Of a DNA stretch of 64,000 nucleotides, positions 1 to 64,000 are shown in pieces; position 1 is the stretch's first letter, and each line of letters starts with the position of its first letter. This stretch comes from Chaetoceros tenuissimus (Eukaryota > Bacillariophyta > Thalassiosirophyceae > Chaetocerotales > Chaetocerotaceae), in NCBI GenBank assembly GCA_021927905.1, contig BLLK01000032.1:124001-188000 (forward strand). The letters are read 5' to 3'. Both the position numbers and the translations under genes were made by a program. The notes below the pieces were generated by a model. That model was not told the origin of the DNA. It searched no databases and saw nothing but the letters and a program-made list of their open reading frames with translations.

Positions 1-414
1 TTTGGAATTATCATCGTGCGTATGATCGTCATAGGTTTTGTGCAAAAATTCACCGCGACCAGTCTTCATCAGAGTCTGTAGTGATGCTCCAGTTTGAGGG
101 CGAGAAGCATGTTTATGTATCAATCGAGCAACATCATCTGCGACACCAGTAATTTGACCATATTCTTTTTGCACAGTTGAAAATGAATTTCTCTGTGAAT
201 AATAATTTGGAGATACTAAATTTCCACTCGTTTGACCTAGAGAACGAAAAGGACTTTCTGGTATACATCTCATTTTGTTTGATGTAGTAGTATTACGCTG
301 AATTATCTGCCCGCTTTTCGTTGTACTTGTCACCATCGATCTAGAATTGTTAGCCATACCAGCGAGAGCTCTGGTTAGGAGCCTTCTCTGCAATGAAAAT
401 TTCGCAGAACTCAT
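1..414 (-). CDS. Mitochondrial PDK/BCKDK-type protein kinase, N-terminal part (gene continues past left edge)
   Basis: The minus strand is open for 138 codons from an ATG at 414 to the window edge, with an in-frame stop upstream of that ATG. The first residues (MSSAKFSLQRRLLTRALAGM) are Arg/Ser/Leu-rich and lack acidic residues, as expected of a mitochondrial presequence. Near the edge the protein reads HASRPQTGASLQTLMKTGRG. This resembles the start of pyruvate dehydrogenase kinases and branched-chain ketoacid dehydrogenase kinases, whose plant and fungal members have a KQTGVSLRYMMEFG-like block. Such kinases phosphorylate and inactivate the E1 subunit of matrix 2-oxoacid dehydrogenase complexes. 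The GHKL ATP-binding domain would lie outside the window, so the family call rests on one block and the two subfamilies cannot be separated. Confidence 0.6.
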   Translation of the reverse strand, partial: MSSAKFSLQRRLLTRALAGMANNSRSMVTSTTKSGQIIQRNTTTSNKMRCIPESPFRSLGQTSGNLVSPNYYSQRNSFSTVQKEYGQITGVADDVARLIHKHASRPQTGASLQTLMKTGRGEFLHKTYDDHTHDDNSK

Positions 415-803
415 GAAAGAAGATCCTCTTTGTAATCTAAATCTTTGTACGAAATATTTCCTTTGCACTAGGCTGATAAACAAGATGATGATCCAGAGCA
501 GTTATCGAAAAGAGTTCTTTGTTTCTTTGCTTTGACAGGAAGTTTTTGTGAACGAAGAAAAGCTAGAGAAAAAAAGAGAGGTGACATCAATCATCCAATA
601 TTCGATGCATAACCTAACCTTTCCATTCTATGTATGTTTTGGTAGGAACTCAAAATGAAACGGCAGCATCTAATTGCAAAGACAATTTTGACGATATCAA
701 TTACAACTCGTACGTTGAAGCATCGACAACTGCTATGTATTGTAGATAAGTACTAATTAAAATACAATCAAATGAAAAAGAAGATGTCTCTGAAGCAAAA
801 AAC
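415..803. other. Intergenic region between kinase 5' end and tRNA-Asn
   Basis: AT-rich stretch holding the presumed promoter and 5' UTR of the minus-strand kinase. A short plus-strand frame at 347-535 lies antisense to the kinase presequence and shows no protein-like features. No other gene is visible. Confidence 0.5.
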
Positions 804-875
804 TCTCGCTAGTGGGGTCGAACCACTGGCCTCAAGATTAACAGTCTCGCGCTCTACCAACTGAGCTAAGCGAGA
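804..875 (-). tRNA. tRNA-Asn (anticodon GTT)
   Basis: The minus strand folds into a complete 72-nt cloverleaf. The 7-bp acceptor stem pairs TCTCGCT with AGCGAGA. The D arm is GCTC/GAGC. The anticodon stem CGAGA/TCTTG encloses the loop CTGTTAA, giving anticodon GTT. The T arm pairs AGTGG with CCACT around TTCGACC. No intron is present and CCA is not encoded, as is usual for nuclear eukaryotic tRNAs. Internal pol III promoters match consensus: A box TAGCTCAGTTGG and B box GGTTCGACCCC. A run of six T just 3' of the gene (797-802, read on the minus strand) is a good pol III terminator. Confidence 0.95.
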
Positions 876-1526
876 TCTTCTTGCTTTGTCCGTGCTTACA
901 TTGCACCATATTCCAAACATACATTGGAATGAACCTTGAATTTATAACAACGTTGCAGTGTCCAATACATAACCTACTTCCAATCATTTTTATAAAACTT
1001 ATTGTTTCATTTACACTAATTACTTTCATCATATCTTGTTGAATTCTATTCACGCTTTTTTATTAATTTCTATAAAATGCACTACTACTACCTTAGGTCA
1101 AATAATAGGTGAGAAGCTCTTTGACGTCTTTCGACAGGCAACGTCATACAATTGTTTCGGCGCGCCAAAACCTTTCTCTGCAACATGTGAGGTCGAGTTT
1201 CTTCAACTTCGAGGCAAAAGAGTACGCACCATCTTCATCTGCGATCCTCTTGGTTGAAGAAAGATCGAAGCCTTTCCATCACCCATCAAAGTTATATTTT
1301 CAATTTGTCGCATCCCACAAAATTGCTTGTAGGAAAGCAAAGGAACCTAAACTACCTCTCTAAATAGAACAAAACAACCAGGTCATCGCAAGAACTCCTC
1401 TACTTATTAGGGCCAACAGGGGGAAAACAACTGTAAATACTATCTATACATAAACAACATCGCTATCTTTACCTTCATATTCACTGTACAAATAAATACT
1501 CTATTCCAAAAAACAACAACAACATC
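876..1526. other. Intergenic region upstream of the La-motif gene
   Basis: About 650 bp between the tRNA and the LARP start. Overlapping plus-strand frames at 1036-1257 and 1109-1363 lack protein-like composition and are left out. The stretch probably contains the LARP promoter and 5' UTR, and holds the GC palindrome listed separately. Confidence 0.4.
1155..1170. promoter_or_regulatory. Possible E2F/DP-type site
   Basis: TTTCGGCGCGCCAAAA stands out in AT-rich DNA. Read on the minus strand it contains TTTTGGCGCG, which fits the E2F consensus TTTSSCGC, around a GGCGCGCC palindrome. It lies about 360 bp upstream of the La-motif gene. Function is inferred from sequence match only, and a chance occurrence is possible. 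Confidence 0.25.
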
Positions 1527-2935
1527 ATGTCAAATTCTAGCAATACCGTAGAAAAGAAGAAATTGTCATTCGCTGAAATGGCAGCTGCAGGAACCTCCAT
1601 CACTGTTTCAAAGATGCCCATCGTGCAAGAAAATCACGTAAAGCCTACTACTACTCATAAGAGTAGTAACGACAGCAACGCCACCGATTCTACAGATGGT
1701 AACAGCACTAGTTCCATTTCATCTTCCAGCTTACCAAGTAGGGAGCAAAAGTCAAGCAAAACCCAGGTCCCAACTTCTGTCCCAAAACCTGCTTCAACTC
1801 CGGCGAAAAATCCATGGAAGATCGACGTCGTCAAGAAAGAGTTGGAAGATTCAAAAGGACTTGGAAAAGATGCTCCAACACCAGCTGAGAGTAAGGATAT
1901 GAAACCTGTAACTGTTGAAATATTTGATGAGAAAGTAACTTCATCAGATAAAAAGGAAAAATCAGAGATAAGGGCCAAAGGTATGTATACACATGAGTCA
2001 TTGTTGTTTAGCATATTTTGAAAAGCAAGGTCTCACTAAGATTATTTTTTTAACTAGCAAACAAAAATGCCACAGGACCTACAAAGAACAATGGTAAAAA
2101 GAATAGAGTATCTGGACCGAATACTGAAGCACCTCAAAGACAAGGTACGTCGTCTTCTGGTGACAAGGAGAAGAAGAAACCGAGTCAAAGCCGAGATGCT
2201 GGTAATAAGGAGAAAGATGGCGCAAAGAAGAAGGAAACATCCAGTCAAGCAGATGGATCCAAGAAGCAAAGTACTGAAGATAGAAAACACAAGTCTGAGG
2301 ATATACCTACCTCTACTGGTCAAAACAACAACCAGCGAGGCAAATCCAACCAGAAGAAATCAGGAGCAGCTTCAGGAAACAATCACAAGAAGTTTAGCAA
2401 TCAGAACAAAAAGTCAACGAAGACCAACACGAAGAAAAAGCAAAACAAGCACAAAAGTAAATCTCAGAAGAAGAAGAACCAGATCAATAATGCTATGTAT
2501 ATTCCTTCACCAAAAGAGTTAGCGGCGTTCAAAAAGGCAGCTATCAAGCAAATTGAGTACTTCTTTTCAACTGATGAGCTTGTTAAAAACATATATATGA
2601 GGAAACAGATGGATGTAGAGGGGTACCTTCCAGCGGCAGTTGTATTCAACTTCCCTTCTGTCTTGTCTTATTGTGTCCCATACTATGACTTGCTTGAAGA
2701 GTTGAAATCTAGTGATGTGGTCGAGGTTGACACTGAGAATGAATGTTTGCGCTTGAAAGGTGGTGAAGAGGTGTACAAAAAGTGGCTCTTCCCTTCCGCA
2801 GACGGAACATTAGGATGTCCGAAGTGGCTGATTCCAAAGATCGAACAAGAGGATAGGGAGGAGAAGAAAGAGGCTGAAATCTCTGTAGAGAAAGTTTTTG
2901 ATGAAACTAGGGCAAACGAAGAAGTGGAATCATGA
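1527..2935 (+). CDS. La-motif (LARP-type) RNA-binding protein
   Basis: Two exons (1527-1980, 2058-2935) joined by a GTATGT...TAG intron restore one frame of 443 residues. Residues 1-150 are Ser/Thr/Pro-rich. The middle (about 150-320) is Lys/Gln/Asn-rich and disordered. The C-terminal third holds a La motif, with QIEYFFSTDELVKNIYMRKQ followed by GYLPAAVVFNFPSV, the aromatic and basic pattern that binds RNA 3' ends or poly(A) in La-related proteins. A short tail ending KKWLFPSADGTLGCPKWL follows. No DM15 repeats are visible, so this is a LARP1/LARP4-like protein reduced to the La motif. Probable role is cytoplasmic mRNA binding and translation or stability control. The ATG follows an AAC-rich leader. 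The paralogue class is uncertain. Confidence 0.85.
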
Positions 2936-3083
2936 GATTTTTAACACAGCACTATGCTGCATAGGTAATATCATATATAATGGAAAATACAAATGATGCA
3001 TTATTAGCCTAGTATTAAGATCTACTTTGACTATGTCTAGTTACATTTGCGAGTTACTAATTATGTACTTTATATTCATTCAA

Positions 3084-5499
3084 TTAATTGTTTTTCTTTT
3101 CCTCCTCTAGTTTCGCAGAAGTTTTCATGTTACCAATAGATTTTGTAGCCGTTTTCACAATTAGAGCAGATGCTGCTGATAGGGCGATTGGAATCTTCCC
3201 AGTATAAATTCCTGCTCCAACACAAGTGATAAGAGAGCAATCAACAAAGAAGGACGTGTTCTGTTTCTTTACTTCAGCTCTGGTCAAATCACATATGTTT
3301 TGGCAAATAGCAATGGTGCGATCGAAAGAAGGATCTTGAAATCCAGATGCCTTTGCTTTCATCGCCTGTTTTGCTACAGATTTTGCAAACTTGTAAAATA
3401 CTGCATGTACTCCAGCGACATCATTTGTGTTGTTGATTAATTTGCATGAAAGTCCTTTTCTTATTTTGACCACACCAGTGAAGACATCTTCATTATGATA
3501 ACATTTGTCAAGGGTTGCAATCGCCATGACTTGAGGAATAGCACAGAAGCGGAACACTTCAGCACAGTGAAGCTTGGATAGATATTTCAAACAGTCAGGA
3601 ACCAAATGAAGCGCATCTGTTACCAAATCATTAAGGCAATATAGTGCCTGCTTTTTTGCTTCAACGTCATTTTGATTTGCGAAATAACCCAGGTCCCCAG
3701 ATTTCGAATACTTTTTCCATACACTTTGTGGCCAGAATGCACGTCCATCTACATAATCTTCAAGATAATCACGAATAATGTTCGTCTTTTGAAGGAAAAG
3801 TCCCATTTGGTCACTCAAAAACAATTCATCAGACATAGATGCATCCTCCAATCCTGAAGCAGCAAAAAGACGACTAAGACCTTCACCAACAAGACCGGCC
3901 ACGAAATGGCAATAACGATTATATTGTTCAACATCAGCTGTTCCTTGTCCCAAATCCTTTCCAACAAACTCAGCCATACCTTCAGCCATACGCTTAGTGA
4001 TATCAGCAATGACTTCTTTAGACTCAGGTTTCAATGCCGCGTAAACAGAATGGCATTTTGGGAATTCCTGAAGCAATCGCTTTTCATCTGCTTCTCCAAC
4101 ACCATCCATGGACCAAGCTGGATCTTCAAGAGCAGTTTTATGGAAGTTCATAAGATGCTTGATTTTGATTTCATTACTTTCAAATGCAGTCATATCATCT
4201 TCTACAGTATCTAGTGCTCTCAAAACAAGGTAAAAGATAAGAACATCAACCAACAATGTAGGTGGAAGCTGACGAATCACCGCCGCAAACGAGCGTGAGA
4301 CCTTGCAGAGAATGTCATCACAAAATTCCAAATCAGAAGCATTAAATGTTTGCTTCACAAAGTCAGACTCAAGATTCGACTTCAATGGCTTGATTTTAAG
4401 CAATACCAATGCGGACCAAATCTCATCAATATGGGACAATTGGGAAAATTTCGATTCTTTATGTGTCTGAATCTTTCCGTATGCTCCTTGCTTTTTGCTA
4501 AAGGATTGCATGAATTGCAACGGTTAGAATATGCACAGAATATGATACACTATCAATAATATCACGAAGAAACTTACGATGAATCTCCAACAGCTTCGTC
4601 ATTAAATTGTGGCTTTGCATTTCCAAGTCCTCCAAGGTGTTCCTTAGGCGGGTCAAATCTCTGAATAGATTCAAAATCGCAGAATTTATCAGTTTCCATG
4701 GTCTCTTTCAAGTCATTCCACCATCCATTCTTCCCCAGAACCCACTTCTTGACAATAATTCTAAACCAAGGAGAAAATAAAAGATTCTCGTCATTCATCA
4801 TTTCCAACAATTTCTCCTGAGTTACCCACTTCACATCTTCTACTTCCTCCTTGTTCAAATTCAATGTGATTTCACTCTTGTCCTTGACAACAAAGAAAAG
4901 TACATAATCAATTTCATGTTCCCCCCATGGCGCCTTTGGTCCATGAGTAACAGTATCTGCTGCCCAGTAGTGCAATCTTGTGAGAAACTTGAATTTTTCA
5001 AGTGGAAGTTCTGCTGGTGGGATTCCAAGTTCATGCTCTAGCTTACGTACAGCAGCATGTTTTACACCTGGAACTGTACCTGCTGCTACTTCAGCTGGTG
5101 AATCTACTTCAGGAGGATCCATTCCATGAAGCGGGTGAGAGCAACATGTGTTGGTCCATACCTATGGAAAGTATAGAGTGAGAATACAGCATTTTGATAA
5201 GATCATACAGGAGTAGGATGCATTAACATACATCACACACTCAATGAACAACGACTCACCGATGGAAAAGTAATCTTATCAGTGGCTCTCTGCTGGAGCA
5301 AAAGCTCATTGGTGCTCTTGTCAAAGATGAAGACACTGAATGCTCGATGCAAGACACCAGCAGGCTGCTTCATGTTGAATTCATGAGATCCACGCTTGGA
5401 TTCAGAACCAATGACGTTATCATCATTGTCGAGAACAAGTACTGTGTCCTTCTCCATGAAGTCCATTTGGGACATTGCTTTTCCATCCCACTTGCTCAT
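3084..5499 (-). CDS. IDI-SQS: Isopentenyl-diphosphate isomerase-squalene synthase fusion
   Basis: Three exons read on the minus strand: 5260-5499, 4578-5161, 3084-4497. The second intron (4498-4577; GTAAGT donor, TTCTAAC branch site, TTTAG acceptor) is phase 2 and joins the isomerase to squalene synthase without a stop, giving about 745 residues. The IDI half (residues 1-275) is a Nudix-fold type I isomerase with TNTCCSHPL (catalytic Cys near 86) and GEHEIDYVLFF (catalytic Glu). The squalene synthase half has both Asp-rich motifs, DTVEDD (near 371) and DYLEDYVDGR (near 518), and a C-terminal hydrophobic segment typical of ER anchoring. The protein would convert IPP to DMAPP and condense two FPP to squalene for sterols. 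No targeting presequence precedes the IDI. Fused IDI-SQS proteins are known from diatoms and haptophytes. Confidence 0.93.
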
Positions 5500-5848
5500 G
5501 TTTGTGCTTAGTGTATGTGGAGATAATAGAAGCTAAAGGCGTTGTAAGAATAAGTAAGGCTACCTTTTATGTTGTTTCTTGAACGAGAACAAAAAAGGGA
5601 AAAGAAAATGAGCGATGGATTGTGAAAAGATGAACACATAAGTGGGGTAAAGGGGTGAAAGACAACTCTTTTATTACATTAAATCTGTCAATTAGGCTCA
5701 ATTAGGGCCTTTTCGAACATTTGAATGGTCCTGCGCCAAACAAGACTGTGTTTCCAAGCAACAACAGCAGCATCGACGAGAGTCCATGGCCAAAAATTCG
5801 CAGCACAACACATTGATCAAAATAGAGCCTAGTAATAAAACAAAAACA
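5500..5848. promoter_or_regulatory. Divergent upstream region of IDI-SQS and the ARL8-like gene
   Basis: About 350 bp between oppositely transcribed start codons. It must hold both promoters and 5' UTRs. It is AT-rich, and I recognise no specific element. Confidence 0.4.
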
Positions 5849-6568
5849 ATGGGACAAGTACTTCGAAAATTACTGGAAACATTTTATACAAAAAAGCTGG
5901 ATATTGTAGTCATTGGGCTTGAAAATAGGTGAGAGATTTATATCAGAATATATAGGAGAGCTGGCCTAGCTCAAAGTGCATTGCGTTGCGTGCTTCTCAA
6001 GAATCAATTCTTGCACGATTTGATTCATATAAATTGTATTCAAAATTACATGAGATAATCAGATATATGTTCATTCATTGTTTCTCGTCTACTAACCAAT
6101 TTTAAATGTTTCAGTGGTAAAACTACTCTACTCTCAGTCCTTGCACACGGAGAAGCAGTGGAAACTGTACCAACAATTGGACTCAATGTAAAGGTATTTC
6201 AAAAGGGTAAGGTGAATATGAAATGTTGGGATATAGGAGGACAAGCTCAATATCGATCAGAATGGTCACGATATGCCAAAGGATGTGATGTGGTACTATA
6301 TGTGGTAGATGCAGCAGCACCGCAAAAAATGGCAACTGCGAAAAAGGAACTTCATAAATTACTTGATGATGGAAGCATTGGCAGTACGCCGTTGTTGGTA
6401 TTGGCGAATAAAATTGATATTCAACCTCATGTTGGTGAAACAGAACTTATTGAAAGATTGCAGCTCAATTACGTTATGGATACTCCATGGATGGTATTAC
6501 CTATTAGTGCCTTACATTGTACAAACATTGAACAAGTGGTGGAGTGGCTCACAAGTCAAGGAAAGTAA
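5849..6568 (+). CDS. ARF-like small GTPase (ARL8-like)
   Basis: Two exons (5849-5928, 6115-6568); the intron splits the codon before the P-loop Gly-Lys and has a CTAAC branch site. The 177-residue product has the ARF-family layout: Gly2 after Met1, an N-terminal amphipathic stretch, P-loop GLENSGKT (23-30), switch region PTIGLN (46-51), WDIGGQ (65-70) and NKID. The wording WDIGGQAQYRSEWSRYAKGCDVV resembles ARL8, which links lysosomes to microtubule motors in animals and acts in vacuolar or endosomal traffic elsewhere. Gly2 is not in a strong N-myristoylation context, and ARL8 proteins are usually N-acetylated. ARL family membership is firm; the ARL8 subclass is likely. Confidence 0.85.
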
Positions 6569-6871
6569 ATATTCCTGTGTTGATGATCTTTTGAAGAGAA
6601 AGTGTGCGAAATATGCTCATTTCGAAATGTGACAAGATTTATCGCAAAGTGATAATAGAGAATAGAGAGACATCTTGGATTGGATCAAGTTCAAAATAAC
6701 AGCATGAAACAGTACTCGTATGTTCATAAGCAATGAAAGTTATTCCAGATATAGTATAATTATAAATTATTTTTCAACGGTATTGTGTGATATAATATTT
6801 ATTCCCCTTCGTTGAGTCTATGTACAAGATGCATGTGAACAATTGATATCTACACTTATACATCTCCCCAT
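6569..6871. other. Convergent intergenic region
   Basis: About 300 bp between the 3' ends of the ARL8-like gene and the 7TM gene. AT-rich, presumably 3' UTRs and poly(A) sites. Nothing else seen. Confidence 0.4.
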
Positions 6872-8386
6872 TCATGTCGTGCTTTCAGCATTGTTCAAGT
6901 CAGTCTGATTGGAAATATCGGTATCACCATTTTCAATAGCATTGGTACTCATATCCTTTTTGCTTATTGTGTTGATTCCATTTACATCAACAAAGCAGTC
7001 CATGCCATCGTACTGTTCTTTATCCTCTAATTTTACCTGGTTGTCATTATTTACCAGTTGCGATTTAGCTCCAGAGTTGTTGTTATCAACATGACTAAAG
7101 TCAGAATCGGTAATTATTACATTCTCTCTATCGATAGACTTTGTACTAATAAGATTGATGCCACTTTTTCTGAGGGCTCTCCAGTCATCTGTACCCCCAG
7201 ACCTTGGCTGCATGTTCTTTCTGCTGCTATTTACACTTCTTAGTCTTCGTTCGACGAATGAAAATTCTTCCGCATCACTGTTGTTTGAATGATTCCCAGA
7301 ATTACCACTCGGACGAAGATGGACTTCACAGTCATCGTCAGAATGACCTGCATCGTCTAACTCTCTGGATGCGCAACAGCAAAAGAGATTTTCTTTGATG
7401 ATGAGCTTTATGATTCTTGACTTTTTGGCAAAACGATCTCTTCTTAGTTTCTTCAAAACACGTACTCGAAAGTACACAATGGAGTTGAAGAATCCTTGTG
7501 ACCTATAGTAATCGAAATTGAATTAGTAAGCATCAACTATGGCGAGAATGTATCCACCTCGCCTATTTACTTACCCCACAAAAGTTCCTGCTAACACGAC
7601 TAATACAGAGTTTGGAGTTCCACCTGATATCTGTATGATTCGAGCAATACTCGGAAACAACCAAGTTGCAACAAATGCACCTACAAAAAGCTTTCCTTGC
7701 ATTGCAACTTCCTTTGTTCGTACCAATTCACTCCCACTATATCTTGCAGATGTCATTTCTGTTTTCCTCACATGAAGGTAAATAATGAACATACATATTG
7801 CACTGAGAATGATGGCACACCACAGTGGTATATAAAATAAGCCCAGCTGCAACCTGTGGACTAATACCTGCCTTTCTTGGCTGGGAATAGTATTAGAATC
7901 GGTCGATGCTGCAATCCAGCAATTCCAATTTGCTGGTCCATATAGATTTAGAGCTGCAAGTACTGATGCACTGATGAATCCAAACGAGAAGCATATCACA
8001 TGAAATATTTTTTCTAGCTTCTTTAGCTGCCGATCCTTCCAGCTAAACCTGATGACGACTAAGTAATATACTGATAGACAACCATTGTAAAGAATAGATG
8101 TTGTGTTTGCTTGCAGTATAAATCCTTGAATGTTGCAACTGATGTGATTCCCAAGAGTAGCTGGAAACATTTCATCATATGACTTTGGTATCCATAGATT
8201 TGTAGTCAACCATGATGTTGACGCCATAAGATCAATAATGCTCATGATACCAACTATACGCTGCTGTGTGTTTTCCCTATTTCTTTGGGATCTGAAAACA
8301 CTTGAAATGATCATTGAAGACCCAAGAACAGAAAGTAGACTTGGTACTTTTTGCAATATATTCAAAGCTATTCCTGGACCACTCAT
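6872..8386 (-). CDS. Seven-transmembrane receptor (GPCR-like) with long acidic cytoplasmic tail
   Basis: Two exons (7575-8386, 6872-7502) joined in phase 2 give about 480 residues. Residues 1-290 contain seven hydrophobic segments separated by short polar loops. They include a Cys in the first extracellular region (HISCNIQGF) and one in the second (NWNCWIA), which could form the usual disulphide. The last helix ends with SQGFFNSIVYFR, the pattern seen at helix 7 in Dictyostelium cAMP-receptor-like and secretin-like 7TM proteins of protists. The intron lies just before this motif. After a Cys cluster (FCCCAS), a possible palmitoylation site, the tail of about 170 residues is Asp/Asn/Ser-rich. 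Likely role is plasma-membrane sensing through G proteins; ligand unknown. The gene diverges from MsrA across a transposon-bearing upstream region. Confidence 0.8.
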
Positions 8387-8555
8387 AGCTAATTCTTTGC
8401 TTTCTGTGTTGATGTATGATAATTCAAAAGTAAATTATTGTCATGAATGAGTATTCGTGAATTGCGTAGAATCATACCACAGCAGCACTTTCTTGCCCTT
8501 CCACCCGTCCTGGACATTAAAATTTTACGAACAAAATCTTGGAAATGTTCGCTTA

Positions 8556-8598
8556 GGCCGATCCGCACCGTGCTACGAAACTACGAAAGTTGAAAGTT
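8556..8598 (+). repeat. Left terminal inverted repeat (43 bp)
   Basis: Exact reverse complement of 9648-9690. The match ends at 8599, where left T faces right G. Confidence 0.9.
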
Positions 8599-8605
8599 TA
8601 GAAAG

Positions 8606-8658
8606 TCGTGTTTCGTAGTCGCGCAAAAACATTCTCGCACGGTGACTACGAAACACGA
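8606..8658. repeat. Subterminal hairpin inside the transposon
   Basis: TCGTGTTTCGTAGTC (8606-8620) pairs perfectly with GACTACGAAACACGA (8644-8658), leaving a 23-nt loop. It shares the CGTAGT/ACTACG core with the TIRs. Confidence 0.85.
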
Positions 8659-9477
8659 AACTTGATTCTCAGTTTTTCAAAAAAATAATTTTTTACTTTC
8701 TACATTCAATTCCCTTAAAAATAATAATTTCTAGAATACAACAAATGGAAAGATGAACAATAAATATATATAATTTTAGTAAGAAAACTTAATATCCGTT
8801 CATACTAGTATTGTTACATATTTTATTTATTATTTCAAGCAAACGGATGATAGAAATCATGACTATATGAAGCATTCTAAAACTATATACAAAATCCTTG
8901 AAAAACTATCCTATCATATTTTTCAAATCAAGAATGAAATAACTTTGTAACATTAGACTATCTTTCATCTGATCCTTTGAACCACAGTATGTTCATTTGC
9001 TAGGGGGATACGGTAACTCATGTTTTGGTTAAAATCCATCATGCCATGAGACGACGAAAATGTCTAGCTACATAAATATCTAAGTACAATAAATACATTA
9101 TTTAAATTTACAGTATCTACATTATCCAATTCTTTTTCTGATTGACGCTAAGGTGAAATATCAGCATCTTGAACATTTTATTTACAACTTACGAGAAGTC
9201 CACAATTTCGTCATCATTTACTACTCTTCCCTCATTAATATTTTCTGTGAAAGTACCATCACGACTCTTGTAGGTGAAAATATGATTTTTCCATGAGGTT
9301 TTACCGTTTCCACTAGATAGTATGGTACTACTATACTTTACTATGTGTTTTCACCTTATCAAGTGCAGATCTAGCCATACTTTTAATGTTTTGTGAAGTT
9401 GGGGTACTATTGAAAGCATGTAAATCATTGGCAGAAGTAAAATTTCATCGGTATTACAGCCAAATAACATACAAAAC

Positions 9478-9550
9478 CAACTTTCGTAGTGAGGTTGGCC
9501 ACTACGAAAGTTGAGCTCAACTTTCGTAGTGAGCTGCTCACTACGAAAGT
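9478..9550. repeat. Two adjacent perfect palindromes inside the transposon
   Basis: The first hairpin pairs 9478-9491 with 9500-9513 (14 bp, 8-nt loop). The second pairs 9520-9534 with 9536-9550 (15 bp, 1-nt loop). All four arms contain CTTTCGTAGT or its complement, as do the TIRs, so the core occurs at least six times in the element. Confidence 0.88.
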
Positions 9551-9647
9551 GGTTTTTTAGCTGTGTCAATGAGATGCTATGCAAAAGAAATTTTGCAGTT
9601 ATTTTTTGTTACAGAAAATATCCTTTTACAGGGGAAGACATTTTTCC

Positions 9648-9690
9648 AACTTTCAACTTTCGTAGTTTCGTAGCACGGTGCGGATCGGCC
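9648..9690 (-). repeat. Right terminal inverted repeat (43 bp)
   Basis: Exact reverse complement of 8556-8598, followed directly by the TTA duplication. Confidence 0.9.
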
Positions 9691-9945
9691 TTAAAAAGAG
9701 GTACGTATTGGGTTCTTTGAAAATGTCTTTTGACTACGTATGTACTTGCTGGTACAATCCATGACGCGCCATCTGGTCGACCGCGCTCGTCCACCGACGA
9801 CCGACCATCACCACCGACCAGAGCATCTTTCATCTTCATCTTCTTTTTTCACAACTTTATACTTTCTCGCCTTATCATCATATTGAGATAATTTAATCTT
9901 TTTAAAAGTTCACCGCGCATTCTAACTCACAATCTAGACGAAGTT
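9691..9945. promoter_or_regulatory. Upstream region of MsrA
   Basis: About 250 bp after the transposon. It includes a GC-richer patch (about 9760-9830) with repeated CGACCGA/CCACCGAC words. A minus-strand frame through this patch is not convincing. Probably MsrA promoter and 5' UTR. Confidence 0.35.
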
Positions 9946-10930
9946 ATGAGAAGGTACCAAATTTTGGCTGCATCTTTGCTTGGATCAAAGATTTCATGTT
10001 GTGTGTCATTCTCGACGACGGCGACGTCATTGAGAATTCCATCCACCTCGAAAAGTGTAAAAAAATTGGTCAAGACAAGCGCAAACCATCGCACATCAAC
10101 TTCACTGCCAATGATTTTTGGGGACTTTTTCTCGTCCTTGGGTGGAGGGGGTGGGTTTTATTCAAAAATAGATTATGATAATATTCCATATCCAGTGCCG
10201 ACTCTAGCATCTGTAGCATCAGAAGGAAAAGTACTTGAAGAAATAGTCAAGGATGATAAAACTTTAAAATTGGCCACGTTTGCCGGAGGCTGTTTCTGGG
10301 GTTTAGAACTTGCATATCAGAGAGTTCCTGGTGTTCAATACACGGGTGAGTGAGACTTGAGCATTTTTCTTTCATCATATTCACTGTGATTTCCTTCACT
10401 TTTCTAAACTTGTCATCTCCAGCGGTTGGTTACACTCAAGGATCTGAAAAAGATCCCAATTATGATGCAGTTTGTGCAGGGTAAGTATTTTGTAATGATC
10501 TATATGTAGAATTTAAAAAGTGGAAATCATCTCGCTCAAAATGATAAATACAAAATTGAATAGAGCTACTGGTCATACAGAAGCTGTGATTGTTCTTTAT
10601 GATCCAAGTGAATGTACGTATGAAAGTCTACTCGACACATTTTTTGATAGAGTTGATCCTTTCACGGTGAATGGCCAAGGACGAGACAGAGGACGTCAAT
10701 ACCGAACTGGGGTTTACTATCATTCTGAGGAACAGGAGAAATTGGCAAGAAGTAGATTTGCACTGGAACAAGAAAAATACAAGAGAACCATTGCAACTGA
10801 GTGCAGAAAAGCTATGCCGTTTTGGCCAGCCGAGAAATATCATCAGCAATATCTTGAGAAGGGTGGTCGCTTTAATTCTCCACAGAGTGCTGAAAAGGGT
10901 TGTACTGAAACAATCAGATGTTATGGCTAA
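9946..10930 (+). CDS. msrA: Peptide-methionine (S)-S-oxide reductase
   Basis: Three exons (9946-10345, 10423-10480, 10564-10930) join in frame to 274 residues. The catalytic block FAGGCFWGLE places the nucleophilic Cys at residue 116. The remainder follows MsrA closely: GVQYTAVGYTQG, CAGATGHTEAV, YDP, LLDTFFDRVDPFTVNGQGRDRGRQYR, ending with KGGRF. Cysteines near the C terminus (KGCTETIRCYG) could act as resolving residues. MsrA reduces the S-epimer of methionine sulfoxide in oxidised proteins, using thioredoxin. The first ~85 residues are an extension, with a hydrophobic start (LLGSKISCCVSF) followed by a Ser/Thr/Lys-rich stretch and Gly-rich linker. That fits a bipartite plastid presequence, although no clear ASAF motif is present, so localisation is an inference. 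Confidence 0.93.
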
Positions 10931-11090
10931 CTAGATCATGATTGTAAAATAGAAGTAAAAATGTAATCTGAAACAGTACTAGCTAAAAAGGATGTATAGA
11001 TTTTTTAACTTTATGTACAAACCCAGTGAGACCGTTCATGAAAACTTCAACAGCTGTGTATTAAAATAGAAGTAAATGCTATAGCGATAT

Positions 11091-12179
11091 TTACTTCTTT
11101 CCAAAAAGTGCCTCCTCGAAATGCTTCCACAAGACTGAGAAAAGGATTCCTTGCATTCCGTTTGCAAGGATCTTTGTCTCCAAACCTCTGAACATCAATC
11201 CCTTGATACCACTCTCCTTGATGACATTTTTCACTACTTCTGGGTAAGAAATTGGAACTTCACTACTCTGCTTGTAAACCTTCACAACACGAATAGAGTT
11301 GGAACATGTATCAGATACAGCTGAGGAGCAGAATCCCAATATTGCTCTACGTCCCAATTCGCCTAATTGAGTATCTTGCTTTGGGATCTTTTCAGAAAGT
11401 AAATTATAGGTAAAGAACCACGGGTAATGTCCAACGAATGTTGCAGACGCAGAAGCTAGAGCTCCGTGATACAAGACTCCTGGTCCTCCTGCCTTTACCT
11501 TTTTGGTAACATTAGAAAATTTACCAGTTACCTGCATTGTTGTTTTTACTGTATCAATTGGCATCAAAAAAATACGAAATACAGCAGCTGATGCAGATGC
11601 TGCAACTGTCTTTACTCCTACACCGAGATCTTTGGTTGAATCAAGAGAATTCATAAGAGTCATTACACCTGTATTTGCTGCGGTATCTCCAAAACGAGAA
11701 AGTGGTCCCTGAAACAAAGCTGGGAGCACTCCTCTGTAGAATCTAGGAACTCCGCCATCTGCATACAATGCCTTAAGAGCCTGTGGAAATGTAGTTCCGT
11801 TTCTATATTGGTAGTTTACCTTTTGTAGGTTGAAAATGAAAAGCAAGAGTCAGTTAAACTAGAATAAAAATGGTCATTGGAAAAGCATTTTCTGATACAT
11901 GTGTCATTCCTCTGACTGTGGCACCGCACACATTATGCACATACATAATATTCATTCTAGGGCACTACAGCCGGATCTAATTTGAATCACTGAAACTAGA
12001 GGCATTCAAGAATGACGGATACAAACGAGTAGCTTGATAATACTCACAGTAGTTCTCATCCACATTAAACATGCAACATTAGCACCCATAGCACATGCAC
12101 CTGCGGTTCCTCCTCTCACAGCAGAGGCAGCAGCCTTATTGATTACTTCATTGAAGGAGAGATTTTCGGACTTGGACAT
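11091..12179 (-). CDS. Mitochondrial carrier family (SLC25-like) protein
   Basis: Two exons (12048-12179, 11091-11819) join in phase 0, giving 286 residues, close to the usual ~300. Three carrier repeats can be followed. The clearest signature is PIDTVKTTMQ in repeat 2, matching PX[DE]XX[KR]. The repeat 1 and 3 signatures are degenerate (ACLMWMRTT and SIRVVKVYK). Matrix-loop words such as LYADGGVPRFYRGVLPAL and ESGIKGLMFRGLETKI are typical of the family. Carriers exchange metabolites across the inner mitochondrial membrane. With two of three signatures weak, the substrate cannot be guessed, and the protein may have an atypical transport mode. Confidence 0.8.
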
Positions 12180-12468
12180 GGTTCTAGGTAGTGGTATGCA
12201 CTTATGCTCTATTCCTTTGTTTGTGTTTAGTTCAATGTGTTATGTGCAAGCAAAGTGGAAAGTGCCGCTCGATCTTATTGGAACGTTCCCAAAAAATGAC
12301 CCTCAGAATCTTTCCTTCCGTTGCAGATTGTGACGTAGTTACGAATTTCTTGTCGGGTTGGGTCTTATCTTTTGAAAGATATTCTATCTTTTTTGGTTTT
12401 CTTTAAAAAGCTTTGATAGTACTGTATTACGTAACAAATGTAAATGAATGGTTATTATGTACATATTT

Positions 12469-14521
12469 CTATCGAAACAATTCAAATAAATTGTTGACAC
12501 CATCAGATTCAATTGGATTGTTGATGAAAGAAGAACAGGAAACTTCTTGACCATCCTTGTCCTCAATGACGCAGAATGGTTTGAATCCATCTAAGCACCA
12601 ATTTGCCTCCTTGAGGTTCAGTATTACAATAGCTATACAACCAAAGGTTGCTAATCCTATAATGGCTGCAAGAATACCAATAAGAATCGATGTCATACCT
12701 GTTCTCTTAACATACGCATCTATGTACTTTTTCCCAATGAATGCACCGCTAAAGCATACTACGAAGAAAAACAGTGCGTATTGCCATGGGACTAATCCGC
12801 TTGTTACAAACATGACTGCGACACTAGAGCTGGTCAAGACAATCATAGATGCAGTGGTGGCAGATGATACGCGAGGGTTGATACCCATGACTAGCATCAA
12901 TGGATTCAACACCATTCCACCTCCAATTCCAATGAGACCTGCAACGATGCCGGCCAAAAATGTGAAGGAAGCGTAAAAGCGAAGTTTCTGTGCATCCCAT
13001 AGTTGATCTTGTTCGTAAAAAGGGAAGTTGCATTGAATCTTCTTCTCATGTCTTTTCACCATTTTGAACCCAAAGAAAGTTGCAAATCCCAAGAGCCAGA
13101 AAAACTGCGCAGCGATGAGAACGGAGTACCAGACCGATTTACAAGTGATTCCTACCAGTGAGTCGACTCCTTTTCCTCCCTTGAGAAATGTTAGTAATGT
13201 AAGTACCAACCACAAAAGAATGAGACATAAAATCTTCTCCAGTGGATATTGCCGAGCGTCCTCTTCTAGTAGCTTTCTACGAGCTTCAAGTTTCTCTTCA
13301 TTATCTTCAAGAACTAGAGTATCATCGTGGGTGTCGTTTTCTTCTTCATCTGGACAAGGAATATTTTCATTGCCCTCTCCAGACAGGCTCTGTACTATCT
13401 CATCTTCTCCGTATGAAATGACATCATCGTCGAGAATAGCTTGATTTTCTGACTCATACGAGACGTCATCATCTAAACTCTGTTCTTCTCCTTGATTCGA
13501 GTCGTTTGTAGCATCTACTTCGACATGAGATGCATCATCAACTTCATCGACACTTTGGTTTTGAGCAACCCTTGCTTGTCTTGCAGCATGTTCAATCTTG
13601 TACGACGAAGCAAATTTTTGAAAAGTCTTGATGGAAGTCAGTCCAAGGATTACAGCTGCAAGCGATAAAAATAGCCAATTAGGTAGTAGTTTCTGAATAA
13701 TCACACCCAAAACTGCACCTCCCATCTCCATAGGAGCTAGGAATAGGGCCATATCATAGTCAATAAGAGGCCTCGTGTAAAATTTGTGCGATCCATTATC
13801 CAAAGATAAATAATTTGCTTCTTCGACTTCTATTTCGCTATCAAGTAAACCCTGTTCATAAGGTATAACCCTCATGTCAGATGTTCTTCTGCCAATTGTA
13901 TCTCTAATCTTTGTATCCGGATGGTGATCCCGGAGATTGAGTAAAAGTCCCCCAACCGATGCGCCAAAGATGGATGCCTGTGAAAGACCAGATGCAGCCT
14001 TGGAACTGAATCGCAAAAGAATGATTCCTAGAGGAACGTAGATTCCCCCACCTCCTACTCCACATGCTGTAGCAACGCCTGCTGCAATGAACCAAATTAT
14101 CGCACCGACACTAAGTTCGAATTAGATACAGTTGAGTTAATGAAACTATGGCTCTTGGATATTGTCAAGAATAGATAAATACCCAAAACTTACATATCGT
14201 TCCATAAAAATGGATAATGTTTGTCCGGATTTAAATACTCATTCTGACCAAATAGATTTCTTGAAAAACAAATACCATTCTTTCGATCTGGAATGAAAAG
14301 GTTGAAAGTGAGTGATGAAACAAATTTGTCCCTACAGTGAAATAGACATTCATCATACCTTGTTGAGAATAGCCACCACAATCATTTAAGCAACTTGATA
14401 CGTTTGTTCCATTGCAAAGTGGGCAGAAATATGATTTCTTCTTTTGTTCGCACTGTTGTTCTGCGTTCACGAATGCAAAAAGGGCAGTCAACAAGAGTAA
14501 AGCTAGTCCGATTTTCTTCAT
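12469..14521 (-). CDS. TauE/SafE-family sulfite exporter-like membrane protein
   Basis: Three exons (14359-14521, 14194-14287, 12469-14110) join in frame to 632 residues. Residues 1-20 (MKKIGLALLLLTALFAFVNA) are a clean signal peptide. A lumenal Cys-rich segment (about 21-55, CPLCNGTNVSSCLNDCGGY) follows. The body carries two TauE/SafE halves of about four helices each, with Gly-rich membrane motifs GVGGGGIYVPLGIIL and GLIGIGGGMVLNPLMLVMG, and RPLIDYDMALFLAPMEMGGA as in plant homologues. A very acidic loop of ~100 residues separates the halves. Family members move sulfite, sulfonates or related organosulfur anions. Membrane and substrate are unknown here. The gene diverges from PRPP synthetase. 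Confidence 0.87.
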
Positions 14522-14884
14522 TGTATCTTTTATGAAACTATATCAAATATTGATATAATCTGAAAGATGTTGTCTTCTCCGAATTGAATTAATTATATGA
14601 TGTTGTGATTACTCCGGACTTTGCTTCCTCCTTGATTGATTGTTCTCATGATGAAGCTTCTCCTCCCTTCTCTTAAGAAGAATGGAAATATTTAGTCCCA
14701 TCTTATTATCCATCCAAGTAGGTATTTTCCCATTTTTTTGGCTGTGTTGACACCACTCCTTTTACTCCTTTTTGCTTACTTATCACTCTAATTACATGAC
14801 ACATCTTCGGTATTTCAAAGATATATATCGTAAATGAAGTAAAAGACAACAAAGCCAGATTGAGATATACCTTTTGTATAGAAC
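14522..14884. promoter_or_regulatory. Divergent upstream region of TauE/SafE and PRPP synthetase genes
   Basis: About 360 bp between opposed start codons, AT-rich, with pyrimidine-rich tracts near 14650-14780. No specific element recognised. Confidence 0.4.
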
Positions 14885-16460
14885 ATGTTTCAGAGATCAG
14901 CTGGTTTCATTTCGCGAACGGTGCAGAGGGCGTCAAAGGACGCAAAAGGGGCAACTTCAGCTCTAATCCTTGCTGGAGTTACTGCTGCAACTGTCGCCAT
15001 TGATTACACACAGAACAAAAGAACCTCTACAGAATCTGATGTTTCTTACGCAGTGCAACAGGAGCTCCCTGTATTTGCATCCTCGTCAGATCCATTGATT
15101 GGTGCATCAGAAAAGATTTGGTCAGGAGAAACTGATGAACAGGTCGCCTTCAAAATCACATCACCAGACAAAATTAAGGCATCTGAAAAGACGGAATTGT
15201 CAAAAGGAATGAATGCACTGAACCGTGTCATCTCTCCTGCTCACCCCGTGGCTACATCAGCTACTCAATTGACTCGTCAAGAGACGAAATGGCTTCAAAG
15301 AGAAGGTCATGTCACTACCAAAAAGATGTACTTCTACAAGAAGCCAATGGTAAAATCTAGTCTTCAACAACGGGTATCCATTTTTGCTGGACCATCTTCA
15401 GAACAACTTGGTGGAGATGTCGCACAGCTTCTTGGTATGCCACTTAGTTCTATGCAAGTGGGACAATTCGCAGATGGTGAAACTGCTGTGAAGTTGGATA
15501 ATGCTGTTAGAGGAAAGGATGTCTTTGTTATTAATTCAACTACGTCAACAGATCACTTGATGGAATTGCTGCTGACTGTATCGACATTGAGAAGAGCATC
15601 TGCAAAGAACATTACTGCTATTATTCCATATTATGGATACTCCAGACAAGATCGCAAAGCTGGAATGGCTAGAGAACCTATAGCTGCAGCTGATGTAGCT
15701 AAAATGCTTGAAACTGTTGGTGTTGACAAGGTCATGTGTTTAGATCTTCATAATGATTCTCTGCGTGGATTCTTTAGTCCTGATGTTCCAGTTGAGCATC
15801 TTCTTCCAGGACCAGTAGCTGCAGCTTATTTCCATGAAGAGCTAGAAGACCCTTCAAAGGATCCTGAAAAGTTCCCAGATGTTACCATTGTTGCAGCACA
15901 TGAAGGACATGTCTACAGAGCAAAGGAGTTCAGAAAGGTGCTACAGAAACTTAGTGGAAAAGAAATTGGATTAGCATATATTAGCAAAGTGAGACAATAT
16001 CCCGGACAAAAGAGTTATGAACCATACTTGGTTGGAGACGTGGATGGTCAGACTTGTATTGTGGTAAGTCCAATTTAACTGCTATCTACACTGTGAATAC
16101 ATTTTTTGTACTGACTCTTCTTCCTTATAGATTGATGATATTATCAACACTGGGGAGACCATGAAATTATGTGTAGAACAGCTCAAAGCTTCCGGAGCAA
16201 AGAATGTATATGCATGGGCAACACATGGTGTATTTGGTGAGCACAATAAGAATGCAGCTACAAAGTTACAGGAATGTGACAGTCTTGATTACGCATTAAT
16301 TTCAAACACAGTGACGACAAAAGATTTGCCTCAAAAAATCAAGAAACTTAATGTTGCGCCATTGGTTGCGGAAGCAATAGCAAGATCTCTTTACAACCAA
16401 AGTATCACTGGTATTTTAAATCTCGACACCATGGGCGCTGACAAAGACGCAGGAAAGTAA
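14885..16460 (+). CDS. Ribose-phosphate pyrophosphokinase (PRPP synthetase)
   Basis: Two exons (14885-16063, 16131-16460), phase 0, giving 502 residues. The catalytic region starts near residue 160 ([20 protein letters not shown]). It contains [23 protein letters not shown] (ATP binding, flexible loop) and [11 protein letters not shown]. The PRPP-binding loop is [12 protein letters not shown], close to the usual DDxxDTGGT but with E for the second Gly. The enzyme makes PRPP from ATP and ribose 5-phosphate for nucleotide, His and Trp synthesis. The N-terminal ~155 residues are extra. They begin [20 protein letters not shown], an amphipathic mitochondrial-type presequence, followed by a hydrophobic patch and a Ser/Thr-rich spacer. 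The body is firm; localisation is inferred. Confidence 0.93.
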
Positions 16461-16784
16461 ATTGAAATATCAATAATAATAGCTACATATGGAAATGTTA
16501 TTTCGATGTCGTAATTTGAATACTTTTTCTGTGTTACTTCTTCATTTTCATTATAAAAATGTGTCGCAGGAATTTTTAGTTGTTTAGCTGTCTTTCAACT
16601 AGATTAGTTGTACCAAACTATGCTTGGTGTGTGGCGTTCGGAATCAAGAATCATTTGACTTTGGACTTGTGCTTTTGAATTTTTGTTGGCCACTATGTAA
16701 AGTGATAAAAACTTCAACTTCCCATACCATACGATTCATATTTGCATTCTACTATATCTAAACCAATAAGTAGCCACTAATATC
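16461..16784. other. Intergenic region before the polyamine fusion gene
   Basis: About 320 bp between tandem genes: PRPP synthetase 3' UTR and promoter of the fusion gene. AT-rich, nothing specific seen. Confidence 0.4.
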
Positions 16785-19659
16785 ATGTGCAAACCAAATC
16801 CTTTAGCAAAACCTAAAGAGAAAGAAACAAGCATGAATGGTGGCATCTCTTTCTCCAGTGCAGTGCTAATGACATTGCTGGCATCTTCCCTCTCATTTTT
16901 TGGAGGCAGAATATTCAGTATCCATTACTTAAAGGATGCCAATAATTGGGTTCAAAATCCAGCTGTCTCCCCGGTTAAGATACTAGATAAGCTTAAACCC
17001 AAAAGCTATGGTGCTACTATCTCTAGTAAAATGCCCATGAGTCCTCATAAAATGCCAATGAATGCTAGACATGAAACTCTAACCCCTCCAAAGCCTATCA
17101 AAGGGAAGAGACCACCAAAAACTAAATACACTTCTGTCGTGTCTAAACTTGTTCATGTCATGTCAGAGAGATATGCTGATATTCATCTCCATGATCATAT
17201 CGATGATCTCAGAGACGAAGAAGAAGTACACAAGGGAATATGTAACTTCAACACTGAAGGAGATCACGAGTGTTTGATTGATAAATTTACACAGGAAGAC
17301 TATGATGCCGCATTTGCATTGGAGAAAGAAGATGGCGATGACAACGACGACGATGAGGAGGAGGAAGAAGAAGAACATCTTCCTGCAGGTCAACATCTCA
17401 TTATTGACATGGAAAATGTGAATCATGAATTTTTGGATTCAGCTGATAGACTCGCTGAAGCTATGGTTAAGGTAGTCAATGAGTCTCAGCTCACTTTGCT
17501 TTCTTATCATTGTCACAAATTGATCCCAATGGGTGTATCCTGTGTTGGTGTGCTTCTAGAGTCTCATATTTCCTTTCATACATGGCCAGATAAGGGTGTC
17601 ATTGCATTAGATCTTTTCACTTGTGGGAGTGGATTGTTGGTTCCGGTCCTTCCCATCATTGAGAAATTGTTTGCAATTCCGATGGCTGGAGTAACAGAAA
17701 AATCTTCAGCGCTTTCAAAACCTCGTATGATCTGGTCACACAAATTGAGAGGTTTTGGAAACTTTGATGATAATCCACTTCACGGAGACCTTGGCGAGCT
17801 TGTGCTGGAAAGTCATTCTTATGAATACAAAAAGGAGATTGCTGCTGTAAAATCTCAATTCCAAACTATCGATATTTTCGACATTGTTGACAATCGCGAC
17901 GATTATTATCGATTTATGAAAAGTAAAGAAAATCTAGACTCTTATGAGGCCAAGAATTATGAAGAAATGTTTAGACCAAACAGACAAATTTTTCTAGGTG
18001 GTGTTTTGCAGTCTGAGTCTGAAAGTGAATCATCATACCACGAGGCACTAGTTCAACCAGCAATGTTTACTCATCCCAATCCTCGTCGAGTTGCAATCAT
18101 AGGAGGAGGGGAAGGAGCAACGTTGAGAGAAGTTTTGAAGCACGACACAGTTGAAAAAGTTAAAATGATCGAAATTGATGAAATCATGGTTCAAGCTTCT
18201 AGAAAATATATTCCAATGTTTTCAAACTGTACTTTCATCGAAGGAAGTGCTGAATGGTGTGGCGACGATGAACGCACGGAAATGCATTATACAGATGCAC
18301 TGAAATGGTTTATGGATAGATTTGGTGAAGGTGCAACCGTTGATGAAGATCCTTTTGATGTTATCATAATGGATGCATTGTAAGTTGTCTATTTGATATT
18401 ATCGCTATTATTACAATTTTACAATTTCTCATACATTTGCTGCTTATGATAGAGACCCTGAGGATGATATTCCATTTGCAGCAATGTTATATGATGATGA
18501 TAACTTTGCTACAACTTTATTCAATGCTCTCACAGAACAAGGCATTATAGTTTTCCAGCTTGGAGAAGCTCCTGATTTCACAGCCCCAGCTTCACAACAC
18601 ACACAAAGTCGAAGACGGGACGGTTTTATCAAACATCTGTCCAATGCTGAGTTTGATATGATGCATGTGTACGATGATGGAAATTGTGGCTTCAATGGAC
18701 CTTGGTCATTTTTGATAGCTATGAAGGATGATAATCTTGATGAAGATTTCAATCATAACCAGCTTGAAGTTGATCTTAAGATTAAGAAGAGACTCAGGAG
18801 AGCAACAGATGGGAAGCCAATGATGGACTACTTTGATGGAGCTCTCATGCAGTCGTATCAATATCCTCACAAAGTTTGGGAAACTGTTTACTGTCGCTCA
18901 GTACCAACTCCAGAATCCTGTCATAAATTTGAATCAAAGAAAAATGTTCCTATATCTGATCTTGAAGTAAAGTTAAGCGGCTTTGGAGAAGATAGTGGTC
19001 GTGGAGTTTACACAAAGGTTGACATAGAAGAAGGCATGACCGTGGGTGGAGATGTCCTCAATCTTGTACATATGAGAGGACTATCATTTTTCTATCTATT
19101 GAAGTATTTCAAAATCTCAGATGAACATAAAAATGTATATGATTATATCAACGGATACGGATATGAAGAAATCATCAATGTAAGTGAATCAAAGATGCAG
19201 TAGAAATGATGCAAGCTCCCCGCATGTTTTCTAATGATTTCATTTTCTTCTTAGGGTGGATATGATTGGCTGGTTGAACCATCCATTATGACGTTTGTGA
19301 ACCATGGATGCAACGGAACATTCAATTTTATTGGTAGGGATAGCTATGAAGGTTGGAAAAGTAATGATCCGTATGCGACAATTACTGAACAAAATTATAC
19401 TAGCCATGAGTTTGATCCTTTCAGGGCAGAATTCCATGATATCTATCAAGATCGTCATCCAATGAAACCAAATATCGACGTTGCAATGAGAGATATCAAA
19501 GCTGGAGAAGAAATACTGAATAATTACGTATTTTTCGACACGAACGTCGAAACGTGGGAAGCAAGTATTGCAGAACTACAAAAATTATGCAGTGGAGAAA
19601 GAGTAGGAGAAATAACTCAAGCCGAACGTAGTGAAGTGAAAAAGTCAAGTAGTGATTGA
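16785..19659 (+). CDS. AdoMet decarboxylase-aminopropyltransferase-SET domain fusion (long-chain polyamine enzyme)
   Basis: Three exons (16785-18379, 18453-19179, 19255-19659) join in frame to 908 residues. Residues about 17-42 form a hydrophobic signal anchor, which would put the rest in the secretory lumen. Residues 200-300 are a bacterial-type S-adenosylmethionine decarboxylase. ESHISFHTWPDKG contains the Glu259-Ser260 processing site that yields the pyruvoyl group, and the catalytic Cys is in DLFTCG, so this domain looks active. Residues 310-640 are an aminopropyltransferase (spermidine synthase fold) with VAIIGGGEGATLREVLKH and DVIIMDALDPEDD. Residues 660-890 form a SET-like methyltransferase with FVNHGCNGTFNF and KAGEEILNNY. 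The combination could make and N-methylate long-chain polyamines for silica deposition, as proposed for diatom fusions by Michael (2011). Confidence 0.92.
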
Positions 19660-19673
19660 TTTTATATTTAGAA

Positions 19674-20441
19674 TTATGAAAGTAAAAAGCAAACAAAATA
19701 AATTAAATTTGGCAAATACATCCAAGTAGGAACTTGTAGAAATGTTCCAGAGTTTGTTTCGGTACTTGTTGTAGGAGGCAAACTTGGAACTTCTATATCC
19801 CAACCACATTTGCAACGAGTTGAAAAATCGTTTTGTATGCTCTCGCAATCTAGACTCATGTCCGTGTTTACATCTTGTTCAATTTTCGCACAGGATTTTG
19901 AAAATTGATTTCCTTGTGACGATTGAAAAGTAACGGTTTGATTTGGTTTCGAAAGAATAGAGTCACCGCAAATCCTGCAAAATCCATCAAAAAAGCCAGG
20001 TGCGCTTGTATCACAGCCGCAATATGCTCCAAAAGATTTCTGATAAGAAGGACAATCCATTTCAAAGTCATTAGTGGCATCTGTTTGCCATTCATCGCAT
20101 GTTTTTTCGCCGACAACTCTGTCTGGGAATGGCAGTTCGTTTGCGTCTCCGCACAATTTGCATTGGAATTCTTCAGGTTCCTTATTTGGATCATCGCAGT
20201 TACAAAACGTTTCAGCAGCTGAGTGAATATTTGTACAGTTTGTGATGAGTCCATCGGCTACCATTTGCTCTGCCTGTGAACATGAAACAAAAGATCCATC
20301 TGATAGGGAAAACTTCACGCTTTCACCAGCAAGCTGAGTATGATTTGGGTTTGGACAGAAAGTACAGGTAGCCTCATTGGCAAGAGTTGTTGCTTGTATC
20401 AGCGCAATGAAAAAGCTCAGTCCTTTACGAATATATCCCAT
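19674..20441 (-). CDS. Secreted protein with three six-cysteine repeats, possibly GPI-anchored
   Basis: Single exon, 255 residues. The first ~21 residues (MGYIRKGLSFFIALIQATTLA) form a signal peptide. Three repeats of about 55-60 residues follow, each with the spacing C-x2-C, a Cys in the middle, a Cys about 15 residues on, then C-x-C: CTFC...CNC, CKLC...CGC, CRIC...CKC. The cysteines could form three disulphides per repeat. N-glycosylation sequons (NQT, NCT) are present. The C terminus is a Thr/Ser linker (PPTTSTETNSG) followed by a hydrophobic tail without a basic stop, which fits a GPI signal. I do not recognise the repeat as a named family. Likely a cell-surface or cell-wall protein. Its 3' end lies 14 bp from that of the polyamine fusion gene. 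Confidence 0.78.
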   Translation of the reverse strand: MGYIRKGLSFFIALIQATTLANEATCTFCPNPNHTQLAGESVKFSLSDGSFVSCSQAEQMVADGLITNCTNIHSAAETFCNCDDPNKEPEEFQCKLCGDANELPFPDRVVGEKTCDEWQTDATNDFEMDCPSYQKSFGAYCGCDTSAPGFFDGFCRICGDSILSKPNQTVTFQSSQGNQFSKSCAKIEQDVNTDMSLDCESIQNDFSTRCKCGWDIEVPSLPPTTSTETNSGTFLQVPTWMYLPNLIYFVCFLLS

Positions 20442-20965
20442 CTCTTAGTTGTAAATTGTACTCGTTCTTTAGTCTCGATGCAGAAGTCTTTTAACTTTTC
20501 ATGTTGTTGTCTTCAATCTTTCAAAAGGAATGCATACCATGTATGGATGTGAAAAATTGGTCAACAACAAACATGTTTCTCATCACTCTCATTCTTGTTT
20601 CTCTCATAATGATTCATTCTTGTAAGACTCGATTCTGGTGTTGTTGAAAATGAATTTGACAAAAAAATCACCACTTATCCTTGTCGAAAAGCCTGACACA
20701 TTAATAGAAGAAAGAACAGGTCAATTTTCCAAAACGTTGAGGTGATCATACTTTAGGGATGGTATTGAGTTCTCATTTAGTGAGGCGAATTACTTCACCA
20801 CTCTTCTCTATCGTACTAGCTAGCTAGCTAGGAGTTGCCACGGCCTAAGCTTGTATTAGACAAAGGTTCGCACATGCATATAAATATGCACTCTGGAAAG
20901 GGTTAGATTTAATAAATAGTATGTATAATATATTCTTTATATTTACTAGCATTCAATACTGTCCG
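20442..20965. other. Intergenic region with short CTAG repeat
   Basis: About 520 bp containing the presumed promoter of the Cys-repeat protein and the 3' UTR of the G3BP-like gene. It has a CTAGCTAGCTAGCTAG run at 20816-20831. No gene seen. Confidence 0.4.
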
Positions 20966-22573
20966 TTATTTTTTACCAGATCTACCTCCACGATTTTTAA
21001 ACCCACCTCCTCGTCCTCCAGCGTTGCCTGAAGACTTGTCAGAGGAAACCTTTCTACCAACTTCCAATGGTTTTCCTTGAATTGAAAACTTACTAGCAGA
21101 AGCATCTCCATCCTTCTTATTAGCCTTTTCTGCTTCTACTTCCTTAATAATTTCGTCAACTACATCTTTTGAGTCAAAATCAACAAAACAAAATCCTCGG
21201 TTCGCAAGAAGAGTGGTTCCTAAAATCTTCTTCTGAAGCTTTGCTGCGTATGGCTCAAACATTGCTTTTATTGCATCTTCTTTTGTCCTGTCAGGTATAT
21301 TTTTAATTAAAATAGTAGCTTCTGCTGTTCTTTGTGCTTTTTTCGACAAAGCCTGTTTCTGAGGAGGTGCATCTTGTTGGTCTGAAGAAGATTGCTCTTG
21401 ACTTTTTTGCTTTTCAGTAGACTGCTTCTTGGAACTATTATCTTGAGGAGCCGACTTCTTCTCCTCCTTGCTTTCTGCTGCCGAAGGTCCCCCTGCAACA
21501 AGACTCGCCCAAGAACCTGGTACACCTGCCTTCTTACCCTTGCCACCAGCATTTTTATTGTTGTTGTCATTAGGAGAAGAAGATCTAGACTTACGTGCAC
21601 GACCTCTAGACTTGTTCTTACGAGATTTCTTTTCTGAAGCCCCATCTGATTTCTTGTCTTTCTTTTCATCCACAGGCTTTTGTTTTGAAGTCTCTTCAGT
21701 CGCGGTTGTCTCTTTTTCTTTCTTTGCTTCTTCCACTGGTGCAGCTTCCTTCTCCTCTTCGGTAGTAGTTGCATCACCATCCTTTTGCTCACTCTTTTCC
21801 TCAGATGTCTTTGCTTCTTCTTCAACCTCGTCTGTCTTTTCTTCAACCTTCTCTGCGGACTCTACCTCAGCTGATGCTTCCTCTTCAGTCTTCTCCTCTC
21901 CATCAGCAGTTTCTGCAGTAGCCTCAGTTTCATCTGCTTCAGTACTCTCCTCCTTCTTGACTTCAGCGTCAGCATCTTCGACAGCAGCATCTTCATCATC
22001 GACATGATCATGCACACCTTCATCCAAAAATCTAAGAACGTCATTCGCTACATAAAACTGTCTCTTTTTTCCAGCTGGTGCACCATTATTCAAGAAAAAA
22101 GCATGAACAAATCTCTTCATATCGTCATCACCATCATCAGTCTTTTCAGCATCATCCTTTGGTAGACGAATGTGTCCAGTAACAACAAGAAGAATACCTC
22201 CATTGATAGTTTCCTGGGCATCAATCGCTCCTCTTGAAAAATCCAAACAAAGCTTACCAATCTCGTTTCCCTCTTCGTCCTTTTTAGGCTTGCACCATGC
22301 AAAGGTTGATCCAGTGTTACTTTCATGCGCTGCAATGACGTCTGAAAGGGTCTGGGTGGTAGCTGGCTCCGATGGAACGAGTGAATGGGAAATGAGACTG
22401 TTGTTCTTGTAGAATCTTGTGATTTGTGTAGGGTTTGAAGAGAGCACTTGGTAGTACTGTTTGATGAATGCTCTTCCGATAACAAGAGGAGATGGTGCCG
22501 CTGCAGTTGGCGGTGGAGTTGTGCTTCCTGCTTCAGCTGCAGGAGCAGAGGCGTTTTTCGCTGCGTCAGTCAT
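20966..22573 (-). CDS. G3BP-like RNA-binding protein (NTF2-like, acidic, RRM, RGG)
   Basis: Single exon, 535 residues from the first ATG at 22573. Domains in order: an Ala/Pro-rich leader; an NTF2-like domain (about 30-200; VIGRAFIKQYYQVLSSNP, RFYKNNSLISH, FVHAFFLNN, YVANDVLRFL); a long Glu/Asp/Lys/Ser low-complexity region (about 200-410); an RRM (about 419-510) with RNP2 ILIKNI and RNP1 RGFCFVDF; and a short RGG/Arg-Gly tail. This is the layout of Ras-GAP SH3-binding proteins, which nucleate stress granules and control mRNA stability in the cytoplasm. Antisense frames across the acidic region are composition artefacts. The domain set makes the call strong. Confidence 0.9.
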   Translation of the reverse strand: MTDAAKNASAPAAEAGSTTPPPTAAAPSPLVIGRAFIKQYYQVLSSNPTQITRFYKNNSLISHSLVPSEPATTQTLSDVIAAHESNTGSTFAWCKPKKDEEGNEIGKLCLDFSRGAIDAQETINGGILLVVTGHIRLPKDDAEKTDDGDDDMKRFVHAFFLNNGAPAGKKRQFYVANDVLRFLDEGVHDHVDDEDAAVEDADAEVKKEESTEADETEATAETADGEEKTEEEASAEVESAEKVEEKTDEVEEEAKTSEEKSEQKDGDATTTEEEKEAAPVEEAKKEKETTATEETSKQKPVDEKKDKKSDGASEKKSRKNKSRGRARKSRSSSPNDNNNKNAGGKGKKAGVPGSWASLVAGGPSAAESKEEKKSAPQDNSSKKQSTEKQKSQEQSSSDQQDAPPQKQALSKKAQRTAEATILIKNIPDRTKEDAIKAMFEPYAAKLQKKILGTTLLANRGFCFVDFDSKDVVDEIIKEVEAEKANKKDGDASASKFSIQGKPLEVGRKVSSDKSSGNAGGRGGGFKNRGGRSGKK

Positions 22574-23123
22574 GTTTGATAAATGCAAAAATTATAGATG
22601 GACCTTTATAGAGTGTACGAGTGTTTGGACGTTTCTGTATTATTTATTGTATATTCGGACACTGTTTAGTTTCCGAGACAATAATATCTTTGCGTCGTGA
22701 TTTCGGAGGTCCGTAAGCTTAGGCAAAAGATATGTAGCAAGCTTGAAAGTGACGATCTGTTGTCAAGTATCAATAGAGACAAAACACAAATATGAATATC
22801 GGGCTTTGTACCAATCAATTCTTGTAACGCAGCAAGGTTTAGAGCTGCTATTGGTCTACTAGCTGGAGGAGATGAACAGGTAAGGACTAATTAAATGCAT
22901 GCTTTCCATGGAAATCGACAGATGGCCATGTTCAGAGCTTTTCATACGTTCACAGCCACAGAATTGAAAAGATAGCTGATTAGAAATTAAAGGGATAGCT
23001 ATATAATGGATGATGTAATGATGACATCATGAATAATATGCGACCCTCATTCTTGCATATTTTCAATGTTTGATTCTATATTCATCTTCTCCTTCACAAA
23101 TAAAGAACTAGCTAGAACTAAAG
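22574..23123. promoter_or_regulatory. Divergent upstream region of G3BP-like and MYND genes
   Basis: About 550 bp. A GAACAG/GTAAGG junction near 22879 could be the donor of a 5' UTR intron for the MYND gene. A GATGTAATGATGACATCATG patch (about 23010-23030) is partly palindromic and resembles half of a bZIP site. Both are weak. Confidence 0.3.
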
Positions 23124-24335
23124 ATGCTACCTGATTGGATCAAAAATGCGGAAAAGATCATGACAGAAGATGATGATGAGAGTGTAGTTCCCGAGATCAT
23201 TATCTTTCATGAGATGGGAGGAGATGATCCCGACTTGGAATTGCATTCGAAATTATTCAAACTATTACCAAGAATCAAACCTGATAAAACATTCATTAAC
23301 GATATAGAGAAATTAAACATTGATACTCTCAACGACACTGTAGAGAATACAGTAAAGTTCTGGGAATATGCTCTCAAGTATGCTGATAGCATCAATTTAA
23401 TGGAGCAGAGAAGCAAACATGAGTTGATGAAAGCAAAGGGATACTTTTTAATTTTCATCTATCAAGAACTTTTGAAAATGGATAGCTGGAAACCATATCA
23501 TCAAGAGATATACAAGTGTATCAATCGGGTACTTTTGCAAATTTTAGCAATAGCGACAAAATACCCTCATAAGCCAAAAGATTTGCATGGTACAACTATT
23601 CACTTTCAGGTAAAACATTTTCTCTGTGAATATGCTAATGAGACATGGAAACATTTCATTGATGAACACTTTCCAGTATCTTTACTTCTACCAACTATGA
23701 GAAGACTGGGTATGTGTGATGTACTTGATCCTGATTGGAATCTTTACGGCCCGTGGGATACGATGCTGACAGAAATTAGAGACGAAAATGTATTTGTGGA
23801 AAGAATCCCAGCAGATGATATCCTGCAGAAAAAGTCATTTGCTCTAAATAAGGCTCGTAATTCAATTCAATGTCGAGGAATTGCAAAGAATCCTAACCTA
23901 CGTCAGTTTCATAATCCACCACCACAGTGCTTTAGTTACTTTCCCAAGTGTAGTCTTGAATGTTGTCAGAACATTGAAACTCGAGAAAAGCCACATGTGC
24001 TGCGTTGTGAAAAGTGTTGGTACTTTCATTTTTGTAGTAAAGCATGCCAAGATTACACAGCACTGTTTCAGATGCACGATTGCGATTTTACGCCACCTGA
24101 GAAGGCAGAGAAAATTCGTAAAGAAACAGAAGCATTTCTTGGATGGTCTGAAAGGAAAAAGATTAAAGAGCACAAGATTTGTCACTTTTGCCATACGCTT
24201 CGAGATAATACTGATGAGAAGAAATTGTTACAATGCTCTCAATGTGAATCTGTAGCATACTGCGATAAAATGTGTCAATTAAATGATTGGATTGCTGGAG
24301 GGCACAAGTCTGTTTGCAGCAAGAAGAAAGGCTAA
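23124..24335 (+). CDS. Protein with two C-terminal MYND-type zinc fingers
   Basis: Single exon, 403 residues. The first ~280 residues are largely helical, acidic at the start, and match nothing I recognise. Two MYND-like fingers follow. The first (about 277-318) has CC, LRCEKC, HFCSKACQ and H-x-C. The second (about 353-400) reads CHFCHTL, LLQCSQCESVAYCDKMCQ and HKSVC. Each fits C-x2-C ... C-x2-C ... C-x3-C ... H-x3-C with small variations. MYND fingers bind Pro-rich peptides and mediate protein contacts. No SET domain is present, so this is not a SMYD methyltransferase. Function is unknown. The double-finger C terminus with a helical N terminus is a lineage-style architecture. Confidence 0.82.
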   Translation: MLPDWIKNAEKIMTEDDDESVVPEIIIFHEMGGDDPDLELHSKLFKLLPRIKPDKTFINDIEKLNIDTLNDTVENTVKFWEYALKYADSINLMEQRSKHELMKAKGYFLIFIYQELLKMDSWKPYHQEIYKCINRVLLQILAIATKYPHKPKDLHGTTIHFQVKHFLCEYANETWKHFIDEHFPVSLLLPTMRRLGMCDVLDPDWNLYGPWDTMLTEIRDENVFVERIPADDILQKKSFALNKARNSIQCRGIAKNPNLRQFHNPPPQCFSYFPKCSLECCQNIETREKPHVLRCEKCWYFHFCSKACQDYTALFQMHDCDFTPPEKAEKIRKETEAFLGWSERKKIKEHKICHFCHTLRDNTDEKKLLQCSQCESVAYCDKMCQLNDWIAGGHKSVCSKKKG

Positions 24336-24561
24336 AGTCTAATTGATAAGTAATATTGGCATGAAGAGTTGGCAAAGTGAGCAGTAGATGAGGAATTGTG
24401 TTATCTACATCGTGAAACCGAAAAGTTCATGTAATGGTTTTATATTAATTATTTCTGTGTCTAAATGGGGTAGTTCAACTATTGCTTGGTAGTATAGTAA
24501 GGATTACTAAAACCTGCGATCTATAGTATGAAGTATATGATTTATTTTTATTAGGAGTGTA

Positions 24562-27500
24562 CTACTCAGCTTTCGCTTCTTCGAAACTTTTCATCTTTTG
24601 TTCAAATGATAGACGAAATGGTTTTGGTGAAGTCAAAGCTCTCTTGGATTTTGGAGAGATGTCTACGATACTATCATAAGAGGGTACCGATCTTGCTCGG
24701 AATACATAGTCTTCCTTTCCCTCGTCCATTACTTCTGCACTTTCTCTCTTCGATTCTGAAAGTTGAAATGGCTTTGGAATAGTAACAGAGCGTTTACTAG
24801 GTGGTGATTTTCGTTTTTCTTGTTTAATCTCCATTGATGCATTTGCAGGACTTGTATCTTTGCCATTTGCCCTTTCAGTTGTGCGTAAACGAAAGGTTCT
24901 AGGCACTGTTACATTTGATTCCCTGCTTGGGGACGAGGGTTCGGGCATCGGAGCAAGATTTCTTGGAGAAACTATATTCGCCCTCTCTTCAGTCAGGAAT
25001 CTAAATGGTTGTGGAACTGTCAATTTTCTTTTTTCAGGAGATGGTGTTTCGACTGGCTCCTCTACAACACGAGATGCCTTACGTTCAGCGAGTCTATCTT
25101 CTACGCACAAATTGAAAGGAACTGGTACTGTCAACGCTCTAGGCGACACAAGATTTTTCCTATGACTATTTGGGTTTCTGGCAGAGAAATTTGGAGCTGG
25201 TTTAGCTTTGAAGACGAAAGCTTCTTCATGTGTAGTCTCTTGGTTCATTGGTGACTTCATGGTAGCACGCTCATCAGTTGCAAAGTGGAATGGTTTGGGT
25301 TCAGTCAATTTGACCAAATTTGGTTTTGGTTTATTGCCAGAGATCGGAGATTGTCCAAAATCAGGTACCGGTCTTGCTTTGAAGGGGGCTACTTCTTCCT
25401 TGATATCCTGACTTGTTGGTGTCTTTACAAGGGCTCTTTGGTCGGTCTGAAATTGAAACGGTTTGGGTTCAGTCAATTTGACCAAATTTGGTTTTGGTTT
25501 ATTGCCAGAGATCGGAGATTGTCCAAAATCAGGTACCGGTCTTGCTTTGAAGGGAGCTACTTCTTCCTTGATATCCTGACTTGTTGGTGTCTTTACAAGG
25601 GCTCTTTGGTCGGTCTGAAATTGAAACGGTTTGGGTTCAGTCAATTTGACCAAATTTGGTTTTGGTTTATTGCCAGAGATCGGAGATTGTCCAAAATCAG
25701 GTACCGGTCTTGCTTTGAAGGGAGCTACTTCTTCCTTGATATCCTGACTTGTTGGTGTCTTTACAAGGGCTCTTTGGTCGGTCTGAAATTGAAAAGGTTG
25801 AGGCTTTGTGAGCTTCCGAGGTGAGCTCGACTTCGGCTGAGTACTACTTTTGGAAAAATCTGGTGCTGGCTTTGCTTTAAAAGTGAAGACTTTTGGCTTT
25901 CCGTCTTGACTTGTTGGAGTTTTCGGTGAATGAATTCTCTGGCTTGTTTCGAAGTGGAAAGGCTTTGGTTCTGTCAACTTACGAACTGATATTGGCTTCT
26001 TTGAAGTAGCACTTGGCTTTGAAAAATCAGGTACAGGCCTTGCCTTGAATGTAAAATCCTGGGGCTTTCCAACTTGTGCACCTTCCCCATTTTCTTTCGT
26101 ATGCCTTGGTGAGTGTGCTCTCTGACTAGTCTCTAAATGGAATGGTCTCGGCTCCGTCAATTTACGAGCTTTCACCTGTCTGGTTCCAATATTCGCTTTA
26201 GAAAAGTCAGGCACAGGCCTTGCCTTGAATGTAAATATAGCCTTTTCATCTTGACTTGTAGGTGTAGTTTCACCATGAAGTCTGTAACCTGATGGAGATG
26301 TATGATCCTTCGTAGGTCCAAAATTAGCACGTTCGTCAGTTCGAAGATGAAAAGGCTTTGGGACAGTAAGTCTACGCTTTTCCTTTGATTTATTCTCTGA
26401 ATGTGCCACAAAAGATTTTGAAAAATCAGGAGCAGGCTTGGCACGGAAAACAAAAGATGAAGCTCCATTTTCAGTATCCTTATTCTCTTTTGGAGATCTC
26501 TCTTTCCGAGGTGAAGGTATTCTTGCCTCTGTGAAAAGGTTGAATGGTTTTGGGATTGTAATCTTCTTCTTGTTACTCGGCTTTTTCGCATAATAAAAAA
26601 AGTCTGGAACCGGACGAGCTTTGAAAGATTGTGACTTCTTAACTTCAACATCTGTTTCGATCTCTACAACACGCTTCTTTGACTTGGCAAAACTGAGCAT
26701 TGGAGTTTTTGGTACAGTAATTTTTCTCTTAGACCAATCGACCTTCTTCGGTTCCTCCACTTCCTTCTGAATTTTTGGCCCTGAAGTTGAATATCGCTTT
26801 TGACCGTATTTCTTACTCATGGTGAGCTTTGGTGAAAGTGCATGTGTAATTCCCCTCTTCTTGTTGGACTTTTTACTAACAGCATCGACCCCCTTGTCAG
26901 CTGAGCTCATATCCTGTGCTGAAATACCAGTTGTAGAATATCTCTTTTCCCCCATTTTCTCTTTCGACAACAGTCTAGGAGCTTTTGGAACAGTCAACGT
27001 GCGTTTCTTTCTCGTCTTAATTCCATTTCCTAGAAGCGAGATCATTTCTACTTCATCATCACCTCTACTTTTTCCTATAGATGAATAACGTCTCTGGCCC
27101 TTCTTCTCTTTGGTTAAAAGATTTGGCGTCTTTGGAACAGTCAGCTTGCGTTTACTCTTTGCATGTCTTTTACTCTTCTCCTTGACTTTATTCTTTCCTG
27201 GAAGCTCTTTGCGAGTTGACCATTCGATCTTTAGAGGCACATCAATCTTGTTGCTATCGATAGATGAATACTGTCTTGTACGTTTTATAGATTTCAATCT
27301 AGTCGGAGATAATGGAAATTTCTTTGCTTTTGTACTTCCTTCAGACAAATCAGTAACACTATTTTTCTTGGATCTACTAAAAAACCTACGCTTTGGGCTA
27401 GCGTCTTGCGGCTTATCTTTCTCGATCTTGACATCCTGTTCTTGATCTTCCATGCTCACAGCTGCAGGCATTGTAGTTTCAACATTTGGTAGAAATTCAT

Positions 27501-28467
27501 CTAATTCATCTTCGCTATCGTTCAAGGAATCTGAAGCACTATCAAAGCTCAGATCAGTATCATGAGAAGAAGTTTGTTGAACTGGTGTCCCTTCCTGATT
27601 AGGAAGGAAATCATCTTCATCCAAGCTTTCATCATGAGCACTTGCAAATGATTCAGCACTATCAAAATCATCTTGATTTTCATTTTTCTTTGAATGATTT
27701 CCATCATCATTCAAGATTTCATCGAGTGAAGAGCACCCACTTTCCTTACTTTCCTTGGTTGGTGATTTTTTCACTTGTGGCATTTCAACAAAATCACCAT
27801 CATTCAGCACTAAATCCTCGCTATCTGCGCTATCTTTTCTAGGGGATAAATATACCTCCTGTCCTTGCCCTACATCTGCTTCATTCTCTTCACAATCCTC
27901 CAAGGTAGTATCAAGTTTGAAAACAGGAAAAGTTGGCATGAGGTGGCATTTACAATCGTCTTGATGGTCGGGACAGTTATTAGGATGATCATCTAAAGCC
28001 TGTGCCATTGCTTCCGGTGTGGTCTTGTACAAGAAAGCAGGATTCATGCGACACTCTCCTTCCAATTTGGTTGCATCAAACGGTCCTTCTGTTTCAGACA
28101 TTGGCGAGAAAAGAGATATTCTCGATTTGTTCACTTGAGGAGTGGTTGTAACTTCATCAATTGTTCCAGTGATTGTCAAATCCATACTAAAGTCCATATC
28201 GATAGAAGTGTCTGCAGTTTCCACATAAAAAATCTTATCCTGAGCTTTCAGTTCCAGTTTACTAGCGAGTAGGTCAGAAATGGCTTCTACTTCCTGCTCC
28301 AAATCATCACTCGAAGAGGAGACAGCTTTTTCAAGTGTCGCATCGGCCTCTGCAAATATGTTCTTCAAGTTACTCGATACATCGTCAAACTCTCCATCTG
28401 ATTTATTCTCTGTCTGCTCTAGTTCAAATGAAGTGGACCGAAAATGGGTCTTGGAAATAGACTGCAT
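24562..28467 (-). CDS. TPX2-like microtubule-associated repeat protein
   Basis: Single exon, 1301 residues, almost wholly predicted to be disordered. Residues 1-420 are acidic and Ser-rich. The rest is basic and built from about 17 repeats with the core K-L-T-x-P-x-P-F-x-x-x-T-x-x-R-A, alternating with about ten FKARPVPDF-type motifs. The alternation of TVPKPF-x-L-x-T-x-ER-A with FKARP/FKAKP is the signature of TPX2 and plant TPX2-domain proteins, which bind and nucleate spindle microtubules downstream of Ran. Earlier repeats (LTVPKTPNLL, LTVPKAPRLL with KxGxxRYSS) are a divergent subclass. Three central copies are nearly identical at DNA level. No Aurora-binding N terminus is evident. Microtubule binding is a good inference; the exact orthologue is uncertain. 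Confidence 0.75.
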   Translation of the reverse strand: MQSISKTHFRSTSFELEQTENKSDGEFDDVSSNLKNIFAEADATLEKAVSSSSDDLEQEVEAISDLLASKLELKAQDKIFYVETADTSIDMDFSMDLTITGTIDEVTTTPQVNKSRISLFSPMSETEGPFDATKLEGECRMNPAFLYKTTPEAMAQALDDHPNNCPDHQDDCKCHLMPTFPVFKLDTTLEDCEENEADVGQGQEVYLSPRKDSADSEDLVLNDGDFVEMPQVKKSPTKESKESGCSSLDEILNDDGNHSKKNENQDDFDSAESFASAHDESLDEDDFLPNQEGTPVQQTSSHDTDLSFDSASDSLNDSEDELDEFLPNVETTMPAAVSMEDQEQDVKIEKDKPQDASPKRRFFSRSKKNSVTDLSEGSTKAKKFPLSPTRLKSIKRTRQYSSIDSNKIDVPLKIEWSTRKELPGKNKVKEKSKRHAKSKRKLTVPKTPNLLTKEKKGQRRYSSIGKSRGDDEVEMISLLGNGIKTRKKRTLTVPKAPRLLSKEKMGEKRYSTTGISAQDMSSADKGVDAVSKKSNKKRGITHALSPKLTMSKKYGQKRYSTSGPKIQKEVEEPKKVDWSKRKITVPKTPMLSFAKSKKRVVEIETDVEVKKSQSFKARPVPDFFYYAKKPSNKKKITIPKPFNLFTEARIPSPRKERSPKENKDTENGASSFVFRAKPAPDFSKSFVAHSENKSKEKRRLTVPKPFHLRTDERANFGPTKDHTSPSGYRLHGETTPTSQDEKAIFTFKARPVPDFSKANIGTRQVKARKLTEPRPFHLETSQRAHSPRHTKENGEGAQVGKPQDFTFKARPVPDFSKPSATSKKPISVRKLTEPKPFHFETSQRIHSPKTPTSQDGKPKVFTFKAKPAPDFSKSSTQPKSSSPRKLTKPQPFQFQTDQRALVKTPTSQDIKEEVAPFKARPVPDFGQSPISGNKPKPNLVKLTEPKPFQFQTDQRALVKTPTSQDIKEEVAPFKARPVPDFGQSPISGNKPKPNLVKLTEPKPFQFQTDQRALVKTPTSQDIKEEVAPFKARPVPDFGQSPISGNKPKPNLVKLTEPKPFHFATDERATMKSPMNQETTHEEAFVFKAKPAPNFSARNPNSHRKNLVSPRALTVPVPFNLCVEDRLAERKASRVVEEPVETPSPEKRKLTVPQPFRFLTEERANIVSPRNLAPMPEPSSPSRESNVTVPRTFRLRTTERANGKDTSPANASMEIKQEKRKSPPSKRSVTIPKPFQLSESKRESAEVMDEGKEDYVFRARSVPSYDSIVDISPKSKRALTSPKPFRLSFEQKMKSFEEAKAE
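25301..25804 (-). repeat. Three tandem 168-bp coding repeats
   Basis: Units begin at 25301, 25469 and 25637. Copies 1 and 2 differ at one base (25388 region, GGGGGC versus GGGAGC). Copy 3 matches copy 2 until its last ~12 bases. Each unit encodes 56 residues including one LTEPKPFQFQTDQRA core and one FKARPVPDF motif. The near-identity of synonymous sites indicates recent duplication within the TPX2-like gene. Confidence 0.95.
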
Positions 28468-29032
28468 TTTGAAGAAATTATTTCAAATCTGTAGATCAAC
28501 TGTAGAGTAGCTAAAAACTCTTGATGAAATGCTTTGGCTACGAGCGACTCAGCTCAGCACTCCTTATCTACAGGGGCAATCTAAATGAATAAAGTCTACC
28601 CTCTAGGGTGGCTATAGAATATATATGTATTCAACAATCTATGAATGAGAGGTCGACGACTCAATAAGGGAGTTACTTTTTCTTTGAAAGAAGAAATTGA
28701 AACTTTTTGTTTCGTGCTATTTCCGTTGGAAACATACCTGCAGTGTCAATTCACAGCTAAATCTGTACCAAACGGCATAATCTTAAACGGTTCATTTATC
28801 AGTCACATTTTTGTCACCTTTAAATTTTTAGTTTATCTGTTTTATTTTTTGACTCATTTGAATGAAATAAGTAATGTAATCAGGAAAACACATACTCGCC
28901 TAGATTTTATTTAAATATCTATCAAAATGCAAAAGTACTTTATTTTGGTTAACTAAGCATACAAACAAGCAATACACAAAGTATAATATCACATGTAGTA
29001 TGCGTCATGATGTTGAAAATATTATTTCTAGT
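28468..29032. other. Intergenic region
   Basis: About 565 bp upstream of the TPX2-like gene and downstream of the small secreted protein. AT-rich. A plus-strand frame at 28645-28914 has no recognisable features. Nothing else seen. Confidence 0.4.
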
Positions 29033-29750
29033 TTACAAATATCCTCCAACAACAGCTAACGATACAAATCTAAAGTAAAGTGCCTTTCTTGTATCATCTT
29101 CTAAAAGTGCAGGATCCTTTTTATATTTTTCCAAATGTTCTGGTGGCAACAAGCCCTCCGCTTCAAACGCATCTACAGCCTTGACCGGATCCTTAAACAA
29201 TACATCCAACATTTTCATTTCATCTAATGCCCCCTTCATTCCATGCAAGATATCAACTTCTGGTAGCTTTTTGAGTTCTTCAATGTCAGCTGCATTTTCT
29301 TCTTTTAAAGCTGCGATAAGTTTGATTGTTTCTGGATCTTGTCCTGCTGCTTCAATTAATCCTGCAATATCTACAGCATCTTGTTCTGTTAATCCAGTCA
29401 TTTCTTGTTTTGACTCTGCTGTTGTTTCAGGTTGCGTTTGTACTGTTTCTTCACTTGCTTCCTTCACTGCATCCTTTTGGATTCCAAATGCTATATATAT
29501 ATATGTATAATGGAAAGTTTTGAAATGGATTGAGATGAGAGTTAGTCATGGTGAAAGATGGAAGCATTATCAAATCTCCCTCAGTTTAATGAAACTTTGA
29601 CATGATTGAAAAAGTGCTTTTACATATTGAAAGAAGAAACTGTAATAACCCTAATAGTGCAAGTATTTAAAAAGAAAAAGCAATCACATACGTACCATTG
29701 GATGAAGCAAAACAAAGTGCAATGAGAAATAAGATTTGAATAAATTTCAT
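29033..29750 (-). CDS. Small secreted or plastid-routed acidic protein
   Basis: Two exons (29696-29750, 29033-29490) with a GTACGT donor and a TATATAG acceptor give 170 residues. Residues 1-18 (MKFIQILFLIALCFASSN) form a signal peptide. The junction creates SSNA followed by FGIQK, so the likely cleavage site is Ala followed by Phe, as in the ASAF-type signal of diatom plastid precursors. However, the next 30 residues are acidic (EASEETVQTQPETTAESK), unlike a transit peptide. The rest is helical and acidic, with LIEAAGQDPETIKLIAALKEEN and a DPVKAVDAFEAEGLLPPEHLEKY block, ending in a short hydrophobic stretch. Not recognised. Secretory entry is well supported; the destination is open. Confidence 0.72.
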
Positions 29751-30312
29751 TTTTTGTTGTAGATAGAATATATAAAACGAGATGTGAGTAAAACAATGGT
29801 TACTTTGTCCAATATTAATACAACTCAAGTCAAAAGAAAGAGTGTGTCGAAATACATAAGTACGATAGTGGTAGGTATCATTCCACTTTCCAACTGGTGG
29901 TTGGTGGTGGCGAGACACTCAAGAGAAAAAAGTGAGAATGAAGAGGTCAAGCTCCTTTTCAACTTGGGAGAAACTAATCTAATTTAGTAGATCACGACTT
30001 TTTTGAACGAGCGAGCAAACAACAAACACAACAACGTGTACCATACCATCGCTGTTTCAATTCGTTTTAACAAGTCAACAAGGGTTGTTAGATGCTCAGT
30101 AGAAGCCAATCTCTACTTTACCATCATAATAAAACTCGCAATCTAGGTACATTGAGCACTTCGCTTCATTTATAGCCTGCTCAAAAATTCATTGCAAACA
30201 TTCCCATTGAAGAGATTGAGGAAAAGACAAATTCAGCATTTTTGTCGAGCTAGCTAAGTGCCATCATTGTACACAAGTCTGCGTGAATCTCTCTTTATCA
30301 AAAACTGCAAAG
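29751..30312. promoter_or_regulatory. Divergent upstream region of small secreted protein and SRPK genes
   Basis: About 560 bp, AT-rich with AACAAACACAACAAC-type words near 30020. Promoters for both genes must lie here. No specific element recognised. Confidence 0.4.
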
Positions 30313-33300
30313 ATGATGAAATTTGGAAAGCAACGAAGCTATGACAAAAGTGTCAAGTCAACTCCGTCATCTTCCAAAAAGGTAAGCCATGCCAGCACAT
30401 CTCTATGAAACATAAAAATAGGCCCCTTTTCGTACGATGACTCACATCATTTTTTATCGTACCTAATAGAATCGAGCACCTGAGCCAAACTATGATGATT
30501 CAAGTCAAGAAAGCAACGAATCGTCTTCCTCCTCCTCCTCGGCTTCATCAGAAGGAGAAGATGATACCTCTACCAGCGGCATTCATCAAATCATTAACGG
30601 GGTCAAAAGTACTCTGAGCCTCAATCTCACAAGGTCCAAATCGGACAAGTCGGGTGATAAATCCAGAAACAAGAGAAAAGATGATTCTGATTCTTCCTCC
30701 AGTGACGATGAAGACGATGATGATGATGCAGGTAGTGAACGATCACATTCCAGGGCGACCAGTGCAGGCAGTGATCGTAAAGGAAGTACAGGTAGTGTAG
30801 AAGATTACTCCGATGACGAAGATGAAGGCGAAGAAGGGTACAAAGTTGGAGGATACCATCGTGTCAAAATTGGAGAAGTTTACAACCAGAGGTAAGCTTG
30901 CACACTCTTTGTTGTTGAAAGATTTTTACCATGCATAGTTTTCTCATCATTTTTTCCAATTTATTTATACAAAAACCTAGATACGTCATCATCAAGAAGT
31001 TGGGATGGGGTCATTTCTCCACTGTGTGGATGGTGAAAGATAAACAACTGAAAAAGGCACAAAATGGAAAGTTGATGTTTTACGCTATTAAAGTACAAAA
31101 GTCGGCTGATCATTACACAGAGGCAGCAAGAGATGAGGTTGAACTTCTAGATTGTGTTGCGAAGGAAAGAAAGCGTGTTGAATCAGCATACGGAACAAAC
31201 TCTGTGGCAAAGGACAAGGATAGTATTCAACTATATGTCAATGTTGATCACTCACGACATGTAGCTACATTGCATGACTCATTTTTCCACAATGGACCTA
31301 ATGGGCGTCACATGTGTATGGTTTTCTCCATGCTTGGATGTAATTTATTGAGTGTGATCAAGGCTTATAACTATAGAGGGATTCCGATTCCAGTAGTCAA
31401 GAAAATGGTCAAAGGTATTGCAAAGGGGTTGGACTTTTTACATCGTAAATGCAAAATTATTCATACCGATTTGAAACCTGAAAATGTTTTGCTCCAATTT
31501 CCCGGACAAATAAATTCCGAAGCAGATCATGCCGACATTCAAAACAATGACGATGAAAATGACAACGATCAAGACCAAGCGGTGTCTATTGAAGAATTGG
31601 AGAAAATGCTTAAAGATCCAAAAACGTCAACGGATGAGAGAAAAAGAATAAGAAAGAAATTGAAGAAGAGACGGCAAAGGGAGAAGAGACGGGGAGGAGA
31701 TGAAGAGACTCAAGAAAACCAATCATTCTCAGATGAACGCATGGAGCAATTATTGAATCAAGAGGGCAACAAGTTAACCAAAAATGCTCACGAGAGAGTA
31801 TTGTCTCGTTTGTCCCACAGCCAGTTTGTCATGAAAAATTTTACTTCAAGAGTTGCTGCCAATGGAACACACACCTCAAATGTCTTTGATAACAGAGTCG
31901 ATGTTTCGCAGCCATTGAAAGCAGAGCTAGCAGCGCATTTTGAAACTTGCAATTCTCAAATAGCAAACAGAAGCGGTCTTGCTGAAGTTTCCTTTATGCT
32001 ACGTGCTTTTGTACCGGAAGGTGAGATTGCAGACAATTTATCCGCATCTCTCGATGGCATCCCTTGGGAGTTAAGCGATGAAGAAAATGCAACAAGGGAA
32101 TGGTAAGTAATATTCTTAAAAATGAACTACAGACAGATGAATAGATTCGCTAACTTTTCTGCTACAGGAGATGCGCCGTATCAATAAAGGGTGACAGTTC
32201 AACAAAGACCATGTTCAAGATACTACAACATGGTCGTAAAGATGTCGAAGATGGATTAAGAAAATCTTGGACACATTTATCAGAACTGGTGAGCGAAAAT
32301 ATTGCAGGAAGAGAATCATTAATTTCAAGTTTAGCAAGTAGATCGCGTTCTTTTGGAGGTGAATCACAACAGCGCTCTACTCCATTTACACTTTTCACTG
32401 TTAGGTTTTCAGTGTTGTCGACAACAGTGGTATTGGGACTTCTGGAGAACAAAATTCCTGGACTAGTTTTCATGACATATAAACGCGATGAGGCATCTCC
32501 ACCAATAGATCATGTTGTTTTTGGTCCATATGCAAATAAAATCTGTAAGCATCCTCTAGCTATGAAGATCAAAGACAATGTTCGTGCGGGTAATGATGCA
32601 AGTAATGTCGGGTCAATGCTTTTTGGTTTCGACTTGCGCATGATTAAAGATTTCGCCGCACGACCAACAGTAGACGAAGATGGCTTATCATCCTTCCAAC
32701 TGAATGGTGCTTCAATGGAAAAGGTAGCCAGTTGGTTTAATGCAAGACAACCTGTTCAAGATAGAGTCAAGTCTTTTATGGGACTCAGTCCTAGTGCAGA
32801 ACTGAAAAGCATGCCACTATTTTCATTCAAAAAGAATTCTTCAGGGCACCAATCATTTATCGAAGGCAGCACATTTAGCAGTAGTGATCTTACCGGAAAT
32901 CCATCATCAAAGTCTCTAGATCCAATAAACCTCCCTATGCCAGACACTCAAAGTGCCGTTGAAAAAGCATGTCATCAGCCTGATTTAAATGATGACAAAG
33001 TTCTTATGGCATCTAGAGCAGTGGTTGTTGATCTTGGAAACGCGTGCTGGACTCACAAACATTTCAGCGAGGATATCCAAACTCGCCAATACAGAGCTCC
33101 CGAAGTTCTTCTGGGTCACAAATATTGTACATCTGCAGATATTTGGTCTTTGGGATGTATGATTTTCGAACTGCTGACTGGGGACTTACTATTCGATCCA
33201 CGTGAAGGACCAGACTATGACCGCGACGAGGACCATTTAGCAATGTTTCAAGAACTTCTTGGAAAGATCCCGAAGAAGATGGCTACTACCGGGAAATACT

Positions 33301-33515
33301 CAAAGAACTATTTTGATCGTAAAGGAAACTTGAAACATATTAAGCAACTGAAGTTCTGGCCAATTCAGGATGTCTTGCATGAGAAATATCACTTTCCCAT
33401 GAATGAAGCAAAGGAAGTTGCAGAGTTCATGTTGCCACTTCTTGAATTCGACACAAAGCAGAGAGCCACAGCTTTGCAATGTTTACGGCATAAGTGGTTG
33501 AAAGGAGTTGAATAA
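30313..33515 (+). CDS. SR-protein kinase (SRPK family)
   Basis: Four exons (30313-30381, 30470-30891, 30981-32102, 32168-33515) join in frame to 986 residues. Residues 1-145 are Ser/Asp/Glu-rich. The kinase starts with GGYHRVKIGEVYNQRYVIIK and the Gly-rich loop KKLGWGHFSTVW, the SRPK hallmark. The catalytic loop is IIHTDLKPENVLL (near 324), with T for the usual Arg of HRD as in SRPKs. A long spacer (about 340-815) splits the kinase, again typical of SRPKs. It contains an Arg/Lys-rich patch that could act in localisation. The second half has DLGNACW (DFG position), TRQYRAPEVLLG and WSLGCMIFELLTGD. SRPKs phosphorylate RS-domain splicing factors and set their nuclear import. The spacer also includes a globular-looking stretch (about 560-640) not usual for the family. 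Confidence 0.94.
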
Positions 33516-33716
33516 TTAAATTTCTTTAGAGTTTGCAATATTTAGCTTTGATTTGTTTCTTATTGATCAAACTAGGCATATATATGAAAGGTCTACTGGC
33601 CGCCCCTTTCCATAAATAACTAATGTTTCCATTTGAACATTTACAAAACGCTTAGCCATCTTTTCCGATAGTGACTACCCAAATCACATTTATTTCAAAA
33701 GATCGAATGCTGAAAT

Positions 33717-34865
33717 TTACCATGGAATCTCAAGTCCATCCTCGCAGTTGATGAATTTACCAGTGTTTTCCATGTTGATCTTTCCGATTTCATAAAAAAC
33801 ACGTTTAGCACCGACACTACTGTCTACAGCTCCCTCAATCTCCCAAATTTCAGCATACTTCGCAGTCATTTCAGTTTTATTGAAACCAGGATGAAGAATT
33901 CCAACAGCAATATTCTTATCTTTGAATTCTTGTGAAAGCAATACACTCATCATGTTTGCTGCAGCCTTTGACATGTGATGTCCATAGTCTCCACCTTTTC
34001 AAAGAAAGATTAGAATGGGACGTGGAGATCAAAACATAATGATTGAATAGAAAAAAGTGACTACTACATACCAGTTGGATTTTGTGTGGTTCTCCAAGAA
34101 ATTGCTCCTCCTTGACTGGTGATCATTGCAATCGAAGATCCCTCCTTCAACAAACCATTTTGGTACAAGTTTGCCGAGATTCTCAATGGTCCAAGTGCAC
34201 AAATATCAATCATCTAAGTTATCAACAAAAAAGAATGATGAGATTGCTGGTATTTTTCAAGACAAAAGTAATAGGACTATTCTGTGATGATATGTACCTA
34301 CCTTGAGCTCTTCCTTAAAGTTGAGAGAGTTATCTACAACACTTTCAACAGGCTCATAAAAGTAGCCCGCATTATTTAAAAGAATATCAATAGGTCCTCC
34401 CTTCACTTTTGCAGAAAGACCCTCACAGTCTTCGTCAGAAGTTACATCAATTCCAGTTACAATCTCTTCTGGATTAAGAGCCTCAAGCTCTGGACTGGAG
34501 GAACGAACGATAGCAACAAGCTTTCCGCCATTTGCTACAAGCTCCTTTGCGAGAGCAAGTCCAATTCCACGGTTTGCTCCAGTGATTGCTACTCTCTTGC
34601 CTTGAAGGTATGATCCATCATATACACTTTCGATATTGAGATAACGTTCATTGTTTTCTTTCTTTGCTCTTGCAAATCTTGCTGGCTGATCAGGGATAGA
34701 ATAACGTTCCGCGTCAGACATGTTAAGAGAAGTAGTTGCAATTGTTCTTGCTGATGTAGTTGCGATGGATCTAGTGAATGCTGTAGATTTAGTTGCGAAA
34801 GCACTTGCGTTGTTCAGGGCAGATGCTGAAAGAATGATAGCAAGGGATTTGGATAGAGTCAACAT
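33717..34865 (-). CDS. Plastid-targeted short-chain dehydrogenase/reductase with altered active site
   Basis: Three exons (34302-34865, 34072-34213, 33717-33994) join in frame to 327 residues. The presequence starts with a signal peptide ([20 protein letters not shown]) ending in ASAFAT, the diatom plastid-import motif, then a Thr/Ser/Arg-rich transit peptide. The SDR core has the NAD(P) motif [13 protein letters not shown] of [19 protein letters not shown], and the Ser strand MITSQGG. The active-site segment reads [15 protein letters not shown]. Four residues before the catalytic Lys245 stands His241 instead of Tyr, so the YxxxK motif is missing. Tyr239 is two residues too early. The enzyme may be inactive, use another acid, or have a binding role. 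Substrate unknown. Confidence 0.88.
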
Positions 34866-35219
34866 TCTTTGCAGGGATGTTCCAATTGGTTCTTGGAAAT
34901 ATGGAAATTGTTTTAACTGATGAAGATGCAGACAAGCACCATAGTAGCACCACAAGAAAAGATATCTTTTGCTCGGATTAGATTTTGAGAGAATGACGAG
35001 TTCCTTTGTGTCAGTCTAGATGACGTCACATTTCTCCCCCCTACCCTTTTCTTTCTTTTTTGGCTAAATTTGTCTTTTTTCGCGATATCAACGTTCGGGC
35101 CGCCGAAAAGAAGCAACGCCTCTTTTGCAGCAACAACTCTGAACTGCTCTTCTTCACGATCTTCTGCACTAAACAACACTCATACCGAACATATCTTTTC
35201 CGATAGTAATAAATTGAAA
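34866..35219. promoter_or_regulatory. Divergent upstream region of SDR and V-ATPase subunit G genes
   Basis: About 350 bp, including pyrimidine-rich tracts and one perfect TGACGTCA palindrome listed separately. Confidence 0.45.
35021..35028. promoter_or_regulatory. CRE-like bZIP site TGACGTCA
   Basis: A perfect 8-bp cAMP-response-element palindrome, about 155 bp upstream of the SDR start and 190 bp upstream of the V-ATPase G start. TGACGT-type elements mediate CO2/cAMP responses at diatom carbonic anhydrase promoters, so the position is plausible. Function here is inferred only. Confidence 0.4.
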
Positions 35220-35851
35220 ATGAGCAGTGGAGCTGGAATTCAAGAACTTATGGCAGCAGAGACCCGTGCGTCTCAAATTGTTGCTGAGGCAAGAATTGGT
35301 GAGTCCGAGTTTTGAGAGTTGACGGAGATTTAGTCATGTAACCTGCATGTAAAAATATGTGTTGTCATTTCTATAGAAAACTGCATGCATTAGAAGGGCA
35401 AAGGTCTCTTCCGTACCTTTGGCAATCATACGTCACAAATCTAACATCATTTTTCCTTCTTATTTACTATTAGGACGTGGAGACCGCATGAAGCAAGCAA
35501 AGGCTGATGCTCAGGAGCTCATTGACCAATACAGAGCTGAGAAGCAGCAAGAATTCAACAACTCCGTACTCGCTGCTGGTAAGTTTCTTCTATTCAGATA
35601 CTGATCTTTCCAATGGTGGAAAATGAAATGATTCTAACTTTACATGTTTGACCTTTTGACACAAAGGCGGAAGTGGAGGATCTGCATCTGCTAAGCTTCA
35701 GGCACAAACCACCCAGGAAATTTCTGCTATGCAGGGACAATTTTCTCAGAATCAACAAAAGGCTATCGATGTTCTTCTCTCCAAGTGCTGTGAGGTTAGT
35801 CTAGAAGTACCTACTGCGCGTGTTCGTTCTACCCAGAAGATTTACGGATAA
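35220..35851 (+). CDS. V-type H+-ATPase subunit G
   Basis: Three exons (35220-35298, 35474-35578, 35667-35851), all junctions phase 1, give 122 residues, the normal size for this subunit. The N terminus MSSGAGIQELMAAETRASQIVAEAR followed by GRGDRMKQAKADAQELIDQYR is the conserved subunit G helix, which forms the peripheral stalk with subunit E and ties V1 to Vo. A Gly/Ser hinge (GGSGGSASAKL) and a second helix with a C-terminal LEVPTARVRSTQK end the protein. It functions on the vacuole and other acidic membranes. In diatoms V-ATPase also acidifies the silica deposition vesicle and the plastid-surrounding compartment. Confidence 0.93.
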
Positions 35852-36607
35852 ACAATTTTTGCAAAAGCAATTTTGAAAAAGTTTTCATTTATTTATCCGA
35901 TCAACATCTGAATAATTCAATGTGTCGGGGTAAATGAATTTGCGTTGTGATCCGAATAAAACTTTAATGTAGAGATGATTTATTAATTTTAGAATTTTCA
36001 AGCTTTTTTGAAGTGATACCGCCGAATATGGATTATTTTGTTTTGTAACACGGCGAGTCCTTTTTCACTGTCGACACTATTTTTATTTCAACTATCATTA
36101 AGCAAGAATGTTATTCATGTCGGTACTGATATCATATAGAATGCACATAGAATAGGTCGGTAAAAGTTGATCCGTCTTTTTTTACAGTGCTACTTTTAGG
36201 ATTGATTATGATTCTTCATTTGGCTTTGCTTGGAAACCGTCGGCAAACAATAAATACAATGACTGCCTTATAACACATTTAGGAGGTGCCACAAACATAA
36301 TAAAATATATCATATATGAAGTAATAAACATCAAATTGTATTAGAAAATTGTTCCTATAAATTTTGCATAGACTACCAAAAGTCACTTCGAATTTTTTTT
36401 GCTTTTTCCTTTTCTTTGAAAATAGCTACATTAGCTTTATAGGACTTTTCTTTATCTTCCAAATTTAGTAAAAAGACTTTGGAAATTGTGATGCGTTGAG
36501 CTCATTCTTTTGGGTTTTAGTTCGGTACTTGTTCTACTTATTGTTGACAGTCCAAAGCTGTGAAGTTAATTCTATTTACCCACTACTTCCCAAAGCACCT
36601 ATTCAAT
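35852..36607. other. Intergenic region
   Basis: About 750 bp between tandem genes. AT-rich, with no gene recognised. An open frame from 36560 continues into the RING gene but begins with GTG, so it may be 5' UTR. Confidence 0.4.
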
Positions 36608-37854
36608 ATGTTCGACCACTGGAATCCCCAATCATCGTTACAACGGCAACGATATGTCCTTTTCCTTGTTTACATTTCAATAAGTTTCGTTTTGTGTTGT
36701 TTTGCAAGTCAAAAAACTTTTCTCAAACAGACTAGAACTACGAATATTACACAATTGCACCATGATGGTGCCCAGAAAGAACATCACGGTGTGATCCCTA
36801 GTGGTCTTATACCCGCTTCATTTGGTTTATCATTTTACGAGGCAGGCCTTTACAGTACAGAGGGAGTTAATGTATACATTACAAAGAAGGATATGTGCAT
36901 CACAAAGCCAGATGATTTAGAGATACAGGAATCATCAACTCCGGTAGGAATAATCATCCCTCGTGGAGGCTGCTCATTTGAGAAAAAAGCAAGAAATGTA
37001 ATGAAATGGTACCAAGAAGAAAATGCGAATGTAAAAATGGTGTTGACTTATGATGGTATAGATCCAAATATTTTCCCATATACCATGAAACCTGATGATA
37101 CGTTTGCATCAGAAAAAGATGTAACATTAGCTTTATTTTCTATTTCGCATGAAACTGCCAAAGATGTGATGGATGCACTGGATGAAGTGCAAGAAGAGAA
37201 TAAGAACATTCATTATTTAGAGGTGACATTCCGAAATATAATGGACCGTAAGGGAAATAATGAGACAGATAGTTTCGCGAGAAATATTGTGAACGAAGTG
37301 ATTTCTTCTTTCGTCATCACAGTATCATCTTTGATAATAACAGCATCCTTTCTTTTATGGCGATACCGAAATCAAGTCATGATTGAATTCTCAAGGCAAG
37401 GCATTATGATTTATTATATTGATGAAAATCGTCTAGTCAATGAAGAGAAGAAAACATTGCTAAGTGATGCTGACTTTGAACTCATTCCAGAAATCTTATA
37501 CAAAGAGCATCAAGATGAAGAAGACCAAAATAAGGAAGACGGCTGGAAATGTATGAGTAACAACTCCACTTGTACCATTTGTCTGGAAAACTATAACGAA
37601 AACGATTCATTGAGATGTTTACCATGTGGCCATATTTGTAAGTCAAATCATAAATTTTTGTTCTATTGATACCAGTTGAAAGAATATATTTTCTAACCTT
37701 TTTGATTTCACATGATACGATAGATCATACTGAATGCATTCATCCTTGGCTTACAAAAAGGGATGAACATTGTCCTTTGTGCAAAGAATCTGCGAAGGTA
37801 GAGTCAAAAGTAAGTCAGGATAACGAGAGAAAAAGTGAAAAAGATCATGACTGA
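36608..37854 (+). CDS. PA domain-RING-H2 transmembrane E3 ubiquitin ligase
   Basis: Two exons (36608-37637, 37724-37854). The intron splits the RING domain between GHI and YHTECIHPW. From the first ATG the protein has 386 residues. Residues about 15-35 (RYVLFLVYISISFVLCCFAS) are a signal peptide or anchor. A protease-associated (PA) domain follows, with VGIIIPRGGCSFEKKARN. A second membrane helix (about 235-257) comes next, then an acidic cytosolic stretch and a RING-H2: CTICLENYNENDSLRCLPCGH, YHTEC, CPLC. This is the layout of RNF13/GRAIL and plant RMR proteins, which sort or ubiquitinate cargo in endosomes and vacuoles. All zinc ligands are present. Confidence 0.88.
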
Positions 37855-37933
37855 ATACAACAAAATAGGATATACATTATAATTTCATAATAATTTAAGG
37901 TACTGAATGGACATGACTATAAAGATTTTAATT

Positions 37934-39476
37934 TTATTCTGAGAATGAAAGAGTAGCTTGTTCTCTTACCCACTCAGTTAAATCTTCTTCACACTTAGCA
38001 ACTCCGATCGCTGTATTTCCGTCTACACATTGTCCAGTGTAGTACATTCTTGTCGATCCATCATCCAATCGCAATAAGTGTGGTGCTCCAACTCCATCAT
38101 GGTCCCAAGATCCTTCGTCACCAACATCTAGAACTACTCCGAGCTTTGTCCAAATGCGAAGATCATTGGACTCTGCAGCCATGACTCTATGTTTTCCATC
38201 GTTTGAAGATACGCCTTCATATAACATGTACCAATCATCACTGCTCTCCCATACGCCATTGTCGTTGTAGTGAGCCTTTCTCACGACAGTGCAACGAGCA
38301 CATCCTCCATCATCCATCATATCTGCATCTGGTCGAAGGGCAACTCCGCGCTTGAACCATCTGAATCCATCCTCAGAAACAGCGACTCCAATTGCCTTCT
38401 CCTTTGTCGCTTTCAACATTGTCGAATAAAACATATAAAAATTCTTTTGTGCCATACCTTCACTTCTATCATCTTCTGGTATGTCATTTACAGTTACTTC
38501 TGGCCATGCACAGTACAATTCTTCCTCAAGGTTTAACCTTGATCCATCGTCATCACGTAATGCTTTCATAAACTTCATATTTGGGTCTTTCTCATCATAA
38601 GGTGCCATGATTGCACCAGATGGATCATCGCCTTTTGTAAACAAATGTTAATGTAAAGTTTGAAAAGATGAGATCAACTTCTCGGATATGATTTGAATAT
38701 ATGAAAGTCCAAGAACATACCTTCTACGCGGCCAAAAGTCTTTCCATCTTGGGACAATGCTACACCAATCTTCATATTCATTCCTTGGATGGTTGCATCT
38801 TCAAAGCCGTCCAATTCTTGCTCAAGATATTGTGTTAATTTTGTTTCTTCAAAACTTCCTCCCATGTAATACATCAAATAGACTCCTCCTTCTGTCATAA
38901 CTGCAGGAGTACTCATAGGTAGCATTACTTGTCCAAGACCTACATGAGCTGTATCAAATCCCCACCAAGACTCTTTATTCAAACCTAGAGAAACTCCCTC
39001 CATGTCTTCACTTAGGGATCCAAGTTCCTCTCTTACCCAATGCAATCCATTTCTGCTTGTTGCTCTACCAATTCTTCCAGTACTAAGTGGAGGCAATTTA
39101 TTGTCACCATCGAATGATTCTCCTCTGCCATGATACCACCTTTGAATTGAAAATGTGAGCAGCTTATCGAGAGAACTTGTTTCATAACAACATACATCAT
39201 GTACAATAATTTATTTCAGAAGAATTCTAGAGAAACTTACATGATATATTCTGCCTCGGAGTCATCGGAATCTCTAGCGTAACGATGAACTCTTGCAGCT
39301 CCAATCTTGTGATTATCAAAAGCATCAGGATTATCGGATGGGCGAAAAACTACATTGAAATCACCCGATGAACTTTTGAGAGAAGAAGCAGATTTTGCAT
39401 ATCCTTTGAATGAATTTGTAGAGGTCCACGCATCTGTGGTGGCCAACAGAGAAGAGATAAGAAAACAGTACTTCAT
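37934..39476 (-). CDS. Secreted glycosidase-like five-bladed propeller protein
   Basis: Three exons (39241-39476, 38721-39139, 37934-38631) join in frame to 450 residues. Residues 1-16 (MKYCFLISSLLATTDA) are a signal peptide. The rest consists of repeated blades with YxMWYHGRG, VYLMYYMGG, FYMFYSTM, WYMLYEGV and TRMYYTGQ, each followed by GxAxSxDGxxW-like words (RATSRNGLHW, GVALSQDGKTF, GVAVSEDGFRW, AAESNDLRIW). This is the pattern of the five-bladed beta-propeller fold of glycoside hydrolase families 32/43/62/68 and relatives also found in plants. Acidic catalytic residues cannot be assigned by eye, and a substrate is not proposed. It may be a carbohydrate-binding or hydrolytic enzyme in the secretory route or plastid. 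Confidence 0.7.
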
Positions 39477-39738
39477 TTTGATTAACTACAATGTGCAATT
39501 TACAAAAGAAAAAACAGATGTGAATTGATTCCAAAAAAAAAAAGATGACAGTAGTGTGATGAGGGTAATTGAGTGATGTGTTCTACAGCACAGGTTGAAG
39601 TTCATCAAAATGAGAGAAAATCGGCAAATACCTATACTATATGGATAGAAAAGAATTGTTTCTACGTGGTCTGGCGGGAGAGGGTCGGATGTGATACGTA
39701 CATGGAGGGTAAGGTAGGACAGAAAACGCACAAGTAAG

Positions 39739-40260
39739 TACCGTAATGTTGAGTAAGTACGAAGTGATTTTACTGGGGAGTCTTATATTTCAGCAAGTAT
39801 GTGCCATACGAAGTTGCCAGACATACGTTGCAATAGCTCAGACTTTGTTCTATTGCAACGTAACATTATTGAAACTAAGATAATGCTTTCAAGGAAGATA
39901 TAAGACTCCCCAATTGCAGCTCAAAATGATACAATGAAAAAGTACGTACGAAGTGAAGGTCGGACAACCAAGGAATACTGACAAAGTACCTACGAGGTGA
40001 AGAATTGAGAAAATCTATTGGCTTAGAAATGGGACTGATAGAATATTGTCAGTCATATCTATATTACATCGAATTTGAGCTAAACAAGGTAGGGGCAATA
40101 GTAAAATGTCAAACTCTTTTCTTTACAATAAGTAACATGTCTTCTATAAAAGTAGAATAGACAAATAGAGCTCGTTGCAAGCTTTCGACTGATATGTTCA
40201 ACGGAAATTTTTTTCCAGTAAAAGACGTTACCAACTTCATTCTAAGCCAACATTACGGTA
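39739..40260. mobile_element. Candidate MITE with short TIRs and TA target site
   Basis: TACCGTAATGTTG (39739-39751) is mirrored exactly by CAACATTACGGTA (40248-40260). If TA is the target duplication, the TIR is CCGTAATGTTG, a Tc1/mariner-like arrangement. A second inverted pair, TTGGCTTAGAA at 40018-40028 and TTCTAAGCCAA at 40240-40250, overlaps the right end. There is no coding capacity. The 522-bp span lies upstream of the propeller protein gene. Evidence is inverted repeats only. Confidence 0.45.
39774..39912. repeat. Nested fold-back structure
   Basis: TGGGGAGTCTTATAT (39774-39788) pairs with 39898-39912 over 15 bp. Inside, ACGTTGCAATAG (39825-39836) pairs with CTATTGCAACGT (39850-39861) over 12 bp. 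The two nested perfect stems in 139 bp suggest a small fold-back element or a structured transcript. No clear target-site duplication flanks it. Confidence 0.6.
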
Positions 40261-40454
40261 TTCAAAAAGATGATGAACCTAATGGAACAATATTTATATT
40301 ATCTATCTCTAAGGCACTATCGCTCCACGAATCAATCATGTGGTAACTTTGTCTAACTACTATATATAATAATTAAAGATTGGCACCCAGTTTTGTATCT
40401 TTTGCTGTTTTTAAAGAGTGACTCCCTGTGTCCTGTTGCTAATAATTATAGAGC

Positions 40455-40874
40455 TTACTTCTTATCTCTTGGAGCTCTTGGTTCTGGACAATCTCTTGCA
40501 ATGTGTCCATCCTTAATTCATAAATAATGATGAATGATTGAGAATCCAAAAGATTATATGAGGCAGAAAAATATTAATAGTACATTTCTTACCTTTCCAC
40601 AGTTGTAGCATGCTTTCTCATTGCGTGGCTTGGTGCAATCATCTGCGATGTGCCCGAACTTTCCACAGTTGAAACAGCGACGGTACTGTCTCTTCTCGCT
40701 GTTGATTTTATCTCTAGCATCTCCTTCAGCACGTGGGTTCTTGCAGTCTCTTGCAAGATGTCCACCCTTTGTGTGTGGTAGTGATAAATGATTGAGAATC
40801 CCGAAAATTATATGATATAAATTTTGATTTGTTGTACTTACCTGTCCACAGTTGTAACAATTCTTCTCACTCAT
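40455..40874 (-). CDS. CCHC zinc-knuckle nucleic-acid-binding protein (CNBP/Gis2-like)
   Basis: Three exons (40842-40874, 40593-40766, 40455-40511), all phase 0, give 87 residues. Three zinc knuckles of C-x2-C-x4-H-x4-C are formed: CYNCGQ/GGHLARDC, split by intron 1; CFNCGKFGHIADDC; and CYNCGK/DGHIARDC, split by intron 2. The introns thus fall at the same place in the first and third knuckles, and those two introns share similar sequence (TTGGATTCTCAATCATT-like), suggesting an ancestral exon-intron duplication. Similar small proteins (CNBP, yeast Gis2, trypanosome HEXBP) bind single-stranded G-rich DNA or mRNA and promote translation. The exact role here is unknown. Confidence 0.85.
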
Positions 40875-41464
40875 CCTTGGTCTGATTAAACCTACTTAAT
40901 CTGAAAAAATGAAGTGTGAGATTGGGTATGGTCGGAAAAAATGTCAAAAAGAAGAGGAAGAGGAGAAGGCGTGTCTGTGTGTCCATATCGACATCGGTTG
41001 AAGCACTGCTCGTGAAGCTATGGTGAGAACTATCATGAAATTGGCTCCATTTCACAATGAGAGCAAAATAGTTGCAACCCAAAATCCTTCCATTTTTCTT
41101 TATATTTATTGGAATAAGAGTAGTAGTGAAAGGGAGTTGTTTCATAGGTTTCCTCTACACTTCATAGCCCTAGTTCTCACCTCTCCGATCTTTTTTTGTG
41201 TCTTCATCTTCGGAACACTGTTGGTGTCAAGAAGGGAACATGTGCCAATATAGGAAACCCGGATAGTACCCAAATCTCCCTACTTGATAGAGACTATGAG
41301 CACTAGGGTTCTCATATTTCTTCCTTTCACCACAGCCAGTCAAAGTCAATGAATTTTTCAGCACGATAAAAAAAACGTGACTTTCTCTCATTATTGTTTT
41401 CACATTATTCTTTTCAATTAACAATACAATTAGCATTCATTTACCTTAGCACCACTATCTCGTC
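40875..41464. promoter_or_regulatory. Divergent upstream region of zinc-knuckle and exonuclease genes
   Basis: About 590 bp between opposed starts. A minus-strand TTTTTCAG/ATTAAG junction about 35 bp before the zinc-knuckle ATG could be a 5' UTR splice acceptor. No specific element recognised. Confidence 0.35.
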
Positions 41465-43192
41465 ATGACAAAGAAAAAATATACCCTTTACAAGGCTGAT
41501 GAAAATGGAGACGGACCAGCTCCGTGTGCATTCTTTTTGTCGCCTGCTGGATGCCGTAATGGAGACAACTGCAAATTTGCACATATTCTTCCTAATGATG
41601 GAAAAAGTAAAGCGAAAGCAACCCCAACAAAGACAAAGTCAACCCCAAAGGCTCCTGTGATTAGCTCTACTGCCTCAATTTCATCTTCAGACATTAGTTC
41701 TGAGAGTGAAGATGAAGCTCCACCCCCAAAGCATGTCACTACCAAAACCAAAGCAAAGAAAACTAAGGCGACAAAGAAAGCAACGCCTACCACCCCCAAA
41801 ACAGTGACCATTGTAGAAGATGATATGTTCCTACCACATGGACAATCTTCTGCATCAACCCCAGTTGCGCCAAACAGTGAAAGCGACAAGAAAAAGCGCA
41901 AGAGAAATTCTGATCCTTTTGCAAAGCCAAAGAAATCTGCAGCTACGCCTACTGCAGAGTCAACCCCAAAGTCAAACCAAAAGAAAGCTAAGGTTGTCAA
42001 GAAACAGGATAGTTTCCGTGATCTTGATCTTCCAATTGCCTCTTTTCAACTCCCTTCAGCTCATGTTGCATTGGCGAATCTGCCAATCGCATCGCCATCT
42101 GCTATTACGGCTAAAAAGGCCACCCCCAAGGAAGTCAAATATCCCATCCCCAATAACACCGAAGAAGGTAGAAAGTGGAAGAACGCCGTTCTTGCTACTA
42201 GAGCAAACCCCAAATATAAATCGGACTTTGACTACGACAAGGCCAAGGAGATTGAACATGATGAATTATCTTCCCTTTGGTTCAAAGCATCACCTTTTGG
42301 TCCAGATAAAGCTGGTAACCCCCATGTAGTCGCTATTGACTGTGAAATGTGTGAGACCGTAGACCCTGTTTCTGGAGCAAAGAATTCAAAAGCTTTGTGT
42401 CGTTTGAGTATTGTGAATGCGGTGAATCCGGATGAAATTCTTATTGATACATTGGTGAAACCAAAGTGGCCAGTTGTTGATCACAGAAGTAGAATCAATG
42501 GTATCAAAAAGGATCATTTGGAAAATGTAGAATTTACACTTGATCATGCACAAGCATTTATGAAGGCTTTGTGCTCCAATGAAACTGTGATTATTGGTCA
42601 TGCAGTTCATAATGATTTGATTGCGCTAAAGATGGAACATCATTGTTGTGTTGACTCTGCAATGCTATTTTCAATCAAGGATGAACCTGGGGCTACATGT
42701 AGTTTGAAGGATTTGGCATTTTCAGTTTTGAATAGAGAGATGCCTGATGTGCATGACTCTGTGAATGATGCTCGTGTTGCACTTTCTGTTATTGAAGAGG
42801 GTTATATTAAGACCAACGGAAAGCCAGAACCAATCACACGCACATTTTCACGAAACAGGAGATTTGGCAATGCAAACAATGGAGCAGATCAATTGTTTGT
42901 TCATAGGATTCCTAAATGCTGCACTCCTGATCATATTTCCAAAATGTTTATGAATCATACTAGTGTACAGCCAACGGAAGTTCCAGATGTTGAATTCAAT
43001 AGTGACACAGGTAAGACTACTGTAACTTTTGCAAGCATTCAGCATGCAAATTTGGCTTTCAATGCTTTGGCGGGAGAACCTAAACCTGACAAGACTGGGC
43101 GCATGCAAAAGAGAGTATATTTGAGAACTGGTGGATATATTGCAGTTCGTAAAATGATTGCTCCAAAGAAATCAAATACAACTAAGGAATAA
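41465..43192 (+). CDS. CCCH finger-DEDDh 3'-5' RNA exonuclease (SDN/REX-like)
   Basis: Single exon, 575 residues. A CCCH finger stands at residues 21-40 (C-x8-C-x5-C-x3-H). A Lys/Ser/Pro/Thr-rich linker (about 45-210) resembles a nuclear-localisation region. The exonuclease domain (about 280-450) has all five DEDDh motif elements: AIDCEM (Asp, Glu), HAVHNDLIAL (Asp) and HDSVNDARVAL (His, Asp). Residues about 475-560 look like an RRM, with LFVHRIPKCCTPDHISKMF and TTVTFASIQHANLAFNAL. DEDDh plus C-terminal RRM is the layout of plant small-RNA-degrading nucleases and of REX1/REX4-type rRNA processing enzymes. The substrate could be small RNAs or pre-rRNA. The N-terminal CCCH finger is an extra element. 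Confidence 0.88.
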   Translation: MTKKKYTLYKADENGDGPAPCAFFLSPAGCRNGDNCKFAHILPNDGKSKAKATPTKTKSTPKAPVISSTASISSSDISSESEDEAPPPKHVTTKTKAKKTKATKKATPTTPKTVTIVEDDMFLPHGQSSASTPVAPNSESDKKKRKRNSDPFAKPKKSAATPTAESTPKSNQKKAKVVKKQDSFRDLDLPIASFQLPSAHVALANLPIASPSAITAKKATPKEVKYPIPNNTEEGRKWKNAVLATRANPKYKSDFDYDKAKEIEHDELSSLWFKASPFGPDKAGNPHVVAIDCEMCETVDPVSGAKNSKALCRLSIVNAVNPDEILIDTLVKPKWPVVDHRSRINGIKKDHLENVEFTLDHAQAFMKALCSNETVIIGHAVHNDLIALKMEHHCCVDSAMLFSIKDEPGATCSLKDLAFSVLNREMPDVHDSVNDARVALSVIEEGYIKTNGKPEPITRTFSRNRRFGNANNGADQLFVHRIPKCCTPDHISKMFMNHTSVQPTEVPDVEFNSDTGKTTVTFASIQHANLAFNALAGEPKPDKTGRMQKRVYLRTGGYIAVRKMIAPKKSNTTKE

Positions 43193-43604
43193 ATAACTTA
43201 TCTTCTGTTATTCTTTCTTCTAAACTACGAGTATATATCTTCTTGTGCAAAGTATTGTCGATCCGCAAAAATGACGTCATTGTGTAAGCACAGAACACTA
43301 ATTCAGTGCGTTTTCACTTAATACTTGAATATAAATTAGAATTTAAGAAATATCGCTTTAAGATAGCAGCATGGATTTTCTGAGTATTTATATTTGTTAT
43401 TTGTGTTCGAGCAGTCAATTTCTTACATGCAACGAGATTTGAATTCTCGATATCACTTTATATTCTAATGTAATGAATGAATTCATATCATTTTCTTCAT
43501 CGGATTTTTCTTTTATTCTACAACTCGTATCAATCTACATTGTAATAATCTCTAGATGAATAAAAGCACCATTGACTTTCACATGATATACTGTATGTCC
43601 CAAG
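43193..43604. other. Convergent intergenic region
   Basis: About 410 bp between 3' ends of the exonuclease and PDCD5 genes. It contains one TGACGTCA palindrome (43272-43279) with no nearby promoter. Nothing else seen. Confidence 0.4.
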
Positions 43605-44071
43605 TTATAAAAGATCATCGTCATTATCATCATCCGAATCATCAGAGTCAAATGCATATTTTTTCCTTTGGATATTGATATTTGTAGGCTTTGACTGCTT
43701 TGCTCCAATCCCTTCAAGCATTTCAATCAATTTTCCTTCATTAATTCTAGTTTGAATTTTCCCGGTCATTGCCATTGATGCAATCATTCCTTCCACTGCA
43801 GATGCTTTTTCAGGTTTTACAAGCTAATGTATTTTCCAAAGTTGAGATGAGATTTATTTCAAGACGCAGAATCAATTGGAAAATCAGGCCTTACCTTTAG
43901 AGTACCTAATCGGGCCAAAGCTTCTGGAGTCAATGCTTGTTCTAGAATAGCTCGTCTTTGCTCTTCTTTTGCTACTCTTTGAGCTGCTTGCTGATCTCCT
44001 TGTCCACCATTGTTTGTTGGGTCAGCAGCTGTGAAGCCATCTGGTATCTCGTCTGGTCTTACGTTATCCAT
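43605..44071 (-). CDS. PDCD5 / TFAR19 family protein
   Basis: Two exons (43895-44071, 43605-43823), phase 0, give 131 residues, close to human PDCD5 (125). The conserved core reads QQAAQRVAKEEQRRAILEQALTPEALARLGTL, then VKPEKASAVEGMIASMAMTGKI, then INEGKLIEMLEGIGAKQSK, followed by an acidic tail DSDDSDDDNDDD. The family forms a small three-helix bundle found from archaea to humans. Human PDCD5 binds the chaperonin TRiC/CCT and affects TIP60 and apoptosis, and archaeal forms bind nucleic acid. The core function in a diatom is most likely cytosolic chaperonin regulation. The call is firm on length, motif order and tail. Confidence 0.9.
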
Positions 44072-44640
44072 TTTAGAGTTTCTAAAGTGCAAAAGTGAAC
44101 ACAGGGTAGCTAATAAGAAGAAGATAGTATAATGCTGTGATGGAAAGTTGCTGCAATTTTGTTGTTTTGGAGAGAGCTCATATCCTGATTTTAACGGCTT
44201 TTCCCCCTTCACAAATCTAAATATGTCTTGAATGAGGAAAAAGAAAAGGTAGAACAATTTGGTCCTCGACTTTATTTTGCATAAATATTTTACAATTTGA
44301 TGCTGATATAAAATAAATGTAATTAACATTTCATGCTAGCTCTAGGAGAAGGTGAGGGGTCAATAACGAAATGAAAATGAAAGAAATTGAAATTTATATT
44401 TTTTTGTAAAACAGGTTCATAGCCTGCTGTGTGGTAACGCACATCAGTCTCAGTTTACGCATTTGAAATGTAGGAGGAAGAAGATGCATTCCACCTCTCA
44501 TATCCATCTCTTTTTCACAATCCTTTTTTATACCAAGAGATAGTCTTGCAGAGCCTGCAAAGGAAACGGTATCAGCAGGTTGCCAACTTATCGGCACAAT
44601 TAGGGTCTGAGTATTCTAGACAAGAAGGAACCTATCAAAA
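44072..44640. promoter_or_regulatory. Divergent upstream region of PDCD5 and TPR-protein genes
   Basis: About 570 bp, AT-rich. A 67-codon minus-strand frame (44394-44597) ends in the region without recognisable features and was not annotated. Confidence 0.4.
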
Positions 44641-47600
44641 ATGACGAGTAATCAGCAATTCAAATCATCTTTCTCTCCTGATGGGTCAAATAACAATCGT
44701 AGAATAAGATTTGCAGACGATGAAAGAACAAGTGGAAGTCCATACAACACTCCCAATTATGAAAGAAACTCATCGAGATATAGCCACGGTACAAATAATT
44801 ACAATGAGGAGAATTATCGACAAGACATTTTTGTCACTGACAATGTTGAAAAAGCAAAGAAATCATTTTCATTCTGGATGTTTGTATTTAAAATGATTAC
44901 TCTGTTTCTTTTGTTGATTGCAGCTGCGTGTTGCTACTTGAGTAGTCTTTCTGTCGAGGAACAGCAAGTTCTTTTAGAGCAAGTCAAGGAAATTGCAATC
45001 AAAGTAATGAAGAAAGGATTGGAAATTGCAACTGTATTGGCACAATATACCTATACAGGTATTGTAGTGGCTATGAAATATATGATTCCCTCAAAATCAA
45101 GTGAATATCTTGCAGTTGGTCAATCATTACTAAAAAGTAATGATCCTGCTGGTGCTGAGTCCTTGTGTCTATTGGCTCATGATGAAGATCCAACCAATGT
45201 TTCAGCATTAATCTGTTTAGGAGAAGCTCGTCTTGCACTTCACAACAGTGCATGGTCGACTGGAATCGTAGATGACGAAAATTATGGATTGATCATGGAG
45301 AAATTAAAAAGTGCAAAGAGTACTTTCGAAGCTGCAGTCAAATTAAAAAATGGTGTGACTTCACCTGATGTTCGCCTAGGTTTGGGGCTTTCGCTATATT
45401 TATCGGCAACTCGGAGTATGAATGTAACTGGAAAGCAGATGTCATCGTCACTACTACTTGGATCACCTATAGGTCATGAAAGTGATTCAAACTCTCAGCT
45501 TCTTTCTGATTCGATTCTGCACTTGAATGCAGCGGCATCCCTAACACATCCAAAACTACTATCTCTTTCTTTGAAAAGTGATCCAGAAATGACAGAGAAA
45601 CGCAAGAATATGCATATAGCCGCAAAGTACAATAGTGCACTTGCTCATCTTGCACTGGGAGATATGTCTCCACCAATATCATTATTTCAAGATATATCAT
45701 CAAGTCTGAGAGAATCTGGAGTTGACGAACAAAGCTTAATACTCCCGGATATAAATAGTGTAGCTATTGCAGTTCAAAGGGGTGTCCAAGACAAACAAAT
45801 GAAAGACCTTGAAAATATTGCAAATGTATGCAGTAAAAGACTTGAATTCGATAATGAAGATGATGAAATACACACTCAGAAAATGTGTGCAATTCTCTAT
45901 AATAATCTTGCTGTTGCAAGAGAATCTAGAAATGGAGAAAGTACTCAGCCTCTGTTGTCAGACGGGAAGTACGATCATTCGCTCACCATTGAGAAATCGC
46001 TGGGTATAGAGCATGGTTTCTCCTTTGCAAATCACTATCTATCTAGTTTTGGATATGGACATAAATTCATAGCCATTGACTCTATTGAAGCAATGCTTGA
46101 GGATCACGACAAGAATATTTTTCAGAACAACTCTATCAAAGCACACAATATGAATGACGTGATATTTGCCTTGGAACAATCGACAAACGCTGATCCTGGT
46201 GCAAATAGATTGTGGATATTACTTGCTCAAGCAAAGATTAAAGTAGGTGATCAAGTTGGGGCAGTTGAAGCGGGTACAAGAGCTCTAGCAACAGCAAAAA
46301 CACAAGAGGAATCTGATAAAGCTAATACGTTTCTTGAGGAAGTTTTTAAGGCAGATACAGATTCAAAAATGACAGATGATAATGAAGCTATTGTCAAGGA
46401 ACCCGTTGAAGAACCTCTATATGAAAACCTTGAAGACGAAATTAGCAAATTGCGTCGAGAAAGGGATGAACTGATTTCAAAGTTGGAGACCTTCCAAAAT
46501 ACAGTTCAACCAATGAATGCTGGAAAACAATCTGATAATGATATTGCATCAGGTGCTTTGAATTCTCAAAGTAGTTATGACAATGCTGATCAAACGAAGC
46601 TAAATGAAGCAGATATGGGCAAAGGCTTGGAGGACTCAGCGTACATATCATCAGAATCAGATGATATTGCTGCTAGCATTGAAGAATCGTCCAATAGTGA
46701 TGAAGATGAACAGAAGATAAATCATGACGATTTTGTTGTTGACAGTACTTCAATAGAAGTTGAGGATGTTACTCCTACTACAGAAACTTCTATCGATGGC
46801 ACCATAGACATGAATGATGATAATTTTGTTGAGGGTACTTCAAGTCCAGTAGAAGAAACTAATTCAACCGAATCTGTCGACGTGGAAAACATTGTGAAAG
46901 ATGACAAAAGTGTGAATGTTGAAGAAATTGAAGAGACTACTACAGAACTCGTTCCAGAGTCGGTGGACGAAATTATGGCTTTAGAAGATGAAAACGAATC
47001 TTCAGATGAGCCTGAAATCTACTTAGACATTGAGCTTCCGCTACTGTTTTCGCCTGACGAACTGTCTGTAGAAGAGGTGTCAAGCACAGCTTTATCCTAT
47101 ATGAAAATGGCTGATGCATACCTTCAAAAGGACAACCTCAAGCTCGCATCTAAACAATTCTTGAAAGTTTTAAAGAAGTCACCGAATCATTTACCTGCTA
47201 TTCTTGGGTATGCCTCATCTTTGGAAAGGATCGGAAATCCCAGGCAAATGATGGATGTCGTCACTGCCTATGTTAACGCAACAAAAGTTGCCTTGGTGCA
47301 AGATAATAAGAATCTAGCTGATGCAACACTGAAGCGTGCAGTGTCTGCCTCTCGAGGTATAGATGGTGATAGGATAGAAGCATTGAATCATATTGCTGAA
47401 ATGGCGTTTTCTGTTGAAAATGCCGCAGATATTCATTTTGGCATAGGCTTTGAATTCTTGACGATTGATAATTTGGAGAAGGCTCAGTATCATTTCATGT
47501 TATCCAACACCTTTCTACAAAGCAATAACAAGATTCATGCAAGAAGTACATTGCAATTAGGAAAACTAATCTTGAGTGAAAATACAAGTAAAGCTATGAA

Positions 47601-48183
47601 ACTCATTGAAATGGCATTGGAAGGAGGGGATATCGGAGAGATGAAGTCTGAAGCTCATCTTCTTTTAGCAGAAGCTCTGTCTTCATTAGGTCAAGATGAG
47701 GAAGCAATCAAAAATCTTAAGGAAGGACTAAAGATTAATGGAGCACCTCCTAGTATTCTAGCTGCTACTCACTACCAACTTTCAATTTTGTTGGATAGGA
47801 CTGGCATTGACTCAGATAATAAAGAAGTTCACATGACAACCGCACTCAACTTGGGGCATGATCTATCCGACGAGGCAATAGAAATACTAGGAGAGCACCA
47901 TATTGCAGTTATTAAGAGTGCACATCGTGCGGAATGGAAGAAATATCAGGAAGCGCTCTCGAAAGAGGAACAACGCGGTGGAATTATGAGCGGAGGTGCA
48001 GTTTCGAGTAGCAGTGCATCAATCTTTTCCTCCCCTACCGATCCACAATCTGATTCTGATGGCAATGTTCTATCTATGATCGAAGAAGGTGCTGTTGCCT
48101 ATGATGGCACTGTTCCAATGGGTGATGAAAATGAAAATTCAAACATAAGAACAAGTTCGACCGGGCAGAAGGCTAACTCATAA
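44641..48183 (+). CDS. Large membrane-anchored TPR-repeat protein
   Basis: Single exon, 1180 residues. Residues 1-75 are Asn/Ser/Arg-rich and polar. A single hydrophobic helix follows at about 80-102 (FWMFVFKMITLFLLLIAAACCYLSSL). The large C-terminal part contains TPR-like helices in two blocks. The first (about 155-340) reads YLAVGQSLLKSNDPAGAESLCLLA and includes AKSTFEAAVKL. The second (about 820-1100) reads SYMKMADAYLQKDNLKLASKQFLKVLKKSP and LLLAEALSSLGQDEEAIKNL. Between them lies a coiled-coil-like stretch (about 600-620) and a very acidic Ser/Thr/Glu-rich region (about 640-800). TPR blocks bind partner proteins, so a tethered scaffold is likely. I do not recognise an orthologue, and the compartment is unknown. 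Confidence 0.75.
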   Translation: MTSNQQFKSSFSPDGSNNNRRIRFADDERTSGSPYNTPNYERNSSRYSHGTNNYNEENYRQDIFVTDNVEKAKKSFSFWMFVFKMITLFLLLIAAACCYLSSLSVEEQQVLLEQVKEIAIKVMKKGLEIATVLAQYTYTGIVVAMKYMIPSKSSEYLAVGQSLLKSNDPAGAESLCLLAHDEDPTNVSALICLGEARLALHNSAWSTGIVDDENYGLIMEKLKSAKSTFEAAVKLKNGVTSPDVRLGLGLSLYLSATRSMNVTGKQMSSSLLLGSPIGHESDSNSQLLSDSILHLNAAASLTHPKLLSLSLKSDPEMTEKRKNMHIAAKYNSALAHLALGDMSPPISLFQDISSSLRESGVDEQSLILPDINSVAIAVQRGVQDKQMKDLENIANVCSKRLEFDNEDDEIHTQKMCAILYNNLAVARESRNGESTQPLLSDGKYDHSLTIEKSLGIEHGFSFANHYLSSFGYGHKFIAIDSIEAMLEDHDKNIFQNNSIKAHNMNDVIFALEQSTNADPGANRLWILLAQAKIKVGDQVGAVEAGTRALATAKTQEESDKANTFLEEVFKADTDSKMTDDNEAIVKEPVEEPLYENLEDEISKLRRERDELISKLETFQNTVQPMNAGKQSDNDIASGALNSQSSYDNADQTKLNEADMGKGLEDSAYISSESDDIAASIEESSNSDEDEQKINHDDFVVDSTSIEVEDVTPTTETSIDGTIDMNDDNFVEGTSSPVEETNSTESVDVENIVKDDKSVNVEEIEETTTELVPESVDEIMALEDENESSDEPEIYLDIELPLLFSPDELSVEEVSSTALSYMKMADAYLQKDNLKLASKQFLKVLKKSPNHLPAILGYASSLERIGNPRQMMDVVTAYVNATKVALVQDNKNLADATLKRAVSASRGIDGDRIEALNHIAEMAFSVENAADIHFGIGFEFLTIDNLEKAQYHFMLSNTFLQSNNKIHARSTLQLGKLILSENTSKAMKLIEMALEGGDIGEMKSEAHLLLAEALSSLGQDEEAIKNLKEGLKINGAPPSILAATHYQLSILLDRTGIDSDNKEVHMTTALNLGHDLSDEAIEILGEHHIAVIKSAHRAEWKKYQEALSKEEQRGGIMSGGAVSSSSASIFSSPTDPQSDSDGNVLSMIEEGAVAYDGTVPMGDENENSNIRTSSTGQKANS

Positions 48184-48447
48184 AAATCTGTTCAAAAATT
48201 GAAAATGCAAAACTCTAAAAAAAATAAAAGTTCTTCCGTGAAAAAGCTAATTTAATATAAATATTTATGAATTTTGTCTCAATTTGAACTTTCTTCACGA
48301 AAGAGACACTGTTTTGGATTCCGCTTCGCAAAATGATGCAGACCACCATCGTTGCAATTTCATTTTTGTATGTATACTCCTCTTTTCCACACATTCCTAT
48401 TGGAATAGGCAAGAATAATCTGATTCTTACTTCATAAACTACTTATT

Positions 48448-50874
48448 ATGTACCGTAGATTAAAAATGAAAACAAACGAAGAGAAAGCAGTATATGGAAG
48501 CGTCGACACTAATGAGGACAATGATGTGATGGATGCTGAAGATATAGAAGAAGCCAGGGATTCCTTCGGCGATTCTTTTGACTTTGAAAGTCATGGTAGA
48601 GAAATCCTTCGTGAAAATCGCAAAGCCTATTCTTGGAGAAAGTTTCTTCCTTCCCTTAACCCAGTCGAGTTTGCTCGATGGTTGGTCACAGGCTTCTCAA
48701 AGGAGAGTGAGCTTGAAGAGGAAGAGATGGAAGACAACACAATCAAGCTGGCGAGAATGATTAGTCTCCTAAGAGAGTATAATGAAAGATTTGGAATTCC
48801 GTCTCGAGGTGGGGCAAGAGAACAATTATGGGTTTTGACTGAGCTCTGTTGTAAACTTTACGCGTCAGGTAAGAGAATGCGCCAGCTTAACAATTTTACA
48901 TCTTATCTCAATATAAGTAGATGTCTCTCATTCTATTTCACTGATTTGTATCATCTAATTTGAATTCTAGGAACACCACTATGGGTTCTGAAACCTGTCA
49001 TGTCTAAAGCTGCAGAAGGTCTCACTGGAGATAGAAAGGTTGACTTTGTTTTATTCACTAGAACAGCCTTCATCTATTCCCCATCCAACGTTACGACGGC
49101 ATCCTTCCCGATGGAACGTGGATTTGATATTCGCATGGTTACACTTGCAGGTAAGAACAAACTACTTTTCTTTTCATGATTATAGAAAAGATCTTATTCA
49201 CTGAAAATGATCGTGATAGAAAAAATCTTGGTACGCTTGGCCTCGTTTGCCTCCAATGCTAGAGTAAGTTCTTTTGACTTTTTTATCATTTTTGTGGCAC
49301 ATTTGAAACAGTGACTCATTCATAATCCCACAGACTGTGCATCCAATTAAAGCAGATGTAGCACCTGATCTTAAAACTCTCATCAAAGCAGCAAGGGGAC
49401 AATCTGTGGCAGCATTTAACAGACCTGAAAGGAAGGAGAAGTTAGCAAAAGATATTTTGAGCTTGGCTAGTGAAGGAACGGGTTTGTTCTACTTGATCAA
49501 CCAGGAAGTCCATGGAAATGGTTTCAGTAGTGAACTTGAATCCAATAATGCTACAATGAGCGATCCAGCATCAGCTGCAATCAGAAAATTTTGGCATGTT
49601 GACGATGAAATTCGTGAAATTTTTACTCGTTTGGTAACAATGGAGGCTGTCGCATCTTTGCAAGCATTGAAAAGTTTGCCAGCTTCAACTGAAGTTTATC
49701 CTCGTTCTGTCATTCTACTTTTCCGATGCATTTCTTCAGCTGGGGCAGCCGGTCTCTGGTTCAAGTAAGTAGGGCATTAGTGAAATATTCTACCATGCTT
49801 TGATGTATGACATATTTAGACTCAACAACAATTATCATGTAGAGGCTCCTGGATTGACATGGGAATTACAGCAGCTCTTTCCTTATTTGTGGCAATCTTC
49901 GAGGGATCAAAATTATGGAGTGGCGGCAAGATGATTTTCGAAGTTGTTTGTAGTTTTATTGTTGGCCTGATTTCTGGTCTAATATGTATAAGTTGGCAAC
50001 AGTCCACTTGTTTTCAAGCCATTGCTGTAGGTGCCGTGATCGACATTTTGCAAGGATTTAGAGTTGTATACTCAATCATGGAGGTGCGTTATTTTGCTAG
50101 ACAGTGACTCTGCTATGAAGCTTTTTCACTAACTTTTCATAATTATAGATTATGTCCAAACATACCATTAGTGGAGGAGCAGATTTCTTGGAAGCGCTTT
50201 TGTTCACAGGATTAATTGCATACTTCCTAAAGTTCGGTTTGCAAACTGCAGAAAGTATCATGGGCGAGCAAGAATCAACAGACCTATTTATGTGCACTGA
50301 ACCAATCAGTGAATACTGGTTCTTCTTCTTATTACCATTGACAGCACTATCTTGGGCTGTGAACTTCACTCCAAACCCAAAGGATTTAATTCTAATGGTG
50401 TCCCATGGAATTCTTTCATATGTTGTATATTGGGCTATCACCTCGATCCCAGATAGAAAGCTTGATAACGTTGCAATTTTCGTTGCTGCAATGACTGTTA
50501 CTTTCTCTGCTGGGTTCATTTCGAGATTTACTGGACGTCAGGCTTTGGGTGACACCATAACTGGATTATATGTACTATTGCCTGGGTCATATTTAGCGAG
50601 AGGACTGTTTCAAACCGCTGGAGACACTAATGTCATCGATGGAAGTTTGCTGGGCTCAATTGTTGTTATTGCAGTTACAATTGGATTGGGAGGTTGGACA
50701 GGAACGATGTTGTGCTCCCCAACGATTCTTGGAACAAATGGTGGTTTGTTGAATAACTTTATGAAGAAGAGAGCACTCGATAAAACATCTCTGAGCTTGA
50801 TGAAGAACGAGGAAAGATATATGACAAGTAGAGGTCACCAAAGAAGAGAAAATAAAGCTATGCTTTTCTTCTAA
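48448..50874 (+). CDS. ThrE/Prm10-like (DUF1212) multi-pass membrane transporter
   Basis: Six exons (48448-48868, 48971-49150, 49220-49263, 49334-49764, 49843-50083, 50149-50874) join in frame to 680 residues. Residues 1-115 are cytosolic and acidic. The ThrE domain (about 115-440) starts with ARMISLLREYNERFGIPSRG and LCCKLYASGTPLWVLKP, where bacterial members have an acidic, Asp-rich catalytic-like segment. About five helices follow, then a second membrane block (about 445-640) with LPLTALSWAVNF, SHGILSYVVYWAITS and TGLYVLLPGSYLARGLF. The combination matches the ThrE plus ThrE_2 fusion in fungal pheromone-regulated Prm10-type proteins. Corynebacterial ThrE exports threonine and serine. Substrate and membrane here are unknown. 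Confidence 0.8.
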
Positions 50875-50989
50875 TCGAAAAGATGCAACTTGAACAATTC
50901 GCGTAATACCGCTCTGGACCATTTAAATTTAGAATATGATAGAAAAATTTCTTTTGATACAACACTTCTACTTAGATAGTTTTAATATA

Positions 50990-52543
50990 TTAGCGATTTT
51001 GTATGGATTTTGCTGTCTTACTTGATTCATCCAAAGCACAAGCTTCTGCATCAGAAATAAATGGACTAAATTCCTGTCTCAAAACACCTGAAATATACTC
51101 AAAGTCTGGTCTCTCTGAAATGTTCCCTGACCAACCCAGGCTTAATAAACTGCATAAGTTTGGAGACCAATTTTTATTGATTGCAGGTCTGTCCGTACCA
51201 TGAACAACTAGTTCCGAATGCTTGCTAACATCATATGTGGCAAAAGGTGTTTCAAGTGACATAATTTGCCATAACAGAATCGAAAATGAATATACATCCA
51301 CTGTGTGATTGTATGGCATTCGTCTTGCCACTTCCGGTGCCATATATCTGAGAGAACCTGTACTCACATCATTTTTGGTTTAGTCCAAATTGAGCAATCA
51401 AAAGATACAATACTTCACTATTATCAAAACATTAGTACATACCTGTATTACCAGACATATCATACAAATCATCGCTGACCAAATCCTCTGGTCTCATTTC
51501 TTTAGCTAGTCCAAAATCGAACAATTTCACGTCCCCTCTTACGTCAAATCCAATGTTATCAGGTTTCAGATCACGATAAACGATGCTGGAGATACAAATA
51601 GATCAGTTAGGATGTTCCAAAGAGACTGTCATAGATTTACCATACAATTTGATCATACTCACTTGTTATCATGGAGATATTTCAATGCCATGCAGATGTC
51701 ATAAGAAACCATCAGTCTATCTATCCACAATTCTTTCTTCTTTGCTCCACGCAAGTCTCTTACTTTGCCAATTCCTGTTGTGAAACTTTTCTGTGCTTTC
51801 CATGCGTTAATTCTCACACTCATGGTATCATATAATCTATCTAGAACCAAGTAATATCCTCTGGAAAAAGGTGATTCGGTTGAAATTGCTCTCATCTTGA
51901 TTATGTTCTATCAAAGAATTTATTAGATGGACACAATTTCATTCAAAAGATATTTTTTCAAACTGATCTACTTACTGGATGACGAATGATACTAAGAAAT
52001 TTGGTCTCAATCACTAAATCAATAATTCCAGCTACAAAACGTTCTGGATCTTTCATTAAACTGGGACTAAGTGATTTGACAGCATATCTTGAATCTTTCC
52101 CCTTTCTCAAGTAATTTTGAGCCATGTAATTACGATCTTGTAATATATGTGCCGCTTCGGTTTCCATTGCATTGTCATTAGCTCCGCCATCAAGCAAAGA
52201 TATTTTTGACACCTCATTTACAGTACAAAAACCTCCTTTCCCTAGAATAGATCCAATATCCAATTCTAAATATGTTTGATTCAATCAGATTCAAGGCGAA
52301 GATATCACAGTTAGAAAGTATTGCCAATAATGTTATCAATGACGAATCAAATATGAATTATAGTAAACATCTAGCAGTTTTCGCTAGGAATAAAAGACCT
52401 CATCTCTTACCTTGCGGTTGGAATCTAGGAATAGCAGATTCAGCATCAGCATCAAATACTCTAGATCCCTGAGTCTTCGCTACAACAATTTCTTCGGCTC
52501 GCTGCAAAAGAAACCCTTCATCATACTTTCCTATGTTGACCAT
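50990..52543 (-). CDS. Serine/threonine protein kinase (TKL-like)
   Basis: Five exons (52411-52543, 51976-52265, 51663-51907, 51443-51585, 50990-51357) join in frame to 392 residues. The kinase domain fills residues 45-370. Its elements are Gly-rich loop ILGKGGFCTVNEV, AVKSL (ATP Lys), the region after HPNIIKMRAIS, catalytic loop IVYRDLKPDN, DFGLAKE, activation segment GNTGSLRYMAPEVA, and DVYSFSILLWQIMS. All catalytic residues are present. GSLRYMAPE and YSFSILLW are the style of TKL and plant-like kinases; the catalytic-loop YRD instead of HRD also fits this group. An insert of ~30 residues separates the ATP Lys region from the Gly loop. No extra domains flank the kinase. Likely cytosolic; substrates unknown. 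Confidence 0.88.
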
Positions 52544-52931
52544 CTTGACTTAATATATATATCCCTGTACAAATACTAATCAAATGAGTGCCGGATGAAG
52601 AATTATTCGATCAACAAGTTAAAAGTTGAAGTATGGTGATAGTTGATTGGCGGCGCCTTGTTGATGTGCCAAGTGTGTGAAAGGAAGAGGATCGGAAGAA
52701 GGATGTCTTCAAAGGGGGCTCAATGAAAATATTTTTCCCAAAGTTCACCCCTTAATTACCTGATACTTAACGTTCAATGTGGTTATCATAAAATAGAAAT
52801 GTGCAATGATGAGAACATTTTGTGTAGACTATGACATTATTATGATAAAAACCATTTTTAATAAATAGTATGCGCTTGATACACAGTATGTTGAATGCGC
52901 CTTAAAAGTTTGGAGAATAAAGTGAACATCG
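52544..52931. other. Intergenic region
   Basis: About 390 bp: promoter of the minus-strand kinase and 3' UTR of the bestrophin gene. AT-rich, nothing specific seen. Confidence 0.4.
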
Positions 52932-54260
52932 CTAAGGAGAATCATCTCTTAAACACCAAGACTGGATTGTGTTGCTAGATCTCTTGATATCATCGCAAAA
53001 CTTTTGCATAGGAAGAATTGAAAAGGGTTCTTCTAGCTGTATCGCAAGTTCTTCGATACCGAAAAGGAATAGACCAACCAATGCCGTTGCTGGAATCAAT
53101 GGTAGACACTGTAACGTTCCAAACGTAGTGTCAAGAACATTTTTATCATAGAAAGCATCGTACAGTGCTGTAGGTAGTAGAATCATCCAAAGAGACAAGA
53201 ATCTTCCAGTATGACGGGTATACACTAATGGAACTGGACTGGAATATATTTTCTCGCAGACTCCGATACAGTCGCCTATGATGACAAGTGACTTATCTGT
53301 TTCTACTCGTCGTTTCTCGTCGACGGGTACAGCATTGAGTGCCTTTGACGCGTGTGCCAATGCCAACATAGTTCTATCAGATGATTCAATCATCTTTTTT
53401 GCAACATGTAAATCTTTTTCAGAACCAGACGATGAGTATACTTCCATAACTTCGTTCCTATAATTTTGTTCGTCTTCAGGGCTAGATAGGCTATTCATGA
53501 GTGTTCTTGACAATAACCATATAGCATTTGAAAGTTGTGTAACCATCAAGTAGTCTTCCTCTGAACATATGTCATTATTTTCATCTACAAAAGTAGAAAC
53601 CATGCGTATCGCGTTTCTACTTTGTGCTATAACTTTGCTCCAGGTATTTCGTGCTTCTGACCACCTAGCATAGGAAGCATTTGTTTTGAAAACTAATAAC
53701 AACCCTAGTGCTGGAGAAGACAATGTAAATGGAAGCGCTGGAAGAGTCAATTTAGGAATTGAAAGTGTCGGTAATGCAGACTCTCCATTCAAAACATTTG
53801 GCATAGGCAAACTCTGTGCAAACAAAAAGTCATTCCAAACCACAACAACAGCTGCTGCTAGAGCTACGAGATGCACTTCTTCTTTCAATTGTCGAATGAT
53901 TCCAGAAAAGAACATTCCTTGTATATTCGTCACAACTTTTTCAGTATTTCGATGCTGTACCCAATCTTGATATTTGTATTCTGTTCTACGAAATTTCCGT
54001 GATTCTTCTCCGTAAGGAACTCGTCCATATTCAGCAGTAGCAGCCATCAATGATCCCGGTCGATATGATTCTGTAGATTCGTTTTTTTCCTCTTCTGACT
54101 TGGAAGAATGCAATTTAGTACATGATATCATCAGATCGGATGTCCTTGATCTAGATAAAGAATGAGGATGGCACCTCGAAGAAAAAGATGCAGTGAAAGC
54201 ACTTGCATGCTTCAAGCCTATAGCACTAGTAGCACCAAAAAATAAGAAAGATAATCTCAT
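52932..54260 (-). CDS. Plastid-targeted bestrophin-like anion channel
   Basis: Single exon, 442 residues from the first ATG at 54260. The presequence MRLSFLFFGATSAIGLKHASAF is a signal peptide ending in the ASAF motif, followed by a Ser/Arg-rich transit peptide, so plastid import is well supported. The body matches the bestrophin/UPF0187 family: TNIQGMFFSGIIRQLKEEV, first membrane helix VHLVALAAAVVVVWNDFLF, FTLSSPALGLLLVFKTNASYARWSEARNTW (the most conserved block) and late helices LWMILLPTALYDAF and IPATALVGLFLFGIEELAIQLEEPF. Plant VCCN1 and algal thylakoid bestrophins pass chloride or bicarbonate and tune proton-motive force or CO2 supply. The same role is likely here; ion selectivity is not readable. 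Confidence 0.9.
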   Translation of the reverse strand: MRLSFLFFGATSAIGLKHASAFTASFSSRCHPHSLSRSRTSDLMISCTKLHSSKSEEEKNESTESYRPGSLMAATAEYGRVPYGEESRKFRRTEYKYQDWVQHRNTEKVVTNIQGMFFSGIIRQLKEEVHLVALAAAVVVVWNDFLFAQSLPMPNVLNGESALPTLSIPKLTLPALPFTLSSPALGLLLVFKTNASYARWSEARNTWSKVIAQSRNAIRMVSTFVDENNDICSEEDYLMVTQLSNAIWLLSRTLMNSLSSPEDEQNYRNEVMEVYSSSGSEKDLHVAKKMIESSDRTMLALAHASKALNAVPVDEKRRVETDKSLVIIGDCIGVCEKIYSSPVPLVYTRHTGRFLSLWMILLPTALYDAFYDKNVLDTTFGTLQCLPLIPATALVGLFLFGIEELAIQLEEPFSILPMQKFCDDIKRSSNTIQSWCLRDDSP

Positions 54261-54713
54261 GCTATTGACCGTTTCAACAGAAATCAAAATATGTTCACAG
54301 TACTCTTCTTGTGTGTATGAGGGTAATCGAAATGTTGTGTTTTCTGCAAAAAATCCAATGCTTTGATGTGATGATGTTGTGATGCTCTCTTTCTCTCTTG
54401 AAACTACGTACGTACGTACTTTAGTCCAAAAGAAAAAGGAAAGAAAAGGAGAGGAAGAGGTAAAAAAGAATCACTGCGCCTAGCCACATAGTATAAACTC
54501 AAGTTGTTTGGTCGGACCCGCCGGTTCCCATACAAAGGTAAGAAAGGTAAGATTGGAATGAACATTCAACCCAACAAAGAATAGCATGTTCATGTTGTGT
54601 TGTATGATGCTACACTCAACATTTTTGCAGCTTTCTATCCATAATCTAAGAATACCCTGCCATTAGGCAACCAATAGTTTTCTGTATCTCAGTAGTAGCG
54701 AGTAGACGAGGTC
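54261..54713. promoter_or_regulatory. Divergent upstream region of bestrophin and DOCK-like genes
   Basis: About 450 bp. It includes an ACGTACGTACGTAC run (about 54404-54418), a short simple repeat of ACGT cores that bZIP factors can bind. Function inferred only. Confidence 0.35.
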
Positions 54714-57700
54714 ATGTCGAGGCCAAGGAGCAGAAATGACAGTCGAAATCGTTCAAGAGGACGAAATGTTCATATTCCAGAGTCTCATGATTCTTCCATT
54801 ATAAATTCCAATGCTCCCAATGGAAATAAAAGTGGTGTATTTACAAGGTCGACGCCAATGTCATCTAATCAGTACGAGATGAACAATAACGGGATCCCTC
54901 ATTTTGCAACTTTTGATCCAGTCAATTTAAATCAACATGACCATGATCACAGTTCGAATGAGTATAATCGTAGGATGAATGAGCAGTCGGTAGCACCAAA
55001 CTATGCACAACCAATTCGAAGCAAGTCTGGCAGATTTACAAATTCTTCACAGTACTCCACATCTGGAAATTCATATTCATCTAGATCAAGTAGTAGACAT
55101 CGTCGGGGTAATAGTCAAGGGACAAATTCTTTATCATCTACTGTACAAAGTAGTAATGGACATTCACATCGTAGATCTGAGTCTGCTTCCTCTGCATCAA
55201 AGTCGAGTGCTTTTGGAAAGGTATTTGGAGAAAAGAATTCATCAATGAATGCATTAGACATTGTTTCTGAAAAAATATCAGAGACTTCATCCATGTTTTC
55301 TGGTCGGGGAATGGACGCAGAAGATTTGGCAACTTTTAAAGAGGTTAATTTGAAAGCTGCAGAAATTGAATCTAAATATCACGATGGAATATATACAGCA
55401 AACAAGTCGAGATCTCAATCAGCACGTAGGAGTGAAAATAATCGTGTAAATGATAAACGTCCAATGTCAGCTGGAAATTTAAGATCGGTAAGCGTGAATA
55501 GTCAGACGAGTCAATTGCAACGGCAACATCGACGAAACAAAGATGCAACCCCTATACAGAGAAACACGAGATATGAACATAATGACAATATAGATGCGAC
55601 ATATTCAAAGCCGCCGCCAATTCCTGCAGCAGCTAGTTCCAGTATGAGTATAGAAAGTAGAAACTATGGAAAGAAATATAGAACTAGATCCAAGTCACCC
55701 ATACCCAATCGAATGTCGTCACCAAAGATTTCATCAAGGTCACGGCGGAATTTAAAGCAATCAGAAGGAAGACCGGGTCTATCGGAGAAGGATCTACAAA
55801 CTCAAAAATATTATTCCAGTAAGAAATTTACTTTTCAATCGCCTCAGCCATTGCTCACATTTCGAAAGATTGATTTGAAATTACGAACTTCCTTTGAAAA
55901 GAGAAAGTTAATGACAGTTGATGAACTATATGAACACGCAAGACGACAAGTGGAGGAAGAACAAGGTTTAGCGAGTGGTACTTTGTCACACTCTTCATCT
56001 GCAGTCAAGAGTAAATTGAAAAAAATGTCACCTTCACCGCAGTATTTAGAGCTCCTGCAAAAATTTGAAAGCATTTCACAAACACGGCATTTGTGCTGGA
56101 GTCCAGCAGCTAGTCCAGAAGCAGACCCGTTTTATGGTTGGGATTATGAAGATACTAGTGATGATGATAATGAAACTGAACAGAGCTCATCTACAAACGC
56201 TAACTCAGAAGTCAAGCGCAGAAAACGACTTGAGAAGAAAAGGAAAGAGACTGCTGCGAAGCGCTTCGGTAAATATAGGCGGATTGACATATCCGAATAC
56301 ATCAAAAATACATTACCAGATCATCAGCCATTACTAACGAATATCAAACGTAGACTCCCAATGCGGTCTGACGTTGGTTTCCCACGCGCAACGGAAGAAG
56401 AAATACAAATCAAGCAAATGGAGATCGCAAAAGAAGCACAACTAGAGGAGGTTAGTCCACGGCTGATTGTTCTTCTAGGTAGTGATGACTTGGGCCATAT
56501 TTCTGATGACGAATCATCAGCTCTGACTTTCGCTGGTGATGAAATTATGAAAGTACGCAGACTAAGATCATATGTCAAAGCGGACGTAGACAAACCTAGA
56601 TCTCAAAAGGCTCATCCAAAACCCAACATATGCTCGATTTTTGCACCACCTCTCGATGCGACATCTTCTTCCGCAGAAATATGGAGGCCTAGACCGTTCT
56701 TAGACCAACCAGTTGGTGTTGTGCGAACCATTGTAGTGCCAGCTTACATTTCGTTCGGGATCGGTGATGTAGAACCCTTAGTCTGTAGGTTATCTCTCTA
56801 CAACTTACCTAAGGGAAATAACAACAAATCGTTGCGTGGGAAGATTAGTGAAGATTTTATTTTTCCTGCTGGTGACTGGGGTGATAGACTTGAGGGAAAG
56901 AGTGGGAAAATGATTGCAGAAAAATTTGGATTAAATCCAGCTAGTTTTCAACAAAAGAATCTCGAAAAGAAGGCTCTATTTTCCTTTGACCCTACAAATA
57001 TCTGCAACAATGCAAATGATGGGAACAACATGGATTCTTTGTACCTTTATATGCAAATTATGAAAGTCGCGCACGAAGAGGCTGATGAATATTACCTTGA
57101 TACAAGTACCCCTTCTAGCTTTAAAGGATTAACAAAACGTGGCTCACAATCGAAGGGAGACTTTTCACTTCTTGGAAAACGTGCCAGAGATGCCCTTGAT
57201 ACATTTGGAACTCAATTTCTCACCCCATTTTGTTTTGGTGTCATTCCGCTTTTGAGGGGGGAAACGAATGTGTCAGATATTATTTGGCCCGATGGCTGCA
57301 CCCAAACTATGCAACTTGTTTCTTGTCAGTATATCCAAGGCAGCAAAGATGAGTTCTTAGATAAGATTCAAAGAATAGCTGAGTATGTGAAAGGAAATCC
57401 TCCTTCACCACCAGATCTCGATATATCTTTGTCAGCTGCAGATAGCGGTAGCTATGACAGCCATTCGACATTTGGATCCTTTCAACAACAGAAATCACAT
57501 GATGAAGGTAAAAAGAAAAGGCGTTTCCTCGGTCTTAAGAGCAAACGCTCCAAAGTGCAGACATCTACAGACATTCTAAATGGTTTAAAAGCAATAGATG
57601 GAGCTGCAGTCTTCTACTCCTCTATGATTGGATCGGATTTTACACAGTGCCTCCTAGAGTCTCCTAGATTTATACAAAATAACGATACTCAAACAAGGTT

Positions 57701-60700
57701 ACTTGTAGACTCGTCAGGCGATTGTGCAGTTATGTTGAATCCTGAGCAAAGTGCATCTTCTAGGCCCAAAAGATCTGACATCATACGTTTGCCACCTGCG
57801 GAAACAGATGCAGCATACAACGACTCTTTTGAGATACGAGAAGTGCTGTACTTGCCTTTGAAAGGTTGTGATGGATCATCCTTTTCCCCACTTCAGAGCA
57901 CATCCTGCAACTTTCTTTATCTCTATCCTATATCAATACTTATCGATGGTAACCATCACAAGAAAAAGGGACAATGCTACTCTATACGTATACGACTTGT
58001 CAGGCAACTGCAAAGTAAAGATTCGAAGACTTACGTAACTGAAGCTGCCATTTACAATCCTTCTTGTCTTGGAGATCCAATCTTGCAGTCAATATACACA
58101 TCAATACCTATAAATGCTACGAGGAAAAAGAATTCCTCTAGCACGGACTTCTTTTCAAGGGATGAAGTCAAAGTTCGACTTCCTAGAGTCCTAGATGGTA
58201 GTCATTTTCTTCAATTTTCATTGTACACTGTCGATATTGATTCCAATCTAGGTGAAAGAAGCGGAGGAATAAAACAAAGTTTAGTTGGGGAAACTCTGGT
58301 TCCTCTCAGTTCGACAAGTACAAATGAGGGAAGTGCTTCGAAAACATCGATAGCAATTCCAGATGGACTGCATAGAATAAGACTTGCAAACTTTGAATTT
58401 CAATTACAGTCACGATTATTCAGTCAGGTGCACGTTTGTGATCCTTCTCTTGTAGCTGTGATTCAAGAACTCTCCATAGATGAATCGGACGAGATTAGAA
58501 GACAAGGGAATGTAGGGAACCTTTTGTCTCGAATATCAAATGAATCTATTTTCAGTCATTTTCATTTGTTGTTCTATTCAAATTTGACAGCCCTTCTCGA
58601 TTTTGATTCCCCTCGATTTGACTTTGTTACTGGAGAATTCTCAAGGAACAATGATAATAGCCCGATTTTTGAGTCAGTAAAAATTTTGTTACGACTTTTG
58701 TTGAAGCTGAAAGAAATAGGTAAAAACGATGAACTACTTCGGCTCCAGTCAAGAAAATACTTCAAATACATTCTTGACTTCTTTGACAATAAACATATAT
58801 CAATTGATGCTAGTGAAGACGCAAAGGGTGCACTAGAAGACTCTACCCACATACTAGACTTTGATGATTCATTCTCACTTGGTGATGATTGGTTTGAAAA
58901 TGAGTCTCATCCAAATAAACCTAGCAGTCTGAACCCTTTATCTGCACGTATAGCTTCAAGAGGGAAAGAAATTAGACTCCGCCAAACGCTGTCTTCGTTG
59001 AAGATAAGTTCTCCTTTAAATCGTAAAGCATATGGGGTCAGTAAAACCGATAGAATGAAAGCAGAAGCTGAGCTCTATGAATCCAACCAGTATTACAGTG
59101 AACGACTTGCGGATGATGACGAAACAGTTTTGAGTGCTGCCACATGGCAGAGTCAAGCACGACAGCGTTCTTCTGCAATGTCTGTTTCAACACCAGCGCA
59201 TTCATATGACCAGGCAAAGCTTAAATTGGATGGTGCAAGCCTCTCCAAAGACTTACATAATTTGCTTTACGAAAGTGACCATGCTCCATTTGAAGCATCC
59301 GTAATGAATGGTAGCGTGGATACTCCTCTCGAAAAGGCAAAAGATTTCACAAAAAAGTTGAATACTCTTGCCGCATTACTTGTTAGACCATGTGTCACAC
59401 CGAGTGATAATAATGTTGCCGGAGATGGAGAAGGGATATCTAATACGATTTTGCAGAGTGATGATCCAAGAATTCAAGCCTTGCGAAGAAAAGTTGGGCA
59501 GAGTAACAAGGTTTGTCAATCCAAATGTTTTATTTTCTGTCAAGTTCCTCAAATTTGTCCCTAAATTTTTCAATGAAAAAAACACAGGCACCGAAGAAGC
59601 ATATCTTTGGCGGCTCGGACGATGAAGAAGAATCTCCAATCGTTAAAAGCTCAAGGTCTAAACAAATCACCTCCAATATGAGGGGACATGCTAGTGTAGA
59701 GCCGTTCGAGCTAAAATTGCATTCGCGGAATAAGGCCAACTCAGCACCTTTCGTTTATGAGATCCTGCTTCAAACATGGCTGCATTCTTTCAATAAAAGG
59801 ATGACCAGGAAAAACTCCTCGTCCGAAGAGTACATCAACCCAATGAATTTTTTACTTGTCCTTGAGTTTTTACTGCCCCTTTGTTTGAAGTCATTAGCGC
59901 TTCGTTGTTCGCAGAAAAAGAGACGAATCGAATTGATGCCATCAACTACTTTGGATAAGAAACATTTGAACATTCTAGATCCGTTAATCGCACACATTTC
60001 TTTCTCTATTGTTCTGAAGGCTAGTAATGCTGACTCAACAGCTTTCCGGGATGAATTGTTGGAAGCAAACACTTTAAACGATTCAATTATTGAATTTTTA
60101 TCAGGTCTACTTTCAGTCATACATCCGGCTCAAGCAGAAATTTTGTTGACTCGATATTTGAACACGATTCGCGACTGCGAAGAGTTGTCTGAGGATAAAC
60201 ATAGCAAGGACAACGATCAACAAATACGGTACATGCAACGCCTTCACGTTTGTCGTCAACTCCGGCTTCGAGCTGTCGAAAAAATATCAAGTTTACCTCG
60301 CTTTTTAGCCTTGAATCTCCCTCACAGATATGAAAGTGATAATAGCTACAATTCGAGTAATGCTGCTTCGTGGATAGATCAAGAAATGGGTGGAGGTGAT
60401 GATAAGAATACCTCTTTTCCTATTTCTGATGACAAATTGCCTCGGCGACACTGGTTAGCGGAGGTTCTACTCGATGATTGTTTTTCCATTTGTCATCATG
60501 CGTGTGATATGATACTTCATGGCATAGATCCTCACACAAAACAGATGAGGACGAAATCGTCTAGAATAAAACAGTCTTCCATGAAGCATCGAATACCATT
60601 ATCAAAGACTGAGTCTAAACGACAGCAATCTATTGCAAACTATGCAATAACGCTAGTTTATGACTGTATATTGCGCAAACAGGCATCAGATGAAAGATTC

Positions 60701-63088
60701 CAAGATGAAGAAGTTCTACATAGAATATCAAGTATTTGTAAGTATTGAAGAGTAACTGGCACTGTATCCTGACTTTGTTTACATCTTTGCTAACATTTTT
60801 TACAACTACAGTTTTACAGCCCATCATCAAGCACACTATAGACAGTATTTATCTACTGTCTAAATTAGAAGCGCAAGATAAAATTCGATGTACTTGGTTA
60901 ATGTGTTTAGTTTATGTTTTGCAGGAAGCACCTGAGGTCGCTATAAGGAAGGTGCTCTTATCACTTTGTAATGAGCCTGGGGTGAGTTCTAAGGCATTTT
61001 TTACCTTTCTCTTACAACAAATTCTTTCAACTCATTTGTCTTTAGCAAAATGATTCGAGGCCGAGGAAGTTCCTAGAGGCATTGTCACTTGGAGCTTCGA
61101 GTTTTCAAGGTTTTGCGAGTAAAACATATTCTTCAAGCATGACTCCGTGGTTAATTCAAGAGTCATTTAACACTATTTCTGCGGCAGCAATTGTCCTTGT
61201 TGATGAATGCTGTGATGTACTGTCTTCTAGAAGTTCATTTGAACTGAAAAATGTCACAGAAGGTGCTCTAAGTTTGCTTTTATCTATTACTTCAACACCT
61301 TTATCCTCGGTCACCCTCCTTCGGGCTTTAGGTGCTGTGTCTCATGTATTAGACAAAGTGGGAGCTATTATGTTTCTATCTTCGGCAGGAGATACATTAC
61401 AACATTGGGGGAGGATTCTTTTTTCCTTAATGAATTCAACTTCTCTTTCAGTGAGGTCAATGTCTGTCGACCTTGTCATATCTCTTTTTGGATCAATATT
61501 TAAGGAATGCGGGAGTGTCGATGACGTTTCACAGGTTTTCCTCACAGTGTTGCCTGAAGCTGTCGCGCGTGAAATATCAATGTATGGCGCTAGTAAAAAG
61601 TTGAAAAATATGGAATGCGTTGAAAAATCGTTATGGCCATTGAGAAGAGCTTTGGCAGATATAGATGATGCTGATCCGGTTGATGATGATCGAGTAGATA
61701 TTAGTCTGCAACCCTTTTTAAAACATTTTTGTAGGGCATGTCAAGCTGTAGTAGATGGAGTCTTCATTGAGATTCGATTGTTAGGTGAAGAGTGTTTGAT
61801 TGTTGGCTCTTCAATTGAAACGGTTATTGGTACCTACAGAATTTCTCATAGCGGCAAGAAATATCCACTATCATGGTTATTCGACGCCGACGAAGAGTCT
61901 ATAATCGAAATTGCAGATTTTTTTTCTTCGGAATCTTCACCAATTCAACGAATCCGTTGGCTTCTCACTCTGAAAAAGCTGCACGTCTTGAAAGGACAAT
62001 GGGTAGAAGCAGCAGAAACATTAATTCTCACGGCTCGAACAATAGCCGACGCAATGCCTCATGTGAAAAATATTTGGAGACCGTCATATTTCAAAGAATG
62101 GAGCAAACTCACCGCTCTTGCTAAGTTTAGTGACGACTTTCTTGAACCTTCTTCACTCAGTAAACAAATTGGTACGAAATGGCGGTCAAACGAGATGGAC
62201 GATGGTGTTACTAACCTCCCGTTGCCTTCGATTTCCACACTTTGTAATTTACTTTCCCTTGTGATGAAAGAGGCAATTTTTCTTTACGATAAGGAAAGTC
62301 GAACTGTTCCACTTGCATACTCAAGATCTCAGGAAGTTCTGAGAATAATAATGGGAGTTACTGAGGATCACACATCTAAATCAGCCATGCAAAATAATCG
62401 TCGCGGTTTCCGCACAAACGCACAAAATATTATAGAAGAAACAGCAAGTCTCCGAAAAGTTTCTGCTTCTATCAACGAAATTGTGACAAAACTAGCGGAA
62501 AGATTGCATCTTATTGCAGGCAATGGTTCAGCATTGACAATGACTTCTATGACTAACTTATTCAACGATTCCGATGGAGAGGAACTTGGAACTATATATG
62601 TGAGAGTGATACTGTATGGTAAAAAGATCAAGAGATTTCAAGAGAGTACTACCATTCCAACCTTTTTAGACTGGAATATCCCTTACATTTGTAGAGTACC
62701 AGATGCTGCAATAGCATCTGCTTTGAAAAATGTTCGAGGCAAAGGTGAAGAGTACAACTACTCTCTAGCAAAAGAGATATGTAAAGCATTTGCAGAACCT
62801 CTATGCCTCGCTCTACAGAATGAAGCGAATGGGCACGATGTTGTCTTTGACTACAACCTCCCAGCTTCAAATGACGTGGATGATGACAAGACGTATATTA
62901 CAGTCTCTGTCCTGACATCGAAACAATCGCGTGCAAATGATAATGTTGAATCAAAGCGATTTCATGTCATTGGCTTTGATGCTGAGACGAAAAGAGATGT
63001 GATTAGTGAAATCACTGTTGCAAAATATTTTCCTTGTGCTCTTTCGAGACAATCTGTTTTGGTCACAACAGAACGGAACGCGAGTTGA
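54714..63088 (+). CDS. DOCK-family (CZH) Rho guanine-exchange factor-like protein
   Basis: Four exons (54714-59510, 59588-60737, 60812-60981, 61046-63088) join in frame to about 2719 residues. The N-terminal ~370 residues are Ser/Arg/Asn-rich. A DOCK N-terminal region follows, including PLVCRLSLYNLPKG and FGTQFLTPFCFGVIPLL. The DHR-1 (C2-like, lipid-binding) domain spans about 1060-1250, with FLYLYPISILI, YSIRIRLVRQL, DEVKVRLPRVLDGSHFLQFSLYTV and VGETLVPL. A long helical-repeat region comes next. The DHR-2 domain begins near 2330, with IQRIRWLLTLKKLHVLKGQWVEAAETLI, then GTIYVRVILYGKKI, and stops about 165 residues later, before the final helical lobe that senses nucleotide in other DOCK proteins. 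DOCK proteins activate Rac/Cdc42 GTPases for actin control; plants have SPIKE1. First donor is GTTTGT, weaker than the others. Confidence 0.85.
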
Positions 63089-63550
63089 GAGAACAGATTT
63101 TGACTAGAAACTTGCTTGCTAGAATGCTCATGAGAAAATCAAGAGGAAAAAGTTATCTATATTCAGTTCTGATGTAATATAATGTTCATTATTTCTGATT
63201 GAAGAATATGAAGTAATCACTAGCACATTACCATGTTAATCGTGGCGTCCTTCAATATGTTTCAACAAGAAAGGTATTATCTAACAATAATGAAGGTTGC
63301 GAATTAAAACTATCGACCAAACGCGGAGAACATTGGTGTAAATTTGATGCCGACTCTTGTCAACCAGTAAAATGATGAGAACACGGGAAACCCAGAAAAG
63401 TAAAAAACGAGAACACCCGATCAGTATATTTTCTTCATTTTTAGCATTTGTGTGAGGTGCTCATAAAAATCAATCGTAAAAATCTAATAACAAAATCTTA
63501 TACAGAACAGAGAAGAAATAGAATAAAAGGATAACAGAAGAACAGAGAGA
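63089..63550. other. Intergenic region after the DOCK-like gene
   Basis: About 460 bp. I searched it for the missing C-terminal DHR-2 lobe and found no matching exon. AT-rich, with no other feature recognised. Confidence 0.4.
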
Positions 63551-63966
63551 ATGAAATTCAAATTACTAGAATACACCCTTTTCTTGTCTCCTCCACTTTT
63601 CAATGGCATTGCATATGGAATTGATTTCCATACAATTCGTGGTGCTCCCGAAGCCCTAATGGTGAGATCTTGATTGCCTATAATATATGCTTTCAAACTT
63701 TTCCATAGCTTTAGAATGATGTACTGAAAAATCTTGTTCCTATTCACTACAAATTGTACCTAATTTCTTGTCCACTTCATTTATTTTTAAAGACTTTGAA
63801 TCGTAAGGAAATGAAAAATGATTCAAATGCAGACAGTTGCATCAGTAGGGACGTGACTGATCTTCCTCCTAAATTTGCATTTCACAATGAAGGAAGAGGA
63901 GGATGGAACAAATTCTGGAGAAGAGGAGGTGATGAAAAGAACAACGGCAGCATGAAGAGTACTAAG
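63551..63966 (+). CDS. Unrecognised protein, first two exons (gene runs off right edge)
   Basis: Two candidate exons, 63551-63661 (37 codons from an ATG) and 63793-63966 (58 codons), both phase 0. They are joined by a GTGAGA...AAAG intron and followed by a GTACGT donor at 63967. The N terminus MKFKLLEYTLFLSPPLFNG could be a signal peptide. The second exon is polar, with a WNKFWRRGG patch and Lys/Asn-rich ends. No family is recognised. Support is the open frame, the splice signals and phase agreement only. An overlapping minus-strand frame (63484-63747) looks less protein-like. Confidence 0.45.
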
Positions 63967-64000
63967 GTACGTTTGTTTCTGTTTTGTAAGATGGAATACA

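Follow-up and report, generated by a model that had tools for sequence, protein, structure and literature searches.

An AdoMet decarboxylase–aminopropyltransferase–SET fusion gene in Chaetoceros tenuissimus

Gene structure and domains of the fusion

The window analyzed here is a 64-kb stretch of Chaetoceros tenuissimus DNA (64,000 nucleotides, GC content 38.7%). Positions 16785 to 19659 of the forward strand hold, from start to stop, a gene whose product combines an AdoMet decarboxylase (AdoMetDC), an aminopropyltransferase (APT), and a SET-like domain. Its three exons (16785-18379, 18453-19179, and 19255-19659) splice to 2,727 nt that encode 908 amino acids with zero internal stops and matches to three Pfam families. 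Several other frames surround the gene: two at 14885-16460 on the forward strand resemble, by eye, a ribose-phosphate pyrophosphokinase gene, and one at 3084-4520 on the reverse strand was named by eye as resembling squalene synthase. A Cys-rich frame with a hydrophobic start (19674-20441, reverse strand) is convergent with the fusion gene, the two stops lying 14 bases apart.

Both introns of the initial annotation are found exactly where it placed them, with GT-AG borders. Intron 1 (18380-18452, 73 nt) opens with GTAAGT and ends in AG; a paralog on contig C17 has no intron at the same place. Intron 2 (19180-19254, 75 nt) carries three in-frame stops, so a protein translated from a transcript retaining it would stop at residue 782 and lack the SET motifs NHxC and GEExxxY, both of which are encoded by exon 3. 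The AdoMetDC-APT junction lies within exon 1 and the APT-SET junction within exon 2, which makes the fusion independent of splice-site choice. The open frame and the three Pfam families bear out the triple fusion that had been proposed, and we confirm the gene as a three-domain diatom polyamine-enzyme fusion. A wrong gene model or assembly that joined adjacent genes would fit the weak SET score described below; however, both domain junctions fall inside exons, and the C17 paralog repeats an AdoMetDC-APT-SET-like order on a different contig, so such an artifact is hardly credible.

The decarboxylase domain occupies residues 204-282 (17394-17630), matches Pfam PF02675 (AdoMet_dc) at 3.8e-23, and is of the class 1B type. 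Aligned with the Thermotoga maritima enzyme (PDB 1tlu, E = 3.3e-16), residues S252, E259, S260, H265, and C280 correspond to S55, E62, S63, H68, and C83, which have catalytic or processing roles; all five are kept here, and the catalytic positions are also kept in the paralogs on contigs C14 and C17. The Glu and Ser of the predicted self-cleavage site E259-S260 (17559-17564; LLES starts at residue 257) and the putative catalytic C280 (17622-17624) are each present in all 23 aligned decarboxylase rows. A model of residues 196-320 built from seven sequences reached a mean pLDDT of 82.0 and a pTM of 0.75. Its best PDB match was 1tmi, the non-processing S63A mutant of T. maritima AdoMetDC (E = 4.1e-9, TM 0.70, 33% identity); fold and catalytic positions are thus the same, although the T. 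maritima protein stands alone. The intact Glu-Ser processing site and Cys noted initially are borne out at these positions, and retention of the five T. maritima residues agrees with the suggestion that the domain is potentially active.

Class 1B AdoMet decarboxylases cut themselves before the Ser. A cut at E259-S260 would yield chains with computed masses of 29.1 kDa and 74.3 kDa, so that any anchor would reside on the smaller chain and be split from the APT-SET portion on the larger. Reading the translation upstream of the domain reveals an acidic stretch (residues 180-197, 17322-17375), which is shorter in the C14 and C17 proteins; a polycationic product could bind there.

The APT domain (residues 415-580, 18027-18597) is split by intron 1 and matches Pfam PF01564 (Spermine_synth) at 1e-30. 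It contains GGGEGATLRE at residues 440-449 (18102-18131), as originally described. The core GGG(D/E)G appears in 36/36 aligned APT rows, while D530 and P534 of the D-x-x-(D/E)-P motif are kept in 35 of the 36, with one gap. Sequence comparison with the PDB places 2e5w first (5.7e-30), followed by 7xif (1.3e-27); thermospermine synthase (6bq2) matches at 3e-21 and the human spermidine synthase structure 2o05 at 2.4e-19. The nearest solved relatives are aminopropyltransferases of bacterial and archaeal type. A linker with the pattern FDGxxxxxYQ...VYCRxxPxPxxC (residues 659-688, 18832-18921) connects the APT and SET domains. It is common to the three paralogs and present even in C14, which has no SET domain.

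The SET-like domain spans residues 714-865 (18997-19527), is split by intron 2, and contains NHGCN (residues 790-794, 19300-19314, with NHxC at 790-793) and GEEILNNY (residues 858-865, 19504-19527), the latter corresponding to GEExxxY. Its match to Pfam PF00856 is borderline, falling short of the 22.4-bit cut-off when the whole protein is searched (19.6 bits) and exceeding it when the domain is submitted by itself (24.3 bits, E = 4.2e-5). Among 84 SET matches in the genome at E up to 1, we fetched 30 loci and built a profile from the 28 that remained once loci with internal stops and duplicates were removed, excluding the window's own match. Against this profile the window domain obtains 25.6 bits and the window protein minus the domain -1.7 bits; among 2,000 shuffles, 1,812 of which reported a score, the highest value was 9.5 bits. 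As a BLAST-type query of the genome, the domain retrieved itself and one match at E = 0.22, and the C17 tail was not found. Against the PDB, the SET region gave by sequence two weak unrelated matches and no SET protein, and a search of viral contigs for SET relatives returned no pattern match. A single-sequence fold of the region, computed on a sequence that still included intron 2, its stops treated as residues, had a mean pLDDT of 30.5. Profile and motif evidence supports the SET homology claimed at the outset, for a domain that appears divergent with NHxC and GEExxxY intact.

Paralogs and related fusions

A search of the genome (41,027,912 bases in 68 contigs) identified three AdoMet_dc matches, namely the window gene, C14, and C17, together with one separate eukaryote-type decarboxylase on C54 and 12 Spermine_synth matches at 11 places. 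The separate decarboxylase and separate APTs could supply housekeeping spermidine without help from the fusions. The C14 and C17 gene models were built here from homology and GT-AG sites. C14 encodes 716 amino acids with 52% identity to the window copy from residue 196 on, keeps the decarboxylase and APT, and ends soon past the linker without a SET domain. C17 encodes 788 amino acids with 38% identity to the window copy and likewise keeps the decarboxylase and APT; its SET-like tail scores 19.8 bits against the genome SET profile and lacks NHxC and the final Tyr. Of the three copies, only the one in the window accordingly has a SET domain that looks intact.

A 40-row APT tree groups the three copies in one clade (100/100), with the window copy and C14 as sisters (98/91) and a long-branch warning for C17. 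The simplest reading of these sequences is that the SET domain was ancestral to the three fusions, with loss in C14 and decay in C17; alternative histories are possible. Because two of the three paralogs carry no intact SET domain, the fusion is evidently kept without one, and SET methylation is not required for it. The SET domain of the window copy could by the same token be a passenger, either inactive or often removed through retention of intron 2, leaving AdoMetDC-APT as the working product. The weak SET score, the state of the domain in C14 and C17, and the termination of the intron-retaining product at residue 782, ahead of both SET motifs, would all accord with this. The motifs NHxC and GEExxxY are nonetheless intact in the window copy and its frame is open through exon 3, and we consider a passenger role unlikely.

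The genome also combines SET-like and APT domains in the reverse order. The locus L033 (G000:C59:650000-657000) holds at 1571-5140 on the forward strand a 1,189-residue frame in which a SET-like part (17.3 bits, below the Pfam cut-off) precedes an APT part (58.6 bits). Its APT motif reads GGGDSMLLHE, and no decarboxylase was detected by profile. An upstream exon, read by eye, begins like a signal peptide. A dead decarboxylase suggested by eye in this protein was dropped, as the profile reported no domain. SET also adjoins APT in SET-first order at G000:C32:623195-624743 and G000:C33:1318075-1319665, which are probably two further SET-APT fusions.

In 2011, Michael reportedly described in FEBS Lett AdoMetDC-APT fusions of diatoms, a subset of which carry a histone N-methyltransferase domain, as candidates for long-chain polyamine (LCPA) synthesis and N-methylation. 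By its domains and their order, the window gene is a further member of this class, in keeping with its first assignment. It shares with those fusions the bacterial-type decarboxylase, the APT, and here a SET domain, and its hydrophobic N-terminal stretch may correspond to the signal peptide of the class; the cysteine pairs described below and the loss of SET within one genome are contributed by the present analysis, whether or not the 2011 paper already has them. PMC3820600, PMC12029483, and PMC6356823 relay the class, the last stating that the functions of diatom fusions remain to be characterized. A 2025 article (PMC12803844) likewise calls for study of diatom APT fusions and puts the number of APT fusion proteins in Nitzschia inconspicua at 32, and a spermidine synthase-AdoMet decarboxylase fusion was upregulated when aluminum was added (PMC12533330).

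More distant proteins share parts of this architecture. Bacterial AdoMetDC-APT fusions (L078, L079, L080, and L082) have the same domain order in one frame. Human spermine synthase (3c6k), the rank 6 fold match of our decarboxylase model (E = 1.3e-3), likewise places an APT behind an AdoMetDC-derived N-terminal domain; according to PMC12803844 its decarboxylase part has lost activity, whereas the window copy keeps the residues. A single-sequence search of viral contigs for APT relatives gave 4 pattern matches, none confirmed. When named genomes were searched for relatives of the fusion, one of 234 matched stretches was confirmed, an APT-containing frame in which no decarboxylase segment was found.

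Paired cysteines and the N terminus

Across the 646 gap-free columns of the three paralogs, seven Cys are invariant: 243, 253, 280, 482, 492, 679, and 688. The six besides the catalytic C280 form three pairs spaced 9 or 10 residues apart, an arrangement reproduced by 51 of 200,000 random column sextets in a draw that ignores the clustering of conserved columns. C243 and C253 (17511-17543) are present in 3/3 diatom copies. Both lie on the two strands of a predicted hairpin in the decarboxylase model (C243 on strand E43-51, C253 on E55-62), equidistant from the three-residue turn that joins their strands, a placement that would be expected of a cross-strand disulfide. The second pair, C482/C492 (18228-18260), sits in an insertion of the APT domain in all three copies, and the third, C679/C688, falls in the APT-SET linker, also in 3/3 paralogs, with the comparison made among these alone. 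A further pair in the N-terminal region, C153/C163 (17241-17273), has both members in the window copy and C14 and neither in C17.

Outside the diatom, the comparison draws on one bacterial phylum, on viral contigs, and on T. maritima. We sampled 149 genomes of that phylum, 83 of which had a match, and took loci for the best of these; rows were aligned at E below 1e-6 within set ranges, with identical segments omitted. L070 and L075 duplicate L069 and L066 and are not counted; L102 and L073 contribute no APT row to the counts, and L082 no decarboxylase row. Cys occurs at position 243 or 253 in none of the 20 bacterial or viral decarboxylase rows, one of which is gapped at 243 and three of which (L078-L080) hardly differ over the stretch shown; in T. 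maritima AdoMetDC, Phe and Gly occupy the positions of the diatom C243 and C253. Column 482 is gapped in 33/33 bacterial APT rows, and Cys appears at 492 in one of the 33. Unlike the diatom proteins, the bacterial AdoMetDC-APT fusions therefore lack the pairs at 243/253 and 482/492 in the aligned rows, the decarboxylase part of L082 being unaligned. Cys pairs that are kept in all three paralogs, the two compared more widely being absent from the relatives, suggest disulfides and hence an oxidizing lumen, and so lend the secretory route support that does not depend on the N terminus.

The N terminus itself carries a hydrophobic stretch (residues 21-39, 16845-16901), predicted to be a secretory leader or anchor, with a mean hydropathy of 1.70, a moderate value for the best Kyte-Doolittle 19-mer. 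Both paralogs have a comparable stretch in their first 45 residues, at 1.82 and 2.26. When the whole protein is shuffled, the first 60 residues reach the window copy's own value in 32 of 2,000 trials and the paralog values in 20 and 2 of 2,000; when only the first 60 residues are shuffled, 1.70, 1.82, and 2.26 are reached in 23, 164, and 78 of 2,000 trials. Charges flanking the stretch show no agreed topology (the window flanks were read by eye), and the four N-glycosylation sequons of the window protein were judged uninformative. In all three copies a Phe occurs near the end of the stretch (SFFGG, SFFAG, and AFTIG), which to us is reminiscent of the diatom plastid motif, and a basic stretch follows the hydrophobic segment in the window copy. 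The N terminus may accordingly be a signal anchor, but it may also be a signal peptide that is cleaved off or a presequence for the plastid.

These features leave some room for a plastid or cytosolic enzyme, in which the stretch would belong to a bipartite plastid presequence or be non-secretory and the Cys pairs would act as redox switches. The Phe in three copies, the basic stretch next to it in the window copy, and the flanking charges without a clear topology are what such a location might produce; the short-range Cys pairs, three to four in number, resemble structural disulfides more closely, however, and the literature class was described for silica polyamines, so that we regard a plastid or cytosolic enzyme as improbable. 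The location argument suggested here places most weight on the Cys and not on the N terminus. The initial annotation had routed the protein through the secretory path to the silica deposition vesicle: the secretory route gains support from the paired Cys, and the vesicle is a possible destination.

A candidate route to silica polyamines

The explanation we favor, at a probability of roughly 55%, is that the gene encodes a secretory, self-cleaving AdoMetDC-APT-SET enzyme that makes LCPAs for silica. The hydrophobic N terminus would route the protein into the secretory pathway, and in the lumen short-range disulfides would form at three or four Cys pairs, as their conservation implies. By homology to class 1B enzymes, the decarboxylase would cut itself between Glu259 and Ser260 into chains of 29 and 74 kDa that stay together. 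AdoMet would then be decarboxylated, and the fused APT would repeatedly add aminopropyl units to an acceptor, which may be either a polyamine or the side chain of a lysine. The SET domain would spend another AdoMet in methylating amines of the product or of a carrier protein, the least certain step, which draws on homology. The end product would be a long-chain polyamine for silica formation. Counting against this explanation, a decarboxylase in the lumen means that AdoMet must be brought there.

The substrate of the SET domain divides this scheme further. SET enzymes as a rule methylate proteins. The same enzyme in the same place could thus use its SET domain as a protein lysine methyltransferase on silaffin-like proteins, coupling lysine elongation to methylation; PMC11554505 and PMC11151724, which cite Nemoto 2020, point this way in describing diatom-specific SET methyltransferases thought to regulate substrate-protein methylation and LCPA function, and LCPAs occur both free and bound to silaffins, as stated in PMC4483651. 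The physical fusion to a polyamine-making unit instead suggests a shared product, and we hold methylation of silaffin-like proteins to be a possibility on the doubtful side. We are equally tentative about the most specific form of the favored explanation, a lumenal, self-cleaving, disulfide-stabilized polyamine factory that would spend AdoMet twice, its SET domain methylating a small polyamine and not a protein.

The gene bears on the question of which enzymes build and methylate the LCPAs of diatom silica. The paired Cys would allow the compartment to be tested at little cost, and the three fusions of C. tenuissimus, one with a SET domain, one with a decayed SET domain, and one with none, form a natural series in which methylation can be separated from elongation.
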